DNA from: Sorangium aterium
GTDB lineage: Bacteria > Myxococcota_A > Polyangia > Polyangiales > Polyangiaceae
Assembly (NCBI RefSeq): GCF_028368935.1
Contig: NZ_JAQNDK010000001.1
Location: 3,348,001-3,412,000, forward strand
Length of the DNA stretch: 64,000 nucleotides
Direction of reading: 5' to 3'
The position numbers and the translations under genes are program-made. Positions 1-64,000 of this stretch are shown here, piece after piece. Under the pieces are notes generated by a model that was not told where the DNA came from, did not search any database, and worked only from the letters and a program-made list of their open reading frames with translations. Each line of letters begins with the position of its first letter. The stretch's first letter is position 1.

Positions 1-415
1 GCTCGTCCAGCTTCTTCTTGAGCGTCTCGAACCGCGCCTTGATCGCCTCCAGCTGGCGGGCGCGGGCCTTGAACTCGGCGAGCGCCTTTTCACGCTCCTC
101 CAGCGTCGAGCTGAGCTGCGACACCTGCGTGCTCGTCGCCTGGAGGTTCTCGTTCAGCTTGCTGATGTCGACGCCGGCCGCCTCGAGCTGCTTCGTCAGC
201 TCCGCGACCTTCGCCTGGGTCGCCTCGAGCTCCTTCTGCGTCTCGGCGAGGCGGCCCTCCGTGGTCTGGTGCTGGCTCTGAAGGCGGTTGTACTTGTCGA
301 GCTGGGCCTTCCACTCCTCCTCGGAGTAGCCGCACCCCAGCGAGGACGACGCGATCACGGCAGGCAGGAAGGCCGCGAAAGCGGTTCTGCGACCTTTCAA
401 GACACGAGGGTGCAT
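1..415 (-). CDS. Coiled-coil lipoprotein, N-terminal part (runs off left edge)
   Basis: The first 138 codons are visible and the gene continues beyond base 1. The start ATG (413-415) is preceded by an AAGGAG Shine-Dalgarno with 7-base spacing. A signal sequence (residues about 10-27) ends in a lipobox SSSLGC with Cys28 as lipidation site, so an outer-membrane or periplasm-facing lipoprotein is expected. From about residue 40 it is a continuous heptad-rich coiled coil full of Glu, Gln, Lys and Leu (for example RLAETQKELEATQ and KLNENLQAT). Lipoproteins with this layout often carry a C-terminal OmpA peptidoglycan-binding domain, but that part is outside the window, so the function is inferred only. 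A TAGAGT hexamer lies just upstream of the Shine-Dalgarno. Confidence 0.75.
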   Translation of the reverse strand, partial: MHPRVLKGRRTAFAAFLPAVIASSSLGCGYSEEEWKAQLDKYNRLQSQHQTTEGRLAETQKELEATQAKVAELTKQLEAAGVDISKLNENLQATSTQVSQLSSTLEEREKALAEFKARARQLEAIKARFETLKKKLDE

Positions 416-700
416 GAGCACGCTCCTTCACTCTAGTTGGTGAACATGAGCTGGGGCCGATCGCCCGGCCCGCGCCCGGTTCCAGGGGACAGCGGCCTGT
501 CAGGCCGTGCGGAGGCGTACCCTACCGAGGTCGCGCGCGATTGTAAAAGGCCGTATCGAGCCGCCCGACCCGCTGCCTCGTGCGCCTCTCTCCGTCGCCG
601 CGCCCCATCACCGCGTCAGCCAGGCGCGGCGCGCTGACGCGGCGCGTGTATGCGCCATCGCAACACGGGTGCGCTTGTCCATTGTTCCCGCCTGCGCACC
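416..700. other. Divergent intergenic region, left-edge lipoprotein / icd
   Basis: About 300 bases between the two divergent starts. I see no supported gene here. The open frames in it lack a Shine-Dalgarno and resemble nothing. The stretch 535-560 is locally AT-richer. The only recognisable element is the -10-like hexamer just before icd, listed separately. Confidence 0.4.
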
Positions 701-703
701 TGC

Positions 704-709
704 TATTGG
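704..709 (+). promoter_or_regulatory. Putative -10 of leaderless icd transcript
   Basis: TATTGG, preceded by TGC (extended -10 form), ends 8 bases before the icd ATG. There is no Shine-Dalgarno in between. A weak -35 TTGTTC lies 16 bases upstream (682-687). It fits the recurrent leaderless pattern of this window, though its last base departs from TANNNT. Confidence 0.35.
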
Positions 710-717
710 GACGGCCC

Positions 718-1734
718 ATGGCCTATCGCATCACGCTGATCCCGGGCGACGGCATCGGCCCGGAGGTCGTGACGGCGACTCAGGATGTGGTCTCCGCCGC
801 CGGCGTCGCCGTCGACTGGGAGATCCACCACGCGGGCATCGAGGTCGCGAAGCTGACTGGATCGCCGCTCCCCCTCCCCGTGATCGACGCCGTGCGGAAG
901 AACCGGATCGCCCTGAAAGGCCCGGTGACGACGCCGATCGGGGGCGGGTTCCGCTCGGTCAACGTGACGCTCCGGCAGACGCTCGATCTCTACGCGAACG
1001 TGCGGCCGATCCGCAGCCTGCCGGGCGTCGACACGCGGTTCGACGTCGACATGGTCATCGTGCGCGAGAACACCGAGGGGCTCTACGCCGGGCTCGAGCT
1101 CATGATCCTGCCCGGCGTGGCCCAGAGCATCAAGCTCACGACCGAGCGGGGCTCGACGCGCATCGCGGAGTTCGCGTTCCGGTACGCGAAGGAGCACGGC
1201 CGGAGCAAGGTGACGATCGTCCACAAGGCGAACATCATGAAGATCTCCGACGGCCTCGCGCTCGACTGCGCGCGGAGGGTGGCCGTGGGGCACCCCGAGA
1301 TCCAGCTCGGCGAGATGATCGTCGACGCGGCCGCCATGACGATGGTCCGCGATCCGAACCGGCTCGGCGTGATCGTGACGGAGAACCTCTACGGCGACAT
1401 CCTCTCGGACCTCGGGGCCGGCCTGGTCGGCGGGCTCGGGATCGTGCCCGGCGCGAACATCGGCGACGACGCGGCGGTCTTCGAGGCGGTGCACGGGTCG
1501 GCGCCGGACATCGCGGGCAAGGGCTACGCGAACCCGACGGCGCTCGTGCAGAGCGCCGTGATGATGCTGCGGCACCTCGGCGAGCACGACGCGGGCGATC
1601 GGATCGAGCGGGCGCTGACGACGCTCTACCGGGCCGGCCAGGTGCGCACGCGCGACCTTGGCGGCGCCGCGAGCACAGGCGACTTCACCCGGGCGCTCTG
1701 CGCGGAGATCGAAAGGCCTCGCGCGGAGGCCTAG
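718..1734 (+). CDS. icd: NAD-type isocitrate dehydrogenase
   Basis: A 338-residue beta-decarboxylating dehydrogenase of the isocitrate/isopropylmalate family, predicted to convert isocitrate to 2-oxoglutarate in the TCA cycle in the cytosol. Residues 6-17 carry LIPGDGIGPEVV. The substrate loop FRSVNVTLRQTLDLYANVRP lies at about 78-97 with Arg86 and Arg96, RENTEGLYAG at 116-125, the catalytic Lys in HKANIMK at about 170, and the metal Asp residues in YGDILSDL at about 225-232. The HGSAPDIAGKGYANPTA motif matches NAD-using members. The short length and RENTEGLYAG favour the IDH3-like NAD form over LeuB. Homoisocitrate or tartrate dehydrogenase activity cannot be excluded from sequence. Start: ATG with no Shine-Dalgarno and a -10-like hexamer 8 bases upstream, so it may be leaderless. 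Confidence 0.88.
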   Translation: MAYRITLIPGDGIGPEVVTATQDVVSAAGVAVDWEIHHAGIEVAKLTGSPLPLPVIDAVRKNRIALKGPVTTPIGGGFRSVNVTLRQTLDLYANVRPIRSLPGVDTRFDVDMVIVRENTEGLYAGLELMILPGVAQSIKLTTERGSTRIAEFAFRYAKEHGRSKVTIVHKANIMKISDGLALDCARRVAVGHPEIQLGEMIVDAAAMTMVRDPNRLGVIVTENLYGDILSDLGAGLVGGLGIVPGANIGDDAAVFEAVHGSAPDIAGKGYANPTALVQSAVMMLRHLGEHDAGDRIERALTTLYRAGQVRTRDLGGAASTGDFTRALCAEIERPRAEA

Positions 1735-1759
1735 CGGAGGGCATCCTGATCCCGCAGAC

Positions 1760-2596
1760 GTGGGATCCGCCTTCACGTGGCTGCTCGAGTGGTGCGCCGA
1801 GCTCGTCGGCGCGACGGATGGGGCTGCCGGCGCCACGGGCGACGAGGCGAGGCGCCGGCGGCGGCTTGTGCTGTTCCTCGCGCTCTCGTCCATCGTCGCG
1901 GCGAGCTACTTCCTCAGCGAGATCTGGGGCGTGAAGGGCCTGCTCCCCGCCGTCACATTCTTCGTGCTCGCGGTGCAGGCGACGCGCGCCGTCCTCGACG
2001 CGCGCGCGTCGCTGTGGCGCGCCGCCGCGCTCGACCTCGACGACCCGGCGCAGCGCCCGCGCGCTGGCGCGGATCCGTGGTTCTCTCCGCCGACGGCGAG
2101 GGTCCTGCGCGCGCTGGCCGCCGTGATCGACGCCACGCGCCGCGAGCGCTACGCGGCCGCGCTGGAGCGGCTCCCGTCGGTCGATCGGGCCGCGCTCCGG
2201 CCCGACGAGGCGCGGCTGCTCGAAGCGGCCCGCGCGCTGCTCTCCCTGGGCCTCGGCGACCCGACGCGCGCGGCGCAGCAGGCGATCGTCGCGCTGCCCA
2301 CGGGGATCGACGCCATCGACGCGCGGCTCGGCCGCGTGGTGATCGCCGACGCGTGGAAGAGCCCCGCGCGGCTCGAGGCGATCGATCGCGCGTGGCGGCA
2401 GGAGCTCCAGGGCGGCGTGGCGTCCGAGGCGCTCGAGCGCCTCCTGTCGCTGTCGCGGCTGCGCCTCGCGCCGCACGCGGTGGAGGCGCTCCAGCCGGTC
2501 GAGGCGCGCGCGCTGTCGGCCGAGGCCTGGTCGATCGGCGAGGAGGAGCTCGCCGCGGCGCTCGAGTCCCGCGCGCGGAGCGGCGTCTACCGCTGA
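1760..2596 (+). CDS. Two-helix membrane protein, function unknown
   Basis: About 278 residues from a GTG start 25 bases after the icd stop; GGAGG lies about 20 bases upstream, so the start is only probable. I do not recognise the family. After a short N-terminus there are two hydrophobic segments, roughly residues 36-55 (LVLFLALSSIVAASYFLSEIW) and 58-77, joined by a short loop. A long cytosol-compatible Ala/Arg/Leu-rich helical domain with several SLGLGDP/ALPTG-like turns follows. That helical part resembles an alpha-solenoid but no canonical TPR motif is clear. It is probably cotranscribed with icd because the gap is short and no terminator is visible. Confidence 0.7.
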   Translation: MGSAFTWLLEWCAELVGATDGAAGATGDEARRRRRLVLFLALSSIVAASYFLSEIWGVKGLLPAVTFFVLAVQATRAVLDARASLWRAAALDLDDPAQRPRAGADPWFSPPTARVLRALAAVIDATRRERYAAALERLPSVDRAALRPDEARLLEAARALLSLGLGDPTRAAQQAIVALPTGIDAIDARLGRVVIADAWKSPARLEAIDRAWRQELQGGVASEALERLLSLSRLRLAPHAVEALQPVEARALSAEAWSIGEEELAAALESRARSGVYR

Positions 2597-2700
2597 GCCG
2601 GCGGCTCACCGCGGCGGCAGCAGTCGGGTCACAGCAGTCGGGTCACAGCAGGCGGCTCACCGCGGCGGCTCGCGGCGGCTCACCGCGGCGGCTCGCGCGG
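2597..2700. repeat. Short tandem repeats between convergent genes
   Basis: A 14-base unit (cagcagtcgggtca) occurs twice in tandem. It is flanked by copies of a roughly 23-base unit built on cggcggctcaccgcggcgg, seen three times. The last copy enters the 3' end of the lipoprotein gene on the minus strand (stop 2680-2682), so its final residues (PREPPR) are encoded by repeat. No hairpin with a T-tract is apparent. Confidence 0.7.
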
Positions 2701-3390
2701 CACGGCGGGCGCGACCTCGCGCACGAGGCGGAGGCCGCCGAGCGAGATCTCGACCACAGCGGCGAGCCGCTCCGCCACGAGCTGCTCCGCCGAGGGCCCC
2801 GCGGCGCGCGTCTCCGCGATGAAGGCGAAGCAGCGCCGGCCGGAGCCGCCGAAGGCGACCGCGAAGCCGTCGATCGGCGCTCCCGGCGGGGTGTCGGCGA
2901 CACCGATCGCCACGACCGTGTCGAACCCTTCCGGCACGTCGATCCGGCGCTCGGCGGCGGTGAGGCCCTCGCCGGGGCTCGGCAGGTCGCGCCAGAGCCG
3001 CGCGCGCGCCTCGCACGCCGCGCGGCTCGCGCGGCCGTCCTCGCGCCAGGTGCGCACGAGCAGCGACGTCGACGACGCGGCGTGGGTCGCGACGAGCCAG
3101 GGGCCCTCGCCGTCCTCGACGCGGAAGCCGCGCGCATCGGGCAGCGGGAGCCGGAGATCGAAGCGATCCGAGCGGTATTCACCGCGCTCCCCGTCGCCGA
3201 GCGTCGACGCCGCCTGCGCTGGCGGCGCGGGCCTCGGCGGCTCGGGCGGCGCGGCTGGCGCCGGCGCGCACGCGGGCACCAGGGCGAGCAGCGCGGCGGC
3301 CGGCGCGAGGGCGCGGCGCGGCGCGCGCGCCTTCGGCTGCGACCCGTGCCCCGGCGCTCCGCCGGGCTCGGCGCGCGACGCGGACCTCAT
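2680..3390 (-). CDS. Probable lipoprotein, function unknown
   Basis: 236 residues. The ATG at 3388-3390 overlaps the stop of the upstream Smr gene in an ATGA, implying translational coupling. The N-terminus is basic (residues 1-27), followed by a hydrophobic segment ALAPAAALLALVPAC, where the Cys (about residue 41) fits a lipobox. A Pro/Ala linker follows, then a roughly 170-residue globular region with no family I recognise (YRSDRFDLRLPLPDARGF, then EGFDTVVAIGV). The globular part looks like a periplasmic domain of mixed alpha/beta composition. It is the last gene of the minus-strand cluster starting at 6141. Confidence 0.68.
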   Translation of the reverse strand: MRSASRAEPGGAPGHGSQPKARAPRRALAPAAALLALVPACAPAPAAPPEPPRPAPPAQAASTLGDGERGEYRSDRFDLRLPLPDARGFRVEDGEGPWLVATHAASSTSLLVRTWREDGRASRAACEARARLWRDLPSPGEGLTAAERRIDVPEGFDTVVAIGVADTPPGAPIDGFAVAFGGSGRRCFAFIAETRAAGPSAEQLVAERLAAVVEISLGGLRLVREVAPAVPREPPR

Positions 3391-4244
3391 CGCGTGAGCA
3401 GCACGAGCAACGCGCCTGCGCCGCCCTCCACGTCCGGGGCCGTCGCGAAGGCGGCGACGTGGCGGGCGACGCGGCCGTTGCTGAGCCAGGCCGCGATCTC
3501 GCCGCGGAGCACGGCGTGGCCGCCGGGCGAGTGGTTGCCCTTGCCGTGGACGATGGCGACGACGCGGTCTCCGTCGCGCTGCCGCTTGCAGACGAACGCC
3601 TCGACGGCCTCGCGCGCCGCCTCGAGCCTCAGGCCGTGCAGATCGAGGGTGCCGTCGACGGCGTAGCGTGCGCGGCGGAGCCGCCTGAGCTCGCGCGGAT
3701 CGACGTCGAGGCGCCGGCCCTCGATGCGCTCGCTGTCGTCCGTGGTCTCGAACTTGATCCCCTCGATGACGAGCGAGCGCATGCGCGAGCGCGCGTCCTC
3801 GTCCGGGTCGAACGCGATCGTCGGGAGCGCGGCCCGCTCGACGCGGCTGGCGGTGACCGGGATCCGGGTCGCGCGATCCTCGAGCACGCGGACGCCGGCC
3901 ATGTAAATGGCGAAGGTCTCGGGGTCGACGGGCCGCGGCGCCTGCTCGGCGCCTGCCCGCGGCGCCGCGCCGGCGCCCGGGGGCGCGATCGATCTCGCCT
4001 TCGTCTTCGCCTCGGGCGCGGACGCTGTCGCCTTGGCCTTCGCCTCGGGCGAGGACGCCGTCGCCTTGGTCTTGGCCTCGGGCGCCGGCTTGGCCTTGGG
4101 CTTGTTCAGCTGCCGGAGCGTGGCGAACGGCTGATAGAACGCCTCATCCGCCTTGCGCGCCGCCGCCTTCGCGGCTCGCGCCGGGCTGGCCGCCGATTTC
4201 GGGTCTCTCTCGCGCTTCGCGCCCTTCGCCATCCCCCAGAACAT
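3387..4244 (-). CDS. Smr-domain protein
   Basis: 285 residues from ATG 4242-4244, or 281 from the in-frame ATG 4230-4232; neither has a strong Shine-Dalgarno. Residues about 20-35 (FYQPFATLRQL) match the usual N-terminus of bacterial Smr proteins. A low-complexity Lys/Ala/Pro tract with three imperfect copies of PEAKTKATAS follows. The C-terminal Smr domain carries LDLHGLRLEAAREAVEAF, then VAIVHGKGNHSPGG with the HGKG signature, and ends in GGAGALLVLL. Smr domains bind or cleave nucleic acids; in bacteria, stand-alone members act in RNA or DNA quality control. The N-terminal 100 bases overlap the upstream 94-codon frame. It is coupled to the downstream lipoprotein through ATGA. Confidence 0.85.
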   Translation of the reverse strand: MFWGMAKGAKRERDPKSAASPARAAKAAARKADEAFYQPFATLRQLNKPKAKPAPEAKTKATASSPEAKAKATASAPEAKTKARSIAPPGAGAAPRAGAEQAPRPVDPETFAIYMAGVRVLEDRATRIPVTASRVERAALPTIAFDPDEDARSRMRSLVIEGIKFETTDDSERIEGRRLDVDPRELRRLRRARYAVDGTLDLHGLRLEAAREAVEAFVCKRQRDGDRVVAIVHGKGNHSPGGHAVLRGEIAAWLSNGRVARHVAAFATAPDVEGGAGALLVLLTR

Positions 4245-4428
4245 CGCTCGCGAGGCCGCGGAGTGCAAACCGGACGGCTTCGATGCCGGCGAGCTGCCCG
4301 TCCTCGAAGTGCCAGTCGGGGTCGTCGAGGCCGGGGAAGTCGTGCGGGTTGCGGATGTCCTCGGCCGTGAGCGTGGGGATGAGGCGCCGCGCGAGGTCGA
4401 TGACCTTGGCCCTCTGCGCTCCCTCCAT
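4144..4428 (-). CDS. Small acidic protein of unknown function overlapping Smr gene
   Basis: 94 residues from ATG 4426-4428. The central part (VIDLARRLIPTLTAEDIRNP followed by HDFPGLDDPDWHFEDGQLAGIEAV) has a clearly protein-like composition. The same frame reads on sensibly upstream of the ATG (PAELFHRIFELLAD) but offers no ATG, GTG or TTG there. The start is therefore uncertain, or an upstream start was lost. The last roughly 33 codons (Glu/Gly/Arg-rich) lie over the beginning of the Smr gene in another frame and look like random translation, so the native protein may end near residue 62. Family not recognised. Confidence 0.55.
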   Translation of the reverse strand: MEGAQRAKVIDLARRLIPTLTAEDIRNPHDFPGLDDPDWHFEDGQLAGIEAVRFALRGLASDVLGDGEGREARERPEIGGQPGASREGGGAQGG

Positions 4429-4585
4429 GTCGGCGAGCAGCTCGAAGATGCGATGGAAGAGCTCGGCGGGCGAGGGGGGCGGCTTGCGGCGCGCCGGGGC
4501 GGGCCGCGTCGTGAGAGCGCATCGGGCGCAGCATACGCCATCGGGCCGAGCGCGCCGCGCCCCGCCGCCCGACCGCGCGTGGAGC

Positions 4586-5593
4586 TCAGCCGCCTCCCGC
4601 GCGCGGGAGCGCGGGCCGCGGCGAGGGGAAGCAGGGCTCCGCCGGCACCCCGAAGGCAGCCAGCGTGAGCACCGGCATGATGGCGCCGAACACGCCGAGC
4701 CCCATGAAGGCCGCGATCCCGAGGTGCAGCAGGGAGGTGGCCACGACGACGGCGCGCCGGGTGAGCCGTGGCCAGATCAGGAAGGCGTACCCGAGCTCCA
4801 CGGCGAGCACGGACCACCCAGCGGCCTGCGCGACCCACGGGTGACTCGCCAGCCAGGAGAAATCGAGCTGGCGATACTCCGGGAGCATCACCGAGCGCCA
4901 GATCGCCTCACCGTTCCACCAGGCTTGGCCTGCAGCCTTTTCCAGTCCGCTCGCCAGGTAGGCGACGCAGAGGTGCAGCTGGACGACGCGCAGCCCGAGC
5001 CGCGCGGCAGGCGTCGGCTCGTCGGGCGCGCAGGCGAGGGCGCGACGTGACCCATGCCCCCGCCGATCGAAGGACAGCGCCGCGCCGGAGGGCACCCAGA
5101 CGAGATAGAAAAGAAAGATGTTGGCGAACACGTCGGCTCCGTAGACGGTCGGGTCCGCCGTCACCATCAGCATCCTGTGGGTGCTCCAGGCGAGCAGCGC
5201 AGCGGCCCTCGTCCTGAGGCCACAGAGCAGCGCGGCCAGGGAGAGCGCGTAGACGGCTCCGGTGCCCACGAGGATCGGGGCTTCGCCGATCCCGAGCGGG
5301 GCGAGGAGCGCGGTCAGCCAACCGATGCCGGGCAGCTCGCGCGGGGTGAACGCGTCCCGGAGCGGGTCCTGCAGGATGCCCGCGGGGCCGTAGAGATCGA
5401 AGAGCAGCGGAGCGACGAGCGCCGCCTGGGTGAGGAGCACGGCGGCGAGCCCGATGCGGAGCGCCGCGAGGGGCATGGCGGACGCCGGGGCGAGCGCGAA
5501 CCGTTCGATCGCCGAGGCCGCCGAGGCCAGCGCGGAGACCGGGAAGAGCCCGGCCCTGCCCGAGGCGCCGCTCGGCTCGCTGCTCACGGTCAC
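4586..5593 (-). CDS. HTTM / vitamin K-dependent gamma-carboxylase-like membrane protein
   Basis: 335 residues. The GTG start (5591-5593) overlaps the upstream stop as GTGA, with AGGGCGG upstream, so the two genes are translationally coupled. The protein is polytopic. It opens with LRIGLAAVLLTQAALVAPLLFDLYGPAGIL, has a conserved-looking loop with WSTHRMLMVTADPTVYGADV, and then QLHLCVAYLASGLEKAAGQAWWNGEAIW, a segment typical of HTTM-domain proteins (YxxSGLxK, W.NG.A). HTTM proteins are related to the gamma-carboxylase fold; their bacterial substrates are mostly unknown. The adjoining gene is the usual type of soluble partner, so a two-protein membrane unit is likely. Confidence 0.82.
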   Translation of the reverse strand: MTVSSEPSGASGRAGLFPVSALASAASAIERFALAPASAMPLAALRIGLAAVLLTQAALVAPLLFDLYGPAGILQDPLRDAFTPRELPGIGWLTALLAPLGIGEAPILVGTGAVYALSLAALLCGLRTRAAALLAWSTHRMLMVTADPTVYGADVFANIFLFYLVWVPSGAALSFDRRGHGSRRALACAPDEPTPAARLGLRVVQLHLCVAYLASGLEKAAGQAWWNGEAIWRSVMLPEYRQLDFSWLASHPWVAQAAGWSVLAVELGYAFLIWPRLTRRAVVVATSLLHLGIAAFMGLGVFGAIMPVLTLAAFGVPAEPCFPSPRPALPRAGGG

Positions 5594-6141
5594 GGCGCGC
5601 CGCCCTTCGCGCGCGAGGCGGCCTGGAACCTGCGCCGGGGGACGAGCTTCGCCTGGTAGATCAGGCCCCACGTCGGCCGCTTGCCCTCGCGGTATTCCTG
5701 CATCGACGGGAGATCGCAGACCTCCAGCCGGACGATCACGCTCGCGGCTCCTGGGTACCTCGCGAGCACCTTGCCTGCCCACGAGGCCGCGAGCGAGCGC
5801 CGCAGCGACTCGTCCTCTTCGGTCATGAAGAGCGCCACGATGCTCCTGACCCGGAGATCCGCCTCGTGGTTCGCCCCGGACTCCAGGACGTCGGAGATCA
5901 CCCTCCCTCGCGCGTCCGTCACCTGAAACCTCGCCCAGGGCAGCGCGCTGACCGAGGGAGCGAAGAAGTTGTAGCCGCTGTCGGCCCCGGAGAGCGCCCC
6001 GTAATACGCGGCCGCCTGGCCGAGCCGCCCCGCCTCGCGCAGATCGACCTGGAGCGCCCCGAGCACGACGAAGCCGAGGTGCGCTGCCGCCGCGGCCATG
6101 GCCAACGGGGCGAGGCGCCGACGTCCTTGTCTTCCACCCAT
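5590..6141 (-). CDS. HTTM-associated membrane-anchored protein
   Basis: 183 residues from ATG 6139-6141, chosen because GGAGGGAG lies directly upstream. One N-terminal hydrophobic segment (residues about 10-32, LAPLAMAAAAAHLGFVVLGAL) anchors a mostly extracytoplasmic domain (YNFFAPSVSALPWARFQVTD; then VIVRLEVCDLPSMQEYREG). Its stop overlaps the GTG start of the HTTM gene. I infer a partner role only from this coupling; the domain itself is not one I can name with certainty. First gene of the cluster 6141-2680. Confidence 0.72.
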   Translation of the reverse strand: MGGRQGRRRLAPLAMAAAAAHLGFVVLGALQVDLREAGRLGQAAAYYGALSGADSGYNFFAPSVSALPWARFQVTDARGRVISDVLESGANHEADLRVRSIVALFMTEEDESLRRSLAASWAGKVLARYPGAASVIVRLEVCDLPSMQEYREGKRPTWGLIYQAKLVPRRRFQAASRAKGGAP

Positions 6142-6298
6142 GAGGCTCCCTCCGCCGGCCCCCGCGCTCGAGGACCGGCACCTCCCCGCGGCGCGCGCGG
6201 AGTCATCGGTTCTCCGGCTGGACCAATCCTGCGGTTTCCACACAGCGCGACGCGACGAACGGGGCCCGCCGCGCCCAGGCGGCGCTCCTGGATCGAGG

Positions 6299-6694
6299 TC
6301 AGCGAGGCTCTTCGAGGCTCATGATCGGCCCGGAGGGGTCCTCTGCCGGCGCTGCATCCGATCGCCCGTGGTCAAGGGGCCGCCCGTAGGGATGGAAGTC
6401 CCCGTAGGGCCGGACCGGTCTGAACGGCCGGAAGCTCCCATACGGCCTGTACGGCCTGTGCGGCCGGAAGTACCCATACGGCCTGTATGGCCAGAATGGC
6501 CTGAACGGCCGGAAATTCCCATGGTAAGGGACATCATCCGGGGGAAACCAGGCGTCGGGAAAGTCCGAGCTCGTTGTCTCCTCGACGAGCACGAGATCCT
6601 GGATGGGTGTCGTGCTCTCCGCAGCAGCGATCTGCGCGGTGCCGAGCGCCATTCCGGACAGCGTCAGGGCCCCGAGCGCTTTCACCAGCTTCAT
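6299..6694 (-). CDS. Secreted Arg/Pro/Tyr-rich repeat protein
   Basis: 131 residues from ATG 6692-6694, with AAAGGA 7 bases upstream; the preceding GTG is an alternative. A signal peptide with likely cleavage after AQIAAAES is followed by a spacer and then a low-complexity region (about residues 60-110). That region repeats FRPFRP, YRPYG and FRPHRPYRPYG units of alternating aromatic, Arg and Pro residues. The nucleotide sequence (6390-6530) shows the same repeats (ggccggaa, cggcctg). I cannot assign a function; such tracts occur in secreted structural or surface proteins. Confidence 0.66.
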   Translation of the reverse strand: MKLVKALGALTLSGMALGTAQIAAAESTTPIQDLVLVEETTSSDFPDAWFPPDDVPYHGNFRPFRPFWPYRPYGYFRPHRPYRPYGSFRPFRPVRPYGDFHPYGRPLDHGRSDAAPAEDPSGPIMSLEEPR

Positions 6695-6951
6695 CACGGA
6701 ATCCTTTCACGATGCGAGCGCCTTGCCGGGCGTCATCCCGTGCAGGCTGCGTCCATGGCGATGCAAGCGTGAGGCCCGTTCGCGGCGGACCGCTGGCTCC
6801 GCGCGCGGCGGCGCGGGTTCCTGACAACCGCGGCTCGGCGCCGCGCGCGCGCCTCGCACGCCCCGGGGCGTCGCGTGTGCGCGCGGTGGACAGCGACCGA
6901 CACCGGCCTGAGCGCGTGCGCGTCGCTATCGACGCGACGCCCCTGCCCGGC

Positions 6952-8157
6952 TCAGGGCGAGATCAGGACATTCGCCAGATCATCGACGATCCTGCCGACA
7001 TCGCCGCCCTCGAGATTGACGAGCACGGTGATAGAAGCATCCTTGTCGACCGCGTAATAAGACGACGACGTGAAGCCCCAGATACCACCGTCGTGACCGA
7101 CCAGGACGCCGAGCGGAGATTCCCGGCGCGACAGCCCGAGGCCGTACCCGGTGACCTCGCCGAGGGGCGCGTCGACCCACGCGGTCATCTCTTCGAGCTC
7201 GGCGGGGCCGAGCAGCGCGCCGTCGAGCACCTTGCGGTAGAAGCTCGTGAGGTCACCCGTGGTCGAGACCAGCGCGCCCGCCGCGCCCGCCGCGGACGCG
7301 TCGATCGCGGAGGTCATCTCGACGAGCTCCCCTCGGCTCCGCCCGTAACCGTGCACGAGGCCGGGCACGGCCTCCTCGGCGCCGTCGAGGTACGTGTGCG
7401 CGAGCCCCGCCGGCTCGAGGACGCGGCTGCGGAGCAGCTCGCCGATCGGCTCTCCCGAGGCCGCCTCGACGATCAGGCCGGCGATGATGTAGTTCGTGTT
7501 GGAGTAGGCGAAGCCGCGCCCTGGCTCGAAATACGGCGGCTTCGACGCCGCGAGCTCGATGAGCTCCGCGGGTGTCCACGTGCGCGTCGGATCGTCGAGG
7601 GCCGCGGTCCAGAACTCGTCGAGCGCCGTGTAGTCGAAGATACCGCTCGTGTGGTTCAGGATCTGTCGCACGGAGATCTTCTCTCCGTGGGGGACACCGC
7701 CGACGTACGCGGATACGGTATCGTCGAGCGACAGCCGGCCTTCTGCGCGGAGCATCAGCGCCAGCGTGGAGACGAAGGTCTTCGTGATGCTCCCTGCGCG
7801 GAAGAGATCGCCGGGCTGGATGGCCACGTCGGCCTCGGTGTCCGCGACCCCCGCGGCGCCGAGCCAGCTGCACCCGCCGAGGTGCACGGCGGCGGCCGCG
7901 CCGGGGAGCCGCTGCGCTTCCACGGCCGCGTCGAGCGCTCTCTGGAGCTCCAGCGAGAGCTCGTCGCAGCCGGCGCCCGGCGTATCGCCTGAGCCGCCGG
8001 GTCCAGCGGCGGCGCTGCCGACTCCGACGCTCCCACCGCCGTCGTCGTCCGCGGTGGCCACCGTGTCGAGCGGAGCAGGCGAGGAGCTCATGCACCCCGC
8101 GAGCAGGACAACGCCGATGCAAGAGAAGAAAGCGGTCGGCCGAAGAACACGGCGCAT
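6952..8157 (-). CDS. Serine beta-lactamase-like lipoprotein (class C / DD-peptidase fold)
   Basis: 401 residues from the ATG at 8155-8157. The upstream ATG (8170-8172) has GGGGAGG only 2 bases away, whereas GGAG is better spaced for the inner ATG. Lipobox VVLLAGC, then a Gly/Ser/Asp linker to about residue 60, then the catalytic domain. The SxxK motif is SITK (nucleophile Ser), the second motif is YSN in FAYSNTNYIIAG, and the third is HDG in VGHDGGIWG. The family includes esterases, DD-peptidases, D-aminopeptidases and class C beta-lactamases; the exact substrate cannot be read from the sequence. Location is probably the outer membrane or periplasm. Confidence 0.85.
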   Translation of the reverse strand: MRRVLRPTAFFSCIGVVLLAGCMSSSPAPLDTVATADDDGGGSVGVGSAAAGPGGSGDTPGAGCDELSLELQRALDAAVEAQRLPGAAAAVHLGGCSWLGAAGVADTEADVAIQPGDLFRAGSITKTFVSTLALMLRAEGRLSLDDTVSAYVGGVPHGEKISVRQILNHTSGIFDYTALDEFWTAALDDPTRTWTPAELIELAASKPPYFEPGRGFAYSNTNYIIAGLIVEAASGEPIGELLRSRVLEPAGLAHTYLDGAEEAVPGLVHGYGRSRGELVEMTSAIDASAAGAAGALVSTTGDLTSFYRKVLDGALLGPAELEEMTAWVDAPLGEVTGYGLGLSRRESPLGVLVGHDGGIWGFTSSSYYAVDKDASITVLVNLEGGDVGRIVDDLANVLISP

Positions 8158-8378
8158 CGATCGGGTCTCCATGGCCTCCCCGTGAGGTCCACTGCTGCGC
8201 TCCGCGGCGCCGCTCCCGATCTCCCGGGGCGGCCCCGCGAAGGGCGCGCATCAAGACGCGACAGGTCCGACCGTGTCAACCGGCCCGCGCAGGCGCGAGT
8301 GCTCTCGCCCACGCTGGACGTCGATAGCGCAGCTTATCGCGTGTGCCGGCGGACAGGCCGTTCCCACGAATCACGCGG

Positions 8379-8927
8379 TCAGCGCGGCGCCGCCGTCGCG
8401 ACGGCGAGGGCCCGCAGCAGGGTGATCACGGCGATCGAGTGGCTGATCCGGCCGTCCTGCATCGCTGCCATCACGTCGCCTGCGCTCATCACGACCGCTT
8501 CCGTGCTCTCGTGCTCGTCGCCCTCGGGCTCGCCGACCCGCCGCGCGCCGCGCGCCAGGTAGAGGAAGCAGCGATTCGCCTGGAGCGCGGGATTCGGGTG
8601 TACCCACCCGAGCGTCTCGAGCGACTCCACAGTATACCCCGTCTCCTCCAGGAGCTCGCGCGGCGCAGCGGCCGCCGGCTCTTCCCCTGGATCGACAAGG
8701 CCGCCTGCCGTCTCGATGGTCACCGCGTCGACCCCGTGCCGGTACTGCCGCACCAGGACGAACTGGCCTTCATCCGTGATCGCGGCCACCGAGATCCAGT
8801 CGGCGAGCTCCAGCGTGAAGGCGGGATACGACGCGCCCGCGGCCATGACTTCGTGGCGATGGATCGCGAGCGGACCGAACGTACCGGCGAGCGCCGAGGC
8901 GTGCCGGCGAGGAATCGTGATACCCAT
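8379..8927 (-). CDS. NUDIX hydrolase, ADP-ribose pyrophosphatase-like
   Basis: 182 residues. The complete Nudix box GGLVDPGEEPAAAAPRELLE followed by ETGY satisfies Gx5Ex7REUxEExGU, giving the Mg-binding Glu residues. The N-terminal strand (VLVRQYRHGVDAVTIETAGG) resembles ADP-ribose diphosphatases, where the RQYR and ETAGG elements precede the box. Predicted reaction: hydrolysis of ADP-ribose or a related nucleoside diphosphate sugar in the cytosol. The start ATG has GAGGCGGG immediately upstream and lies 12 bases after the stop of the peptidase gene, so the two are probably cotranscribed. Confidence 0.88.
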   Translation of the reverse strand: MGITIPRRHASALAGTFGPLAIHRHEVMAAGASYPAFTLELADWISVAAITDEGQFVLVRQYRHGVDAVTIETAGGLVDPGEEPAAAAPRELLEETGYTVESLETLGWVHPNPALQANRCFLYLARGARRVGEPEGDEHESTEAVVMSAGDVMAAMQDGRISHSIAVITLLRALAVATAAPR

Positions 8928-8939
8928 CCCGCCTCACTA

Positions 8940-10451
8940 CTACGGCGTGCCCCTCGCCGCCGTCTCCGGCGGGGCGCCCGCCTTCTCCGGCGCCGCTCCC
9001 GTCTTCTCCGGCACGGTGCTCGCCTTCTCCGGCGCCGCACTCGCCGCCTTCTCCGGCGCCGCTCCCGCCGTCTCCGAAGCGGAGCTCGCCCTCTCCGGCG
9101 CCGCGCTCGCCTTGTCCGACACAGGGCCCGCCATCTTCTCCGGCGCCGTGCTCGCAGACCTGTCGCGGCGCTCCCGCCGGAGCACCTCCTCCGCGTCCTC
9201 GCCGGACATCCCCTCGGTCGCCCCTCGCCCTTCGTCCTGCGGCGGCGGCCACGCGGTCACATAGCGGGGTGCCTCGCCGGGTCCGGACGCGTCGATCCAC
9301 GAGACGCTCCCCGTCCCTGGCGCGCGCACGTCGACGTGCACGAACGAGCTGTTCGGATAGTACCCACAGCCCGTGTCGGCGAGCGCGCGGCAGGCGGCTG
9401 CGAGCTCGTCGTTCCTCACCCCGGCGATGCGCAGATCGAGCGCCCGCCCCGTCTGGTGCAGGCTGCCCTGGCTCTGCGGCCTGTACCCGCTCACGAGCGA
9501 CACGAGCCGGCCCGGGTACCGCCGCGCCAGCGCGTCGATGCGGGAGAGCAGCCCGGGATCGAGCAGCCGCACGCCGGGCGCGACCTCCCCTGCCTGCACC
9601 CCGCTCGCCCTGCTCCCGACGGCTCGCGGCTCATCGCCAGCGCGCCGCCCCTTGCGGCTCGCCGCTTCCGGCCTCCGCGCGGGCGCGCCCTCGTCGGACA
9701 GGATCGGCCGCGGCGTGCCCCACGGGCGCGCAAGCAAGGAGAGGGCGCGCCGGGCCTCCTCGCGCGGCTTCCCCTTGCAGTCGACAAGCTCGAGGCGCTC
9801 GGGCTCCAGCCCGCTGCGGTCCATCGAGAGCACCGGTCCGTGGCACGGCTTCGGAGGCGCCTCCCGCTCCATCCCCTTCTTCGCCCCGCGCCGCTTGCTC
9901 TCGACCGTGCGCGCCGCCCGCCTCTTCTCCTTCTTCTTCTCGCCGCCCGCCTTCTTCTTGGCGACCCCCTTTTTCCCGCCGCCCGCCTTCGCCGAACCGC
10001 CCGCGTTTTCCTCGGCGTCTGCAGCCGCGTGCGGCGCCTTCCCGCGGGAGCGAGCCGTCCCCGTCCGGTTCCGGTCCCCCGCCCCGCTCGTCTTCTCGTC
10101 ACCGGTCGCGGCCGACGCGCTCTTCGCACGGCCATGGTGCGAGCTCTCCCGCGTCTTCGTTCGCGGGGCTTGCTCCGCACCTGCAGGGCTCGCTGGCGCG
10201 CGATCCCGACGGGTCTGCACGCTCCCCTCTTCCCTGGATTCCCCGGACCTCTCGGCAGCGGCGTGCGCCCCGGGCAGCGGCTCCGCGCGGACGGGCCCCG
10301 CCAGGATCGCCGGCACCGCGATGCTCACCAGCACCGAGAGCGCGGCCGCGCGAGCACGCCTCAGGCGCGCACGCGGCTCCCCCCTGCGCACAGCTCCCCC
10401 TGCGTCCCGCGGCGCCGCGCCTGCACTGCTCACGGATCGAAGGCTCATCAT
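8940..10451 (-). CDS. M15-type (DUF882/YcbK-like) peptidoglycan peptidase with long charged flanks
   Basis: 503 residues from ATG 10449-10451, with TGGAG upstream. It has an N-terminal signal or anchor (residues about 30-55) and then about 150 residues of low-complexity Lys/Arg/Ala/Glu (KKKAGGEKKKEKRRAAR). The zinc-peptidase core begins near residue 290: RYPGRLVSLVSGYRPQSQGS, LHQTGRALDLRIAG with the H-x6-D ligands, and FVHVDVR with the final His. This is the YcbK/VanY-like arrangement of enzymes acting on cell-wall peptides. A C-terminal tail (8945-9150) repeats APEKAS/APEKAG variants about eight times. The flanks probably bind or span the wall; that is inference. Confidence 0.8.
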   Translation of the reverse strand: MMSLRSVSSAGAAPRDAGGAVRRGEPRARLRRARAAALSVLVSIAVPAILAGPVRAEPLPGAHAAAERSGESREEGSVQTRRDRAPASPAGAEQAPRTKTRESSHHGRAKSASAATGDEKTSGAGDRNRTGTARSRGKAPHAAADAEENAGGSAKAGGGKKGVAKKKAGGEKKKEKRRAARTVESKRRGAKKGMEREAPPKPCHGPVLSMDRSGLEPERLELVDCKGKPREEARRALSLLARPWGTPRPILSDEGAPARRPEAASRKGRRAGDEPRAVGSRASGVQAGEVAPGVRLLDPGLLSRIDALARRYPGRLVSLVSGYRPQSQGSLHQTGRALDLRIAGVRNDELAAACRALADTGCGYYPNSSFVHVDVRAPGTGSVSWIDASGPGEAPRYVTAWPPPQDEGRGATEGMSGEDAEEVLRRERRDRSASTAPEKMAGPVSDKASAAPERASSASETAGAAPEKAASAAPEKASTVPEKTGAAPEKAGAPPETAARGTP

Positions 10452-11108
10452 GGAAAGCTCCAGTCGGGTCGGGTGCGAGTGCCATCCACCACGAAGCAGA
10501 TCTCCAGGACACGGCGTCGCCGCCCGTCCGCAGGATGGGGGTTGGTAAGGGCAGTCGGCGGTCCGCTTCTTGAATCGACCTGGGACGAGACCGGCAACCT
10601 CGAAACGGCGTCTCCGAGACGCCCCTCGCGGAAGCTCGAAAGCTCGGAAGGGAGACTCGGAAGGCAAGCTCAGAAGGGACCGAACCCTGAGGACAGGAAT
10701 GGCATGAAGTGCGGAGGGCAGCCCAATTTTCTGCGGCGCTGACCAAAGGCTGTGGTAGGAACCAGCTGCCTCGCGACTGCGGTCGGGTCGTGAGCGCGGC
10801 TCCGGGGTGCATGGGGGCAGAGCCCCTCGTCACGCGGTCCGCGGTCGGGTATCGCCCGGCGCACCACGCACTGCGGCGTGGCCCTACCTTCACGATCAAC
10901 GCGGCCAGCGTGATCAGCGCGAAGATAGGCGTCGCGTCCCTTGCGCAACATCGTCCGGGCCATCGCGGATCGCGGGGGAAGCGCCCGGCCCAACACGCAC
11001 CAGCCTCATTCACCACACCATCGATGCAAGCGGGGCGCCACACGCGGGATGCGGAAGCCGAACCCGGTGGCGCGTCCATGATCGCTCCGAGGTCACCAGG
11101 GGCACGAC
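10452..11108. other. 657-base region without a supported gene
   Basis: Lower and less regular third-position bias than the neighbours. A purine-rich stretch (10620-10690) contains imperfect repeats of aagctcggaagg. A hydrophobic stretch appears in one minus-strand frame near 10900-10950 (PIFALITLAALIVKVG), but it has no start or Shine-Dalgarno and the frame continues as junk. I see no RNA gene. It probably holds the promoters of the peptidase (-) and of the unknown gene at 11109 (+). Confidence 0.45.
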
Positions 11109-11792
11109 ATGCGGCGAATTCGTAGAGACGCAACCAAGGTCTGGCACAATCCCGAGCTCCACACGGCCTATGGCCGTGGTCAGCCGAACAGCGCGGGGCT
11201 GCCGCGTCCGACGCAGACCGGCGAGGACCGGCGGGCAGCCAAGCAACACCGCGCCGCGCTCGAGGCGCTGTTCTCTCCGCGCAAGGAGCCGGAGGCAGAG
11301 GACAGCAAGGGCGGGCGCGTCAAGTCCGGACGCGACGCCGCGTCCAAGGCGCCGGGGCGCATCGTCCTCGCGCCGCCTCCGCAGAGCGACCCGAAGGCCG
11401 TCGAGCGCCAGCGGCTCCTGTCGAAGCTGCTCTGCGCGTCGGGCCGGCCCAACATCTCCAAGGCCGCGAACGAGTTCCTCCGCGCCGGCCACGCGTTCCC
11501 CGCGGAGCAGGACGTGTACCTGCAGCTGCTCGAGCACAGCGACGAGCAGCGCATCCAGGAGGCGATCGACGAGCTCGCGGGCATCCTCGTCGGCGAGCTG
11601 CCGAAGCGGCGCGCCGTGCTCGAGTCGCGGCTCCGCCGCATCGAGGAGTTCGCGGAGGAGCCCGCGACGCGCGAGGCCGCCGAGCGGCTGCGCCGCCAGG
11701 TGAGCGGCAGGCCCGAGGCCCCGGCCGCGGATGGCGCGCCCCGGCGCAGCGCGGGCGGCGACATCTCCGAAGCGAGCGGCGAGGCGGAATGA
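11109..11792 (+). CDS. Hydrophilic protein of unknown function
   Basis: 227 residues, start ATG with AGGGG about 7 bases upstream. I do not recognise the family. The N-terminal 80 residues are basic and low complexity. The middle (KAVERQRLLSKLLCASGRPN through YLQLLEHSDEQRIQEAIDEL) is strongly helical, followed by a further amphipathic helix with Arg/Glu (RRIEEFAEEPATREAAERLR), so a coiled-coil or helical bundle is expected. The stop overlaps the next start as ATGA (11789-11792), coupling it to the Cys-rich protein and probably to dtd. Confidence 0.75.
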   Translation: MRRIRRDATKVWHNPELHTAYGRGQPNSAGLPRPTQTGEDRRAAKQHRAALEALFSPRKEPEAEDSKGGRVKSGRDAASKAPGRIVLAPPPQSDPKAVERQRLLSKLLCASGRPNISKAANEFLRAGHAFPAEQDVYLQLLEHSDEQRIQEAIDELAGILVGELPKRRAVLESRLRRIEEFAEEPATREAAERLRRQVSGRPEAPAADGAPRRSAGGDISEASGEAE

Positions 11793-12265
11793 CGCGCGCG
11801 GAATTCGAGGCCGAGCTCCGCAAGCTGATCCAGACGTTCGAGACGGGCACCGGCAACGAGCGGTGCGTCGCGTGCGTGTCGTGCGAGCGCTGCGTCGACT
11901 GCACGTTCTGCCGCAACTCGAAGGCGCTGCAGCGGTGCCACTACTGCGTCGACACCCAGCGCTCCTCGGACAGCACGCACTGCCGCGGCTGCCGCGATCT
12001 CATCGCGTGTAGCCACTGCGTCGCGTCCGAGCGGTGCACGCAGTCGTCGTACCTCGTGCGCTCGGTCGACTGCACCGGCTGCACCTACTGCTTCGGCTGC
12101 GTGGGCCTCGTCCGGAAGGACTTTCACATCCTCAACCAGCCGTACGATCGCGGCACCTACTTCAAGCTCACGGCCAAGCTGATGCGCGAGCTCGGGCTGA
12201 GCGCGGGCACCGGGGCGGAGCCCGCCGCCGCCGCGCCGAGTCGAAGCGCGGCCGCGCAGCGCTAG
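11789..12265 (+). CDS. Cysteine-rich repeat protein
   Basis: 158 residues, of which 17 are Cys within about 85 positions (residues 27-112). They are mostly paired as CxxC in a loose repeat of the type C-x2-C-x2-C-x5-C (CVACVSCERCVDCTFC, then RCHYCVDTQ, HCRGC, ACSHC, DCTGCTYCFGC). The regular spacing suggests several small metal-binding knuckles or a solenoid with stacked Cys ladders. No signal peptide is visible, so reduced, metal-bound Cys in the cytosol is likelier than disulfides. The C-terminus (FHILNQPYDRGTYFKLTAKL) is globular. Start ATG is within ATGA of the preceding gene. Function unknown. Confidence 0.8.
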   Translation: MTRAEFEAELRKLIQTFETGTGNERCVACVSCERCVDCTFCRNSKALQRCHYCVDTQRSSDSTHCRGCRDLIACSHCVASERCTQSSYLVRSVDCTGCTYCFGCVGLVRKDFHILNQPYDRGTYFKLTAKLMRELGLSAGTGAEPAAAAPSRSAAAQR

Positions 12266-12267
12266 CG

Positions 12268-12720
12268 ATGCGCGCGGTCGTTCAACGCGCGCTCGGCGCG
12301 CGCGTCGAGGTCGAGGGCCAGGTGGTCGGCGCCATCGAGCGCGGCCTCGTGGCCTTCGTCGGCGCCGCGAAGGACGATGACGACGCCGACGCCGACCACG
12401 TCGCCGGCAAGATCGCGGGCCTCCGCGTGTTCAGCGACGACGCCGGCAAGATGTCGCGGGCGCTTTCGGACGTGCGCGGCGCCGGCGTGCTCGCGATCAG
12501 CCAGTTCACGCTCTTCGGCGACGTCCGGCGCGGCCTGAGGCCGAGCTTCGACGGCGCCATGGAGCCCGTGCGCGCCGAGGCGCTGTACGAGCGCTTCATC
12601 GCCGCCTTGCGGGCCCGCGGCCTCACGGTGGCCACGGGCCGCTTCCGCGCCGACATGCGCGTATTCGTCGAGAACGACGGCCCGGTCACCATCCTCATCG
12701 ATTCGAAGCGGACGTTCTGA
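12268..12720 (+). CDS. dtd: D-aminoacyl-tRNA deacylase
   Basis: 150 residues, the usual length of the DTD family. It hydrolyses D-aminoacyl (and glycyl-tRNA-Ala) esters, protecting translation from mischarged D-amino acids. Seen: MRAVVQRALGARVEVEG at the N-terminus, the SQFTLFGD active-site motif at about residue 77, and the cross-subunit Gly-cis-Pro motif in NDGPVTILID near 137. The start ATG lies 2 bases after the stop of the Cys-rich gene, so translation is probably coupled. All diagnostic motifs are intact. Confidence 0.95.
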   Translation: MRAVVQRALGARVEVEGQVVGAIERGLVAFVGAAKDDDDADADHVAGKIAGLRVFSDDAGKMSRALSDVRGAGVLAISQFTLFGDVRRGLRPSFDGAMEPVRAEALYERFIAALRARGLTVATGRFRADMRVFVENDGPVTILIDSKRTF

Positions 12721-12791
12721 GGGATCCGCCGCGATCGACGGCGACAGCCACCCCCTTCTCCCCGAGCGCCGCGCAGGCTACGGGGGGAGCC

Positions 12792-13784
12792 ATGCGGATC
12801 AGCATCGTGGGCGCGGGCGCGCTCGGGCGGATCTACGGCGTGCGCCTCGCCACCCAGGGAAACGACGTCACGTTCGTGGTCCGGCCCGAGCGCGTCCACG
12901 ACGCACGGCCGTTCGTGGTCGAGCAGGTGAACGGCGCCGATCGACGCGACACGCTCGCTCGCCCGCGCCTCGCGGCCGAGATCCCGGCCGACGCGGACGT
13001 CGTCCTGATCACCGTGCGCTTCGATCAGCTCGTCCCCCGCGCCGACCTCGGCGGCGCCGCGCAGCGCGGGGCGGGCGGCAGGTCGGTGGCAGATCTGCTC
13101 CGCGGCGGCCCGGCCGCGCCCGCCGTGGTGCTCACGCCGCTCCTGCCCAGGGAGCGCGCCGACCTCGAGGAGGCCGCCCGGCGCCGCATCACCCCCGCGA
13201 TGCCGGGCGTCTCGGGCTACCTGGACGAGCGCGGCGTGGTCCGCGCCTGGATCACCGAGCTCGCGTCCACGCTCATCGACGAAGAGGGGGGCGCCCCCGC
13301 CGAACGACCGCTGCTCGAGGAGCTCGCGCGCCGCCTCACGAGCGCCGGTGTTCCGGCGCGGATCGAGCCCGACGTGGGCGCGCAGAACGTGGCCACCACG
13401 ACCGCGTTCTTCCCCCTGATCGCCGCCATCGACGCGGGCGGCGGGGCGAGCGCCCTCCTCGAGAACGACAGCGTGCTCAGCACCGTGATCGAGGCCACCA
13501 GGGAGTCCGTAGCGCTCGCGAACCGGCTGGGCAAGGTGGCCCCGTGGACGAAGCTCCTCCTCCGGTTCATCGGGCCGCTCACGCTGAAGCCGGGCATCGC
13601 GCTCGTGCGCCTGCTGGCCCCGGAGTTCTTGCGGTTCCTCGACGTGCATTTCGGCCCCAAGCTCCACGCGCAGCACCTCGCGATGGGCGCCACCGTCCTC
13701 GAGATGGGCCGAGAGCGCGGCGTGAGCATGCCGGCGCTCGAGCGGCTGCTCGCGCACCTCGGCGGCCGCCCCGGGGCGCGCTGA
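12792..13784 (+). CDS. Ketopantoate reductase (PanE/ApbA) family protein
   Basis: 330 residues. GGGGGAG Shine-Dalgarno 3-4 bases before ATG. The N-terminal Rossmann motif is ISIVGAGALGRIYGVRL (GxGxxG), followed by VTFVVRPER, the usual NADP-binding pattern of PanE-like proteins, and ADVVLITVRFDQL. The C-terminal helical domain contains NVATTTAFFPLIAAID and ALLENDSVLSTVIEATRE. The classical PanE catalytic Lys in the KxxxN element is not obvious, so the true substrate may not be ketopantoate. Predicted cytosolic NAD(P)-dependent 2-oxoacid reductase. Confidence 0.8.
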   Translation: MRISIVGAGALGRIYGVRLATQGNDVTFVVRPERVHDARPFVVEQVNGADRRDTLARPRLAAEIPADADVVLITVRFDQLVPRADLGGAAQRGAGGRSVADLLRGGPAAPAVVLTPLLPRERADLEEAARRRITPAMPGVSGYLDERGVVRAWITELASTLIDEEGGAPAERPLLEELARRLTSAGVPARIEPDVGAQNVATTTAFFPLIAAIDAGGGASALLENDSVLSTVIEATRESVALANRLGKVAPWTKLLLRFIGPLTLKPGIALVRLLAPEFLRFLDVHFGPKLHAQHLAMGATVLEMGRERGVSMPALERLLAHLGGRPGAR

Positions 13785-13830
13785 GCCGCGCCTTCCTGCG
13801 CCCGCGCGCAAGCGTCGGCGTGTCGCCGCG

Positions 13831-14931
13831 TCAGCGCGCGCGCGCGGCCGCGAGCTGCGCCGCGAGCACGATCGCCTCGCGCATCCCGCGCGGGTCGGCG
13901 CGGCCCGTCCCCGCGAGATCGTACGCGGTGCCATGGTCGACGCTCGTGCGCACGATCGGCAGGCCGAGCGTGACGTTCACGGCCTCGCCGAAGCCCAGGA
14001 GCTTGCTCGGGATCGTCGCCTGGTCGTGGTACATGGCGACGACCCCGTCGAGCGCGCCGCGCGCCGCGAGCCGGAACGCCGTCTCCGCGCCGACGGGCCC
14101 GGTCAGCTCCGCCGCCGGGCCCGAGCGCGAAAGCCGCCGCGCCGCGAGGCGGATCCCCGGCGTGATCCGCACCTGCTCCTCGTCGCCGAGGAGGCCGCCT
14201 TCGCCAGCGTGCGGGTTGAGCGCGGCGACGGCGACGCGCGGTTTCTCGCGGCCGAGGTCGCCGAGCAGCCGCGCGAGCCACACCGCGGCGCGCGCCACCT
14301 CGCGCGGGCTCACCGCCTCCGGCACGTCGCGCAGCGGCAGGTGCGTCGTCACGAGGGCGGTCACGAGCTTGCCCGAGGCGAAGGCCATCGTGACCTCGCG
14401 CGCGCGGAGCCGCCGGCCCAGGTGCTCTGTGTGCCCGAGGAAGTCCGCGGACCCTGGCGCGCCGCTCGTGGCGATCGCGTGCTTCGACGCGGGCCCCGTG
14501 ACCAGCGCCGCAGCGACGCCGTCGCGGACCAGGTCCGTCGCCGCGTCGATCCATGCGAGCTGCGCCGCGCCGTCCTCCGCCTCGGGCCGACCGAACGCGC
14601 TCGGCCGCGAGAGCCGCGTGCTGCCCGCCCAGAGCCCGATCGTGCCGGGCGCGAGCTGCTCGATGGCCGCGCGCCCATCGACCACGACGAGCCGGCGGGC
14701 CGCGACCCGGACGAGCCGCGCTGCCCGCCGGACGATCGCCTCATCGCCGACGAGCACGCAGCGCGCGCCCTCGACGGACGCCGCGCCGGCCACGGCCACC
14801 TCGGGGCCCACCCCGCTGGGGCACCCGACGCTGATCGCGACGATCGGCGGCCCTTCGGCGCGCGAGCGGCCGCCGCCGCGCGCCGCAGCGGCGGTCGTTC
14901 GCGCGCCGCCGCGGCGAACCGGCGACGTCAT
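13831..14931 (-). CDS. pdxA: 4-hydroxythreonine-4-phosphate dehydrogenase
   Basis: 366 residues. Pyridoxal 5'-phosphate biosynthesis: NAD-dependent oxidation of 4-phosphohydroxy-L-threonine. Seen: IVAISVGCPSGVGPEV near residue 30, the metal-binding His in FLGHTEHLGRR and TTHLPLRDV, NPHAGEGGLLGDEE, and the third His and Asp in VAMYHDQATIPSKLLGF, followed by GLPIVRTSVDHGTAYDLAG. Start ATG 14929-14931 overlaps the upstream regulator's stop as ATGA, giving coupling to that gene. The N-terminal extension (about 25 Arg/Ala/Gly residues) is longer than in E. coli PdxA. A PdxA2-type substrate cannot be wholly excluded. Confidence 0.93.
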   Translation of the reverse strand: MTSPVRRGGARTTAAAARGGGRSRAEGPPIVAISVGCPSGVGPEVAVAGAASVEGARCVLVGDEAIVRRAARLVRVAARRLVVVDGRAAIEQLAPGTIGLWAGSTRLSRPSAFGRPEAEDGAAQLAWIDAATDLVRDGVAAALVTGPASKHAIATSGAPGSADFLGHTEHLGRRLRAREVTMAFASGKLVTALVTTHLPLRDVPEAVSPREVARAAVWLARLLGDLGREKPRVAVAALNPHAGEGGLLGDEEQVRITPGIRLAARRLSRSGPAAELTGPVGAETAFRLAARGALDGVVAMYHDQATIPSKLLGFGEAVNVTLGLPIVRTSVDHGTAYDLAGTGRADPRGMREAIVLAAQLAAARAR

Positions 14932-15872
14932 CGGGTGATGCGCCGCTCGCGCCCGGGCGGCGCAGCGTCGTGCGCAGACGGCCCCGCTCGCCGCTCGGCT
15001 TGCGCGGATTCCTCGTCCTCGCCGTCCTCGCCGCCCTCGTCCTCGTCGCCCTCGTCGTCGCTCTCCTCGTCCTCGTCCTCGTCGCGCAGCTCCCCGCGCT
15101 CGTCGCCCTGGGCCTCCTCGCCGGCCCCGCTTCGCTGGAGCGCCCTGCTCGCGTCGCCGCCCTCGGGACCACCGGCGCCGGGGATCGGCGACTCGAGGCG
15201 GTACCCGGCCCCGCGCAGCGTGACGAGGGGCAGCGCCGCGCCGAGCTTCGCCCTGAGGCGCCTCACGTGGATGTCGACGGTCCGCGCGCCGCCCTCGTAC
15301 TGGCTGCCCCAGACACGGCGGAGGAGCTCTGTCCGCGACACAACTTTTCCGCGGCGCTCGCACACGTACGAGAGCAGCGCGAATTCCTTCGCGGTGAGCG
15401 GCACATGCATGCCGCCGACCGAGACGTCATGGGCCGCGCGGTCGATGACGATCGCGCCCACCTTCACCCGCTCCTCGGTCGCGAACTCGCTGCGGCGCCA
15501 CTCGACGAGGCGCACGCGCGCGTAGAGCTCGGCGGGCACGTACGGCACGAGCAGGAAGTCGTCGAAGCCGCTCGACGGCTCGATCCGCGCGATCTGCGCG
15601 ACGCTCACGGCGACCAGCGCGCCGACCTCCTCGAGGCGCGGCTCGCGGCGCAGCGCGCGAAGCGCCGCGGCGGCCAGATCCGGCCTGTCGAGCGCCTCGA
15701 CGACGATCGCCCGTGCCTTGCTCTCGTCGTCGTGGAAGAGCCGCGGTGGATCGTCCCAGAGATCCAGGGTCCGCACGTCAGCGCCCAGCGAGCGCAAGAC
15801 CGATGCGGCACCCTCGTCGCGCTCCAGATCCGGTCCGTGTCCAACGATGGCTATGAACGAGCGACGCGCCAT
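14928..15872 (-). CDS. OmpR/PhoB-type winged-helix regulator with degenerate receiver and acidic tail
   Basis: 314 residues from ATG 15870-15872. The start is supported by a TTGCCG-17-TATACG promoter whose -10 lies 8 bases upstream. Residues 1-110 have a receiver-like fold (SFIAIVGHGPDLERDEG through GFDDFLLVPYVPAELYARVR). The conserved Lys of the KP motif is Val here, and the acidic pocket is not evident. Residues about 130-220 form a PhoB-type winged helix: LTAKEFALLSYVCERRGKVV, SRTELLRRVWGSQYEGGART, VDIHVRRLRAKLG, LVTLRGAGYRL. The last about 80 residues are extremely acidic (EDEDEESDDEGDEDEGGEDG). Probably a phosphorylation-independent DNA-binding regulator, coupled to pdxA by ATGA. Confidence 0.85.
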   Translation of the reverse strand: MARRSFIAIVGHGPDLERDEGAASVLRSLGADVRTLDLWDDPPRLFHDDESKARAIVVEALDRPDLAAAALRALRREPRLEEVGALVAVSVAQIARIEPSSGFDDFLLVPYVPAELYARVRLVEWRRSEFATEERVKVGAIVIDRAAHDVSVGGMHVPLTAKEFALLSYVCERRGKVVSRTELLRRVWGSQYEGGARTVDIHVRRLRAKLGAALPLVTLRGAGYRLESPIPGAGGPEGGDASRALQRSGAGEEAQGDERGELRDEDEDEESDDEGDEDEGGEDGEDEESAQAERRAGPSAHDAAPPGRERRITR

Positions 15873-15880
15873 GAACGCCC

Positions 15881-15909
15881 CGTATACGGGTGTCACGGCG
15901 GGCCGGCAA
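15881..15909 (-). promoter_or_regulatory. Promoter of OmpR-like gene (leaderless)
   Basis: On the minus strand, TTGCCG (15904-15909), 17-base spacer, TATACG (15881-15886), then 8 bases to the ATG at 15872. No Shine-Dalgarno lies between. The -10 sits within a palindrome ccgtatacgg, which could also serve as a small operator. Confidence 0.5.
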
Positions 15910-15979
15910 GACGCACCGCGCTAAACCCACCAATCCCGCTGTCGTGCTTACCTTCCGCCTGGCGTTCCAGCCTTGAAAA

Positions 15980-17425
<1,446 letters not shown>

Positions 17426-17433
17426 GGTGCCCA

Positions 17434-17462
17434 ACTCTAGGTCCATTCGCCGGGACGGTCGA
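17434..17462 (-). promoter_or_regulatory. Promoter of tldD (leaderless)
   Basis: Minus strand: TCGACC (17457-17462), spacer 17, TAGAGT (17434-17439), then 8 bases to ATG 17425. The -10 overlaps the alternative upstream ATG (17446), arguing against that start. The same TAGAGT -10 recurs before the cellobiose phosphorylase and aldo/keto reductase genes. Confidence 0.55.
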
Positions 17463-18072
17463 GAAACGGCGGCGGTCCGGAGCGCCCTCCCGCCGACGCC
17501 CGCGCCCGCCCCCGCCGACGGCCGAGCTCGCGACCTACCCCCTGCCCTTTCATCCGGCGCGGCGCGCATACATCGCCCGCGCGCCCACGCCCGACGCCCA
17601 CGCCGCGATCGCGGGGTCGCGCGACCGCGCTACCGCCAGCGAAGCGACCGCGGGTCGCGGAAGATCTCACGAAATGTGCAACAAGGCCGCTCGACTGCTA
17701 GGCTTAACGCTGTCTTCGCGGGAATGGCGGCGCTCGCCACCTTCCCCGCGATCTTCGCGAATCCCCGGCCGTTCAGCGCGTTCCTACAGGGTAGGGCGCG
17801 CTCTTCGACGCGCCTCGACCGGACCGCCCAGCGTCCGACCGGGGCGGGGGCTCGCGGCCACCGCGCCAGGCGGTCGCCGCGTCGCCAGACAGGGGGCCCC
17901 CGGGGGGCCGCACACTGCAAACAAGCACCTTCGCGGTAGCTTCCGGAACTTCCGGCGCCGCGCGCTTGTACGTGGTGGCGGGATTGGCTAGGTGTTTTTT
18001 AGGCGAGGTGAGGGATGCCGACGAGGCGCCCGAGCAACGCCTTGCTGCCCTCAGCAGGAGATTCCCATCGCC
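17463..18072. other. 610-base intergenic region upstream of the TPR gene
   Basis: No supported gene. It contains TGCTAGGCT (17696-17704), the same extended -10 form used elsewhere here, and a T6 run (17994-17999) following ggattggctaggtg. A short inverted element (cttccggaacttccgg) lies near 17939-17954. The promoter of the TPR gene is likely within it, but I cannot fix its position. Confidence 0.4.
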
Positions 18073-20849
18073 GTGGCGGTCGATCGCGACAAGGTACTCC
18101 AGACCGCGCAGAAGCTTGTCGAGCGGAAGCGCTTCGACAAGGCCATTGTCGAGTACCAGAAGCTGGTCGCAGACGATCCGAAGGACGTCCGCACGCTGCT
18201 CAAGATCGGCGACCTCTACCTGAAGACGGAGGAGTACGTCGAGGCGATCACCACCTACGAGCGCGTCGGCCAGTTCTACTCCCTTCAGGGCTTCGCGCTC
18301 AAAGCGATCGCCGTTTACAAGCAGATCCGCGAGATCATCCACAAGCACGTCCCGCAGTACGAGGATCGCTTCGGCCACATCGTCCCGCGCCTCGCGGAGA
18401 TCTACACGCAGCTCGGGCTCACGAGCGACGCGCTCGCCGCCTACGACGAGGTCGCGACGCGCCTCCTCCGCGCGGGGCGACCGACCGCGACGCGATCGAC
18501 ATCTTCAAGCGGGTCGTCGACCTCGACACGAACAACCCCCTCGCCTACCTCCGCCTCGCGGAGGCGCTGATCCGGGTCCGCGACTACGACGCCGCGATCC
18601 AGCGCTTCGGGACGGCGGCCGAGCTCCTGCTCAAGCTCGGGCGGCGCGACGACGCGCTGAAGGTGGTCGAGCGCCTGCTGCAGCACCGCCCGGACGCCCG
18701 GTTCGCCCGCATGGCCGCCGAGATCTACCTCGATCGCGGCGATCCGAGCGACGGGATGTCGGCCCTGACCAAGCTGCAGATCGCGTTCAAGGAGAACCCG
18801 CGAGACCTGGAGACGCTCGCGCTCCTCGCCCGCGCCTTCGATCTGCTCGGGCAGCCGGCCAAGGCGATCGAGGTGCAGAAGGAGTCGGCGCGCATCGCCA
18901 AGGAGGCCGGGCGGGTCGACCATTTCGCCGCGCTCGTCTCGGCCCTGATCACGCGCGCCCCGAACGACGAGGGCGTGCGCCAGCTCGCCTCCCAGATCGC
19001 GCCCTCGTCGAGGAGCACGCGCGCGTCGATCGACGTCGAGCTCGACGAGGGCGAGGGCGAGGGCGACGACGAGGAGGCGGAGGAGCTCGACGTCGAGGAC
19101 GACGAGCCCGCGTCCGCGGTGCCGATCCCGCTCCGCGCGTCGCAGCCCTCGACGTCGCCGATCGCGAGCCCGCGGCAGCTCGTCGCGCACGCCGAGAGCC
19201 TCCGGCGCGACCGGCAGTACGACAAGGCGGTCGCCCTGCTCAAGGGCGGCGTCGCCCGGCTGCCGGCCGCTCGAGAGCTGCGCGAGAAGCTCTGCGACGT
19301 CCTGATCGAGGCGGGCGATCAGGACGCCGCCGTCGAGCAGATGCTCGCGTTCGCGCAGCAGCTGGCCAGCGAGGACGCCGTCGACGACGCGGCGAGGCTC
19401 CTCGACGAGGTGCTGCTGCTCGATCCCGGCAACGCGCAGGCCACGGAGATGCTCAACCTGCTCGGCTACGCCGTCCCGCAGGAGGACGAGCTCGCCGACG
19501 AGGAGCACGCCGAGCCGGAAGCCTCGCCGACGGCCGGCGAGAACGACGCGTACGCGTCCGAGGTGCCGAGCCAGGACCTCTACGACCCCGACGCGCCGCT
19601 GCCCGCGTACACCCTCGACGAAGACGGCGTCGTCGAGGCGCTCCCCCGGCGGCCCGAGCTCGTCACGCACCTCGACGACCCGTTCGCGAACGAGCCGCCG
19701 CTGCCGAGCTTCCCGATCGAGGACGTCGAAGAGGTCGAGGACGTCGAGGAGCTCGAGGCCATCGACGACGAGGAGGAGGAGACGGCGTCGGTCAACCCGA
19801 GCCGTGCGCCCGAGCACCCCCTGGCCGTCGCTGCGTCCCAGGCTCCGCCCCCGGCGTCCTCGATACCTCCCCCTCCCGTGCTCGCGGCGCCGCCGCCGGC
19901 CCTGTACAGCCCGGTGTCGGGCCGACCGGCGTCGGTCCGACCGGCGTCGGGCCGCTCCGTGCCGCCGGGGTCCTTGCGGCGCGCGGACGCGCTCGACGAG
20001 GACGCGCTCGAGGAGGTCGAGTTCTTCGCGCAGCACGGGATGTTCGACGAGGCGCGGAACATCCTCGAGGAGCAGCTCGCGCGGCTGCCGAACCACCCGC
20101 TCCTGATGGAGCGGCTGCGCGAGGTCACGGAGCTGGCCTCGGACGCGCGGGGGGTGGTGCGGGCGGCGACCGACAACGAGAGCGGCACGCGGGCCGTCCC
20201 GCGCGGCAGCGAGCGGCCGGACGAGGATCGCGCGTTCGACATCGCCGAGTCGCTCAAGATGATCGATGAGCTTGAGGTCGTTCCGGGCTCGGTGACGGGC
20301 GTCCAGGACGATCCTCGGCAGATCAGCGTCGAGAGCGTCTTCGAGCAGTTCAAGGCGGGCGTCGCGGCGCAGATCTCCGAGTCCGACGCGTCGACGCACT
20401 ACGATCTCGGCGTCGCCTACAAGGAGATGGGGCTCTACGCCGACGCGATCGGCGAGTTCGAGCTCGCCGCCCGCGACCCCGGGCGAGAGTGCGTCTGCCA
20501 ATCGATGATCGGCGTCACCCACCTCCAGATGGGCAACATCGAGGCGGGCATCGACGCGCTCATCCGCGGGCTGCACGCCTCGCACAAGACGGTCGAGCAG
20601 GAGCTCGCGCTGACCTACGAGATCGCGAACGCCTACGAGATGCGCGGCGTCCCCGAGCAGGCGCTCTACTACTTCCAGCGCGTCGCCCGGATGAGCCCGA
20701 GCTACAGCGACCCGCGCGGCAGCGTGGCGGAGCGGCTGCGCCGCATCGACGTCCCGAAGCCGGCCGCGCGCGCCGTCGGCGCCGAGATGATCGCGGACGA
20801 GTTCGACGCCGCCTTCGACGATATGCTCCCGAGCGGCAAGCTGCCCTGA
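18073..20849 (+). CDS. Large TPR protein, reading frame interrupted near 18480
   Basis: The protein needs two frames. GTG 18073 (AGGAG 12 bases upstream) reads VAVDRDKVLQTAQKLVERKR through YDEVATRLLRAGR in one frame up to about 18480. From about 18484 the same domain continues in the frame one base back as DRDAIDIFKRVVDLDTNNPL to the stop at 20849. Both halves have clear TPR helices, so one gene of about 925 residues is implied, with a 1-base deletion or 2-base insertion in the GGGGCGACCGACCG tract. After about residue 310 come an acidic Glu/Asp linker, more TPRs (QLVAHAESLRRDRQYDKAVA), a Pro/Ser-rich segment (SGRPASVRPASGRS) and a final TPR block (THYDLGVAYKEMGLYADAIGE). A scaffold function is inferred. 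Confidence 0.8.
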
Positions 20850-20934
20850 ACGCATCGCGCGCGCGGCCGCGCGGGTGCGCCCTGGAAACGACAGAAATTG
20901 GGCCACGGCGGGCGCTCTCCGGTACCGGAGGGGC

Positions 20935-21750
20935 ATGAACCGACCGCTCCTCTTCGCCGCCCTCACCTCGGTCCTGGCTGCCGGTTGCGGCGCCGGGATC
21001 GAGACGAACGCTCGATCCGGTCGCCCGCAGGACGGCTCCGCCAAGGTGGCGGCGCAAGCGCGGCGCGAGGTCCCGCAGCGGACGAAGGGTTCGCTCGACG
21101 AGCGCGGCCCGATCGCCGACGAGGCGTCCGGCGCGCGCAAGCCCGGCGATTATGTGGCCTACCGGTTCTCGGGCAGCTTCAGGAAGACGCCGCTGCTCCT
21201 CACGCAGCGGGTCGTCGCGCGTGAAGGGGACGTCCTCGTGGTCGACGTGACCCTCGAGGACGGCAAGAAGACCGAGGCCCTGCGGGTCCGCATGAGCGAC
21301 GAGCCCAGCAGGCGCGGTGAGATCCTCGGCGCGGCGTGGATCGACGATGGCGCGGAGCGGCCGGCGACCCTCTCGGCCTACGACGCGATGATGGCCAAGA
21401 CCGCGCTCGCCGCCGACGAGAACGAGGACGTGCTCGGCAGCGAGGCGGTGAACGTCGAGGTCGGCGGCTCCTCCATCCCGTGCCAGCGGACCAGCTTCCG
21501 CGTGCGCATCGGCAAGACGAAGGCGACGATGCGCACGCTCCAGAGCGACGACTTCGCCTGGGGCGACGTGGGCGGTGAGATCACGGCCGAGGACGGGCGC
21601 GTGCTCTACCGCGCCGAGCTGATCGACAGGGGCCACGCGGACATGGATGAGCGCGCGGCCGCCGGCGCAGAGCCCAGCCCCGCGCCCCGACCGGCGACCG
21701 TGGCGCGCTCCGCTGACGAAGACGAGGCGTACGACGACTACGAGGACTGA
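20935..21750 (+). CDS. Lipoprotein of unknown function
   Basis: 271 residues; CGGAGGGG lies just before the ATG. Signal peptide with lipobox SVLAAGC (Cys19). The mature part (GDYVAYRFSGSFRKTPLLLT, then VDVTLEDGKKTEALRVRMSD and VEVGGSSIPCQRTSFRVRIG) looks like an all-beta domain. The C-terminus is Pro/Ala-rich and ends in an acidic tail (DEDEAYDDYED). The stop (21748-21750) lies inside the 3' end of hemD on the opposite strand: a 13-base convergent overlap. Family not recognised. Confidence 0.75.
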   Translation: MNRPLLFAALTSVLAAGCGAGIETNARSGRPQDGSAKVAAQARREVPQRTKGSLDERGPIADEASGARKPGDYVAYRFSGSFRKTPLLLTQRVVAREGDVLVVDVTLEDGKKTEALRVRMSDEPSRRGEILGAAWIDDGAERPATLSAYDAMMAKTALAADENEDVLGSEAVNVEVGGSSIPCQRTSFRVRIGKTKATMRTLQSDDFAWGDVGGEITAEDGRVLYRAELIDRGHADMDERAAAGAEPSPAPRPATVARSADEDEAYDDYED

Positions 21751-22706
21751 GCCGGCAGGGGCGCGTCGCCCCGGTTTCCCTTCGCGACGAGGATCTCGAG
21801 CGCGCGCGCGGCCGCCGCCTTGACCAGGTGGCCCATCTTCGGGTGCTCGGGCTCGAAATCCGGCTCGATCCCCTCGGCGCGCAGCGCCTCCGTGCAGACC
21901 GGCCCGATGGACGCCACCACGCCCCGCGCGAGCGCGGCGCGCAGCCGCTCGACGAGCCCCTCCTCGGCCGCCACGAGGAGCGCGTGCTCGACCTGCGCGC
22001 GGCTCGTGAAGAGCGTGATCGCCGCGCCGCCGTCCGCCATGAGGCGGAGCGCCTGCCGGAGCGGCGCGGTGTCCTCCGGGAGCGCCCAGCGGTACACCGG
22101 CACCGGCGTGACATGCGCGCCGGCCGCCGAGAGGCTCGCGTAAAGCTCGTGGCTCGGCGCGCCGTGCTCCTGGACGGCGACGCGCTTTCCGCTCAGGTCG
22201 CCGAGCACGCTGACGGCCTCGACGATCTCCCGCCAGGTGTTCGGCTCGCGGACGGTGATGAAGCGGGTCAGGCCCAGCTCGCGCAGCGCCGAGGCCGGCT
22301 TGGGGCCGCGCACGACGATCTGCACGGACGAAAGCGCCGCCGCCAGGAGAGATACGCCCTGGGCGTCCGCACCAGCGTCACCGTCGGACGCCTCGCCGCC
22401 CTGGCTCGGCTCGAGCGCAGGCGCCGCCTCGGCCACGAGCGCCCGGGTCCCGACGCCGGTCATCAGGATCACGACGTCGAACTCGGCGCCCGCGAGGCGC
22501 CGCGCGAAGTCGAGAGCGCGCTCGTTCCTCTCGATGGGCACCTCGCGGAGCGTGGGCGCCGTGACGGGCACACCGCCATACCGCTGGATCAGCGAGGCCA
22601 TCTCGGAGGCGCGGCGGCTCTCGAAGCAGATGACGCGGCGCCCGGCGAAGTCAGACGGCGCGGGCGGAGAGGGACGGTCGTTTCGTGGGTGGGTGGGCGT
22701 GCTCAC
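21738..22706 (-). CDS. hemD: Uroporphyrinogen-III synthase
   Basis: 322 residues from GTG 22704-22706. Cyclises hydroxymethylbilane to uroporphyrinogen III in tetrapyrrole synthesis. Seen: GRRVICFESRRASEMASLIQ with the N-terminal SRR, VVILMTGVGTRALVAEA, VVRGPKPASALRELGL, KRVAVQEHGAPSHEL, and the C-terminal ITLFTSRAQVEHAL and VVASIGPVCTEALRAEGIEP. HemD families diverge strongly, and this set of motifs is convincing. Some myxobacterial homologues are annotated as uroporphyrinogen-III synthase/response-regulator fusions; no second domain is present here. No Shine-Dalgarno; TATGCT sits 6 bases before the GTG. Confidence 0.85.
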   Translation of the reverse strand: MSTPTHPRNDRPSPPAPSDFAGRRVICFESRRASEMASLIQRYGGVPVTAPTLREVPIERNERALDFARRLAGAEFDVVILMTGVGTRALVAEAAPALEPSQGGEASDGDAGADAQGVSLLAAALSSVQIVVRGPKPASALRELGLTRFITVREPNTWREIVEAVSVLGDLSGKRVAVQEHGAPSHELYASLSAAGAHVTPVPVYRWALPEDTAPLRQALRLMADGGAAITLFTSRAQVEHALLVAAEEGLVERLRAALARGVVASIGPVCTEALRAEGIEPDFEPEHPKMGHLVKAAAARALEILVAKGNRGDAPLPAQSS

Positions 22707-22712
22707 CCGCGC

Positions 22713-22718
22713 AGCATA
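22713..22718 (-). promoter_or_regulatory. Putative -10 of leaderless hemD
   Basis: TATGCT on the minus strand, 6 bases upstream of GTG 22706. No convincing -35 at 16-18 bases; no Shine-Dalgarno. Confidence 0.4.
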
Positions 22719-22763
22719 GCCCGGGTCCAGCGCTGGCGGGTTTCGGGCGGTTGACCAGTTTGC

Positions 22764-22769
22764 TAAGCT
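22764..22769 (+). promoter_or_regulatory. Putative extended -10 of leaderless small membrane protein gene
   Basis: TGC-TAAGCT ending 6 bases before GTG 22776. No Shine-Dalgarno precedes either that GTG or the ATG at 22788. The TTGACC at 22751 is too close to act as its -35. Confidence 0.4.
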
Positions 22770-22775
22770 CCTCGT

Positions 22776-23093
22776 GTGAGCCATCCGATGAGCAACGAGG
22801 CTTCCGGGGTCCAGGGGAGCGGGCTCTCGCGTGCGACGTCGGAGAACGACGTCGGCCCCGATCCCGTCATCGGCGCGGGCATCGCGCTGCTCGGGATCTT
22901 CTTGATGGGGGTGGGGGGCGCGCAGGGCGCGCACTACCTCTTCAACTTCGGCGTGCTCGTGGCGGTTCTCGGGGCCGTCCTGTTCGTCCTGTTCGTGGCG
23001 CTCACGGCGCTGAAGCAGCGACGGGCGCTCGGCCTCGCGAGCCGCGCTCCGAGCCCCGAGGGCAGCGCCGAGCAGCGCGACGCGCGCGACTGA
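22776..23093 (+). CDS. Small two-helix membrane protein
   Basis: 105 residues from GTG 22776, with ATG 22788 as alternative. A polar N-terminus of about 30 residues is followed by two hydrophobic helices (VIGAGIALLGIFLMGVGGA and FNFGVLVAVLGAVLFVLFVAL) and a basic/polar tail. Family not recognised. Its final codons (EQRDARD) are part of a tandem repeat that continues through the intergenic region to the TerB gene. The start choice rests on the -10-like hexamer 6 bases upstream. Confidence 0.7.
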   Translation: MSHPMSNEASGVQGSGLSRATSENDVGPDPVIGAGIALLGIFLMGVGGAQGAHYLFNFGVLVAVLGAVLFVLFVALTALKQRRALGLASRAPSPEGSAEQRDARD

Positions 23094-23220
23094 TCGGCCG
23101 AGCGGCGGCGGCGCCCGGCAGCGGCGCGACGCGCGCGACAGAACAGATCAGCCGAGCGGCGCTGGCGCCCAGCAGCGGCGCGACACACGCGACGGATCAG
23201 CCGAGCGGCGCTCGCGCCCG
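23071..23220. repeat. Three imperfect tandem copies of a ~50-base unit
   Basis: Copies begin about 23071, 23119 and 23172, each with a core gcagcggcgcgacgcgcgcgac, then gatcagccgagcggcgc and a tail tggcgccc. The array starts in the 3' end of the small membrane protein gene and stops at the stop codon of the convergent TerB gene, filling the whole intergenic space. Confidence 0.75.
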
Positions 23221-23222
23221 GG

Positions 23223-23777
23223 TCACGCCGGGGGCTCGCTGCCGGGATCGCTCCGGTCGTCCGGCAGCGCCGGAGAGCCGGCCTGAGGGCCGGCCTCGAC
23301 GGAGAGGTCCGGCTCGATGTCAGCGAGCGAGACGCCGAGCTCCTCGGCGATGCGCTCGATCTCGGCCCGCTCGGCCGGCGTGGGCGTGCCATCCGCGGCC
23401 GCGAGCCGGATCAAGAGGCGCACGACCTCCACCCGCTCGCTCGCGTTGCAGAGCGCCTTGAGCTCGCGGTAGCAGCGGTCGACCTCGCCCTCCTGGAGCG
23501 CGGGCAGCTTGCCCTGCAGGGCGTTGAACACCGCCTCGACGCCGCTCGGCGCGAGCCCGTCGACGTGCGTGAGCAGCTCGCGGAGCAGCTCGTCTTCCTT
23601 GTCGGAGAAGCGGCCGTCGACGCACGCGACCTTGCCGAGCAGGACGATGACGGTGGCGATGTAGCGGAGGACGACCGCCTCGTCGTCCGGGAGCGCCGCG
23701 CGGAGCTCCGTCAGGAGGGCGTCGAGGTTAGGGAACGAGCCCCCCTGCTTCAGGCCGAGCCAGGCGAGGAGTCCCAC
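23223..23777 (-). CDS. TerB-like domain protein
   Basis: 184 residues from GTG 23775-23777. The helical core (VVLRYIATVIVLLGKVACVDGRFSDKEDELLRELL, then VVRLLIRLAAADGTPTPAERAEIERIAEELGVS) shows the two EF-hand-like acidic turns of TerB domains (VDGRFSDKE; ADGTPTPAE). Such domains are named from tellurite-resistance TerB and probably bind metal or act as adaptors at the membrane; the precise role is unknown. The C-terminus is Pro/Ser/Asp-rich. No Shine-Dalgarno; TAGCCT lies 6 bases before the GTG. Confidence 0.8.
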   Translation of the reverse strand: MGLLAWLGLKQGGSFPNLDALLTELRAALPDDEAVVLRYIATVIVLLGKVACVDGRFSDKEDELLRELLTHVDGLAPSGVEAVFNALQGKLPALQEGEVDRCYRELKALCNASERVEVVRLLIRLAAADGTPTPAERAEIERIAEELGVSLADIEPDLSVEAGPQAGSPALPDDRSDPGSEPPA

Positions 23778-23783
23778 GTGATG

Positions 23784-23789
23784 AGGCTA
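23784..23789 (-). promoter_or_regulatory. Putative -10 of leaderless TerB gene
   Basis: TAGCCT on the minus strand, 6 bases upstream of GTG 23777, without a Shine-Dalgarno. No good -35. Confidence 0.4.
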
Positions 23790-23899
23790 CCAGATCCTCG
23801 CCGGGCAGGGCAGCCCGGCGGAGCCCCGCCCTCTACGCCCATCACGCCCGTCACCGCGTTCGTCCATGTCGCCGTCGCCTTGGTCCATTCCCCAGCGGC

Positions 23900-26800
23900 C
23901 TACTCCTCGCCGCCGCGGTCCGCAATCCAATCGTCCACGGGGTTGTCGGACTTCGGGGTCTTCAGGATCGAGCCGTCAGGCCCGTCCTTGCGCACGACGA
24001 GCGTGCGCCGCGTCGTGGTGTCGGGCGTCTCGCGCGCGACCACGGTGATCACGTTGACCCCCGGCCGGAGCGGCGCCTCGAACGAGAACTCGGCCTTCTT
24101 CGGGTCGGCGCCGTCGCGGTTCGACTTGTAGTAGAGCTTCCTCGACCCGACGAAGATGAAGGTGTCGAGCAGCCGCTCGCTGTCCGACGCCGTCCCCGTG
24201 ATCTTCATGGTGCCGGCGCTCGTCGCCAGCGCCGCCGCGGCGATGTCCAGCGTCGGCGGCGCGTGCGAGTAGAGGTCCTCGAACGCGACCGCCGCCGGAG
24301 CCGGCCCGCCGCCAGGGGTCACCTCGCGCGCCGCGACGAACGCGAAGCGCCCGGCGCTGAGGTCGATCTTGACGAACCCGCCTGGCGCCTCGCCGAGCAC
24401 CTTGACCACGGCGCCCGCCGCGAGCCGGCCGAAGCCGCGCGCGCTCGCCTCCGGCGACGGGAGCAGGGTCGCCCCCTCCGCCCCGGCCTTCATGGTGGAG
24501 CCGCCGCCGTTGAGCTGGATGCGCGGCGAGATCGGGATCTTCACCTTCTCGCTGGCGAACTCGCGGAGATCGCGATCGCCGACCGAGAGCGTGAGGGTCG
24601 CCTCGGGCTCCGACAGCTGCTGCTCCACGTCGAAGCTGAAGACCACCTTGCGCACGTCGCCCGGCTTGATGTTCGAGATGTCGAAGCGCCCCGCGTGCAG
24701 CATGAGCCCGTCGCCCGAGAGGTTCGCGATGTTCGCCTGCGTCTCGTACGACGGCCCCTTGCCGACGTTCTTGACGGTCAGGTACATGCTGACCCGCTCT
24801 CCCTTCTGGATGAGCCCGTCGCCGTTGCCCTCGCGGTCATCCGCGATCTGATAGGCGTACTGGAAGAGCGGCCGGTCGAGCGCGCGCACCGTGGGCCGGA
24901 TCTCGACCGCCGGCGGCTCCGCCGCGGCCGCGACCTCGAACTTCACCTTGAGGCCGTCGCTCCGGGAGAGGGCGTCCATCGGGATCGTGCAGACGCGCTT
25001 CTCGTTCGCCTTCCTCGGCTTCGTCGAGCCGATCTTCCGCCCCTCGACCTCGCACCAGCCGAGCGGCGCCTTCGCGCTCTTCGTCTGGCCGGGGCCGATC
25101 TTGCCGAAGATGAGCTCCTTGCTGTCGAAGTACGGGTTGTCGCTCTCCGTCGTCCCACGGAGCCGGTAGACCGGCTGCTTTCCGTTGTTCTTGACCGTGA
25201 CCCGGAGCTCCATCGGCTGGCCCGCGGTCACCTCGGCGCTCGGGCGATCGGTCTCGACCTTCACGTCGAGCTCGGACTTCGCCGCCGGCGTGGCGCCCTC
25301 GGGCGCGTCGGACCAGTCGACGCCGAGCTTCGTCAGCTCGGCCGCGACCTTGCCAAGCTCCTCCTTGCCGACCTGATCGATGTAGTCGTGCATCGCCCGG
25401 AGCTGCTGGAGCCTCGGCGTGGAGGGCGGCATCCGCGCGGCGAGATCCCGCGCGAAGCGGATGGGGAAGTCGACGGCGAAGTCCTCGTCGATGTCGCCGC
25501 CGCGCTCCCGCATCTGCTCGCGCTCGGCGCTCGTGAGCTGGTAACGGACGACCTCGGACGGCTTGCCCGCGGCCGCCGCGCGCGCGTTCGAGAGGTGCGC
25601 CGAGAGATCGCGCTCCCGGAGCCCATCCTTCTGCACGGTGAGATCCATCTCGAGGTCGTCGACCGTCATTGGATCGAGCTCGATGTCCGGCGTGACGCCG
25701 ACGCCCTGGATCGAGATGTCGCCCGGCGTCAGGTACTGCGCGATCGTGAGCTTGAGGGCCGCCTTCTCGGCCGTGACGTCGGGGAAGACGAGCTGCACGC
25801 TGCCCTTGCCGAACGTCTGCGAGCCGACGATGACGGCGCGATCGTTGTTCTTCAGCGCCCCGGCCACGATCTCGCTCGCGCTCGCGCTGTTGCCGCTCAC
25901 GAGCACCACGATCGGGTACAGCGGCTCGGTGCCCGGCCCCTTGGCGCGCTTCTCCTCGCGCCCTTCGGAGGCGCCGACCGTGGACACGATGACGCCGTCG
26001 GCGAGGAACTTGTCGGCGATGCGCGCGGCCTGATCGAGCAGGCCGCCCGGGTTGCCGCGCAGATCGAGCACGAGCCCCTTCAGCGGCCCCTTGCTGCGCA
26101 GCCCGTCGAGCGCCGCGTCGAGCTCCGCGGTGGAGGTCGCCTGGAACGTCTTGAGCCGGACGTAGCCGACGCCGCCCTCCAGGGCGCGCGACTCGACGGA
26201 CCTCACCTTGATCACCTCACGGGTCAGCTCGAAGGCCTTCGGCCCCTGCCACCCGCCCTCGCCCTCGCGGGTCAGCCACACGGTGACCGGGGTGCCCGGA
26301 TCGCCGCGGAGCCTCCGCACAGCGTCGTCGAGCGGCATGTTGAGCGTCGACTCGTTGTTGATCTTCACGATCCGATCGAGCCGCTTGAGGCCCGCCCTGC
26401 CCGCGGGCGTGTCGGGCATCGGGTTCAGGACGGTGAGCATCTGGTCGCGGATCGAGATCACGACGCCGAGCCCGCCGAACGCGCCCGACGTGGAGAGGTT
26501 CATCTCCTTGTACGCCTCGGGGCTCAGGAACGTCGAGTGCGGGTCGAGCGTGTGCAGCATGCCGTTGCACGCGGCGTACTCGACGTCCCGCAGATCGACC
26601 TCGGTGCCGCGGAGGTTCTTCTGGAGGAAGGTGAAGACCTCGCGGAGGCGCGCGGAGACGTCCCAGGGGCCCTGGATGTTGTCGATCCGGAACTTCTTCT
26701 CGCTGGTCTCGACGCGGACGGTGACCTCGTTGGGATCCTCGTTGAGGACGATCACCTGCGCGACGTCGCGCTGGACGGCGTTGAGCGCCGACAGCAGCAT

Positions 26801-27046
26801 CTCCTTCGGCTTGACGCGATCCGGCTCGACGTACTTGTCCCGGATCATCTTGAGCGTCTCGTTGACGGCCTCGAGGCGGGTGAGGTCGTACGGCGCCTTG
26901 GCCACCTGTCCGGTGACCGCGAGCGCGGGCTCGAACCCGCGCCAGAGCCCGCCAGGGCCGAACTGAAGGACGAAGTACGCTGCCAGCGGGAACGCGGCGG
27001 ACACGACGAGCGCCTTGGCGATGCGCTCCATGGGTCGGTGAGGCAT
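23900..27046 (-). CDS. S41 (C-terminal-processing) peptidase with PDZ and multiple C-terminal beta domains
   Basis: 1048 residues. An N-terminal membrane anchor (about 10-30) precedes the core: a PDZ domain at about 180-260 (GGLGVVISIRDQMLTVLNPM, then AGRAGLKRLDRIVKIN) and a tail-specific protease domain with GYVRLKTFQ, LVLDLRGNPGGLLDQAARIA, the nucleophile Ser387 in VSGNSASASE and the general base Lys414 in TFGKGSVQL. Ordinary Ctp proteases end near 450 residues. Here about 500 more follow: two CARDB/NEW3-like segments (ELRVTVKNNGKQPVY; VSMYLTVKNVGKGPSY), an SH3-like segment (GAVVKVLGEAPGGFVKIDL) and a terminal Ig-like domain. Periplasmic, probably cell-surface or wall-directed. ATG 27031 is an alternative start. 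Confidence 0.9.
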   Translation of the reverse strand: MPHRPMERIAKALVVSAAFPLAAYFVLQFGPGGLWRGFEPALAVTGQVAKAPYDLTRLEAVNETLKMIRDKYVEPDRVKPKEMLLSALNAVQRDVAQVIVLNEDPNEVTVRVETSEKKFRIDNIQGPWDVSARLREVFTFLQKNLRGTEVDLRDVEYAACNGMLHTLDPHSTFLSPEAYKEMNLSTSGAFGGLGVVISIRDQMLTVLNPMPDTPAGRAGLKRLDRIVKINNESTLNMPLDDAVRRLRGDPGTPVTVWLTREGEGGWQGPKAFELTREVIKVRSVESRALEGGVGYVRLKTFQATSTAELDAALDGLRSKGPLKGLVLDLRGNPGGLLDQAARIADKFLADGVIVSTVGASEGREEKRAKGPGTEPLYPIVVLVSGNSASASEIVAGALKNNDRAVIVGSQTFGKGSVQLVFPDVTAEKAALKLTIAQYLTPGDISIQGVGVTPDIELDPMTVDDLEMDLTVQKDGLRERDLSAHLSNARAAAAGKPSEVVRYQLTSAEREQMRERGGDIDEDFAVDFPIRFARDLAARMPPSTPRLQQLRAMHDYIDQVGKEELGKVAAELTKLGVDWSDAPEGATPAAKSELDVKVETDRPSAEVTAGQPMELRVTVKNNGKQPVYRLRGTTESDNPYFDSKELIFGKIGPGQTKSAKAPLGWCEVEGRKIGSTKPRKANEKRVCTIPMDALSRSDGLKVKFEVAAAAEPPAVEIRPTVRALDRPLFQYAYQIADDREGNGDGLIQKGERVSMYLTVKNVGKGPSYETQANIANLSGDGLMLHAGRFDISNIKPGDVRKVVFSFDVEQQLSEPEATLTLSVGDRDLREFASEKVKIPISPRIQLNGGGSTMKAGAEGATLLPSPEASARGFGRLAAGAVVKVLGEAPGGFVKIDLSAGRFAFVAAREVTPGGGPAPAAVAFEDLYSHAPPTLDIAAAALATSAGTMKITGTASDSERLLDTFIFVGSRKLYYKSNRDGADPKKAEFSFEAPLRPGVNVITVVARETPDTTTRRTLVVRKDGPDGSILKTPKSDNPVDDWIADRGGEE

Positions 27047-27056
27047 ACGGCGATCG

Positions 27057-27084
27057 AGTATAGACGCGCTCCAGCGAGCGTCGA
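27057..27084 (-). promoter_or_regulatory. Promoter of S41 peptidase gene
   Basis: Minus strand: TCGACG (27079-27084), spacer 16, TATACT (27057-27062), then 10 bases to ATG 27046. The transcript would start at most about 4 bases before the ATG. No Shine-Dalgarno is present. Confidence 0.55.
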
Positions 27085-27131
27085 CCGACGTCGATGCTCG
27101 CTGGCCCGAGCACCGCGTTCCAGCGCGGGCG

Positions 27132-27341
27132 CTACACGGGCTTGTGCGTGTCCTCTTGCTTTTCTTCGGGCTTCGCCGGGAGTTGCTTGGCCGCCTCCTC
27201 GTCGTCGTCGCGGAGCCCCTTCTTGAAATTCCGGATGCCCTCGCCGATCCCCTTCCCGACGTCGGCGATCCTCCCCGCGCCGAAGAGGAGCAGTGCGAGG
27301 CCTACGAGGAGGGCGATTTCAAGCGGTCCGATGCGGCCCAT
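27132..27341 (-). CDS. tatA: Sec-independent protein translocase subunit TatA
   Basis: 69 residues. Short N-terminus, one hydrophobic helix (LEIALLVGLALLLFGAGRI), the hinge FG, then the amphipathic helix IADVGKGIGEGIRNFKKGLRD and a charged acidic/basic tail. This is the TatA/TatE pattern: pore-forming component of twin-arginine export in the inner membrane. TatB usually has a longer helix and Glu at position 8. AAGGGA precedes the ATG. No tatB or tatC lies in the window. Confidence 0.93.
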   Translation of the reverse strand: MGRIGPLEIALLVGLALLLFGAGRIADVGKGIGEGIRNFKKGLRDDDEEAAKQLPAKPEEKQEDTHKPV

Positions 27342-27679
27342 AGCGTTGATCCCTTGAAGGCTGCCACGCTCTCAGCGGCAGGTGGCGGCGGTCCACAGCC
27401 CGGTTCGAGTGGACCCATACCACCCATCCTCCGCACCGGCAACGCAGCGGTTCGAAGCGCGGAGACCCGTGCTAGGCTCGCGCACCGGCTTCGCTGGAGG
27501 AGAGACCAGGCGCGTGAGCACCCGCTCGCTCCGCCAGCGGTTCACAAATCAAGAACGGCTCGACGGCCCAGACGGGATCGCCAGCCGACCGGCCCGGACG
27601 CCAGCCTCGGATGAGGCAGGCGGTGATCCATGGCTCGAGCCCTCGCAGGCTTCGCGACAGTCGACACGGGGAAAACACG
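27342..27679. other. Divergent intergenic region tatA / membrane protein
   Basis: 338 bases with no supported gene. On the plus strand TTCGAA (27451-27456), 16 bases, TGC-TAGGCT (-10 at 27473-27478) is a candidate promoter for the gene starting at 27680, giving a leader of about 195 bases. Confidence 0.4.
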
Positions 27680-28345
27680 ATGCCGATGAACCGCTTGAAT
27701 CGTAAGGCAGCGCATTGTCTGGCAGGAGCGTCCGTGGCAGCGGCGGTGCTCGCCGGCGCCGCCGGGCGCGCGAGCGCTCAGCAGGCGAGCGGGGGAGACA
27801 CGGTGAGCGTCGACGGCAAGGGGATCGTCGGCGGCGCGTTGCTCGGCGGCGAGGTCGTGATGCTGACCATGGGGGCGATCGGGGTCGAGCGCGCCTGGCC
27901 GTACCTCGTGTTCGGCGGGCTCGGCGCGGTGGGCGGCGGCGTCGCCGGCTACTTCGTCGAGGCCGCGGAGCCGCCCGCGGAGGTGCCGCTCTACATGCTC
28001 GCCGGGGGCATGGCGCTGGTCATCCCGACCCTCGTCGTCACCCTGAACGCCACCGCGTACAAGCCCCCCGAGTCCGACCAGAGCGAGCCGATCCGCAACG
28101 AGCCGGCCGCGGAGCCCGCGCAGCCGGGGATCAACGTCCAGCTCACGACGGACGCAGCGCAGGTCCTCCGGCGAGCCCGCCGGGAAGCGCCCCGGCTCGG
28201 CCTCGTCGACATCACGCCGCGCCGGGTCGCGCTCGGCGTGCCCGCGCTCTCGTTCAAGCCGCTCTACTCCCAGGACGAGATGTTCAAGTTCGGCGTGGCG
28301 CAGGGGCACGAGGTCCGCGTCCCCGTCCTCCGGGCGACCTTCTGA
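27680..28345 (+). CDS. Membrane protein with signal sequence, unknown function
   Basis: 221 residues from ATG 27680 (GGGGAAAA upstream; ATG 27686 also possible). A signal peptide ends near GRASAQQ. Three hydrophobic segments follow: GIVGGALLGGEVVMLTMGAI, YLVFGGLGAVGGGVAGYFV, and PLYMLAGGMALVIPTLVVTL. A soluble C-terminal part ends with LGVPALSFKPLYSQDEMFKF and GHEVRVPVLRATF, which looks like a short beta domain. No family recognised; a periplasm-facing inner-membrane protein is likely. Confidence 0.75.
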   Translation: MPMNRLNRKAAHCLAGASVAAAVLAGAAGRASAQQASGGDTVSVDGKGIVGGALLGGEVVMLTMGAIGVERAWPYLVFGGLGAVGGGVAGYFVEAAEPPAEVPLYMLAGGMALVIPTLVVTLNATAYKPPESDQSEPIRNEPAAEPAQPGINVQLTTDAAQVLRRARREAPRLGLVDITPRRVALGVPALSFKPLYSQDEMFKFGVAQGHEVRVPVLRATF

Positions 28346-28434
28346 GGGGCCCGGGGTCGCCCCGGGCGGCGGCGCGGGGCAGGCGCCCCCCTGCCCCGCG
28401 CGCCGGTCTCTGTGCCGATCCCTACGCTCGGCGT

Positions 28435-28440
28435 TAGGCT
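28435..28440 (+). promoter_or_regulatory. Putative -10 of leaderless DUF2760-Hsp70 transcript
   Basis: TAGGCT ending 6 bases before GTG 28447; no Shine-Dalgarno and no clear -35. Confidence 0.4.
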
Positions 28441-28446
28441 CTCGCC

Positions 28447-29094
28447 GTGGCCGACCTCCACGACCCTCCGCTCCCCTGGTCCACGCGGCTCTGGTTCGCC
28501 TTCGCGTGCTTCTTCCGCGTGCTGTTCGATCCCCAGTTCGCCGAGCGGGCCTGGCAGGCGCGCGAGGCGGTCGCCGCCCTGCCGCCGGCCGAGCGCGCCG
28601 AGCCGCGGCAGCTCGAGCGAGATCGAGCAGGCGGCGCGCCCGCCGCCCCCGAGGCGGCTGCGGCGAGGGAGCCCGCCCCCGCGCCGGTCACCGCGCCCGC
28701 GCCGCAGGCCGCGCCCGCGGTGAGCTCGGCGCTCCAGCTGCTCTCGCTGCTCCAGCGCGAAGGGCGGCTCGTCGACTTCCTCGAGCAGGACATCGCCTCG
28801 TTCGGCGACGCGGACGTGGGCGTGGCGGCGAGGATGGTCCACGAGGGCTGCCGCAAGGCGCTGCGAAGCCACGCGAAGCTCGCGCCCGTGCGGCGCGAGG
28901 ACGAGGGGGCGAAGGTGACGCTCGAGGCCGGCTACAACCCCTCCGAGATCAAGCTCATCGGCAACGTGTCCGGGACCGCGCCCTACAGAGGGGTGCTGCG
29001 CCACCGGGGCTGGCGCGCCGACGATGTCTCGCTGCCGACGCCGGTCGCCGGCCACGACGCCAGCATCATCGCCCCCGCGGAGGTCGAGCTATGA
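28447..29094 (+). CDS. DUF2760-type Hsp70-associated protein
   Basis: 215 residues from GTG 28447. The N-terminus (PWSTRLWFAFACFFRVLFDP QFAERAW) is an amphipathic/hydrophobic segment that may touch the membrane. An Ala/Pro linker follows, then the conserved domain: SALQLLSLLQREGRLVDFLE, ADVGVAARMVHEGCRKAL and YNPSEIKLIGNVSGTAPYRG. This matches DUF2760, which typically sits directly upstream of an Hsp70-like gene, as here. Its stop overlaps the Hsp70 start (ATGA). A partner or cofactor role for the chaperone is inferred from this fixed association. Confidence 0.85.
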   Translation: MADLHDPPLPWSTRLWFAFACFFRVLFDPQFAERAWQAREAVAALPPAERAEPRQLERDRAGGAPAAPEAAAAREPAPAPVTAPAPQAAPAVSSALQLLSLLQREGRLVDFLEQDIASFGDADVGVAARMVHEGCRKALRSHAKLAPVRREDEGAKVTLEAGYNPSEIKLIGNVSGTAPYRGVLRHRGWRADDVSLPTPVAGHDASIIAPAEVEL

Positions 29095-30968
29095 GCGCGC
29101 GCTACATCATCGGCATCGATCTCGGCACCACCCACTGCGCGCTCGCCTATGCGCGCCTGCCCGAGGACGGAGCCGACGCGCGGCTCGCGCCGTCGCCCGA
29201 GGTGATGGCCGCCCCGCAGCTCGTGGCGCAGGGGACGCTCGAGGCGCGGCCGCTCCTGCCCTCCTTCATGTACATCCCTCACGAGAGCGAGGGCCCCCAG
29301 GCGCTGCCCTGGGACGCCGAGCGGCGCTTCGCCGTCGGCGAGCACGCCCGGGCGCGCGGCGTCGACGCGCCGGCGCGCCTCATCTCGAGCGCGAAGAGCT
29401 GGCTCAGCCACGCTGGCATCGACCGGCGCGGCTCGACGCTCCCGCTCGGCGCGCCCGAGGACATCGAGAAGATCTCGCCCGTCGAGGCGTCGTGGCGGTA
29501 CCTCGAGCACCTCACCGAGGCGTGGGATCACCAGTTCGCGAAGGACGATCCGGCGCTCGCCCTCGTGAAGCAGGAGATCGTGATCACGGTGCCCGCGTCG
29601 TTCGACGCCGCCGCGCGCGATCTCACGGTCGAGGCCGCGAGCGCCGCGGGGTTCGAGGACCTCACCCTGCTCGAGGAGCCGCAGGCCGCCGTGTACGCCT
29701 GGATCGACGCGGCCGGCGAGGCGTGGCGCAAGCACCTCCAGCCGGGCGACGTGCTGCTCGTGATCGACGTCGGCGGCGGGACCACCGACTTCTCCGCGAT
29801 CGCCGCGGTCCCGCGCGACGGCTCGCTCGAGCTCGTCCGCGTGGCGGTCGGCGACCACATCCTGCTCGGCGGCGACAACATGGACCTCGCGCTCGCGCAC
29901 GTCGTGAAGGCGAAGCTCGCCGCCGAGGGCAAGGAGCTCGATCGCTGGCAGATGTCGTCGCTGACCCACGCCGCGCGCGTCGCCAAGGAGCGGCTGCTCG
30001 GCGATCCGTCGATCAGCGAGGCGCCGATCGCGATCGCCGGCCGCGGCTCGAAGCTGCTCGGGGCGGCGATCCGGACCGAGCTCACGCGGGACGAGATCAC
30101 GAGGACGCTCGTGGACGGGTTCTTCCCCGAGGTCCCCTCGTCCGCGCGCCCCGCGACCCGCGCGCGCGCCGGCCTGACGCAGCTCGGCCTCCCGTACGCG
30201 CAGGACCCGGCGATCACCCGCCACCTGGCCGCGTTCCTGGGGCGGCAGGCCGGCGCGACGTCGAAGCTTCCGGGCTTCGCCCCACAGGGAGGGGCGAACG
30301 CCGAGCCCGGCCGCGCGCCGCTCCTCCTGCACCCGACGGCGGTGCTCTTCAACGGGGGCGTCATGAAGAGCGCGGCGCTGCGCGAGCGGCTCGTCGCGAC
30401 GCTCGGCGCCTGGCTCGAGCAGGACGGCGCGCCCCGGCCGCGGGTGCTCCCGAGCGACGACCTGGATCTCGCGGTCGCGCGGGGCGCCGCCGCCTACGGC
30501 CTCGCGCGGCGCGGCCGTGGGCTCCGGATCCGCGGCGGGACAGCGCGGGCCTACTACGTGGGCATCGAGGGCGCCGTCCCCGCGGTGCCCGGCCTGGAGC
30601 CGCCGATCACGGCGCTCTGCCTCGCGCCGTTCGGCATGGAGGAAGGCACCGAGGCGACGCTGCCGCCGCAGGAGTTCGGCGTGGTGGTCGGCGAGCCGGT
30701 GCGCTTCCGCTTCTTCAGCTCGTCGGTGCGCCGGGATGACCAGGCCGGGACCGAGCTCGAGAGCTGGAAGCCCGGAGAGCTCGAGGAGCTCTCGCCGATC
30801 GAGGTCACCTTGCCCGCGGAGGGCCGCCGGGAGGGCGACATGGTGCCAGTGCAGCTGCGCGCGTCGGTCACCGAGGTGGGGACGCTGCTCCTGGAGGCGA
30901 TCCCCCGCGAGGCGCAGAAGCCGAACGAGCGCTGGCGGATCGAGCTGTCGGTGCGCGCCGAGGCGTGA
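29091..30968 (+). CDS. Hsp70-family ATPase (DUF2760-linked type)
   Basis: 625 residues. Actin-like ATPase core: phosphate-1 motif IIGIDLGTTHCALAYA, phosphate-2 VIDVGGGTTDFSAIA, LLGGDNMDLALAHVVKAKL, and the adenosine motif VLFNGGVMKSAALRERL. QEIVITVPASFDAAARDLTV corresponds to the VPAxF segment of DnaK. The C-terminal region (about 480-625) is shorter than in DnaK and has FRFFSSSVRRDDQAGTEL and PVQLRASVTEVGTLLLEAIP, a beta-rich putative client domain without a clear lid. The start overlaps the DUF2760 stop. A paralogue of 966 residues lies at 45532. Confidence 0.9.
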   Translation: MSARYIIGIDLGTTHCALAYARLPEDGADARLAPSPEVMAAPQLVAQGTLEARPLLPSFMYIPHESEGPQALPWDAERRFAVGEHARARGVDAPARLISSAKSWLSHAGIDRRGSTLPLGAPEDIEKISPVEASWRYLEHLTEAWDHQFAKDDPALALVKQEIVITVPASFDAAARDLTVEAASAAGFEDLTLLEEPQAAVYAWIDAAGEAWRKHLQPGDVLLVIDVGGGTTDFSAIAAVPRDGSLELVRVAVGDHILLGGDNMDLALAHVVKAKLAAEGKELDRWQMSSLTHAARVAKERLLGDPSISEAPIAIAGRGSKLLGAAIRTELTRDEITRTLVDGFFPEVPSSARPATRARAGLTQLGLPYAQDPAITRHLAAFLGRQAGATSKLPGFAPQGGANAEPGRAPLLLHPTAVLFNGGVMKSAALRERLVATLGAWLEQDGAPRPRVLPSDDLDLAVARGAAAYGLARRGRGLRIRGGTARAYYVGIEGAVPAVPGLEPPITALCLAPFGMEEGTEATLPPQEFGVVVGEPVRFRFFSSSVRRDDQAGTELESWKPGELEELSPIEVTLPAEGRREGDMVPVQLRASVTEVGTLLLEAIPREAQKPNERWRIELSVRAEA

Positions 30969-31130
30969 GCGCGGGGGTGCCTGCGTCTGAAGCGGCACGA
31001 CCCGCCGTCCATCCTGAAGCGCAGCGCGCCCACGCGCGCTACCCTCACGACGCGCCGCAGCATGCAGGAGGCCAAGGAGCGAGAGGCGGAGCGCGAGGCC
31101 AAGCCGGAGCGCGCTCATCGAGGGCACGAC

Positions 31131-32009
31131 ATGGCACCGACAATTCGCAGGCTCCGCGTCGTCCATTCCACGAGATATACCTACGATCGCCCGGTGGAGC
31201 GCAGCGTGCACAAGCTGCATCTCTGCCCGGTGCACGACCGGGATCAACGGGTGCTCTCGCACACGCTCACGATCGATCCCTGCGTGCCCACGGTGGAGTT
31301 CGAGGACGTCTTCGGCAACCGGGTCACACGCTTCGAGATCACCGCCCCGTATACCGCGCTCACGATCTCGGCCGACTCGATCGTGGAGCTCTGCGACGCC
31401 GATCCTTTCGCGTTCGCGAAGAAGAAGATCCGGCCCGCGTTCCCCCTCGTCTGGATGCCCTGGGAGCAAGCGATCATCGCGCCTTATGTGCGCCCGGCGG
31501 AGCTCCCCGACACCCAGCTCCAGGAGCTCTTCGATTACGCCATGTCGTTCGTCGAGAAGAACGACGCGGACCTGATGGAGACGCTCTTCGCGATCAACCT
31601 GACGCTCTTCCGCGAATACAAGTACGTGCCGGGCTCCACGAACCTGGCGACCACCCCGTATGACGCCTTCGTGAACCGGCGCGGGGTCTGCCAGGATTTC
31701 GCGAATCTGTTCATCTGCATGGCGCGGCTCCTCGGCATTCCGGCGCGCTACGTGTGCGGATACCTCTATACCGGCAACGTCGGCACGAGCCGCGCGGGGT
31801 CCGACGCGACCCACGCGTGGGTCCAGCTCTACATCCCGAACATCGGCTGGGAGGGGTTCGACCCCACGAACGGCGTGCTGGCCAGCCTCAACCACGTGCG
31901 GGTCGGTTACGGCCGCAACTACATGGACGCAACGCCGACGGCGGGGACGCTCTACACAGCCGCCGCCGAGACGATGAGCGTCGATGTGACGGTGGCCGAG
32001 GTCGACTAG
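31131..32009 (+). CDS. Transglutaminase-like cysteine peptidase-fold protein
   Basis: 292 residues from ATG 31131, chosen because GAGGG lies 7 bases upstream. The N-terminal beta domain (RLRVVHSTRYTYDRPVERSV, HLCPVHDRDQRVLSHTLTID) is typical of bacterial transglutaminase-like proteins. The core carries the triad: Cys in NRRGVCQDFANLFICMARLL, His in SDATHAWVQLYIPNIGW, Asp in GFDPTNG. Most bacterial members are proteases or amidases, not transglutaminases. No signal peptide is visible, so a cytosolic location is likely. Confidence 0.9.
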   Translation: MAPTIRRLRVVHSTRYTYDRPVERSVHKLHLCPVHDRDQRVLSHTLTIDPCVPTVEFEDVFGNRVTRFEITAPYTALTISADSIVELCDADPFAFAKKKIRPAFPLVWMPWEQAIIAPYVRPAELPDTQLQELFDYAMSFVEKNDADLMETLFAINLTLFREYKYVPGSTNLATTPYDAFVNRRGVCQDFANLFICMARLLGIPARYVCGYLYTGNVGTSRAGSDATHAWVQLYIPNIGWEGFDPTNGVLASLNHVRVGYGRNYMDATPTAGTLYTAAAETMSVDVTVAEVD

Positions 32010-32089
32010 CTCTCTCCGCTGGCTCGCCCGCGCACCGACAGGCGCCTGTCGCAGCGAGCGCACAACGACATGGGAGAGCGCGAAATGGC

Positions 32090-32129
32090 GGCCGCGGGGG
32101 AGGCAGGCGTCCTGCCTTCCCCTGCGGCC
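32090..32129. terminator. Strong hairpin between convergent genes
   Basis: Left arm 32090-32107, loop cgt, right arm 32111-32129: about 18 base pairs with one bulge and one mismatch. It lies between the transglutaminase-like gene (ends 32009) and the lipoprotein gene (ends 32188). No T-tract on either strand, so it may act as a bidirectional stop or mRNA stabiliser. Confidence 0.55.
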
Positions 32130-32187
32130 ACGGGGCGAATCGCTGAAGGTCGGTCGGACAGAGCCGCTGGACCTCAGCGCGTCGAGA

Positions 32188-32679
32188 TCACTGGCCGTCC
32201 TGGAGACAGGCGGTCCCCTGCTCGATGCACGCGCCCTCAGCGGTGGTGGCCGCCTCGGTGCCGCACGCGTTGCACGCCTCGTCCGCCGCCTCGTCCGTTG
32301 TGCACGCGACATAGCAGGGGTCGCCCTCCGCCGCGCCGCAGGCCTCGCAGATACACTGCGTGACCGCCTCGTATTTCGGGATCGAGGACTCGCAGAGGTC
32401 CGCCGGGTCGGCGTCGGCCACGAGAGGCGCCGAGCAGGTCACGCAGTCCGCGCCGCCGCCCGTGCCGCCGGCACCGCCCTCGCCGCTGCCGCCCTGGCCG
32501 CTGCCGCCCTGGCCGCTGCCGCCCGTGCCGCCGCTGCCGCCCTCGCCGGCCGAGGTGCTCGCGGTGGTCCCGCCGCCCGAGCCCGTCGTCTCGGTGTCGT
32601 CCCCGCACCCCGCGGAGAAGGCGGTCGCGCCAAGGATGAGAGCCATCGAGCCAATGCTGACAAGATTAATATTACGCAT
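32188..32679 (-). CDS. Cys-rich lipoprotein with Gly/Ser linker
   Basis: 163 residues; GGAGGAC precedes the ATG. Signal peptide with lipobox FSAGC (Cys about 25). A linker of SGGTGGSGQGG repeats is followed by a domain of about 90 residues with ten Cys (ADCVTCSAPL, DLCESSIPKY, CICEACGAAEGDPCYVACT, CNACGTEA). The Cys spacing suggests a disulfide-stabilised exported module. This architecture is common among myxobacterial exported lipoproteins; the function is unknown. Confidence 0.8.
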   Translation of the reverse strand: MRNINLVSIGSMALILGATAFSAGCGDDTETTGSGGGTTASTSAGEGGSGGTGGSGQGGSGQGGSGEGGAGGTGGGADCVTCSAPLVADADPADLCESSIPKYEAVTQCICEACGAAEGDPCYVACTTDEAADEACNACGTEAATTAEGACIEQGTACLQDGQ

Positions 32680-33249
32680 GTTGTCCTCCGGCGCGCTCGA
32701 ACGAGCGCCCGTCGTCGATCGTCGCTTCGTCTGTCAGTCCCAAGGGGACTCGCCGGTCGCGACAACCCCCGCGTGCCGGCGGCGGCACACTACTCCACCC
32801 AGGCTGTGACGCTCAACTATCTTCCATGCGGCGCGCGAAACGGCTGACCGCGCCTGGCCCGGTCGAGCGACCCCAAATACCATGGCATGCGCGTTGAGGA
32901 CGAGCCGACCAGCGCCCGCGGTTCGGGGATCGCCCGACTCGGACGCCCCGACGAAACAGCACCGAAATCGCGCGTCGCGAGCCGCGCGCGCCGCCGTGGC
33001 CGGGGGCTCGCGGCGCACGCTCGCCGCGAGCGTCGCACCGAATCCCGCAAGTCACGAGTTCCGAGCCTCCTTGTGCTCCACGGAACGCCGCCCCGTCGCC
33101 GGAGCGCCGCTGCCCGCGCAGCGCTGCGCCATCTCGATGCCTCGAGCGAATCTGGAGATGGCGGCGGACGTGGCCGGGAGCGCGCGCCTTCGACGACTTG
33201 AAGGTGGAAGTTGGAAAGCGCTCGTGACAGCGGCCCTGGAGCGCGGCTC
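32680..33249. other. Long divergent intergenic region
   Basis: About 570 bases before the promoter candidate of the amidohydrolase-like gene. Short frames here have no Shine-Dalgarno and no recognisable sequence. I see no RNA gene or mobile-element remnant. Confidence 0.4.
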
Positions 33250-33258
33250 TGCTATGAT
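33250..33258 (+). promoter_or_regulatory. Extended -10 promoter candidate
   Basis: TGC-TATGAT, a near-consensus extended -10 in very GC-rich surroundings, 147 bases upstream of the amidohydrolase-like ATG. No good -35, as is usual for extended -10 promoters. The transcript would begin about 33265, just before the large hairpin at 33276. Confidence 0.4.
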
Positions 33259-33275
33259 CAGAGGCGCGGCGCCTG

Positions 33276-33325
33276 CGTCGTGCGCGATCGCAGAGCCCGG
33301 CCTCGCGCTGCGATCGCGCACGACG
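33276..33325. repeat. Perfect 18-bp inverted repeat in the amidohydrolase leader
   Basis: Arms 33276-33293 (cgtcgtgcgcgatcgcag) and 33308-33325 are exactly complementary, with a 14-base loop. An outer ggcgcc pair extends the stem past a bulge. No T-tract follows, so it is not a standard terminator. It would fold at the very 5' end of the mRNA. Confidence 0.75.
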
Positions 33326-33404
33326 GCGCCAGCGATACGGCCCCACGCGCGCCGCGGAGCTGCGGCGCGCGCGGGGCTCGTCGCGCGTCACGGGGGAGGG
33401 CACG

Positions 33405-34745
33405 ATGAGCATCCGGTTGCGCGTGTTGCGCGTGTGTCTGGCGGCGACGCTCGCGGGCCTGTCCGCCTGCGCGAGCACGCCCGTGCAATGGGCCTCGCCG
33501 GAAGGGCAGCCGAAGCTCCCGCCCCCGCGGGAGATCAACGCCGTCGCGCGGCCGGACGCCGCGCACTGCGCGGCGATCGTCGGGGCCACGCTCATCGACG
33601 GCCGGGGAGGGCCGCCCGTGCGCGACGCCGTCGTCGTGGTCCGCGGCGACCGCATCGTCGCCGCGGGCGCGCGCGGCGCCACCGACGTCCCGGCCGGCGC
33701 GGAGGTCGTCCGCGGCGCGGGGCTCTGGGTGCTGCCCGGCCTCATCGACGCGCACTTCCACCTCGAGGGCGATGACGGGCTGCCCGGCGTCATCCTGCAG
33801 CGCGGCGTCACCTCGCTGCGCGAGCCGGGGAACTGGATCGAGGCGTACGACGCCGCGCGCAAGCTCGGCCCGACGCCGCGGCTCTTCCTGGCGGGGCCGC
33901 TGCTCGACGGGCCGTATCCGGCCTATCCGGAGAACGCGATGCTGGTGCGCGACGCGGCCGAGGCGCGCTGGGCCGTCGATCAGCTGGTCGAGCGCGGGGC
34001 ATCGGCGATCAAGGTCTATTTCCGCCTGCCCCTCGGGCTCGTCGAGGAGATCGCCAAGGCCGCGCACGCGCGCGGGGTGATCGCCGTCGCGCACCTCGAG
34101 ACCGTGGACGCCGCGGCCGCGGTCCGCGCCGGGCTCGACGGCATCGAGCACATCACGTCGCTCGGCACGGCCCTCGTGCCGCCGCGCGAGGCGGAGCGCT
34201 ACCGCCAGTCGGTGATCGCCGACAACGACGCGCGCGTTCCGGGGCGCTACGAGATCTTTCGCGGCATCTCCCTCGCCGCGCCGCGGACCCGAGCGCTGCT
34301 CGGGCTGCTCGTGGCGCGGGGCACCTTCCTCACCCCGACGCTCGCCATCTTCGAGCGCCGCGCCGGCGACGCGGGCGCGACGGAGACCGAGGTGCGCGGC
34401 TTCGAGAACATGATGAAGCTCACCCTCGCGGCGCGCCGCGCCGGCGTGCGGGTGGTCGTCGGCTCCCACGGCAAGGCGCCGGGCGCCGAGCGAGGCTGGG
34501 CCTACCAGCACGAGATGGAGCTGCTCGTCGAGAGCGGCCTCTCGCCCATGGAGGTCCTCGTCGCTGGCACGCTGGAGAACGCCAGGTACTTTCGCGTCGA
34601 CGACCGGCTCGGCAGCGTCGAGCCGGGCAAGCTCGCCGACCTCGTCCTGGTCGAAGGCGACCCGCTCGCGGACATCCGGGCGATGCGCCGCGTGAAGCGG
34701 GTCATGCTGAACGGGAGGTGGGTCGGCCCGGCTCAGGCCGAGTGA
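33405..34745 (+). CDS. Amidohydrolase-family lipoprotein
   Basis: 446 residues; GGGGGAGGG lies 5 bases before the ATG. Signal peptide with lipobox LAGLSAC. Imidazolonepropionase/prolidase-like amidohydrolase fold: VVVRGDRIVAAG, LWVLPGLIDAHFHLEGDDG with the HxH metal pair, ASAIKVYFRLP (bridging Lys), IAVAHLETVDAA and GIEHITSLG (two more His). A C-terminal segment reads GSVEPGKLADLVLVEGDPLA. The metal-binding Asp, normally in a GTD motif, is replaced: the sequence reads VVVGSHGKAPGAERGW. Activity may therefore be altered. Lipid-anchored, so acting outside the cytosol. Confidence 0.86.
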   Translation: MSIRLRVLRVCLAATLAGLSACASTPVQWASPEGQPKLPPPREINAVARPDAAHCAAIVGATLIDGRGGPPVRDAVVVVRGDRIVAAGARGATDVPAGAEVVRGAGLWVLPGLIDAHFHLEGDDGLPGVILQRGVTSLREPGNWIEAYDAARKLGPTPRLFLAGPLLDGPYPAYPENAMLVRDAAEARWAVDQLVERGASAIKVYFRLPLGLVEEIAKAAHARGVIAVAHLETVDAAAAVRAGLDGIEHITSLGTALVPPREAERYRQSVIADNDARVPGRYEIFRGISLAAPRTRALLGLLVARGTFLTPTLAIFERRAGDAGATETEVRGFENMMKLTLAARRAGVRVVVGSHGKAPGAERGWAYQHEMELLVESGLSPMEVLVAGTLENARYFRVDDRLGSVEPGKLADLVLVEGDPLADIRAMRRVKRVMLNGRWVGPAQAE

Positions 34746-34819
34746 GCCGCGCGCGCGCTCGCCGCCGCGGGCTCGGCGCGCGCGTTACGTGGAGTTGCGC
34801 GGGCAGGACGAGCGCACGC

Positions 34820-34852
34820 GGAGCGCGCCGCCGCCATCGCGCGGCGCGCTCC
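34820..34852. terminator. Perfect 12-bp hairpin between convergent genes
   Basis: Arms 34820-34831 and 34841-34852, loop of 9 bases. It lies between the amidohydrolase-like gene (+) and cellobiose phosphorylase (-, ends 34865). No T-tract; a bidirectional transcription end is the simplest reading. Confidence 0.5.
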
Positions 34853-34864
34853 GACAGAGGGCCT

Positions 34865-37306
34865 TCAGCCCATCTCGATCTCGACGCGCACCGTCGAGCC
34901 GGCCGGCGACAGGGGAATCACGTTCCCCGCGACGGTCTTGCCGTCCACGGTCAGCTTCTTCACGCCCTTGCACACCCCCGAGTTCTTGACGCTGATCTCG
35001 TAGGTGGCGCCGCGGAAGCGGCGGGAGATGGAGAAGCTCTTCCACGCCTTGGGCACGCAGGGATCGAGCTTCAGCCCGTCGTACTGGGGCTGCACGCCGA
35101 GGATCCCCTGGCTCACGGACACGAACGTCCAGGCCGCCGTGCCGGTGAGCCAGGCATTCTTGGCTTCACCGAAGACCGGGGCGTCCTTGCCAGCGATCAT
35201 CTGCGCATAGACGTAGGGCTCGGCGCGATAGGTCTCGATCTGGCTCTCCTTCGCCGAGGGGCAGATGGAGAGATAGTACTCCAGCGCGCGCTCCCCTTCG
35301 CCGAGGAGACACCAGCCGAGGTGGATCCAGGTGTTGTTGTGGCAGAAGATGCCCGCGTTCTCCTTCACGCCCGGCGGATACGAGGTCACCTCACCGAGCT
35401 CGAGGTGATAGGTCGTGTACGCGGGCTGCTGCAGCACGATGCCGTTCTTCGTGTAGAGGTGCTTGTGCACGCTCTCCATCGCCTGCTTGGCGCGGCCGTT
35501 GTCCGCGCCGGCGCCGCCTAGGACGCACCAGCCCTGGCTCTCGATGAAGATCTTCCCCTCCTCGTTCTCCTTGCTCCCGACCGGCCGGCTCTCGGCGTCG
35601 TAGGCGCGGCGGTACCACTCGCCGTCCCAGGCCTCCTTCTCGATGACGGCCAGCATCTCCGCGTACTGCTCACGCATGCGCGCAGCGTCGGACTTCTGGC
35701 CCATCCAGTCGTACAGGGCCGCCATCTCGCGGCTGGCATAGAGGAAGAGGCCGGCGATCATCACGGACTCGGCCTTCGAGTCCTTCACGTCGCCCGCGGT
35801 CTGGAAGCTCTCGTTGGGCTCGGTGCTGAAACAGTTCAGGTTGAGGCAGTCGTTCCAGTCCGCGTGGCCGATCAGCGGCAGGCCGTGCGGGCCCCGCTTC
35901 TTCATCGTGTAGGCGATGGACGTCTCGAGGTGGTGAAGGAGGTCCTCCTTCGAGCCCGGCTTGTCGGCGTAGCCCACAGCCTCCTTGAGGATGGCCTTGT
36001 CGCCGGTCTCCTTGATGTACGCGCACGTGGAGAGGATCAGCCACAGGTGATCATCGTAGAAGTCGCCGCCGATGTCGGCGTTCCCCTTCTTCGTCAGCGG
36101 CTGGTACTGGTGGTAGCAGGTGCCGTCGCTGAGCTGGGTGGCGGCGATGTCGAGGATGCGCTGGCGGGCGCGCTCGGGGACGAGGTGCACGAAGCCCAGG
36201 AGATCCTGGTTCGAGTCGCGGAAGCCCATGCCCCGGCCGATGCCGGTCTCGTACATGCTGGCCGACCGAGAGAGGTTGAAGGTCGCCATGCACTGGTACT
36301 GATTCCAGGTGTTGAGCATGCGTGTCGCGTGCTCGTCCGGGCAGTCGGCCTGGAAGTTCGAGAGGATCCCGGCCCAGTCCGACTTCAGCTGGGCGAACGC
36401 GCCGTCCACGACGCCGGGCGCCGAGTACTTGGCGAGGATCTCCTTGCCCTTCTGCTTGTTCAGGACGAAGGGCGCCTTGAACTTGGGCAGGTCCCCGTGG
36501 TCCACGTACGAGAGCACGAAGCTCATCGTCTCGCTCGCGCCGGGCTCGAGCGAGAGGCTCACCTGGTGGCTGCCGATCGGGTTCCAGCCGAACGCCTTGG
36601 AGTTCGTGGCCTTCCCCTTGGCCGGCACCTGGGCCTCGTGGAGGCCGTGGTGGACGCTGCCGCAGAAGGCGTCACGGCTCGTGTCGAACCCGTCGATCGC
36701 GCGCGTGCAGGCGAAGAGCGTGTAATGGGAGCGGCGCTCGCGGAACTCGGTCTTGTGATAGATGGCGCTCCCCTCGATCTCCACCTCGCCGATGGAGTAG
36801 GTGCGCTGGTAGTTCGTCATGTCGTTGAGCGCCTCGAAGAAGCAGAACTCCTGAAAGGAGAAGAGCTGGATGTCCTTCTTCGAGCCGCTCTTGTTGGTGA
36901 CCCGGGTGCGCCAGATCTCCACGTTCTCGCCGGGAACGATGAAGAAGAGGACCTCCACCTCGACGCCGTTCTTCTCGCCCGTGATCTTCGTGTAGCCCAG
37001 GCCGTGGCGGCACTCGTAGCGATCCAGAGCCGTCTTGAGGGGCTTCCACATGGGGTTCCACACGACCCCGCCGTCGTTCACGTACAGGTAGCGCCCGCCG
37101 AGGTCCATCGGCACGTTGTTGTACCGGTAGCGCGTCAACCGGCGCAGCTTGGCGTCCTTCCAGAACGTGTAGCCGCCGGCCGTGTTGGTGCAGAGGCCGA
37201 ACATCTCGTCCGAGCCCAGGTAGTTGAGCCAGGGCAGCGGCGTGTCGGGCCGGGTGATGACGTACTCGCGGCTCTCGTCGTCGAAGTGGCCGTACTGATT
37301 GCTCAT
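34865..37306 (-). CDS. GH94 cellobiose/cellodextrin phosphorylase
   Basis: 813 residues, matching the 810-820 of cellobiose phosphorylases. Phosphorolysis of cellobiose gives glucose 1-phosphate and glucose, saving ATP during cellulose use. N-terminal beta domain: YGHFDDESREYVITRPDTPL, LPWLNYLGSDEMFGLCTNTA, GGYTFWKDAKLRRLTRYRYN. The (alpha/alpha)6 catalytic domain contains YETGIGRGMGFRDSNQDLLG, the general acid Asp486 in HADWNDCLNLN, and KENAGIFCHNNTWIHLGWCL near the phosphate site. No signal peptide: cytosolic, requiring cellobiose uptake. Cellodextrin or chitobiose phosphorylase are alternatives within GH94. Preceded by a promoter and an attenuator-like leader. Start ATG has GGAG 11 bases upstream. 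Confidence 0.92.
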   Translation of the reverse strand: MSNQYGHFDDESREYVITRPDTPLPWLNYLGSDEMFGLCTNTAGGYTFWKDAKLRRLTRYRYNNVPMDLGGRYLYVNDGGVVWNPMWKPLKTALDRYECRHGLGYTKITGEKNGVEVEVLFFIVPGENVEIWRTRVTNKSGSKKDIQLFSFQEFCFFEALNDMTNYQRTYSIGEVEIEGSAIYHKTEFRERRSHYTLFACTRAIDGFDTSRDAFCGSVHHGLHEAQVPAKGKATNSKAFGWNPIGSHQVSLSLEPGASETMSFVLSYVDHGDLPKFKAPFVLNKQKGKEILAKYSAPGVVDGAFAQLKSDWAGILSNFQADCPDEHATRMLNTWNQYQCMATFNLSRSASMYETGIGRGMGFRDSNQDLLGFVHLVPERARQRILDIAATQLSDGTCYHQYQPLTKKGNADIGGDFYDDHLWLILSTCAYIKETGDKAILKEAVGYADKPGSKEDLLHHLETSIAYTMKKRGPHGLPLIGHADWNDCLNLNCFSTEPNESFQTAGDVKDSKAESVMIAGLFLYASREMAALYDWMGQKSDAARMREQYAEMLAVIEKEAWDGEWYRRAYDAESRPVGSKENEEGKIFIESQGWCVLGGAGADNGRAKQAMESVHKHLYTKNGIVLQQPAYTTYHLELGEVTSYPPGVKENAGIFCHNNTWIHLGWCLLGEGERALEYYLSICPSAKESQIETYRAEPYVYAQMIAGKDAPVFGEAKNAWLTGTAAWTFVSVSQGILGVQPQYDGLKLDPCVPKAWKSFSISRRFRGATYEISVKNSGVCKGVKKLTVDGKTVAGNVIPLSPAGSTVRVEIEMG

Positions 37307-37416
37307 GGACGCGCGGTCTCCGTGGATAGCGACAGAAAAAAACCCGGAGGCAGCGCTGCCCCGGGTCGGATAAGCCGATGATTGTCAGGCCTGGGGCCTC
37401 CGAGCGAGCTCAGAGG
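37307..37416 (-). promoter_or_regulatory. Attenuator-like 5' leader of cellobiose phosphorylase
   Basis: Predicted transcript start near 37416. Helix 1 (37397-37416) pairs CCTCTGAGC with GCTCGGAGG at the 5' end. The intrinsic terminator follows at 37336-37366. CTCGGAGGC (37396-37404) can instead pair over 9 base pairs with GCCTCCGGG (37343-37351), the 3' arm of the terminator, so helix 1 plus terminator and the alternative helix are mutually exclusive. The leader has no ATG, GTG or TTG, so control by a leader peptide is unlikely; a protein, ligand or RNA trigger would be needed. Confidence 0.55.
37336..37366 (-). terminator. Intrinsic terminator inside the cellobiose phosphorylase leader
   Basis: Minus strand: ACCCGG and GGCAGC pair with GCTGCC and CCGGGT (37342-37366; about 12 base pairs, one bulge), followed by seven T. 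It ends only 29 bases before the ATG at 37306, yet lies downstream of the gene's sigma-70-type promoter. It could also end the upstream aldo/keto reductase transcript. Confidence 0.75.
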
Positions 37417-37422
37417 GTCGCC

Positions 37423-37452
37423 ACTCTAGACCCCGGCGCCTCCGCTTGTCAA
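37423..37452 (-). promoter_or_regulatory. Sigma-70-type promoter of cellobiose phosphorylase
   Basis: Minus strand: perfect -35 TTGACA (37447-37452), 18-base spacer, -10 TAGAGT (37423-37428). It is the best promoter match in the window. Predicted start near 37416. Confidence 0.7.
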
Positions 37453-37500
37453 CGGGGCCTGGGGGCGCGCTCGCCGGCGTTTTGCCAGGGAGAACGCCGC

Positions 37501-37530
37501 GCTCCGTCGCGCTCCGTCGCGCTCCGTCGC
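37501..37530. repeat. Three exact tandem 10-mers upstream of the GH94 promoter
   Basis: gctccgtcgc repeated three times without interruption. The centre lies about 65 bases upstream of the -35. A 10-base period places the copies on one face of the helix, as for activator or repressor binding sites. An AT-rich patch (37593-37604) lies further upstream. Confidence 0.65.
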
Positions 37531-37655
37531 GCCGTGTTGCGCGTTGGCGCATGGTTGGTGTGCGGCAGACAACGCAGGATTGCAGTGAAGGAGAAATTTT
37601 ACACACCGAAGCTCCGCGGGCCTCGACTCGCTCGCGGAGCCGCGTATCCGCCGCT

Positions 37656-38627
37656 TCAACCGGCCTTGAACGTGTCGTAACGGCCGGCGCGCGGCGCGAC
37701 GCGCGCCTCCAGCGCTGCGCGCTCCGCGGGCGGCATCGGGAAGGAGAGGGATCGCGCGCCCAGGTTCTCGCGCACCTCGGCGATCGACGAGCAGCCGATG
37801 ATCACCGTGTCGGCGTGGCTCGCCGCGTAGTGGATGAGCTCGCTCGCGCTCGCGGCGCGATCCTGGAGCAGGCGGCCCGCGGCCATGATCTTCATGCCGA
37901 TGACGCCGACTCCGCGCCGCCGCGCCTCCTCGACAACGGTCGTCAGGAACGGTCGCCGCGCCGGATCTGCGGGGTTTACCGCGCAGAGCACGGTGTCCAC
38001 AGGATACCGCCGCATCGCCTCCAGGAGGATCCGCGGGTCGTGGTGGCCGGTGATCCCGACGTGGCGCACGCGGCCGTCCGCCCTGGCCTGCTCCACGGCC
38101 TCGATGGCGCCCCGCTTGCCGAAGATGGCGTCGAGCTCCTCGATCTCCCGCAGATCGTGCAGCTGCCATAAATCGAGGTGGTCTGTCCCGAGCCGACGCA
38201 GGCTGTCGTCGAGCAGCCGCAGCGCGCCGTCGCGATCGCGCGCATGGGTCTTGGAGGCGAGGAAGACCTGCTCGCGCGCCTTCGGGCCGGCGGCGCGGAA
38301 GGCCTCACCGTAGTAGTCCTGGCTCTGCTGGTATGCAGGCGCGGTGTCGCAGTACCTGACCCCGAGGCGCAGGGCCTCCAGGATCACGGGCACCGCCTCG
38401 CGGTGACGGCCCGTCGTGCGGAGGATCCCCTCGCCCCCGAGCGACACCGGCTCCACCTGCGCGCCGGTCCGCCCGAGCGTGCGGGCCGGCCCCCCGGCGG
38501 CCGCAGGCGCCGCCGGCGACGGGCGGCCGGCTACCCCGACCGCCACGGCCGCTGCGGTCGTGGCGACCGCTCCCAGCACGCCACGATGGCCGCCGTCGGC
38601 AACTCCCGTCTCGCTCGGCTCGCGCAT
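37656..38627 (-). CDS. Aldo/keto reductase family protein with exported-type N-terminus
   Basis: 323 residues from ATG 38625-38627 (AGGAGG 6 bases upstream; TTTACG-17-TAGAGT promoter). The N-terminal 50 residues include a hydrophobic stretch (GVLGAVATTAAAVAVGVAG) and a Pro/Ala linker, unusual for this cytosolic family. The barrel follows: VEPVSLGGEGILRTTGR, the catalytic Asp and Tyr in YCDTAPAYQQSQDYYG, Lys in FLASKTHARDRDGALR, and His in LWQLHDLREIEELD. C-terminal VGVIGMKIMAAGRLLQ and DTVIIGCSSIAEVREN match the NADPH-binding side of AKR-like oxidoreductases. Substrate unknown. Confidence 0.86.
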   Translation of the reverse strand: MREPSETGVADGGHRGVLGAVATTAAAVAVGVAGRPSPAAPAAAGGPARTLGRTGAQVEPVSLGGEGILRTTGRHREAVPVILEALRLGVRYCDTAPAYQQSQDYYGEAFRAAGPKAREQVFLASKTHARDRDGALRLLDDSLRRLGTDHLDLWQLHDLREIEELDAIFGKRGAIEAVEQARADGRVRHVGITGHHDPRILLEAMRRYPVDTVLCAVNPADPARRPFLTTVVEEARRRGVGVIGMKIMAAGRLLQDRAASASELIHYAASHADTVIIGCSSIAEVRENLGARSLSFPMPPAERAALEARVAPRAGRYDTFKAG

Positions 38628-38644
38628 AGGGCCTCCTGGGGACA

Positions 38645-38673
38645 ACTCTATCAACCGAAGGGTCACACGTAAA
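38645..38673 (-). promoter_or_regulatory. Promoter of aldo/keto reductase gene
   Basis: Minus strand: TTTACG (38668-38673), spacer 17, TAGAGT (38645-38650). The predicted start near 38638 leaves an 11-base leader that just contains the AGGAGG Shine-Dalgarno. Confidence 0.55.
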
Positions 38674-38790
38674 CCGGGGGCAGGATCCATGCAGTCACGG
38701 CTCCGGCGACCGGTCCCACGCGTCGGTGCGCTGCTGCGTGGGCAGCAATCGTGGGGCCTCGTGTTGCTATGGCACGACGCGGACGCTACA

Positions 38791-38849
38791 AGCGGGCTCA
38801 CAGCTTCTGCGCGAGCGACACGGCTGTCGCTCTCCGCTGGCGGCCCGCT
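38791..38849 (+). promoter_or_regulatory. Structured leader upstream of metNIQ
   Basis: Three nested helices on the plus strand: AGCGGGC/GCCCGCT (38791-38797 with 38843-38849), CAGC/GCTG (38801-38804 with 38836-38839) and GAGCGACA/TGTCGCTC (38813-38820 with 38825-38832, loop CGGC). It lies 43 bases before the metN GTG. It does not match a SAM or SAH riboswitch that I know. A -10-like TGC-TATGGC is at 38763-38771. Confidence 0.4.
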
Positions 38850-38891
38850 CCCGGAGACTGCTGCGGGGCGGGCGGGAGGTGGTCATCGGCC

Positions 38892-39902
38892 GTGATCGAG
38901 CTGCGTGACGTCAGCAAGGTGTACCGGCACGGCGGGCGCGAGGTGACGGCGCTGGAGGGCGTCTCCTTGCGCGTGGCCCCGGGCGAGGTGTTCGGGGTGC
39001 TGGGGCACAGCGGCGCGGGCAAATCCACCCTCATCCGCTGCGTCAACCTGCTTGAGCGGCCCACCGCGGGCGAGGTGAAGGTCGAGGGACGGGACATGCT
39101 GGCGCTCGGCCCGCGGGAGCTCCGGCAGGCCCGCCAGGGCATCGGCATGATCTTCCAGCACTTCAATCTCTTCTCTGCGCAAACCGTGGCGGAGAACATC
39201 GCCTATCCGCTGGCCATCGCGGGCTGGCCGCCGGGACGCATCCGCGAGCGGGTGGATGAGCTCCTCTCGCTTGTCGACCTCTCGGACAAGGCGTGGGCCT
39301 ACCCGGCCCAGCTGTCCGGCGGCCAGAAGCAGCGGGTGGGGATCGCCCGGGCGCTCGCGCCGCGGCCGCGCGTGCTGCTGTCCGACGAGGCCACCTCCGC
39401 GCTCGACCCGGAGACGACACGCGCGGTGCTCGGCCTGCTGCGGGACATCAACCGGCAGCTGGGGCTCACCATCCTGCTCATCACCCACCAGACGGAGGTG
39501 CTCAAGGAGATCTGCCGCTCGGCGGCCGTGCTGGAGCGTGGCCGCGTGGTCGAGCAAGGCAAGGTCATCGACCTGCTCGCGCTCCCCGGCGCACGCTTGA
39601 GCGCGCTGTGTTATCCGCCGTTCACCGCGGGCAGCTGGTCTGTCCGCCCCGGAGGCCGCCCCGGAGGCCGCCTCGTCTGCCTGTCCCTCGCCGGGGACGC
39701 TGCCGCTCAGCCGGTATTCGCCGTGCTGGCGCGCCGCTTCGGCGTGGACGCCACCCTGCTCGAAGGCACGGTGGAGCGGGTTGGAGGCGTCCCGGTGGGC
39801 CGGCTCTTGGTCGAGCTCACCGGCGCCCCCGACGCGCTGGAGCAGGCGCTGAGCCACCTGCGCGAGCAGCGTTGTCTGTCGGAGGCCGTCGCCCATGCCT
39901 AG
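38892..39902 (+). CDS. metN: Methionine ABC transporter ATP-binding protein
   Basis: 336 residues from GTG 38892 (GGGAGG 12 bases upstream). ATPase of the MetNIQ importer for methionine and related amino acids. Walker A GHSGAGKST, Q-loop MIFQHFNLF, signature LSGGQKQRVGIARAL, Walker B VLLSDEATSALDP and switch His in LLITHQTEV are all intact. The C-terminal domain (about 250-336, VFAVLARRFGVDATLLEGTV, VGRLLVELTG) is the NIL/ACT-like domain that in E. coli MetN senses methionine for transinhibition. The gene overlaps metI by 8 bases. Confidence 0.93.
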   Translation: MIELRDVSKVYRHGGREVTALEGVSLRVAPGEVFGVLGHSGAGKSTLIRCVNLLERPTAGEVKVEGRDMLALGPRELRQARQGIGMIFQHFNLFSAQTVAENIAYPLAIAGWPPGRIRERVDELLSLVDLSDKAWAYPAQLSGGQKQRVGIARALAPRPRVLLSDEATSALDPETTRAVLGLLRDINRQLGLTILLITHQTEVLKEICRSAAVLERGRVVEQGKVIDLLALPGARLSALCYPPFTAGSWSVRPGGRPGGRLVCLSLAGDAAAQPVFAVLARRFGVDATLLEGTVERVGGVPVGRLLVELTGAPDALEQALSHLREQRCLSEAVAHA

Positions 39903-40575
39903 CGAGCTCGTGGCGTCGCTGTGGATAGCCACCGTCGAGACGCTCTACATGGCGTCGGTCTCCGCGATCCTGGTCGTGCTCGCCGGGCTCCCGCTCGGCG
40001 TGCTGCTGGTGATCACCGACCGCGGCGGGCTCTGGGAGCGGCCGCTGGTCAACCGCTCGCTCGGCACGCTCGTGAACGTGGGGCGCTCCGTGCCGTTCAT
40101 CATCCTCATGGTGGCCATCGTGCCGCTCACCCGGCTCCTCGTCGGCACCACCATCGGCACCACGGCCGCCATCGTGCCGCTGGTCGTCGCTGCGATCCCG
40201 TTCATGGGGCGCGTCGTGGAGCAGAGCTTGCGGGAGGTCGACCCCGGGCTCCTGGAGGCGGCGGTGGCGATGGGCTCCACCCACCGGCAGGTGATCCTCC
40301 GGGTGCTCCTGCCCGAGGCGCTGCCGTCCCTCGTGCGCGGCACGGCGCTCATGGTGATCAGCGTGCTCGGATACAGCGCCATGGCGGGCGCCGTGGGCGG
40401 CGGCGGCCTCGGCGACCTGGCGGTGAAATACGGTTACATGCGCTTTCGCACGGATGTGATGCTGGGCTGTCTCGTCGTGCTCCTCGTGCTGGTGCAAGGC
40501 GTCCAGCTGCTCGGGGACCGCCTCGCCTCCCGGCTCGACCGCACGAGCCCCCGGGGCGCCGGCGCCCGCGATTGA
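39895..40575 (+). CDS. metI: Methionine ABC transporter permease
   Basis: 226 residues with five hydrophobic segments, matching MetI. The cytoplasmic coupling loop reads VEQSLREVDPGLLEAAVAMG followed by STHRQVILRVLLPEALPSLV, the EAA motif that docks MetN. The gene overlaps the end of metN by 8 bases and is followed after 60 bases by metQ. Inner membrane. Confidence 0.94.
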   Translation: MPSELVASLWIATVETLYMASVSAILVVLAGLPLGVLLVITDRGGLWERPLVNRSLGTLVNVGRSVPFIILMVAIVPLTRLLVGTTIGTTAAIVPLVVAAIPFMGRVVEQSLREVDPGLLEAAVAMGSTHRQVILRVLLPEALPSLVRGTALMVISVLGYSAMAGAVGGGGLGDLAVKYGYMRFRTDVMLGCLVVLLVLVQGVQLLGDRLASRLDRTSPRGAGARD

Positions 40576-40635
40576 CCCTGTTCCAGCGGCCTGGCCCGCG
40601 CCGCCTCGCCCCATGAACCCTCCGGAGGACTGACC

Positions 40636-41466
40636 ATGAAGGGAACCCCAGCGATCGTTGTCTCAGCGCTCCTGCTCTCGGTGACGGCGCTGCTCTCCAG
40701 CTGCGGTAAGCCGGACGAACCTGCCGGCGCCGGCGGCAGCCGCACCTTGAAGGTCGGCGCCACCCCCGTGCCGCACGCGGAGATCCTCCGGGCGGCCGCG
40801 CCGCTGGCCGAGCGGGAGGGTGTGAAGATCGAGGTGGTCGAGTTCACCGACTACATCCAGCCGAACATCGCGCTTTCGGACGGCCAGCTCGGCGCCAATT
40901 ACTTCCAGCACGTGCCCTACCTGGAGCGCTTCAGCGCCGATCGCCGGCTCTCGCTGAGCAGCGCGGCGGCCGTGCACCTCGAGCCGCTGGCCCTTTACTC
41001 CACCAAGCACGCTCGCCTCGAGGACCTGCCCGAGGCAGCGCAGGTGACGATCCCGGCCGACCCGACCAACGGGAGCCGGGCCCTCCAGCTCCTGGCCCAG
41101 CACGGGCTCTTGCGCCTCCGCGAGGGGGTGGGGGTCGCCGCGACCGTGAAGGACGTGCTCGACAGCCCGCGCAAGCTCGCGCTGCGCGAGATCGACGCCG
41201 AGCAGCAGCCGCGCACGCTGGCGGACGTCGACGCCGCCGTCATCAACGGCAACTACTTCCTCGAGGCGCAGAAGAACCTGAAGCTGGACGCGAAGGTGCT
41301 CGCCCGCGAGTCCGCCAAGGGCAACCCGTACGCGAACGTGCTGCCGGTGCGGAAGGGCGATGAGACGCGGCCCGAGGTGCAGGCGTTGATCAAGGCGCTG
41401 CACTCCGACGACGTGCGGCGCTTCATCGAGTCCCACTACGGCGGCGCGGTGGTGCCGGCGTTCTGA
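40636..41466 (+). CDS. metQ: Methionine-binding lipoprotein (NlpA family)
   Basis: 276 residues; CCGGAGGA Shine-Dalgarno. Signal peptide with lipobox LLSSC. NlpA/MetQ signatures: LKVGATPVPHAEILRAAAPL, VVEFTDYIQPNIALSDGQLG ANYFQHVPYL, IPADPTNGSRALQLLAQHGL, and DVDAAVINGNYFLEAQKNL. Captures methionine outside the inner membrane and delivers it to MetNI. Last gene of the operon, followed by a hairpin at 41471-41534. Confidence 0.94.
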   Translation: MKGTPAIVVSALLLSVTALLSSCGKPDEPAGAGGSRTLKVGATPVPHAEILRAAAPLAEREGVKIEVVEFTDYIQPNIALSDGQLGANYFQHVPYLERFSADRRLSLSSAAAVHLEPLALYSTKHARLEDLPEAAQVTIPADPTNGSRALQLLAQHGLLRLREGVGVAATVKDVLDSPRKLALREIDAEQQPRTLADVDAAVINGNYFLEAQKNLKLDAKVLARESAKGNPYANVLPVRKGDETRPEVQALIKALHSDDVRRFIESHYGGAVVPAF

Positions 41467-41470
41467 GGTG

Positions 41471-41534
41471 GGCGCGCGCCGGCCGACGCTCCAGGGCGAG
41501 CGCTACCGGCTACCGGTCGGGCCGGGCGCGCGCC
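41471..41534. terminator. Hairpin between metQ and the AraC-family gene
   Basis: ggcgcgcgccggcc (41471-41484) pairs with ggccgggcgcgcgcc (41520-41534) with one extra base. The roughly 35-base loop holds a small taccgg repeat. The right arm lies within the 3' end of the AraC-family gene. No T-tract. Confidence 0.4.
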
Positions 41535-42442
41535 TTGCGCCGGTAGGCGCCCGGGGTCTCGCCCATGTGGCGCCTGAAGGCCTTCACGAACGCGCCGTCG
41601 GTGGCGTACCCCACGGCGCCCGCCACCGACGCCATGCTCGCGGCCTCGTCGGCGAGCATCTCGGCGGCGCGGTGCATGCGCCAGCGCGTCAGGTACTCGA
41701 GCGGAGCGACGCCGAGCGCCCCCTTGAAGCGTGCGGCGAAGGCCGAGCGCGACACGCCCGCGGCGCGCGCGAGCGCCTCGACCGTCCACGGGTCGGCGGG
41801 CCGCTCGTGCATCCGCTGCAAGGCGACGCCGAGGGAGGGGTCCCAGAGCGCTCGAAGCCAGCCCGGTTGCTCGCACGTGACGCCCGCGACATGGGTGCGC
41901 AGCGCCTGCACGAACAGCACGTCGGCCAGGCGGCCCGCGACGAGCTCGTAGCCGGGCATCTCCGCGTCCATCTCGGCGGCGACGAACTGCAATGTCGACT
42001 CGATCCACCGCGTCGCGACGCCGCCGTCGCCCTGCACGTGAATGAGCTCGGGCAGGCTCGCGAGGAGCGGGTTCAGGCGCGCGTCGGTGAAGTGAAGGCC
42101 GCCCGCGACGATCGTCGTCGGCGCCCCATCGCCGCCGTAGTGCACGATGCCCCCGCATCGGCCCCCGCGCTGCGCATACACCACCTCGGGCGAGACGGCG
42201 CGCGAGCCGGGGCGGTCGCGCAGCGCATGCGCGAGCCGGGCGCGCAAGAAGACGACGTCGCCGGGCGCCAGCGTCAGGCGGCGCCCGCCCGCGTCGAGCA
42301 CGCAGCCGCCCCGCGAGAGCGCGTAAAACGTCGTCACGTCGTGCGCGTCGATCCGCATGCCCCAGGGCGCCTTCAGCTCGAGCCGACCGTAGATCTGGCT
42401 CTGCAGCTGGACGCTGCGGAGCGCCTCCGTCAGGACGTCCAT
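41510..42442 (-). CDS. AraC-family transcriptional regulator with cupin_6 domain
   Basis: 310 residues from ATG 42440-42442 (GAGAGGAAG upstream). The N-terminal cupin (residues about 15-190) includes YGRLELKAPWGMRID, AGGRRLTLAPGDVVFL and GGRCGGIVHYGGDGAPTTIV. The C-terminal AraC DNA-binding domain has two helix-turn-helix units: WTVEALARAAGVSRSAFAARFK and MASVAGAVGYATDGAFVKAFRR, followed by HMGETPGAYRR. Divergent from the NmrA-like gene, with which such regulators are usually paired; it probably controls both. Confidence 0.92.
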   Translation of the reverse strand: MDVLTEALRSVQLQSQIYGRLELKAPWGMRIDAHDVTTFYALSRGGCVLDAGGRRLTLAPGDVVFLRARLAHALRDRPGSRAVSPEVVYAQRGGRCGGIVHYGGDGAPTTIVAGGLHFTDARLNPLLASLPELIHVQGDGGVATRWIESTLQFVAAEMDAEMPGYELVAGRLADVLFVQALRTHVAGVTCEQPGWLRALWDPSLGVALQRMHERPADPWTVEALARAAGVSRSAFAARFKGALGVAPLEYLTRWRMHRAAEMLADEAASMASVAGAVGYATDGAFVKAFRRHMGETPGAYRRKARARPDR

Positions 42443-42455
42443 GCATCTTCCTCTC

Positions 42456-42484
42456 TGGACGATCGAACCATTTCTATGGACGAT
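42456..42484. promoter_or_regulatory. Direct repeats, candidate AraC-family operator
   Basis: TGGACGAT occurs at 42456-42463 and 42477-42484, start to start 21 bases (two helical turns). This is the geometry of AraC-family half-sites. They lie just upstream of the regulator's own start and about 100 bases before the NmrA-like gene. Confidence 0.55.
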
Positions 42485-42584
42485 ACAGCGCTGTTCGTCT
42501 CTTCGCGAGCCCTTATCGTGGAGCGCGTGGGGGCCGGCGCTGCGGCGCCACGGGGCCGACCCACGCGCGAAGGGAGACCCAGTC

Positions 42585-43481
42585 ATGACCACGAAGGAGA
42601 GGCTCGTCCTCGTCACCGGAGCTACCGGACAGCAGGGCGGCGGCGCGGCGCGAGCGCTGCTGTCGCGCGGCGTTCGCGTCCGTGCTCTCGTCAGAAATCC
42701 CCAGGGAGAGCCCGCCGCGGCGCTGCGCCGGCTCGGGGCAGAGGTCGTGGGCGGCGACCTGGGCGACCGCGCCTCGCTCGAGGCCGCGGCCCGGGGGGCG
42801 GACGCCGTCTTCAGCGTGCAGCCGAGCGAGGGGCAACCGCAGTACGGCGTCACGTCGGAGGACGAGGCGCGCTTCGGCAAGAACGTCGCCGACGCCGCGC
42901 GCGCGGCGAGGGTCCGGCACCTTGTGTACACCTCGATGGCCGGCCTCGAGCCGGGCACGGGAGTCGGCCACTTCGAGAGCAAGTGGCAGATCGAGACGTA
43001 CGTTCGCTCGCTCGACGTGCCCTTCACCATCCTGCGCCCGGGGGCGTTCTTCGAGCTGCTCACCCAGCCGCAGTTCTACGCGGCGCCGGGGAAGTTCACG
43101 TTCTTCTACCCGCCGGAGCACCGTATCCCCTTCATCGCGGCCGAGGACATCGGCGCGATCGCGGCCGCGGTCCTCGCGGCGCCCGACGCCTTCGCAGGCC
43201 GAACCCTCGAGCTCGGCGGCGACGTGCTCACCGGCGTCGAGACGGCGGCCGCGCTCGGGCGCGCGACGGGGCAGCCGCTCGCCTATGCGCGCTTTCCGGC
43301 CGAGGCCCTGCGCGAAAATACCCTGTTCGAGCGCATCGTCGAGGCCGCGCTCAAGCTCCGCGTCGACATCGACGTCGCCTCGCTCCGCGCGCTTCACCCG
43401 ACGCTGAAGACGCTCGCGACCTGGCTCGAAGAAGGGGGCGCCGCGCGCATTCCCGTCACGTCGCGCAGCGGCGCGCAATGA
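42585..43481 (+). CDS. NmrA-like NAD(P)-binding protein
   Basis: 298 residues; AGGGAG upstream of the ATG. Atypical short-chain dehydrogenase of the NmrA/HSCARG type: VLVTGATGQQGGGAARALL (GxxGxxG), VRALVRNPQGE, GAEVVGGDLGDRASLEAAA, VRHLVYTSMAGLEP and FTILRPGAFFELLTQP. Catalytic Tyr and Lys of classical SDRs are not in place, so it may be a redox-sensing or quinone-reducing member. Divergent from, and probably regulated by, the AraC-family gene. Confidence 0.88.
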   Translation: MTTKERLVLVTGATGQQGGGAARALLSRGVRVRALVRNPQGEPAAALRRLGAEVVGGDLGDRASLEAAARGADAVFSVQPSEGQPQYGVTSEDEARFGKNVADAARAARVRHLVYTSMAGLEPGTGVGHFESKWQIETYVRSLDVPFTILRPGAFFELLTQPQFYAAPGKFTFFYPPEHRIPFIAAEDIGAIAAAVLAAPDAFAGRTLELGGDVLTGVETAAALGRATGQPLAYARFPAEALRENTLFERIVEAALKLRVDIDVASLRALHPTLKTLATWLEEGGAARIPVTSRSGAQ

Positions 43482-43583
43482 GCATCGGGCCTCGGTAGGG
43501 CCGAGCTCGGCGGGCCAATGATCCGGCCGCCCACGGCCTCAGGGACGAGCCTTGGGCACCCGGAAATAGCCCTCAGTCCCTCG

Positions 43584-44369
43584 CTACCACCGGTCGTCGG
43601 AGTCGTCGTCGTCCGACCCCCTGCCCCGATCGTCGTCCTCGAACACCAGCCTTCCAATCACCACCTGGCGCACCGCCGCGGGATAATAGGCCGTGACGGC
43701 GGCCGTGCTCCAGGTGTGCCCGACGATGGTGTCCGAGGTGTTCGTATAGAGCCGCATCGTCCCGTAGCCGGCGCCGGAGGCCCCCCGGCCGCTCGACGCG
43801 TACCTGGAGTCGGACGAGCCGTGGTGCGTGCTCGTCGAGTCGACGATGCTCACCTCGAACTGGAATGTGCCCGCGACGAGGGGGCTGACGGGTAGCTTCG
43901 CCCTCGGCGCCCGGCGGAGGATCGCGACGTGCCCGGTCGACGACTCGCCAGCGGGGTAGCGGATGGCGATGATGTCGGCGGCGCGCGCGTCCCTGGGGTC
44001 GTGGATCCTCTTGAATCCATTCTCCTCGACGATGGCGTCGTAGTAGGCGGCCGCGCTCGGGCTCCGGCTGCCCAGCCAGTCGTTCAGCGATGCTTCGGTG
44101 AACCCGTAGCCCCGCTTGAGCAGCTCGGTCAGGAAGGTGGCGCACTGCGTCCGGTTCGCGTAGCGGCGCGCGCCGGCCACGCCAGCCCAGCTGATGAAGC
44201 TGGGGCTCGAGTTGTATTCGTTGTTCTCCGAGCTGACGTTGTCCACGAGGCTCTCCGCCCACCTGAGATGGTCGACGTGATGCGCAGCCGCGGTGCGCGG
44301 CGAAATCCACACGAGCCCCGGAAGGACGAGACAAGCGATCTCCAGCATACGACGACGAACGCTCGCCAT
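43584..44369 (-). CDS. Secreted protein with Cys/His (NlpC/CHAP-like) domain
   Basis: 261 residues from ATG 44367-44369 (AAGGTGG upstream). The signal peptide ends near RTAAAHH. The mature region has Cys in RTQCATFLTELLKRGYGFTE and, about 80 residues later, His in GESSTGHVAILRRAP, an order and spacing that fit an NlpC/P60- or CHAP-like cysteine amidase. C-terminal to that are beta-rich segments (TFQFEVSIVDSTSTHHGSSD, GYGTMRLYTNTSDTIVGHTW) and an acidic tail (FEDDDRGRGSDDDDSDD). Wall hydrolase activity is inferred; no family-specific motif settles it. Confidence 0.66.
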   Translation of the reverse strand: MASVRRRMLEIACLVLPGLVWISPRTAAAHHVDHLRWAESLVDNVSSENNEYNSSPSFISWAGVAGARRYANRTQCATFLTELLKRGYGFTEASLNDWLGSRSPSAAAYYDAIVEENGFKRIHDPRDARAADIIAIRYPAGESSTGHVAILRRAPRAKLPVSPLVAGTFQFEVSIVDSTSTHHGSSDSRYASSGRGASGAGYGTMRLYTNTSDTIVGHTWSTAAVTAYYPAAVRQVVIGRLVFEDDDRGRGSDDDDSDDRW

Positions 44370-44890
44370 GATCCACCTTGGAATGCAATGAGTTGCTCGA
44401 ACTGGCGCGTCGCACTCAGCGCGCGGATTCCCGTGATGTATTAAGTACGATCGAGAGGCGCCGTTCAATACAAATTTGCAGCACAATCATCTTTGGGAGT
44501 CGCTTGTCCCACAGGCGCACAGACGGACAGGCATCCTCTCGCGCCGTGCGCCTCGCGGGGCGGACGGTGACGCGATAGCCAGCGCGGCGCGGGTGAGCTG
44601 CGCGAGGACGGAAGGAAGGGCGACGAGCGTAATGGGGGCAACGAGCGAAGCCGAGGCAACCGACGTGACCGACGTAACCAACGCGACCAACAACCAGCGG
44701 GCCAGTGCGCCGTAACCCCGCGACAAACCGGGGCACGCGCTTGCGTCGATCGAAATCGGTCGATTTCGAATGAGTGGCTGTGTTAACCTGGCCTGTTGTT
44801 CCGAGGCCCGGGTGGCCCAGGAGAAGGCTCGGGGAGGGGCGTGTCGGACCTGGAGCGACGGGCAGGCGGCCTCGGTCGGCCGCCAGCCGG
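44370..44890. other. 520-base intergenic region with a dyad
   Basis: No supported gene. 44650-44700 contains degenerate 9-base repeats (gtgaccgac, gtaaccaac, gcgaccaac). A near-perfect palindrome, TCGAAATCG-gt-CGATTTCGA, is at 44750-44769, in a locally AT-rich patch about 120 bases downstream of the OmpA-type gene. It could be an operator. Confidence 0.45.
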
Positions 44891-45400
44891 TCACTTCGAC
44901 TTGATGCGGAACTCCACGCGCCGGTTCATGGCGCGGCAGCCCTCGTCGTTCGTGAAGCAGAGAGGCGCGCCGGCGCCGTAGCCCGGCGCCGTCATCGGCG
45001 TCGCGACGCCGTGCTGGACGAGGTAGCGGACCACGGCGTTCGCGCGGCGCTCGGACAGCTTGATGTTGTGATCCACGCTGCCCTGGTTGTCCGTGTGCCC
45101 CTCGACCGTGAGCGCGGTGATCTCCGGGTGCGTCCGCAGGATGTTCGCCACCGCATCGAGGACCGAGAACGACTCCGGCCGGATCTCGTCCTTGTCGAGG
45201 TCGTAGAAGATCGGCCGGGCGATCTTGATGCGATCCCCCTCGATGACCGCCTCGGCAGGCGCCGCCGGCTGGACGACCACCGGAGGAGGAGGAGGCGGCG
45301 GCGCCGCGCTCGCCGCCACCGACATCTCGGTCTTCGCCGACCCGCACCCCGCCGCAAGGGCGCCCAGGACCACAAGCCAGATCGCTCGGTTCGCTCGCAT
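44891..45400 (-). CDS. OmpA-family lipoprotein (Pal-like)
   Basis: 169 residues. Lipobox ALAAGC (Cys19), Pro-rich linker, then an OmpA_C-like peptidoglycan-binding domain: IFYDLDKDEIRPESFSVLDA, ITALTVEGHTDNQGSVDHNI, KLSERRANAVVRYLVQHGV and NRRVEFRI. The Asp of TDNQG and the Arg of NRRVEF are the expected diaminopimelate contacts. It probably tethers the outer membrane to the wall. No Shine-Dalgarno; TGC-TAGAGC ends 6 bases before the ATG. Confidence 0.9.
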   Translation of the reverse strand: MRANRAIWLVVLGALAAGCGSAKTEMSVAASAAPPPPPPPVVVQPAAPAEAVIEGDRIKIARPIFYDLDKDEIRPESFSVLDAVANILRTHPEITALTVEGHTDNQGSVDHNIKLSERRANAVVRYLVQHGVATPMTAPGYGAGAPLCFTNDEGCRAMNRRVEFRIKSK

Positions 45401-45406
45401 TTCGCG

Positions 45407-45412
45407 GCTCTA
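45407..45412 (-). promoter_or_regulatory. Putative extended -10 of leaderless OmpA-type gene
   Basis: TGC-TAGAGC on the minus strand, 6 bases before ATG 45400; no Shine-Dalgarno; weak -35 TTCTTC 17 bases upstream. Confidence 0.4.
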
Positions 45413-45531
45413 GCACGGGGAATCGCCCGGAAGAACCGGAAGAAGCGCGCGGGCGCGCGCGAGCCGGCGCGGCGGCGCGCCGGACCTGCGGAATGCGCCG
45501 CGACGATCCAGTATCGTTGCTGCGCGCACGC

Positions 45532-48432
45532 ATGTCCGCCCCCGCGAAGAGCTCGAGCCTGATCGTCGGAATCGACCTCGGCACCACGCACACCGTGGTT
45601 GCGTGGGCCGAGCGCGACGCCGATCCCGGCGCGATCCGCGTCTTCTCGATCCCGCAGCTCGTGACGGCCACCGAGATCGAGGCGCGCCCGCTGCTGCCGT
45701 CGCTGCTCTACGCGCCCCTCCCCGGCGAGGCGCCGGCCGATCCGTTCGGCGACGCGCCCTTCGCGATCGGCGAGCACGCGCGCCGGCGCGGCGGCGAGAT
45801 CCCCGGGCGGCTCATCGCCTCGGCGAAGAGCTGGCTCTGCCACCCAGCCGTCGACCGCACGGCGCCCATCCTGCCATGGGGCGCGGCCGAGGACGCGGCC
45901 TCCCTGCCGCGCGTCTCGCCGCTCGACGCGAGCGCCCGGATCCTCGCCCACGTGCGGCGCACCTGGGACGACGCCTTCCCGGAGCGCCCGCTCGCGGCGC
46001 AGGAGGTCGTGCTCACCGTGCCGGCCTCGTTCGACGAGGTCGCGCGCGAGCTCACCGTCGAGGCCGCCCGCCGCGCCGGCCTCTCGGCGCGCCTCCTCGA
46101 GGAGCCGCAGGCCGCGTTCTACGACTTCATGCGGCTCGCCGGCGCCGAGGGCCTCGACGCCCTGCTCGCCCGCTCGGGCGGCGAGGCGATGGTCCTCGTC
46201 TGCGACGTCGGGGGCGGCACGACCGATCTGTCGCTCATCCGGGTGGCCCAGGGCGCTGGCGCGGCCAGGGGCCGCCCCGAGGTCTCGCGCGTCGCGGTCG
46301 GCCACCACCTCTTGCTCGGCGGCGACAACATGGACCTGGCGCTCGCCCACCTCTGCGAGCCGCGCCTCGTGGGCGCAGGGGAGAAGCTCGACCCGGCGCG
46401 CTTCGGGCAGCTCGTGCTGGCCTGCCGCGCCGCCAAGGAGCGCCTGCTCGCCGGCGGCGCGTCGTCGGGCGGCGCCGGCAGCGCCGCGTCGTCCGGCGGC
46501 GCCGGCGCGGCGCTGCCGGCGCCGCCGGACGACGCGCCGGTCACCGTGCTCTCGCACGGCGCGCGGCTCGTGGGCGGCGCGCTGACGACGCGCCTCGGCC
46601 GCGAGGAGGTCGAGGGCGTCGTGCTGGACGGCTTTTTCCCGGAGGCGCCGCGGGACGCCCGGCCGCAGCGCGGGCGGAGCGGGCTCGTCGCGTTCGGCCT
46701 GCCCTACGAGCGGGACGTCGCGATCACCCGGCACGTGGCCTGGTTCTTCGCGCGCCACGCCCCCGAGGCGCGAGGGCCGACCGCGCTGCTCCTGAACGGC
46801 GGCGTGTTCCGCGCCCGCCGCGTCGCGGAGCGCCTCGCGCAGGTCGTCGAGCGCTGGGGCGGCCCGCCGCTCGATCTGCTCCCGCACGCCGATCCCGACC
46901 TCGCGGTGGCGCGGGGTGCGGTCGCCTACGGCCTCGCCCTCGCGGGCCGCGGCGTGCGCATCGAGGGGGGCGCGGCGCGCGGCTACTACGTCGGCCTCGA
47001 GCCGCCGGCCGCCGGGGGGCCGCGGCCGGCGGTCTGCGTCGTGCCGCGCGGCGCGAAGGAGGGCAGCGTCCACGCGGCGGCCGGGCGGACGTTCGCGCTC
47101 GTCGTGGGGCGCCCGGTGCGGTTCGACCTGTTCGCGTCGGACGACGCGCGCGCCGATCGCGCGGGCGACCTCGTCCCCCTCGAGGACGACCGGTTCGAGG
47201 CGCTGCCGCCGATCGCTGTGGCGTTCGACGCGGGGGACGCGGCGCGCGCCGCGACCGGAAAGCAGGCGGAGGTGCGGGTGCAGATCGAGGGGGAGCTCAC
47301 CGCGATTGGCACCCTGGACCTCGCCTGCGTCGAGGTGGACGCCGCGGCGCCGCGCCGATTCCGGCTGGCGTTCCAGCTGCGCGAGGACGGCCGCGGCGCG
47401 CGCGCGGCCGAGGCCGCGGGAAGCGCGCCGGACGGCGCCCCGGCGGAGCGGGCGCAGGCGAGGCCTCACGCCGCGGCGACGCCGGGCGGCAAGCGCCTCG
47501 ACGAGGCCCGGGAGGCGATCGAGCGGGTGTTCGGCAAGGGGCGGCCCGACGTGGCGCCGCGGGAGGCGAAGAACCTCGTGCGCGAGCTCGAGCGCATCCT
47601 CGGGGAGCGCGCCGCCTGGACGACGGAGACCGCGCGGGCGCTGCTCGACACCCTCGTCCCGAGCGCGCGCTCGCGGCGGCGCTCGGCCGATCACGAGCGC
47701 GTGTTCTGGTCGCTCGCCGGCTACTGCCTCCGCCCCGGGTTCGGCGACGCGGGCGACCCGGCGCGCGTCGCCGCGCTCGCGCCGCTCTTCGCCGAGCGGC
47801 TGGCGTTCCCGCAGGAGGCGCGCTCCTGGCAGCAGTTCTGGATCGCCTGGCGCCGCATCGCGGGCGGCCTCGACGAGCCGCTGCAGGTCGCGATCCGGGA
47901 TCTGGCGGATCCGTTCCTGGCCCCGGCCGAGCAGCGGCTGAAGAAGCCGAAAGGCGTGAAGCCGGAGGCGCTCGACGATCTGCTCGAGCTCTGCGCGTCG
48001 CTGGAGCGCGTGCCCGCCGGCCGGCGGAGCGAGCTCGGCGCGTGGATCCTGGAGCGCACGTGGACCGACCGCGACGCGCGGCTCTGGGCGGCGATCGGCC
48101 GCCTCGGCGCGCGCGTGCCGGCCTACGCGAGCGTCCACCATGTGGTGTCGCCGGCGGCGGCCGAGCGGTGGCTCGACCACCTGCTGCGCGAGAAGTGGCA
48201 GGAGCTGCCGTCCGCGGCGCCGGCCGCGGTGCAGCTCGCGCGCAGGACCGGGGACCGGGCGCGCGACGTCTCGGACCGGGTCCGCGGCGAGGTGGAGCGG
48301 CGGCTCGTCAAGGCGGGCGCGCCCGAGGCGTGGCTCAAGGCGGTGCGCGAGGTGGTGGCCGTCGAGGAGTCCGAGCGCGCGGCGTTCTTTGGAGAGGGGC
48401 TGCCGGTGGGGCTGCGGCTCGTGGGAGAGTAG
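45532..48432 (+). CDS. Large Hsp70-like protein with C-terminal extension (DUF3731-like)
   Basis: 966 residues from ATG 45532; an in-frame ATG at 45493 would add 13 residues. TATCGT at 45512-45517 favours the inner start. ATPase motifs are intact: LIVGIDLGTTHTVVAWAERD, LVCDVGGGTTDLSLIRVAQ, LLLGGDNMDLALAHLCEP and ALLLNGGVFRARRVAERLAQ. A Gly/Ala/Ser insert (GGASSGGAGSAASSGGAGAA) interrupts the core near residue 315. Beyond about 620 lies an additional helical domain of about 340 residues: DEAREAIERVFGKGRPDVAP, WQQFWIAWRRIAGGLDEPLQ, VSPAAAERWLDHLLREKWQE. It resembles the DUF3731 extension of such Hsp70s. Divergent from the OmpA-type gene. Client unknown. Confidence 0.88.
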   Translation: MSAPAKSSSLIVGIDLGTTHTVVAWAERDADPGAIRVFSIPQLVTATEIEARPLLPSLLYAPLPGEAPADPFGDAPFAIGEHARRRGGEIPGRLIASAKSWLCHPAVDRTAPILPWGAAEDAASLPRVSPLDASARILAHVRRTWDDAFPERPLAAQEVVLTVPASFDEVARELTVEAARRAGLSARLLEEPQAAFYDFMRLAGAEGLDALLARSGGEAMVLVCDVGGGTTDLSLIRVAQGAGAARGRPEVSRVAVGHHLLLGGDNMDLALAHLCEPRLVGAGEKLDPARFGQLVLACRAAKERLLAGGASSGGAGSAASSGGAGAALPAPPDDAPVTVLSHGARLVGGALTTRLGREEVEGVVLDGFFPEAPRDARPQRGRSGLVAFGLPYERDVAITRHVAWFFARHAPEARGPTALLLNGGVFRARRVAERLAQVVERWGGPPLDLLPHADPDLAVARGAVAYGLALAGRGVRIEGGAARGYYVGLEPPAAGGPRPAVCVVPRGAKEGSVHAAAGRTFALVVGRPVRFDLFASDDARADRAGDLVPLEDDRFEALPPIAVAFDAGDAARAATGKQAEVRVQIEGELTAIGTLDLACVEVDAAAPRRFRLAFQLREDGRGARAAEAAGSAPDGAPAERAQARPHAAATPGGKRLDEAREAIERVFGKGRPDVAPREAKNLVRELERILGERAAWTTETARALLDTLVPSARSRRRSADHERVFWSLAGYCLRPGFGDAGDPARVAALAPLFAERLAFPQEARSWQQFWIAWRRIAGGLDEPLQVAIRDLADPFLAPAEQRLKKPKGVKPEALDDLLELCASLERVPAGRRSELGAWILERTWTDRDARLWAAIGRLGARVPAYASVHHVVSPAAAERWLDHLLREKWQELPSAAPAAVQLARRTGDRARDVSDRVRGEVERRLVKAGAPEAWLKAVREVVAVEESERAAFFGEGLPVGLRLVGE

Positions 48433-48628
48433 GGAAAGCGCTTCTGCACGCTTCGAGATCGACTGACGGTCTCACTTCCAGAGAGAGCAGGCGCGGTCCA
48501 CGCACCCGCAGGCCGCCTCCGGGCTCAGGCGGTCACATGTCGAGATCCGTCGCCCGGAGGGAGATCATGAAAGAGATCGGCGCCGCAAGGGTCAGCGCCG
48601 AAGTCGGCGCCCGAACCTGCGCTCCGCT

Positions 48629-49549
48629 CTACTCGCCGGAAGCCGCCTCGATGCAGGCCTCGAGCTCCGGCGTCGCCCGCCAGCCGCACTCGCCCGACGC
48701 GCCCCGCTCGCACACGCTGTGCTCCTTGTAACACGCGTACTCCTCGAGCCACTCGCACGTGGTGACGACGTCCAGATCCTTGTCCGCGCAGATCTGACCG
48801 CTGCAGCCCGTCACCTTGCACGGCGCAGGCTCGTCGCCGCCAAGGCACGCCTCGAGCTCCGGCGTCGCCCGCCAGCCGCACTCGCCCGACGCGCCCCGCT
48901 CGCACACGCCGTGCGCCTTGTAACACGCATATTCCTCCCGGTACTCACACGTCGTGGCCACCTCCTCATCGGCGCAGACCTGGCCGCTGCAGCCGGTCAC
49001 CTTGCACGGGGCAGGCTTGTCGCCGCCGAGGCACGCCTCGAGCTCCGGCGTCGCGCGCCAGCCGCACTCGCCCGACGCGCCCCGCTCGCATACGCCGTGC
49101 TCCTCGTAACACGCGTACTCCTCGCGCCACTCGCAGGTCGTGACCACCTCCTCATCGGCGTCGGCGCAGACCTGACCGCTGCAGCCGGTCACCACGCACG
49201 GGGCAGGCTCGTCGCCGCCGAGGCACGCCTCGAGCTCCGGTGTCGCGCGCCAGCCGCACTCGCCCGACGCGCCCCGCTCGCACACGCCGTGCTCCTTGTA
49301 ACACGCGTATTCCTCGCGCCACTCGCAGGTCGTGACCACGTCCTCATCGGCATCGGCGCAGACCTGACCGCTGCAGCCGGTCACCTTGCACGAGGCCGGC
49401 TCGCCGCCCGCCACCCCGCCTCCCCCAGGGCCAGCTCCCCCGCCCTCGATCGGGCCCTGACAGCCTTTGCCCTTGGCGCCGGTGAGCAAAGGTACGAAGA
49501 GCATGAGCATCGCAACGACGAGCCGGTGACGTTTGCTGAAAAGATCCAT
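48629..49549 (-). CDS. Exported protein with four eight-cysteine-cluster repeats
   Basis: 306 residues from ATG 49547-49549; AGGAGG is 7 bases upstream of it and 4 bases from ATG 49550-49552. A signal peptide (HRLVVAMLMLFVPLLTGAKG) is followed by a Gly-rich linker and four tandem repeats of 61-64 residues. Each repeat has eight Cys in the order CKVTGC, SGQVC, TTCEW, YAC, GVC, GEC, EAC. GWRATPELEAC is almost identical in all four, the pattern of the myxobacterial eight-cysteine-cluster domain. Disulfides are expected outside the cytosol. The near identity of the repeats points to recent duplication or gene conversion. Function unknown. Confidence 0.85.
   Translation of the reverse strand: MDLFSKRHRLVVAMLMLFVPLLTGAKGKGCQGPIEGGGAGPGGGGVAGGEPASCKVTGCSGQVCADADEDVVTTCEWREEYACYKEHGVCERGASGECGWRATPELEACLGGDEPAPCVVTGCSGQVCADADEEVVTTCEWREEYACYEEHGVCERGASGECGWRATPELEACLGGDKPAPCKVTGCSGQVCADEEVATTCEYREEYACYKAHGVCERGASGECGWRATPELEACLGGDEPAPCKVTGCSGQICADKDLDVVTTCEWLEEYACYKEHSVCERGASGECGWRATPELEACIEAASGE
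48651..49390 (-). repeat. Four near-identical ~186-base coding repeats
   Basis: The tandem DNA repeat underlying the eight-cysteine protein. Copies differ mainly in the acidic loop after SGQ(V/I)CAD and in single substitutions (Y for W after TTCE, I for V). The third copy has a two-codon deletion in the acidic loop. Confidence 0.8.
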
Positions 49550-49552
49550 CAT

Positions 49553-49978
49553 CAAGCCTCCTATCAAGAGATAGACTGACCGTGCCATTCGGCAGCCGCA
49601 GGCGCCAGGGTTCATACTTCGTGCCAAGCGCGGCGCCGACGCCCGCACGCATCCCTGCGCGCAGGCGCGATGCTCCCTCGGTGACGAACAGATGCCCACA
49701 AGCGGTGTGAGCCGCCTCCTGGTCATGAGAGCTCACCCCGAGATCGGGGCATCGAACAGCGCCACGGCGCACGCCTTGCGGGCAGGTCCCTGACCGCCGG
49801 CGGCCCGCCGGTCGCACACTCTGGCACAAGCCGCGGGAATACACGCAAATTCCTTGGCTTTTTCGTGGGGTTCTGCATGGCCCACGGCTTGCTAAGTGCG
49901 CCGGGCACGGGACCTGAACAGTGCACGCGCACCGGCGCAGACATGACGCCCTGTGTCTCGTCCTCAACGAGGTGAACA
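49553..49978. other. Divergent intergenic region, eight-Cys / beta-propeller genes
   Basis: About 425 bases, no supported gene. TGC-TAAGTG (49890-49898) is a candidate extended -10 for the beta-propeller gene with a leader of about 75 bases. An AT-richer patch is at 49838-49866. Confidence 0.4.
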
Positions 49979-52900
49979 ATGACCTTCCTGTCCAGAACTT
50001 ACGCCGGCTGGCTCGTCCTCGCGACGGCGGCGGCCTCGGCCGGACTCACCGGCTGCGGGAACGGCTCGACGGGGCCTTCCTCCGAAACCGGCTCGACCGA
50101 TTTCATCTCTGACAACCCGAGGGCCGGCGGTGGAAGAGATACGGCCGAGGATGGTGGCGGCGTCGCAGCGGGCACCGGCGGCGACGGCGCCCCGACCGCG
50201 CCCCCGGCCGATGGCGACGCCGAGCGCGCGATCACCGAGGCCGACATCATCCAGGTCAAGGACGGCAAGCTCTACGCGCTCTCGCAGTATTCGGGGCTCA
50301 GCATCATCGACATCTCCCGGCGCGACCGGCTGAGCCTCGTCGGGCGCTACCGGGCGAGCGGGATCCCCTTCGAGATGTACCTGCGCGACGGGGTCGTCTA
50401 CGCGATGTTCTCGTCGTGGACTCAATACATCTACGACGCGGCCACCGGCTCATACTCCTATGAGCAATCGAGCCACATCGAGGCGCTCGACGTCTCCGAC
50501 CCGGCGGATATCGAGCAGATCGGCTCGTTCGACCTGCCGGGCGCCATCTCCGACTCGCGCATCGTCGGCGACGTGCTCTATACCGTCACGTTCGAGGATG
50601 GCGGTTGCTGGGGGTGCAAGGAATCGCGGAACACCACGGTCACCTCCCTGGCCGTCGGCGACCCAGCCCATATCGCCGTGGTCGATCAGCTGAGCTACGA
50701 CGACGACCCCAACGACTACGGGTGGCAGCGCAGCGTGAGCGTCACCCAGGACCGCATGTACATCGCCGGCATCGAGTGGGACGGCACCGACGAGGGGCAC
50801 TCCACCATCCAGGTCGTCGACATCTCCGACCCCGGCGGCGCGCTCGTCGAGGGCGCGAGCGTCGAGGCCGTCGGCCAGATCCAGAGCCGCTGGCAGATGG
50901 ACGAGCACGAGGGCGTCCTCCGCGTCGTCAGCCAGCCCGGCATCTGGCGGACCAACGCGCTGCCCGGCGTCCAGACCTTCACCGTCGCGTCCTCGCAAGA
51001 GCTCACGCCCCTCGGCTTCACCGAGCTCACCCTGCCCAAGCCCGAGACGCTGCGCTCCGTCCGCTTCGACGGCGACCGCGCCTACGCGATCACGGCGGAG
51101 CAGACCGACCCGCTCTTCACCATCGACCTCAGCGACCCGGAGCACCCCGCCCAGGTCGGCGAGCTCGAGATGCCCGGCTGGGTCTACCACATGGAGCCGC
51201 GCGGCGACCGGCTGCTCGCCCTCGGCTTCGACAACGCCGCCACCGACGGCTCGCTCCACGTCTCCCTCTTCGACGTCTCCGATCTCGCGAAGCCCACGAT
51301 GCTGAAGCGCGTCCATTTCGGCGGCGACTGGGCGAGCTTCGCCGAGGACCAGGACCGGATCCACAAGGCCTTCACCATCCTCGACGATCTCGGCACCCTC
51401 CTCGTGCCGTACAGCGGCTGGGACATCGCCGAGGGCAAGGGCTGCGGCTCGTACAAGAGCGGCGTCCAGCTGATCGACTTCACGGCCGACACGCTCACGA
51501 AGCGCGGCTCCGCCCCGGCGCGCGGCCAGGCGCGCCGCGCGTTCGTCCATGACACGCGGCTCTTCGCCGTCTCCGACCAGGAGGTCGGGACGTTCAACAT
51601 CGATGATCGCGACGCCCCGGTCGAGGCCGCCGACCTGGCCCTGGCGACGGTCGTCAGCAACACGGTGGCCACCGGAGATCTCGTGGTCCGCATGGGCGCG
51701 GACTGGTGGACGCAGGCCGCAGAGCTCGATGTCGTGTACGCCGCGGAGCCGGGGCGAGCCGAGCCGATCGGGAAGCTCGACCTCGCGACGCTGGCCGCCG
51801 GATCGACGGACGACTGCTATGGATCCGGCCTCTCCAGCGCGCAGCTCTTCGCGCACGGGCAATTCGCCTACCTGCTCTGGCCCTCGTACGCGGACTCGAC
51901 GAAGACGAGCCTCGCCGTCATCGACCTCACGAACCCCCAAGCCCCTCGGATCGCGAGCCAGCGCGATCTGCCGTTCAACAGCAACGCGCTCTACTATTAC
52001 GGGTACTACGGCAGGATCGTCTCCGCCGGCAGCGCCGTGGTCCAGGCAGGGAGCACGCTCGTGCTCCGCAATGTCCAGGAAGAGTACTACTACTACGAGG
52101 ACGGCAGCGCGCAGCCGCAGCCCCGTGATCCGTCGCTCGAGATCATCGACCTCTCGAACCCGTCGAGCCCGACGCACCGCTCGCTGCCCCTGCCCGACGG
52201 CGGCGGCTACACGGGCCTGCAGGTCGACGGCACCACCGTGCTGACGTCGCACTGGGTGCCGCTGCCGAACGACCCCTCCAGGGCGCGCTTCTACCTCGAC
52301 CGCATCGATGTGGCCGATCCCTCCTCGCCGGTCGTGCGGACGTCGGTCAATGTGCCCGGCTCGCTGCTCGCCTTCGATGGCGCGTTGAACCGCGCGCTCA
52401 CGGTCGACTACGAGGCGGTCGAGATCCAGGTCGCGAAATACCAGGAGTGCTACAGCGCGTTCAGCTACACCGCTGAATTCGTGCCGGCGAACCAGGAGAA
52501 TTATGAGGGGCCCGGCGTCTGCCGCGGGACGCGCCACACCCTCAAGCTGCTCGACGTCGGCAGCGCGAGCGCGCGCCTCCGGGACGAGCACACGCTCGAC
52601 GACGACACCCGCGTGGACCAGGTGTTCGTGGGCGATGACCGCGTGTTCATGTACACGTCCGGGTACTTCGCCGTGGGCGACGCGGTGGGCGGGGGCGCGT
52701 ACTCGTCCGGGATCCTCGTGGCCAGCGGGCTCGTGGAAGGCAGCATCGATGTCGCGATGCAGGAGCTCTCGGCCCCCGACGCCGGCTGGCCGCGCGCCGT
52801 GGACGGGACGCGCCTCCTCCTCGCCGGCTACAGCCCGCCCGCGCTCTCGGTGCTCGACGCGGCCGACCTCGACGAGCTGACGCTCGAAACGAAGGGCGAG

Positions 52901-52996
52901 CTCTCGTCGTACGCCTCGCAGGTGACGATCTCCGGCGACACGGCGCTCTGCGCGCTCTGGTACCACGGGCTCGACGTCGTCGACATCGGCGACTGA
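49979..52996 (+). CDS. Beta-propeller domain lipoprotein (PF09826-type)
   Basis: 1005 residues; GAGGTGAAC precedes the ATG. Signal peptide with lipobox SAGLTGC. After a Gly/Ala/Asp linker comes DAERAITEADIIQVKDGKLY, the signature opening of secreted beta-propeller domain proteins, followed by blades of the form ALSQYSGLSIIDISRRDRLS, HIEALDVSDPADIEQIGSFD, FTIDLSDPEHPAQVGELEMP and SLEIIDLSNPSSPTHRSLPL. A Tyr-rich loop (ALYYYGYYGR; EEYYYYEDG) is notable. Probably two fused propellers on the cell surface. Ligand unknown. Confidence 0.88.
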   Translation: MTFLSRTYAGWLVLATAAASAGLTGCGNGSTGPSSETGSTDFISDNPRAGGGRDTAEDGGGVAAGTGGDGAPTAPPADGDAERAITEADIIQVKDGKLYALSQYSGLSIIDISRRDRLSLVGRYRASGIPFEMYLRDGVVYAMFSSWTQYIYDAATGSYSYEQSSHIEALDVSDPADIEQIGSFDLPGAISDSRIVGDVLYTVTFEDGGCWGCKESRNTTVTSLAVGDPAHIAVVDQLSYDDDPNDYGWQRSVSVTQDRMYIAGIEWDGTDEGHSTIQVVDISDPGGALVEGASVEAVGQIQSRWQMDEHEGVLRVVSQPGIWRTNALPGVQTFTVASSQELTPLGFTELTLPKPETLRSVRFDGDRAYAITAEQTDPLFTIDLSDPEHPAQVGELEMPGWVYHMEPRGDRLLALGFDNAATDGSLHVSLFDVSDLAKPTMLKRVHFGGDWASFAEDQDRIHKAFTILDDLGTLLVPYSGWDIAEGKGCGSYKSGVQLIDFTADTLTKRGSAPARGQARRAFVHDTRLFAVSDQEVGTFNIDDRDAPVEAADLALATVVSNTVATGDLVVRMGADWWTQAAELDVVYAAEPGRAEPIGKLDLATLAAGSTDDCYGSGLSSAQLFAHGQFAYLLWPSYADSTKTSLAVIDLTNPQAPRIASQRDLPFNSNALYYYGYYGRIVSAGSAVVQAGSTLVLRNVQEEYYYYEDGSAQPQPRDPSLEIIDLSNPSSPTHRSLPLPDGGGYTGLQVDGTTVLTSHWVPLPNDPSRARFYLDRIDVADPSSPVVRTSVNVPGSLLAFDGALNRALTVDYEAVEIQVAKYQECYSAFSYTAEFVPANQENYEGPGVCRGTRHTLKLLDVGSASARLRDEHTLDDDTRVDQVFVGDDRVFMYTSGYFAVGDAVGGGAYSSGILVASGLVEGSIDVAMQELSAPDAGWPRAVDGTRLLLAGYSPPALSVLDAADLDELTLETKGELSSYASQVTISGDTALCALWYHGLDVVDIGD

Positions 52997-53063
52997 TCCG
53001 CGCGCCGCCCCTTCGCCCCGCGCGGCTCGTCACGGGCAGCGCGGCGAAGGCGCCGCCCGGCCG

Positions 53064-53324
53064 CTACCCTCCCCCGTAGATCTGCCCGATCTTCTGCACC
53101 GAATCCCACACGTACACGCAGCCCGAGGTCAGCAGGAGCCCGGGCAGGATCACCGCCGACCAGGCGAGCGAGAGCCGCGCGCTCGGCGAAGGGCGCTCCG
53201 TCTCCACCAGCGCGGCGCGGGCGAGGCGCCGGACCGCGTCGGCCCGGGCCGGATCGAGCGGGGCGACCTCCGGCAGCTCGGCGAGGCCCCTCGCCAGCGG
53301 ATCCTCTCCTGAGAACGGCTTCAT
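53064..53324 (-). CDS. Small membrane protein coupled to ECF sigma factor
   Basis: 86 residues. The N-terminal 50 residues are soluble and acidic/helical (ARGLAELPEVAPLDPARADAV), followed by one membrane helix (LAWSAVILPGLLLTSGCVYVW) and a short tail. The ATG overlaps the sigma factor stop (ATGA, 53321-53324). Position and topology fit a short anti-sigma-like protein, but there is no zinc-binding HxxxCxxC motif, so the role is inference from context. Confidence 0.72.
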   Translation of the reverse strand: MKPFSGEDPLARGLAELPEVAPLDPARADAVRRLARAALVETERPSPSARLSLAWSAVILPGLLLTSGCVYVWDSVQKIGQIYGGG

Positions 53325-53971
53325 CGAGAACCTCTCCGCGCGTGTCTATCCACAGCGTCCGTCGCGTCCGCGGCGGAGATCGGGGTCGTCGATCCCCGCC
53401 GGGGCCGCTCAGCATTTCGCCTTTCGAGGTGGGCCGCAAGCTCGGCGCGGGCGCGCGACAGGCGCTTGCGCGCGGCGTCCTCGCGGATGCCGAGCACCAG
53501 GGCGACCTGCGCCGAGTCGAGCCCCTCGACGGCCCCGAGGAGCAACACCTCGCGGTGCACCGCCGCGAGCTCGCGGAGCGCCGCCTCCAGCGCCGCCACG
53601 TCGGCTCGGGCGTCCGCCGCGCCCTCGGGCTCGGGCGCAGCCGGCGCGGGCTCGCGGGAGAACAGCGCGGCGCGGGCGAGGTCGAGCAAGGCGGAGCGGC
53701 GGTGGCTCCGGTAGCGGTTCCTGGCGATCGTGAACAGCCACGCGGCGAGATCCGTGTCCTCGGCGAGCCGGCCGGCGTGGCGCGCGACGGCGAGCCAGGT
53801 GTCCTGGAACAGGTCCTCGGCGACGTCGCGCCGGCCGGAGAGGCGCACGAGGAAGCTGAAGATCCGGGCGTTATAGCGCGCGTAGAGCGCGTCGAAGGCG
53901 CGCGGATCGCGGCGCCTCAGGCGAGCCGCGAGCTCGGCGTCGGACGGAGCTGCTGCGCCCTCCCTCTCCAC
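53321..53971 (-). CDS. ECF-family RNA polymerase sigma factor
   Basis: 216 residues from GTG 53969-53971. Region 2: FDALYARYNARIFSFLVRLS GRRDVAEDLFQDTWLAVARH, then DLAAWLFTIARNRYRSHRR. Region 4: LREVLAAVHRE-like LAAVHREVLLLGAVEGLDSA and QVALVLGIREDAARKRLSRA. The linker is Ala/Pro/Glu-rich and the C-terminus about 30 residues longer than minimal. It is coupled to the small membrane protein downstream. A dyad at 53999-54024 lies 28 bases upstream and may be the autoregulated promoter or operator. Confidence 0.92.
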   Translation of the reverse strand: MEREGAAAPSDAELAARLRRRDPRAFDALYARYNARIFSFLVRLSGRRDVAEDLFQDTWLAVARHAGRLAEDTDLAAWLFTIARNRYRSHRRSALLDLARAALFSREPAPAAPEPEGAADARADVAALEAALRELAAVHREVLLLGAVEGLDSAQVALVLGIREDAARKRLSRARAELAAHLERRNAERPRRGSTTPISAADATDAVDRHARRGSR

Positions 53972-53998
53972 GCCGGCATAACGCGCGAGCGCCGCGGG

Positions 53999-54024
53999 CG
54001 TGACAAGGAAGTTTTCCTGTCACG
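53999..54024. promoter_or_regulatory. Inverted repeat between sigma factor and ExbB-like gene
   Basis: CGTGACAAGGAA (53999-54010), gap of three, TTCCTGTCACG (54014-54024): 11 pairs with one bulged A. It contains GGAAGTTTT, similar to ECF -35 elements. The position between divergent genes suggests shared control. Confidence 0.45.
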
Positions 54025-54126
54025 GGATCCGCGGCGCCGCGTTGGGGCTCGTGAAGGCCGGCGCACACGGCGGCGGCGACGACGACACGCGGCAGGCAGA
54101 GAAGAGCAGACGAGAGGGAGACACCG

Positions 54127-54528
54127 ATGTTCGATTTCTTCGTCGAGGGCGGCTGGGGGATGTGGCCTATCCTGGTCTTCGGGATGGTCACGGTCGGCGC
54201 GGGGCTGCAGTTCGCCCGGCGGCCGGAGCCCGGCAAGCTCGGGTTCATCGCGGCGATGGGGCTGACGACGCTCGTCGCGACGATCCACGCGACGTGGATC
54301 GACCTCGGCGCTGTGTTCAGCTACCTGTCCGACCCGGCGAAGGTGCCGGACGGCGAGCTCGCGCGCGTGCTCGTCGTGGGGCTGAAGGAGAGCACGCGGC
54401 CCGGGTCGCTCGGCGGCTTGCTGCTCGCCATCGCGTGCCTGCTCTCGGCGGTGGGCGTCCTGCGCGCCGGCCGGGCGCCGGCGGACGGCGGCGCGCGCCG
54501 CGGCGAGCCGCGCGACGCGCATTCATGA
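54127..54528 (+). CDS. Small ExbB/TolQ-like membrane protein
   Basis: 133 residues; GAGGGAGAC precedes the ATG. MFDFFVEGGWGMWPILVFGM resembles the first helix of ExbB/TolQ/MotA proteins (EGGWGMWPIL). Two more hydrophobic segments follow (LGFIAAMGLTTLVATIHATW; LGGLLLAIACLLSAVGVLRAG). It is shorter than ExbB and lacks a recognisable TolQ C-terminal motif. The stop overlaps an ATG (ATGA) in the frame of the next gene. Confidence 0.72.
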   Translation: MFDFFVEGGWGMWPILVFGMVTVGAGLQFARRPEPGKLGFIAAMGLTTLVATIHATWIDLGAVFSYLSDPAKVPDGELARVLVVGLKESTRPGSLGGLLLAIACLLSAVGVLRAGRAPADGGARRGEPRDAHS

Positions 54529-54650
54529 GCGCCGGCCGCGCGGCCGCGAGGGCTCCCGCACCCGGCGGAGAGGGCGGGCGGGAGCGCGGCGGCGGGTCCC
54601 GCCCGACGCCCGCGCTTGGCGCCGGGGCCCGGGTGCGGCACACAAGGTCC

Positions 54651-55169
54651 ATGGGCAGAGCCGAGCTCGCGCAGCTGATCGATCGCGAAGGCCTCGACGC
54701 CTCGGATGGCTCGCGAGGCCGCCTCGCGATCGCCGTCCCGGCGGCGTGGGCGCGCGACGGCGCGGACATCGAGGTCGCCGTGCCCGCCCGCGTCACCTGC
54801 GCCCGCTGCGACGGCGGCGGCTGCGACAGCTGCGCCCGGAGCGGCGCCCACCGCGCCCCGACGGAGGTCGCCGCGAGGACGCTGCGGCTCCGGCTCCCCC
54901 CCGATCTCAGCGGCGGCGTGACGCTCCGCCTCGTGCGCCCGTTCGGCGAGCTCGCCCCGCTCGATCAGCTCCTCGTCGAGCTCCGCGAAGGCAGCGCGGC
55001 GTCGCCGGGCGTGCACCGCGTCACGCCGCCCCCGTCGGACGCGCTCGCGCGCCCCCCGAGCGCGAGCGGCGGGCGCTTCGGTGTGCTCGGCGCCGGGCTC
55101 GGCGCGCCGGCCCTCATCGCGACCCTCGCCGCGATCGCGGCGGTCCTGGGGCTCCTGTTCGGCCGCTGA
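54651..55169 (+). CDS. Zinc-ribbon protein with DnaJ-like C-terminal strand and membrane anchor
   Basis: 172 residues from ATG 54651 (AAGG upstream). An in-frame ATG at 54525, overlapping the previous stop, would add 42 low-complexity residues. Seen: VTCARCDGGGCDSCARSGAH, a CxxCxGxGCxxC knuckle like half of the DnaJ zinc domain, then TLRLRLPPDLSGGVTLRLVR, which resembles the DnaJ C-terminal substrate domain (VxIPxGVxxGxxLRL). There is no J domain. A C-terminal helix (ALIATLAAIAAVLGLLFG) anchors it. A chaperone-related role is conjecture from these two motifs. Confidence 0.7.
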   Translation: MGRAELAQLIDREGLDASDGSRGRLAIAVPAAWARDGADIEVAVPARVTCARCDGGGCDSCARSGAHRAPTEVAARTLRLRLPPDLSGGVTLRLVRPFGELAPLDQLLVELREGSAASPGVHRVTPPPSDALARPPSASGGRFGVLGAGLGAPALIATLAAIAAVLGLLFGR

Positions 55170-55321
55170 GCGCGCAGGGAGTCGCTCGCTCCGCCCTCGG
55201 TCGACGCGAGCGAGCCCGGCTGGAGGCCCTCGCTGCCGTGCTTTGCTCATGCTAGCGAGAGGCCCGCGGACGCGCGCTGGAGTCGACCGCACCGCCACCG
55301 CCGCGGAGGGAGAGCAAGCAC

Positions 55322-56248
55322 ATGAGCCTCAGCGAGCCCATACGGGCCAGGATCGCCACCATCATCCGCGAGAGCGATGTCGTCCTGTTCATGAAGGGAA
55401 CGCGCACCATGCCGCAGTGCGGGTTCTCCGCCGCGGTCGTGAGCATCCTCGACGAGCACCTCCCCGAGTACCAGACGGTGGACGTCCTCTCGGATGCCGC
55501 CCTGCGCGACGGCATCAAGGAGTTCTCGAGCTGGCCCACGATCCCGCAGCTCTACATCCGCGGCGAGTTCATCGGCGGCTGCGACATCGTGAAGGAGCTG
55601 CACGCGACCGGGGAGCTCGTGAAGGCGCTCGGGCTCGCGCATGGCGAGGGGCAGGCGCCGCCCACGCTCCGCGTGACCGCGGCGGCGCTCGCAGCGTTCG
55701 CGGCCGCGAAGGAGTCCGAGGCCGACTTCGTCCACATCGAGATCGACCCGTCCTACAACTACGGTCTTTATTTTGGACCGCGGCAGGCAGGCGACATCGA
55801 GGCCCAGGCGGGCGGGGCGGTGTTCCTGCTCGACCGCGCGAGCGCGCGGCGCGCCGAGGGGCTGTCGATCGACTTCGTCGAGGGCCCCTCCGGCGGCGGC
55901 TTCAAGCTGGAGAGCCCGAACGAGCCGCCGAAGGTCAAACAGATCTCGTCGGCCGCGCTCAAGGCCTTGATGGACGGCGGCGAGGCGATCGAGCTGTTCG
56001 ACGTCCGGACCGAGCAGGAGCGCAAGATCGCCAGGATCGAGGGGGCCCGTCACCTCGACCAGGCAGGGCAGCGGCACCTGGAGACGCTCGCGAAGGACGC
56101 GCGGATCGTCTTCCACTGCCACCACGGCGGCCGCAGCCAGGCGGCCGCCGAGCATTACCTCGCGAAGGGCTACAGGAACCTTTACAACCTCCAGGGCGGA
56201 ATCGATGCGTGGTCGCAAGATGTCGACCCCTCGGTGCCGCGGTACTGA
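55322..56248 (+). CDS. Fusion: Grx4 monothiol glutaredoxin - A-type-like domain - rhodanese
   Basis: 308 residues; GGAGGGAGAG upstream. Residues 1-107 are a monothiol glutaredoxin with the CGFS site (Cys33 in MPQCGFSAAVV), WPTIPQLYIRGEFIGGCDIV and the ELHATGEL end, as in Fe-S-cluster-carrying Grx4. Residues about 113-210 resemble an A-type (IscA/ErpA) domain (VHIEIDPSYNYGLYFGPRQA, GLSIDFVEGPSGGGFKLESP) but lack all three Cys ligands. Residues about 215-305 are a rhodanese with active-site Cys in VFHCHHGGRSQAAAEHYLAK and LQGGIDAWS. A role joining Fe-S delivery with sulfur transfer is inferred. Confidence 0.9.
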   Translation: MSLSEPIRARIATIIRESDVVLFMKGTRTMPQCGFSAAVVSILDEHLPEYQTVDVLSDAALRDGIKEFSSWPTIPQLYIRGEFIGGCDIVKELHATGELVKALGLAHGEGQAPPTLRVTAAALAAFAAAKESEADFVHIEIDPSYNYGLYFGPRQAGDIEAQAGGAVFLLDRASARRAEGLSIDFVEGPSGGGFKLESPNEPPKVKQISSAALKALMDGGEAIELFDVRTEQERKIARIEGARHLDQAGQRHLETLAKDARIVFHCHHGGRSQAAAEHYLAKGYRNLYNLQGGIDAWSQDVDPSVPRY

Positions 56249-56385
56249 GCGCCTCGGCCAGAGGCACGCCCATGACGAGCAGCGGCACCCCCACGGCGAG
56301 AGACACGCAGGCATCGTGTCTCGGTAGAATTTTTCGACCACACCGTCCGACATGTGAGAGCCTTCAGGGCCGGCGTGGGATCATG

Positions 56386-56391
56386 TATGCG
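56386..56391 (+). promoter_or_regulatory. Possible -10 of FHA regulator gene
   Basis: TATGCG, 6 bases before GTG 56398. It deviates at the last -10 base. There is an AAGG immediately before the GTG but at only 2 bases spacing. Confidence 0.25.
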
Positions 56392-56397
56392 TAAGGT

Positions 56398-57789
56398 GTG
56401 GGTGCCGACGATCAGTCGACGATCAGGGCGTCCGACACCGAGCCGTCGGCGTCGCCGGAGGGGGCGACGCCTGGCCTGGTGGTCATCTTCGCCCGCGGCC
56501 AGCCTGCCTGCGCGCCGATCCCGCTCGAGGGCGGCGCGGTCGTGCTGGGCCGCGCAGCGGCGGACGACACGGTCGTCGTCGAGGACGAGCAGGTGTCGCG
56601 CCGGCACGCCCGCATCGCGCTGTCGGGCGACGGTCTCCGGATCACCGATCTCGGGAGCAGGAACGGCACCTTCGTCGATGGAGCGCAGATCGAGGATCAG
56701 GTCTTCTCGTCGCTCCCGCGCGTGATCCGGCTCGGGAGCACGCTGCTGCGCTTCACCGCGGACATCGAGCCGTTCCAGCGCGGCGGGGTCCTGGAGCACG
56801 AGGACGGGCTGGTCGGCCCCACGCTCAGGCAGGTCCGCGAGGCGATCCACCGCGCGGGGATGCGCGGGGATACCTTGCTGCTCACCGGGCCGAGCGGCTC
56901 GGGCAAGGAGCTCGCGGCGCGCGCCTACCACGCGGCGACGGGGCGGGGCGGCCCCTTCGTCGCCGTGAACTGCGCCGCGATCCCGGAGGGCCTCGCGGAG
57001 CGGCTGTTCTTCGGGGCGCGGCGCGGGGCCTACTCGGACGCGACCGCCGACGCCGAGGGCTATGTCCAGGCGGCTCACGGCGGCACGTTGTTCCTCGACG
57101 AGGTCGCGGAGCTCGATCCGTCGGTTCAGCCCAAGCTGCTCCGCGTCCTCGAGACCCGGGAGGTGGTCGCGCTCGGCGACACGCGCCCGCGCAAGGTGGA
57201 GTTCCGCCTGTGCGCGGCCACGTTGAAGGATCTCCAGGCCGAGGTCGCGGCGCGCCGGTTCCGGGACGACCTCTATTACCGGATCGGCCGGCCCGAGGTG
57301 AGGATCCCGTCGCTGACAGAGCGTCTCGAGGAGCTCCCCTGGCTGGCGGCGGCGGAGCTCAGGCGCACCGGCGCGCGGCTCGCGCCGGGCGCCAGCTTCC
57401 TGGAGTGCTGCGCGCTGCGCGCGTGGCCGGGCAACGTGCGGGAGCTGCTCTGCGAGGTGCGGCAGGCGGGCCTCGCGGCGCTCGCGGCCGGGCGCACCGT
57501 CGTGGAGGTGGCGGATCTCGCGCCGTCCGCGGGCCTCGACATCACGGAGGTCGCGAGGCGCACGCCGGCGCCGCCGGAGATGCGGCGGCTCGCCATCGAG
57601 ACGGCCCTGCGGCGCGAGCAGGGGAACGTCACGCGCGCGGCGCGCTCGCTCGGGATGCACAGGAACCAGCTGCGCCGGTGGCTCGCCCGGCATGGCATCG
57701 ACTCGGCGGCGTTCGCCGGCGCGGGCAAGCGCAAGAGCGGCGCCTCCCTCCCCACCGCCAAGGATGGCGAGCGCCACGAGCCCTCGTGA
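56398..57789 (+). CDS. FHA - AAA (NtrC-like) - Fis regulator with degenerate GAFTGA
   Basis: 463 residues from GTG 56398; a stop lies in frame two codons upstream. FHA domain (about 30-120): VVLGRAAADDTVVVEDEQVS, RRHARIAL, LGSRNGTFVDG, the pThr-binding signature. AAA domain: Walker A TGPSGSGKE, FVAVNCAAIPEGLAERLFFG, GTLFLDEVAELDPSVQPKLL, RFRDDLYYRI, and the R-finger region WPGNVRELL. The sigma-54 contact loop, normally GAFTGA, reads GAYSDA. C-terminal Fis-type HTH: EQGNVTRAARSLGMHRNQLR. Probably Ser/Thr-kinase-responsive; sigma-54 activation is doubtful. Confidence 0.9.
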   Translation: MGADDQSTIRASDTEPSASPEGATPGLVVIFARGQPACAPIPLEGGAVVLGRAAADDTVVVEDEQVSRRHARIALSGDGLRITDLGSRNGTFVDGAQIEDQVFSSLPRVIRLGSTLLRFTADIEPFQRGGVLEHEDGLVGPTLRQVREAIHRAGMRGDTLLLTGPSGSGKELAARAYHAATGRGGPFVAVNCAAIPEGLAERLFFGARRGAYSDATADAEGYVQAAHGGTLFLDEVAELDPSVQPKLLRVLETREVVALGDTRPRKVEFRLCAATLKDLQAEVAARRFRDDLYYRIGRPEVRIPSLTERLEELPWLAAAELRRTGARLAPGASFLECCALRAWPGNVRELLCEVRQAGLAALAAGRTVVEVADLAPSAGLDITEVARRTPAPPEMRRLAIETALRREQGNVTRAARSLGMHRNQLRRWLARHGIDSAAFAGAGKRKSGASLPTAKDGERHEPS

Positions 57790-57853
57790 CCGGCGGCGGA
57801 TGAGCGGTTGAATCCGGCGGGCGACAACCTATGAAGATGGCCAGGGAGTCTTC

Positions 57854-58336
57854 ATGAGCTCAGAGATCAGAACCACGGATCTATGCGATGAGCACCCGGA
57901 CGTCCTGGTCGCCGATCCGATCTTCCGGGATTACGGCGGAGCTCGGCTGTTTCACGGGCGCATCACCACCGTGAAGGTGCATGAGGACAACGTGCTCGTC
58001 CGCAAGGCGCTCGAGGAGCCCGGCCAGGGGCGGGTGCTGGTCGTGGACGGAGGCGGCTCCCTCCGCTGCGCGCTCCTCGGAGACAACATCGCCGCCATGG
58101 CCCATCAGAACGGCTGGGCCGGTGTGATCGTCCACGGCTGCATCCGCGATGCGGAGGCGATCGCCCGCATCCCGATCGGCGTGAAGGCCCTCGCGACGCA
58201 CCCGAGGAAGAGCGCCAAGAAGGGCGCGGGGGACCGCGACGTCGCCGTGACGTTCGCCGGGGTCACGTGGGTTCCTGGCGAGCTCGTCTATGCCGATCAT
58301 GACGGCATCATCTGCGCGCAGAAGCAGCTTGCCTGA
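57854..58336 (+). CDS. rraA: RraA family protein (RNase E regulator / HMG aldolase type)
   Basis: 160 residues, the usual RraA length. AGGGAG precedes the ATG. Seen: TTDLCDEHPDVLVADPIFRD, RGRVLVVDGGGSLRCALLGD NIAAMAHQNGW, GVIVHGCIRDAEAIARIPIG and VYADHDGIICAQK. The GDNIA loop and the GCIRD Arg-Asp pair are the residues which, in aldolase members of this fold, bind metal and oxaloacetate. The family includes the RNase E inhibitor and 4-hydroxy-4-methyl-2-oxoglutarate aldolase, which cannot be distinguished here. Confidence 0.9.
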   Translation: MSSEIRTTDLCDEHPDVLVADPIFRDYGGARLFHGRITTVKVHEDNVLVRKALEEPGQGRVLVVDGGGSLRCALLGDNIAAMAHQNGWAGVIVHGCIRDAEAIARIPIGVKALATHPRKSAKKGAGDRDVAVTFAGVTWVPGELVYADHDGIICAQKQLA

Positions 58337-58566
58337 GAGCCCGAACGCGCGCTCGCGTCCGAGGTGGGGCAAAACGCACGTCCTTGGGCGCTTTCGCCAC
58401 ACATCGAGAGAAGGTCGCGCGGCGGCTGCGCCCAGCATCGATGGGCTCGGCTCCAGTCGGGACGCGTGAACTTCGCGCGCTGCGTCGAAGCGCGCCAACT
58501 GGCGCGGCCAATGCATCACCAGCGGAGGAGGAGCAATCAACACCTCGTAGAAACGGGAGGACAAGA

Positions 58567-58815
58567 ATGAGCAACATCACGTCCGAACTGAAGAGCGATC
58601 TGAACAAGAGCCTGTCGTCGCTCCAGACCCTGCGCGACGAGATCCGCGTCAGGCTCCACCTTGCCGGCATGGATGCGAAGGACGCCTGGGACAAGCTGGA
58701 GCCCAAGCTCCTCGACGCCGAGAAGCTGGCCGAGGACGTCTCCGAGGCCTCGCGGAACGCGCTGCGCGAGATCGTGGAGAAGGTGAAGGAGTTCCGCTCG
58801 TCGCTCCCGTCCTGA
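58567..58815 (+). CDS. Small coiled-coil protein
   Basis: 82 residues; GGGAGG 6 bases before the ATG. It is entirely helical and charged: SELKSDLNKSLSSLQTLRDE, IRVRLHLAGMDAKDAWDKLE, LDAEKLAEDVSEASRNALRE, VEKVKEF. No signal peptide or membrane helix. Heptad-like Leu spacing suggests a dimeric coiled coil. Family not recognised. A 7-bp hairpin (58817-58834) directly follows its stop. Confidence 0.78.
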   Translation: MSNITSELKSDLNKSLSSLQTLRDEIRVRLHLAGMDAKDAWDKLEPKLLDAEKLAEDVSEASRNALREIVEKVKEFRSSLPS

Positions 58816-58816
58816 T

Positions 58817-58834
58817 CGCCGCGTCATCGCGGCG
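58817..58834. terminator. Short hairpin after the coiled-coil gene
   Basis: CGCCGCG-tcat-CGCGGCG, perfect 7-bp stem, between convergent genes ending at 58815 and 58884. No T-tract. Confidence 0.3.
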
Positions 58835-58883
58835 GAATCGAGACGGGAACGCGACGAGATCGCGGTGGGGGCGCGACGCCGGA

Positions 58884-60737
58884 TCAGCCCCGTAGCGCGG
58901 CCGCCACGACGCGCGCGACGCTCCCCCACCGCGGATCCGCGGCGCAGGCCGCGAGCCTCTCCCCGACGACGTGGGAGCGCCGGTGATCGTAGAAGCCGGG
59001 CGGCCGCGGGAAGGTGGTGAGCGGCGCGCGCAGGATCGACTTCTCGACCTGCGCGAGCATCGCCGTGTTGTGCACGAAGCCGAGCCCGCTCTGGATGTCG
59101 GCGAGCGTCGAGCCCGGGTGGCCTCCCCAGGGCGGGACGACGGCCGCGTGCGCGGCGGCGGGCGCCTGGTTCACCGCGATCACGCCGTACCGAAGATCGA
59201 GCAGCGCGCGGTCGAGCGCGGCCCCGACGGCGGGGTCCTCCTCGCTCATCGGGTGCACAACGATCGTCGCGCCAAGGCTGCCCCTGAGCTGGTCGTTGCA
59301 GAAGCGGGTCGCCGCCTCGAGGAACTCCGCCGGATCGCTCGATCCGACCTCGACGACGGAGAGCACGCCGCCGAGCGGCTCGGCCGAGAACAGCGGCTCG
59401 GCGGCGTCCGACGCGGCGAGCCCGGCGATCAGCGTCCAGGGGAGCTCGCCCGGCCCTGGCGCGCCGATGCGCGCGACACCGCACGGCAGCGGCACGTCAG
59501 CGGAAGCCTCGAGGCGCTCGGGGTCGATCGGCGCGCGCCCGGCCGTGAGCGCGGCGTACCGCGCCTCGGCCTCCGGGTGCGCGGCGCGCCGCGGCGGAAC
59601 GGCGGCGAGCGCGCGGCGCAGCATCCGGAAGAGCAGCGGCCGCTGCGCGAAGCCCCGGGGCAGCACGAGGACGCTCGCAGCGTGGCTGCCGTACGCTCCG
59701 CTGACGACCTGGCTCGCGAGGCACCTCGCCTGGAACCAGAGCTCGTCGCCGCCGTAGAGCCACGGCATCACGAGGACCGGGCTGGCGCCGCCGAGCGTGG
59801 AGGAGACGGGCTTGTCCAGCAGCCGCTCTCCCGAGGCCCGCCGGCGCGCCTGCAGCGGGCCCGGCGGCCCCCAGACGAGCGCGTCGTGCGCGGCCGCCGT
59901 GCCCGTGACGTGGACCTCCGAGACGGCGGGGTGGGCCGCGAGGTAGGCGCCCGCATCGGCGCCGCCGTAGACGAAGCGGAGGAGCCCGCGCGAGACGAGC
60001 GGCGCGAGGGCGCGCTCGACCACCGCGCCGAGGGGCGCGCTCCGCGGGCTCATCGCGAGCGCCACGACGCGCCCCTCGACGAAGAGCTTGTGCAGCGCAT
60101 CCCGGAGGGGGACGCCGGCGACGTCGCCCGCGCCGAGCACCAGCGCGACGCCCCCCTCGGGGTCGCGCTGCTGGTAGAAGCGCGCCTGCTCTTGCCGCAC
60201 GCTCTCGCGCGTCGCCCCGGGCTGCATCAGCGCGCGCGCGCGGAGCGGCCCGTGCAGGGCGGTGTCCTTCAGGCGCGCCGGGAACACCTCCACCTCGATC
60301 CGGCCGTCCGCGCGGGTGCGCACCGCCCCGCGGCCGAGCCGGGGGCGTCCGCGCGCGGCGATCTCCTCGAGCGCCTCGGCGAGGCGGCGCACCTGCGAGA
60401 GCGTGACGCAAGGCCCCGTGAGCCACGCCTCGCCGCTCGCCGCCGAGCCGGGATCGAGCCCCCTTTCGGCGCAAACCATCTCGACCTCGGCGCGCGCGGC
60501 GGCGAGCAGGCCGGGGAGCGACGAGCGGAGCAGGAAGGCCTTCTCGAGGGCCGGCATGCGAGCGAACCCGAGCGCGGCGTCGCCCAGCTCGGACAGCGCA
60601 CGATCGAGCTCGGCCGAGGGTGTCTCGGCGCTGCGCGCGGCGCGCGGATCGACCGCCGGCACGGCCGCGGCTCCGCTCGAGGCGGCGCTTCCGGGCGCGA
60701 GTTCTGTGACGGCGACGACTTCGGGGACTGGCGGCAT
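58884..60737 (-). CDS. Aldehyde dehydrogenase-superfamily protein lacking the catalytic Cys
   Basis: 617 residues from ATG 60735-60737; GTG 60743 is an alternative, but TAATCT lies 8 bases before this ATG. The N-terminal 60 residues are Ala/Ser-rich. ALDH-fold landmarks: [77 protein letters not shown]. The segment that normally holds the nucleophile (GQxC) reads [20 protein letters not shown], with no Cys. Late segments [16 protein letters not shown] and [17 protein letters not shown] follow the family pattern. Probably non-catalytic or altered chemistry. Confidence 0.8.
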
Positions 60738-60745
60738 CGGCACGG

Positions 60746-60751
60746 AGATTA
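60746..60751 (-). promoter_or_regulatory. Putative -10 of leaderless ALDH-like gene
   Basis: TAATCT on the minus strand (TG directly upstream), 8 bases before ATG 60737. No Shine-Dalgarno. Confidence 0.45.
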
Positions 60752-60824
60752 CAGGCTGGAGATCGCGCGCGCGAGCGCAGCGACGGTTCGCGGCGCACGT
60801 GTAGCCGACGTGCTCGGGATTCGG

Positions 60825-60830
60825 TACAGT
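60825..60830 (+). promoter_or_regulatory. Putative -10 of leaderless GYPQQQ gene
   Basis: TACAGT ending 8 bases before ATG 60839; ccaccgcc in between has no Shine-Dalgarno. It is divergent from the ALDH-like promoter about 75 bases away. Confidence 0.45.
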
Positions 60831-60838
60831 CCACCGCC

Positions 60839-61942
60839 ATGGATTGCGCTTTCACCACGGGTCGGGGCCCAGCGCGCGCGCCCTCCTCCAGGGCAGCTCT
60901 CCACCCGGCAGCTTGCGGCCTCCTTCTCGGCCTCGGCTCGCTCCTCCTCGCGCCAGCGGCGACAGCGCAACAGAACGCTCAGCCGCTCCCGCAGGGCCAG
61001 GCGCAGCCCGGCGGAGCTGCCCAGACGCCGTCCGGGTATCCTCAGCAGCAGGGGTATCCTCAGCAAGGTTACCCTCAGCAGCAGGGGTATCCTCAGCAAG
61101 GCTACCCTCAGCAGCAGGGATATCCTCAGCAGCAGGGATATCCTCAGCAGCAAGGCTACCCTCAGCAGCAGGGATATCCTCAGCAGCAAGGCTATCCTCA
61201 GCAACAGGGATATCCTCAGCAGCAAGGCTACCCTCAGCAGCAAGGCTATCCTCAGCAGCAAGGCTACCCTCAGCAGCAAGGCTATCCTCAGCAGCAAGGC
61301 TATCCTCAGCAGGGCTACCCCCAGCAAGGTTACCCTCAGCAGGGCTATCCTCAGCAAGGCTATCCTCAACAGCCGCCCGGCTATGGTCCGGGCTACGCCT
61401 TGCCGGCCGGGCCCCCACCGCCCCCGAAGCCCCCCGAGTCCACCTGCTGCCGCTGGTCGGTCCGCTACAACGCCCTGGATCTCCTGTTCGGAAGGATGAC
61501 CTTCGAGGGCGAGGTCGCCGTCATCGGGCCGCTCACCATCGGGATCGCGCCGTCGTGGATCTGGGGCTCGCTCGAGGATGCGTCGCTCGACACGACCGGC
61601 TACGCGCTCGCGGCCGACGTCGGCGTCTACGTCGAAGGCAAGGCGCTGCGGGGCTTCTGGGTGAAAGGGCGCATCGGCTACGAGTCGTTCGAGGCGGTCA
61701 TCACCCCTCCAGGGCGGCTCGAGGGCCGCGGCGATGTGAGCAGCGTCGTCCTCGGCGGCATGGTGGGGAGCACGAACGTGCTCAGCCGAGACGGCGGGTT
61801 CGCCATGTCGGGAGGCTTCGGGATCGGCGTGGCGCTCGCCGATCCCGTGACGATCACCGCGGGCCCCTACCAGTATTCCTTCTACGAGAAGGCGGGGAAG
61901 ATCAAGCTCATGGGCTCGCTCTCGCTCGGCGTCGTCTTCTGA
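60839..61942 (+). CDS. Exported GYPQQQ-repeat protein with outer-membrane-like barrel domain
   Basis: 367 residues. The signal peptide ([18 protein letters not shown]) is long, starting about residue 25. Residues 66-178 consist of about 20 GYPQQQ or GYPQQ units, an extended, Gln/Pro/Tyr-rich and probably disordered segment. Residues about 205-367 are beta-rich with alternating hydrophobics ([80 protein letters not shown]) ending in GSLSLGVVF with a terminal Phe, as in outer-membrane beta-barrels. CC at about 201-202 precedes the barrel. Function unknown. Confidence 0.84.
61034..61372 (+). repeat. Tandem 15/18-base repeat encoding GYPQQ(Q)
   Basis: About 20 units (13 of 18 bases and 7 of 15), varying at ggt/ggc/gga/ggg and tac/tat and in the number of cag/caa codons. 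Likely unstable in length by slippage or recombination. Confidence 0.9.
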
Positions 61943-62143
61943 TCGACGCCCTCGCCTGTTCGTGGCCTCAGCCTCCCCGCACGCGGCGCCGGCCCGGTCG
62001 GTGAGCGCGGCGCCTGCCACGGGAAAGGCGACCGGCGGCGAACCTCTCGCGCGCGGCGCGCGGCGCGCGGATCGACCCCCCCGCACGGCCGGCGGCGTCC
62101 CCGGAACTTGGCCCCGCGCGCGGCGCCGTGGGACTCCTGGACC

Positions 62144-64000
62144 ATGCCCTCTCGCATCGCCCGCCGCCCCGGGCCGGCGCTGCTGCTCCCGTTCCTGGCG
62201 GCGCTCCTGTCGATCGCGTTCGCCCTCCCCGCGCGCGCGTGGGTCGAGGTGCACGTCGCCGGCGACGACGTGCGGCTGTCGATCGATCGGGCCGGCGCCG
62301 CCACGGTCGAGCACAAGGTCACGCTGAAGATCTCGGGCGGGCCGCTCCGCGCGCTCGACATCCAGGGCGTCGACCCGGACGCCCAGCTCGACGAGGGCAG
62401 CTACGCCGTGCCCTTCAAGGCCGCGGAGGCGGGCTCGCTCGCGTCCGCGACGCCGGTCGCGATCGAGCTCCTGCCGCCCGACCCCCGGCCGCGCGAGGAC
62501 GGCACGCGCCGCCCGGCGGCGATGCGGGCCCGCTTCGACGGCAAGGGGCTGAGCCGCGGGGTGTTCGTGCTCTTCTTCCGCTACCGCACGGACCTCATGA
62601 AGCGCGGGCTCATCCGGCAGGACGGCCCGAGCTCCCGCGTCTCCTGGAGCGGCCCCGTCTGGGACGACGGCTACGACTCGGCGCGGCTCACCGTCGCGCT
62701 GCCGGCCGCGCCCGACGAGCCGCGCGTCGACGAGGCGCGGCCCGACGAGGCGGGCGAGGCGGCGTCCCCCGACGCGCTCCCGGCGCCGACGACGCTCTCC
62801 ACGCTCCGCCGCGCGCTCGACAAGGACGAGCTGGAGCTGCTCCGCCCGTACGCCCCCAAGGCCGAGCCGATCCGGTGGGCGGTCCGCGCCGACGCGCGCG
62901 CCTTCCAGCCCGAGCCCGCCGCGGCGAAGCCCGGGGCCGACACGCTCGGCCGCATCTCGGACGCCGCGGCCGGCAGCCCCGATCGCAGCCGCACCCTCTA
63001 CGTGGCCGCGGGCGTGGTCCTCTTCGCGCTCTACAGCGCCCTCGTCGCGCTCAAGGCGCGCGAGCACGAGCGCCTCGCCCGCGCCGCGGGCGTCGCGCCG
63101 CGGCCCATCGTCCCGATCCCGCTCGCGCCGCGCGCCGCGCTCGCGGGGCTCGCGCTCGTCGCGGGCGTCGCCCTGGAGCTCCTGCTCACGGACGGCACGC
63201 CGGGCGCCGCGCTCGTGGCCGCGGCGACCGCGCTCGCCGCGCACCGCACGCCCCGCCCGGAGCGCGCCGCCGCGACCTTGCGGCGCCCTGGCAAGTGGCT
63301 CCCCATCGCGGAGGCCGAGGCGTTCCGCGAGCCGCCGCGGGTGCGCGGCGTCTACCTCGACGTCTCGACGCGCGCCGGCAAGGCGCTGCTCGTCGCGCTG
63401 CTCGCCGCGCTCGGCGCGGGCGTCCACGCCGTGGCGGCGGCCTCGCCGTACCACGCCCACCTGCTCGCGCTCGACGCGACGGCGCTGCTCGCGATCTTCT
63501 GTACCGGCCGGCTCGCCGAGCTCCCCGCCGATCCGGCGGCGCGGCCGGTCGCGTTCCTGCGCGACGTCGCGCGGCGCGTGCGGCGCTTGCGGAAGGCCCC
63601 CGCCGGCGCCGCGGCTGCGGCGCAGGAGCTCCGCGTCGTCGGCCGCCTCCGCATCCCGGACGGCAGCCCCGACGCCGACGAGCTCCGGCTCGGCCTCTCG
63701 CCGCGCGCGGCGCTCCCCGGCTTCGTCGCGATCGAGGTCGGCGTCGTCTACGCGCCCGGCGCCGGCGGCGCCATCGGGCTGCCCGAGGTCCTGCTGCGCG
63801 TCGCCCCCGGCTCTCCGTGCGAGCGCGCCGTCGAGGGGGTCGCGAAGAGCGGCCGCTCCTCGCGCGGCCGGCGCCCCGGCGAGCGCGTGCTCGCGTTCAC
63901 GCCGCGCCTGCCGACCGCGAGGATGACGGCGGCCATCGCCGCCGCGCTGGTCCGCGCCGTGTCCACCCCGCCCGCGAGCGCCACACCCACGAAGCCGTCC
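62144..64000 (+). CDS. Large membrane protein, N-terminal 619 codons (runs off right edge)
   Basis: Open from ATG 62144 to the last base with no stop. Signal peptide (LLLPFLAALLSIAFALPARA), then an extracytoplasmic beta-rich domain (WVEVHVAGDDVRLSIDRAGA; VEHKVTLKISGGPLRALDIQ; FVLFFRYRTDLMKRG). A cluster of hydrophobic helices follows at about residues 285-450 (LYVAAGVVLFALYSALVALK, LAGLALVAGVALELLLT, ALLVALLAALGAGVHAVAAA). After those comes another soluble part (ELRVVGRLRIPDGSPDADEL; GFVAIEVGVVYAPGAGGAIG). Family not recognised. Start weakly supported: no clear Shine-Dalgarno. Confidence 0.75.
   Translation, partial: MPSRIARRPGPALLLPFLAALLSIAFALPARAWVEVHVAGDDVRLSIDRAGAATVEHKVTLKISGGPLRALDIQGVDPDAQLDEGSYAVPFKAAEAGSLASATPVAIELLPPDPRPREDGTRRPAAMRARFDGKGLSRGVFVLFFRYRTDLMKRGLIRQDGPSSRVSWSGPVWDDGYDSARLTVALPAAPDEPRVDEARPDEAGEAASPDALPAPTTLSTLRRALDKDELELLRPYAPKAEPIRWAVRADARAFQPEPAAAKPGADTLGRISDAAAGSPDRSRTLYVAAGVVLFALYSALVALKAREHERLARAAGVAPRPIVPIPLAPRAALAGLALVAGVALELLLTDGTPGAALVAAATALAAHRTPRPERAAATLRRPGKWLPIAEAEAFREPPRVRGVYLDVSTRAGKALLVALLAALGAGVHAVAAASPYHAHLLALDATALLAIFCTGRLAELPADPAARPVAFLRDVARRVRRLRKAPAGAAAAAQELRVVGRLRIPDGSPDADELRLGLSPRAALPGFVAIEVGVVYAPGAGGAIGLPEVLLRVAPGSPCERAVEGVAKSGRSSRGRRPGERVLAFTPRLPTARMTAAIAAALVRAVSTPPASATPTKPS

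Follow-up and report, generated by a model that had tools for sequence, protein, structure and literature searches.

The window analysed here, a 64,000-nucleotide stretch of Sorangium aterium DNA, encodes a predicted GH94 cellobiose phosphorylase of 813 amino acids on its minus strand (34865..37306). This assignment draws on matches to Pfam PF17167 and PF06165 and on sequence comparison with solved structures, the closest of which are cellobiose phosphorylases aligning over their full length (3qde, 1070 bits, versus 457 bits for a chitobiose phosphorylase structure). Members of Sorangium are myxobacteria that break down cellulose and have very large genomes; the window genome measures 13.5 Mb. 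Four of its five genus mates carry the GH94 gene at 95-97% identity; the sixth genome, G002 (89% complete), gave no GH94 match and short partial matches to the leader described below only. We note that the window protein is 69-77% identical to genes from MAGs labelled Verrucomicrobiota, Spirochaetaceae, Deltaproteobacteria and others, while the best identity among family members outside the genus with a close homologue is 54-58%. The non-genus genes come from a contig search that returned genes of at most 77% identity, the close genus apparently not being part of the searched set. This pattern of identities suggests horizontal transfer.

In all four relatives that carry the gene, the order is amidohydrolase, GH94, a hypothetical gene, an OmpA-like gene and an Hsp70-like gene, the last two named by reading rather than by family search; the G005 contig ends inside the Hsp70-like gene. 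The hypothetical gene (43584-44486 in the window) has no NCBIfam match. In the window genome only, a block of ∼6 kb (about 37607-43624) that is absent at this place in the four relatives separates it from the GH94 leader, with borders at 37465-37606 and 43605-43646, depending on the relative aligned. The block holds an aldo/keto reductase (identified by Pfam) and an ABC transporter ATPase with an NIL domain, among others, and by reading we also recognized further genes of methionine-type transporter, AraC-like and NmrA-like kinds. Three tandem copies of GCTCCGTCGC lie at 37501-37530, upstream of the leader and near the block border in the window genome. In each of the five genomes the gene upstream of the leader lies on the strand of the leader; that gene is a different one in the window genome than in the relatives, and the leader is the same.

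The region between this upstream gene and GH94 opens with a sigma-70-like promoter on the minus strand (37423..37452). As the original prediction had it, TTGACA lies at 37452-37447 and TAGAGT at 37428-37423, separated by an 18-base spacer. It is the only sigma-70-like match between 34.5 and 39.5 kb (shuffled sequences gave a mean of 0.3), and the hexamers and their spacing are identical in all five leaders, with 14 of the 18 spacer columns variable and the spacing of 18 fixed. RNA polymerase would be expected to start some 6 to 8 bases past TAGAGT, near 37415-37417.

An intrinsic terminator follows at 37336..37367 (minus strand), consisting of a hairpin at 37367-37341 and seven T at 37342-37336, with 29 bases leading on to the ATG at 37306. 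Its position is as originally described, and so is the presence of a stem, though not the 12-bp length given for it: we count 10 to 11 pairs with one bulged U. The hairpin is predicted at −15 to −21 kcal/mol across the five genomes and the T7 tract is invariant, while one terminator pair is A·C in G003. Neither a simple terminator scan (4 terminator-like sites in 5 kb versus 1.6 in shuffles) nor the folding energy of the 114-nt leader (no better than shuffles; z of −1.05, 30 of 200 as good) is telling, so the case rests on comparison between genomes and on how seldom T runs occur. Two runs of at least six T occur in the 64 kb, and only that of the GH94 leader has a single hairpin at or below −12 kcal/mol; in each of the four relatives' regions (12.6 to 19 kb), the terminator is likewise the only such hairpin. 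Among 16 other T7 sites of the window genome, six have a hairpin at or below −15 kcal/mol under a loose rule, all of them longer or inside open reading frames, and two match the terminator in stability (−18.6 and −18.9 kcal/mol), which makes the terminator unusual rather than unique. The motif of four G/C followed by T7 shows no clear enrichment, with 89 matches in six genomes versus 76 in a reversed control and 7 to 28 matches per genome (G004 alone, 28 versus 15 in the control).

With the upstream gene on the strand of the leader in every one of the five genomes, the hairpin could be nothing more than the 3′ terminator of that gene, which is the aldo/keto reductase in the window genome and the hypothetical gene in relatives; for the aldo/keto reductase, this is the alternative that the original prediction had offered. 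We consider it very unlikely. The aldo/keto reductase is not at this place in any of the four relatives that have the leader, and the terminator therefore did not arise to serve that gene; moreover, the conserved promoter separates the terminator from the upstream gene, and the two hairpins that precede the terminator in the leader are conserved as well.

In the window genome 29 nt separate the T7 tract from the ATG, and relatives have 76 to 87 nt at this point. A separate full promoter would not fit into 29 nt, which leaves a promoter overlapping the terminator as the remaining possible route to GH94 around it. Just past the T tract lies an invariant CTGTC (37331..37335, minus strand, in the alignment of five leaders), and directly before the ATG is a conserved ribosome-binding block, CACGGAGACCGCGCGTCC (37307..37324, minus strand), which is exact in three of the four relatives and has one base deleted in G005. 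We observe that both are kept while the spacer between them (within 37307-37335) varies in length, and that G001 and G003 have a second TTCTGTC copy. In the window genome, UUUCUGU is predicted to pair with ACGGAGA and so mask the ribosome site, and G003 has a similar prediction by way of its second TTCTGTC copy. The remaining three genomes give none, and for this reason we do not claim masking.

Between promoter and terminator, two further hairpins are predicted. The first, H1, is an 8-bp hairpin at the predicted RNA 5′ end (37397..37416, minus strand) with the sequence CCUCUGAG-CUCG-CUCGGAGG, and its eight pairs are the same in all five genomes. Four genomes could form two more outer pairs, and one of these pairs is lost in the window genome. 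Together with one preceding C and the following CCCCA, H1 forms a block in which 25 of 26 columns are invariant among the five genomes, the sole change giving the loop CUUG. In the GH94 gene, 196 of 360 fourfold sites are invariant; under that rate the H1 block has a p value of 3e-6, for a block picked after the alignment had been inspected. The CCCCA (37392..37396, minus strand) is invariant in all five leaders, and its A doubles as the first base of the 5′ arm of H2, a 5-bp hairpin (AGGCC...GGCUU, 11-nt loop; 37372..37392, minus strand). The H2 stem is kept, with one base deleted in G005, and only 2 of its 11 loop columns are invariant.

Across the RNA, 5 of 51 paired columns are variable compared with 18 of 32 unpaired columns (Fisher p of 7.6e-6), a test that uses few sequences and a structure derived from the same five related genomes. 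The contrast comes mostly from H2 and the linkers (1 of 10 versus 13 of 16, p of 0.0008); H1 alone (1 of 19 versus 1 of 6) and the terminator alone (3 of 22 versus 4 of 10) show no significant stem-loop difference. No covarying pairs were found among the five leaders, in which no pair had changed on both sides, and because the stems hardly vary a pair-count shuffle control was uninformative. We aligned the upstream regions of four other genes in the same manner, with some relatives' starts set by offset and one relative omitted for the hypothetical gene. Only short conserved stretches are seen ahead of the amidohydrolase, OmpA-like and Hsp70-like genes, and about 70 columns upstream of the hypothetical gene are moderately conserved (four genomes, of which three are relatives).

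The full unit of promoter, H1, H2 and terminator with T7 is kept in five of six Sorangium genomes, where it invariably sits immediately before GH94 and in the order promoter, intrinsic terminator, GH94 start codon. Each of the five has one full copy among the matches listed, from a search that scored no more than 40 candidates in each genome. Other leader matches in the genus begin at an E value of 0.01, again among those listed; the six further matches that we inspected span 20 to 27 bases and do not show the promoter-hairpin-terminator order. A leader search of 183 genomes of the order at an E value of 0.001 recovered the five genus genomes only and none of the other 177. A covariance model run with strict filters on 377 genomes of the phylum (11 candidates scored per genome) returned the window genome and four weak matches (E values of 0.01 to 0.08) that resemble generic T6-T7 terminators. 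By model search the leader was not found at 27 other GH94 loci either, so that its conservation rests on one genus. In the leaders of 19 GH94 relatives with 61-77% identity, folds ahead of runs of at least four T do not go below −11.4 kcal/mol; two of the 19 offered fewer than 300 nt upstream. Rfam gave no match at gathering score anywhere in the window, and none of the titles or abstract openings covered by our literature searches reports this leader. What the comparison establishes is a conserved promoter, conserved hairpins and a conserved terminator between promoter and gene, present once in each genome and linked to GH94.

The leader is enclosed by promoter and terminator, with GH94 coming next, so transcripts from this promoter or from farther upstream must pass the terminator, and such obligatory read-through is the geometry of an attenuator. 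The original prediction of an attenuator is supported in this respect, in the conservation of promoter, leader and terminator and in the lack of a plausible leader peptide; its specific switch is not. No leader-peptide start had been expected, and the window leader indeed has no ATG, GTG or TTG. The same is true of four of the five leaders, the exception being a single TTG in the H1 loop of G004, and a short open reading frame with a start codon before the terminator, which is the mark of leader-peptide attenuators, was not found.

The switch that had been proposed would have the segment 37396-37404 pair with the 3′ arm of the terminator as an antiterminator, with H1 acting as the anti-antiterminator. 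In the window sequence, CTCGGAGGC (37404-37396) is complementary to GCCTCCGGG (37351-37343) over nine pairs, one of them U-G, as had been stated, and nine pairs are possible in G000, G001 and G003. An A·G mismatch interrupts the helix in G004 and G005, however, and forcing it costs 8.2 kcal/mol in G000, 18.8 in G004, 16.7 in G005, 13.3 in G001 and 9.1 in G003 relative to the hairpin fold. The structures had been described as mutually exclusive, but the minimum-energy fold contains H1, H2 and the terminator together in each of the five genomes. Failure of the pairing to be conserved in relatives had been named in advance as what would refute the prediction, and the pairing is broken in two of five leaders and covaries in none. 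The helix would, in addition, capture the terminator arm that is transcribed last. We find this switch scarcely credible, and a simple competing-helix switch of the kind first proposed is not supported.

An antiterminator on the 5′ arm of the terminator, pairing GCCCC with GGGGC, was also considered and rejected: it is 8.5 to 14.1 kcal/mol worse, and for the window sequence the nascent pairing is not above that of shuffles (222 of 500 upstream shuffles score at least as high). When nascent RNA from any of the five genomes is folded to the end of the 5′ arm, GGGC or GGGGC pairs with GCCC or GCCCC farther upstream, and this modelled pairing might possibly form a transient antiterminator. Naville and Gautheret (2010, PMC2965389) describe predicted premature-terminator attenuators by a Rho-independent terminator between the promoter and the first start codon. 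Like these, the GH94 leader has a Rho-independent terminator in that position; unlike the attenuators with two alternative structures treated in the main text of PMC2965389, it yielded no conserved alternative antiterminator structure in our searches. "Sorangium" is not mentioned in that main text. Factor-dependent attenuators may need no alternative antiterminator.

The dyad CCTCTGAGCT/CGCTCGGAGG that encodes H1 spans approximately +1 to +20, and H1 could instead be mainly a DNA operator bound by a repressor, with the terminator dampening expression by a fixed fraction. An operator over the transcription start is in the classical position for a repressor, the dyad sits over the predicted start site, and the sequence of H1 is itself conserved. 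At least three GH94 relatives (L064, L069 and L071) appear by eye to be preceded by the beginning of a divergently oriented LacI-like gene. On the other side, no regulator was found among the shared neighbors queried, and an operator alone leaves unexplained why the H2 stem is kept while its loop varies. With up to two mismatches the dyad has 143 matches in the six genomes versus 161 for a reversed control, and it is exact only at the GH94 leader; on this count a regulon of H1 operators is rejected. We therefore regard a mainly operator role for H1 as fairly unlikely.

We attach similarly modest weight to the idea that the terminated RNA of ∼80 nt is a functional sRNA acting in trans, with GH94 expressed from read-through transcripts. 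There is a precedent in UpsM, the leader of the dcw cluster in Rhodobacter sphaeroides, where termination is reported to generate an sRNA and read-through the mRNA (PMC5089854). UpsM resembles the GH94 leader in having a 5′ UTR terminator conserved within one bacterial group, and differs in its 268-nt UTR and in the RNase E- and Hfq-dependent cleavage reported there (PMC5089854). The Sorangium leader has its own promoter and terminator and a three-hairpin, sRNA-like shape, and its best sub-threshold Rfam match is a full-length match to the sRNA family anti-hemB; this match scores 19.3 bits, though, far under the family's gathering threshold of 49.5. Its single-stranded parts, apart from the CCCC and the T tract, are the least conserved, and full copies occur beside GH94 only among the matches listed, both of which speak against a role in trans.

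We favor a premature-termination (attenuation) leader of the Sorangium GH94 gene, a proposal that we hold to be evenly balanced between right and wrong. GH94 expression probably needs terminator read-through. Under the attenuation reading, an RNA of ∼80 nt would fold successively into H1, H2 and the terminator, most transcripts would by default end at T7, and GH94 would be made by read-through only, which would be conditional. H1, fixed in both sequence and pairing, may be the site where a trans-acting factor lowers termination, and a protein would be a more likely factor than a metabolite or an RNA. In BglG/LicT antitermination, beta-glucoside genes are controlled through terminator read-through, and the proposed GH94 leader would be alike in placing beta-glucoside use under read-through control. 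It is unlike that system in that the BglG-type RNA-binding domain (CAT_RBD) was found in none of the six genus genomes, versus 4 of 14 control genomes. A search for ANTAR proteins gave 0 of 6 genus genomes and likewise 0 of 14 controls, and a second NusG-family match was found in G004 only. We offer as a rather doubtful extension that an antiterminator protein which binds RNA, or else a sugar or sugar phosphate acting directly, reads the invariant 5′ hairpin, coupling cellobiose phosphorolysis to cellulose use in a genus-specific manner and with no competing-helix switch.

Control through a terminator in the leader is already known as a kind, and the Sorangium GH94 case would be a further, genus-restricted example; the leader is a strong candidate for an attenuator and does not amount to a mechanism. 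If the conserved terminator does gate GH94, then phosphorolytic cellobiose use in Sorangium would be controlled at the RNA level, while by eye a repressor gene seems to take this role in some of the enzyme's relatives. As T7 after four G/C is rare in these genomes, a preserved copy is a good entry to antitermination in myxobacteria.
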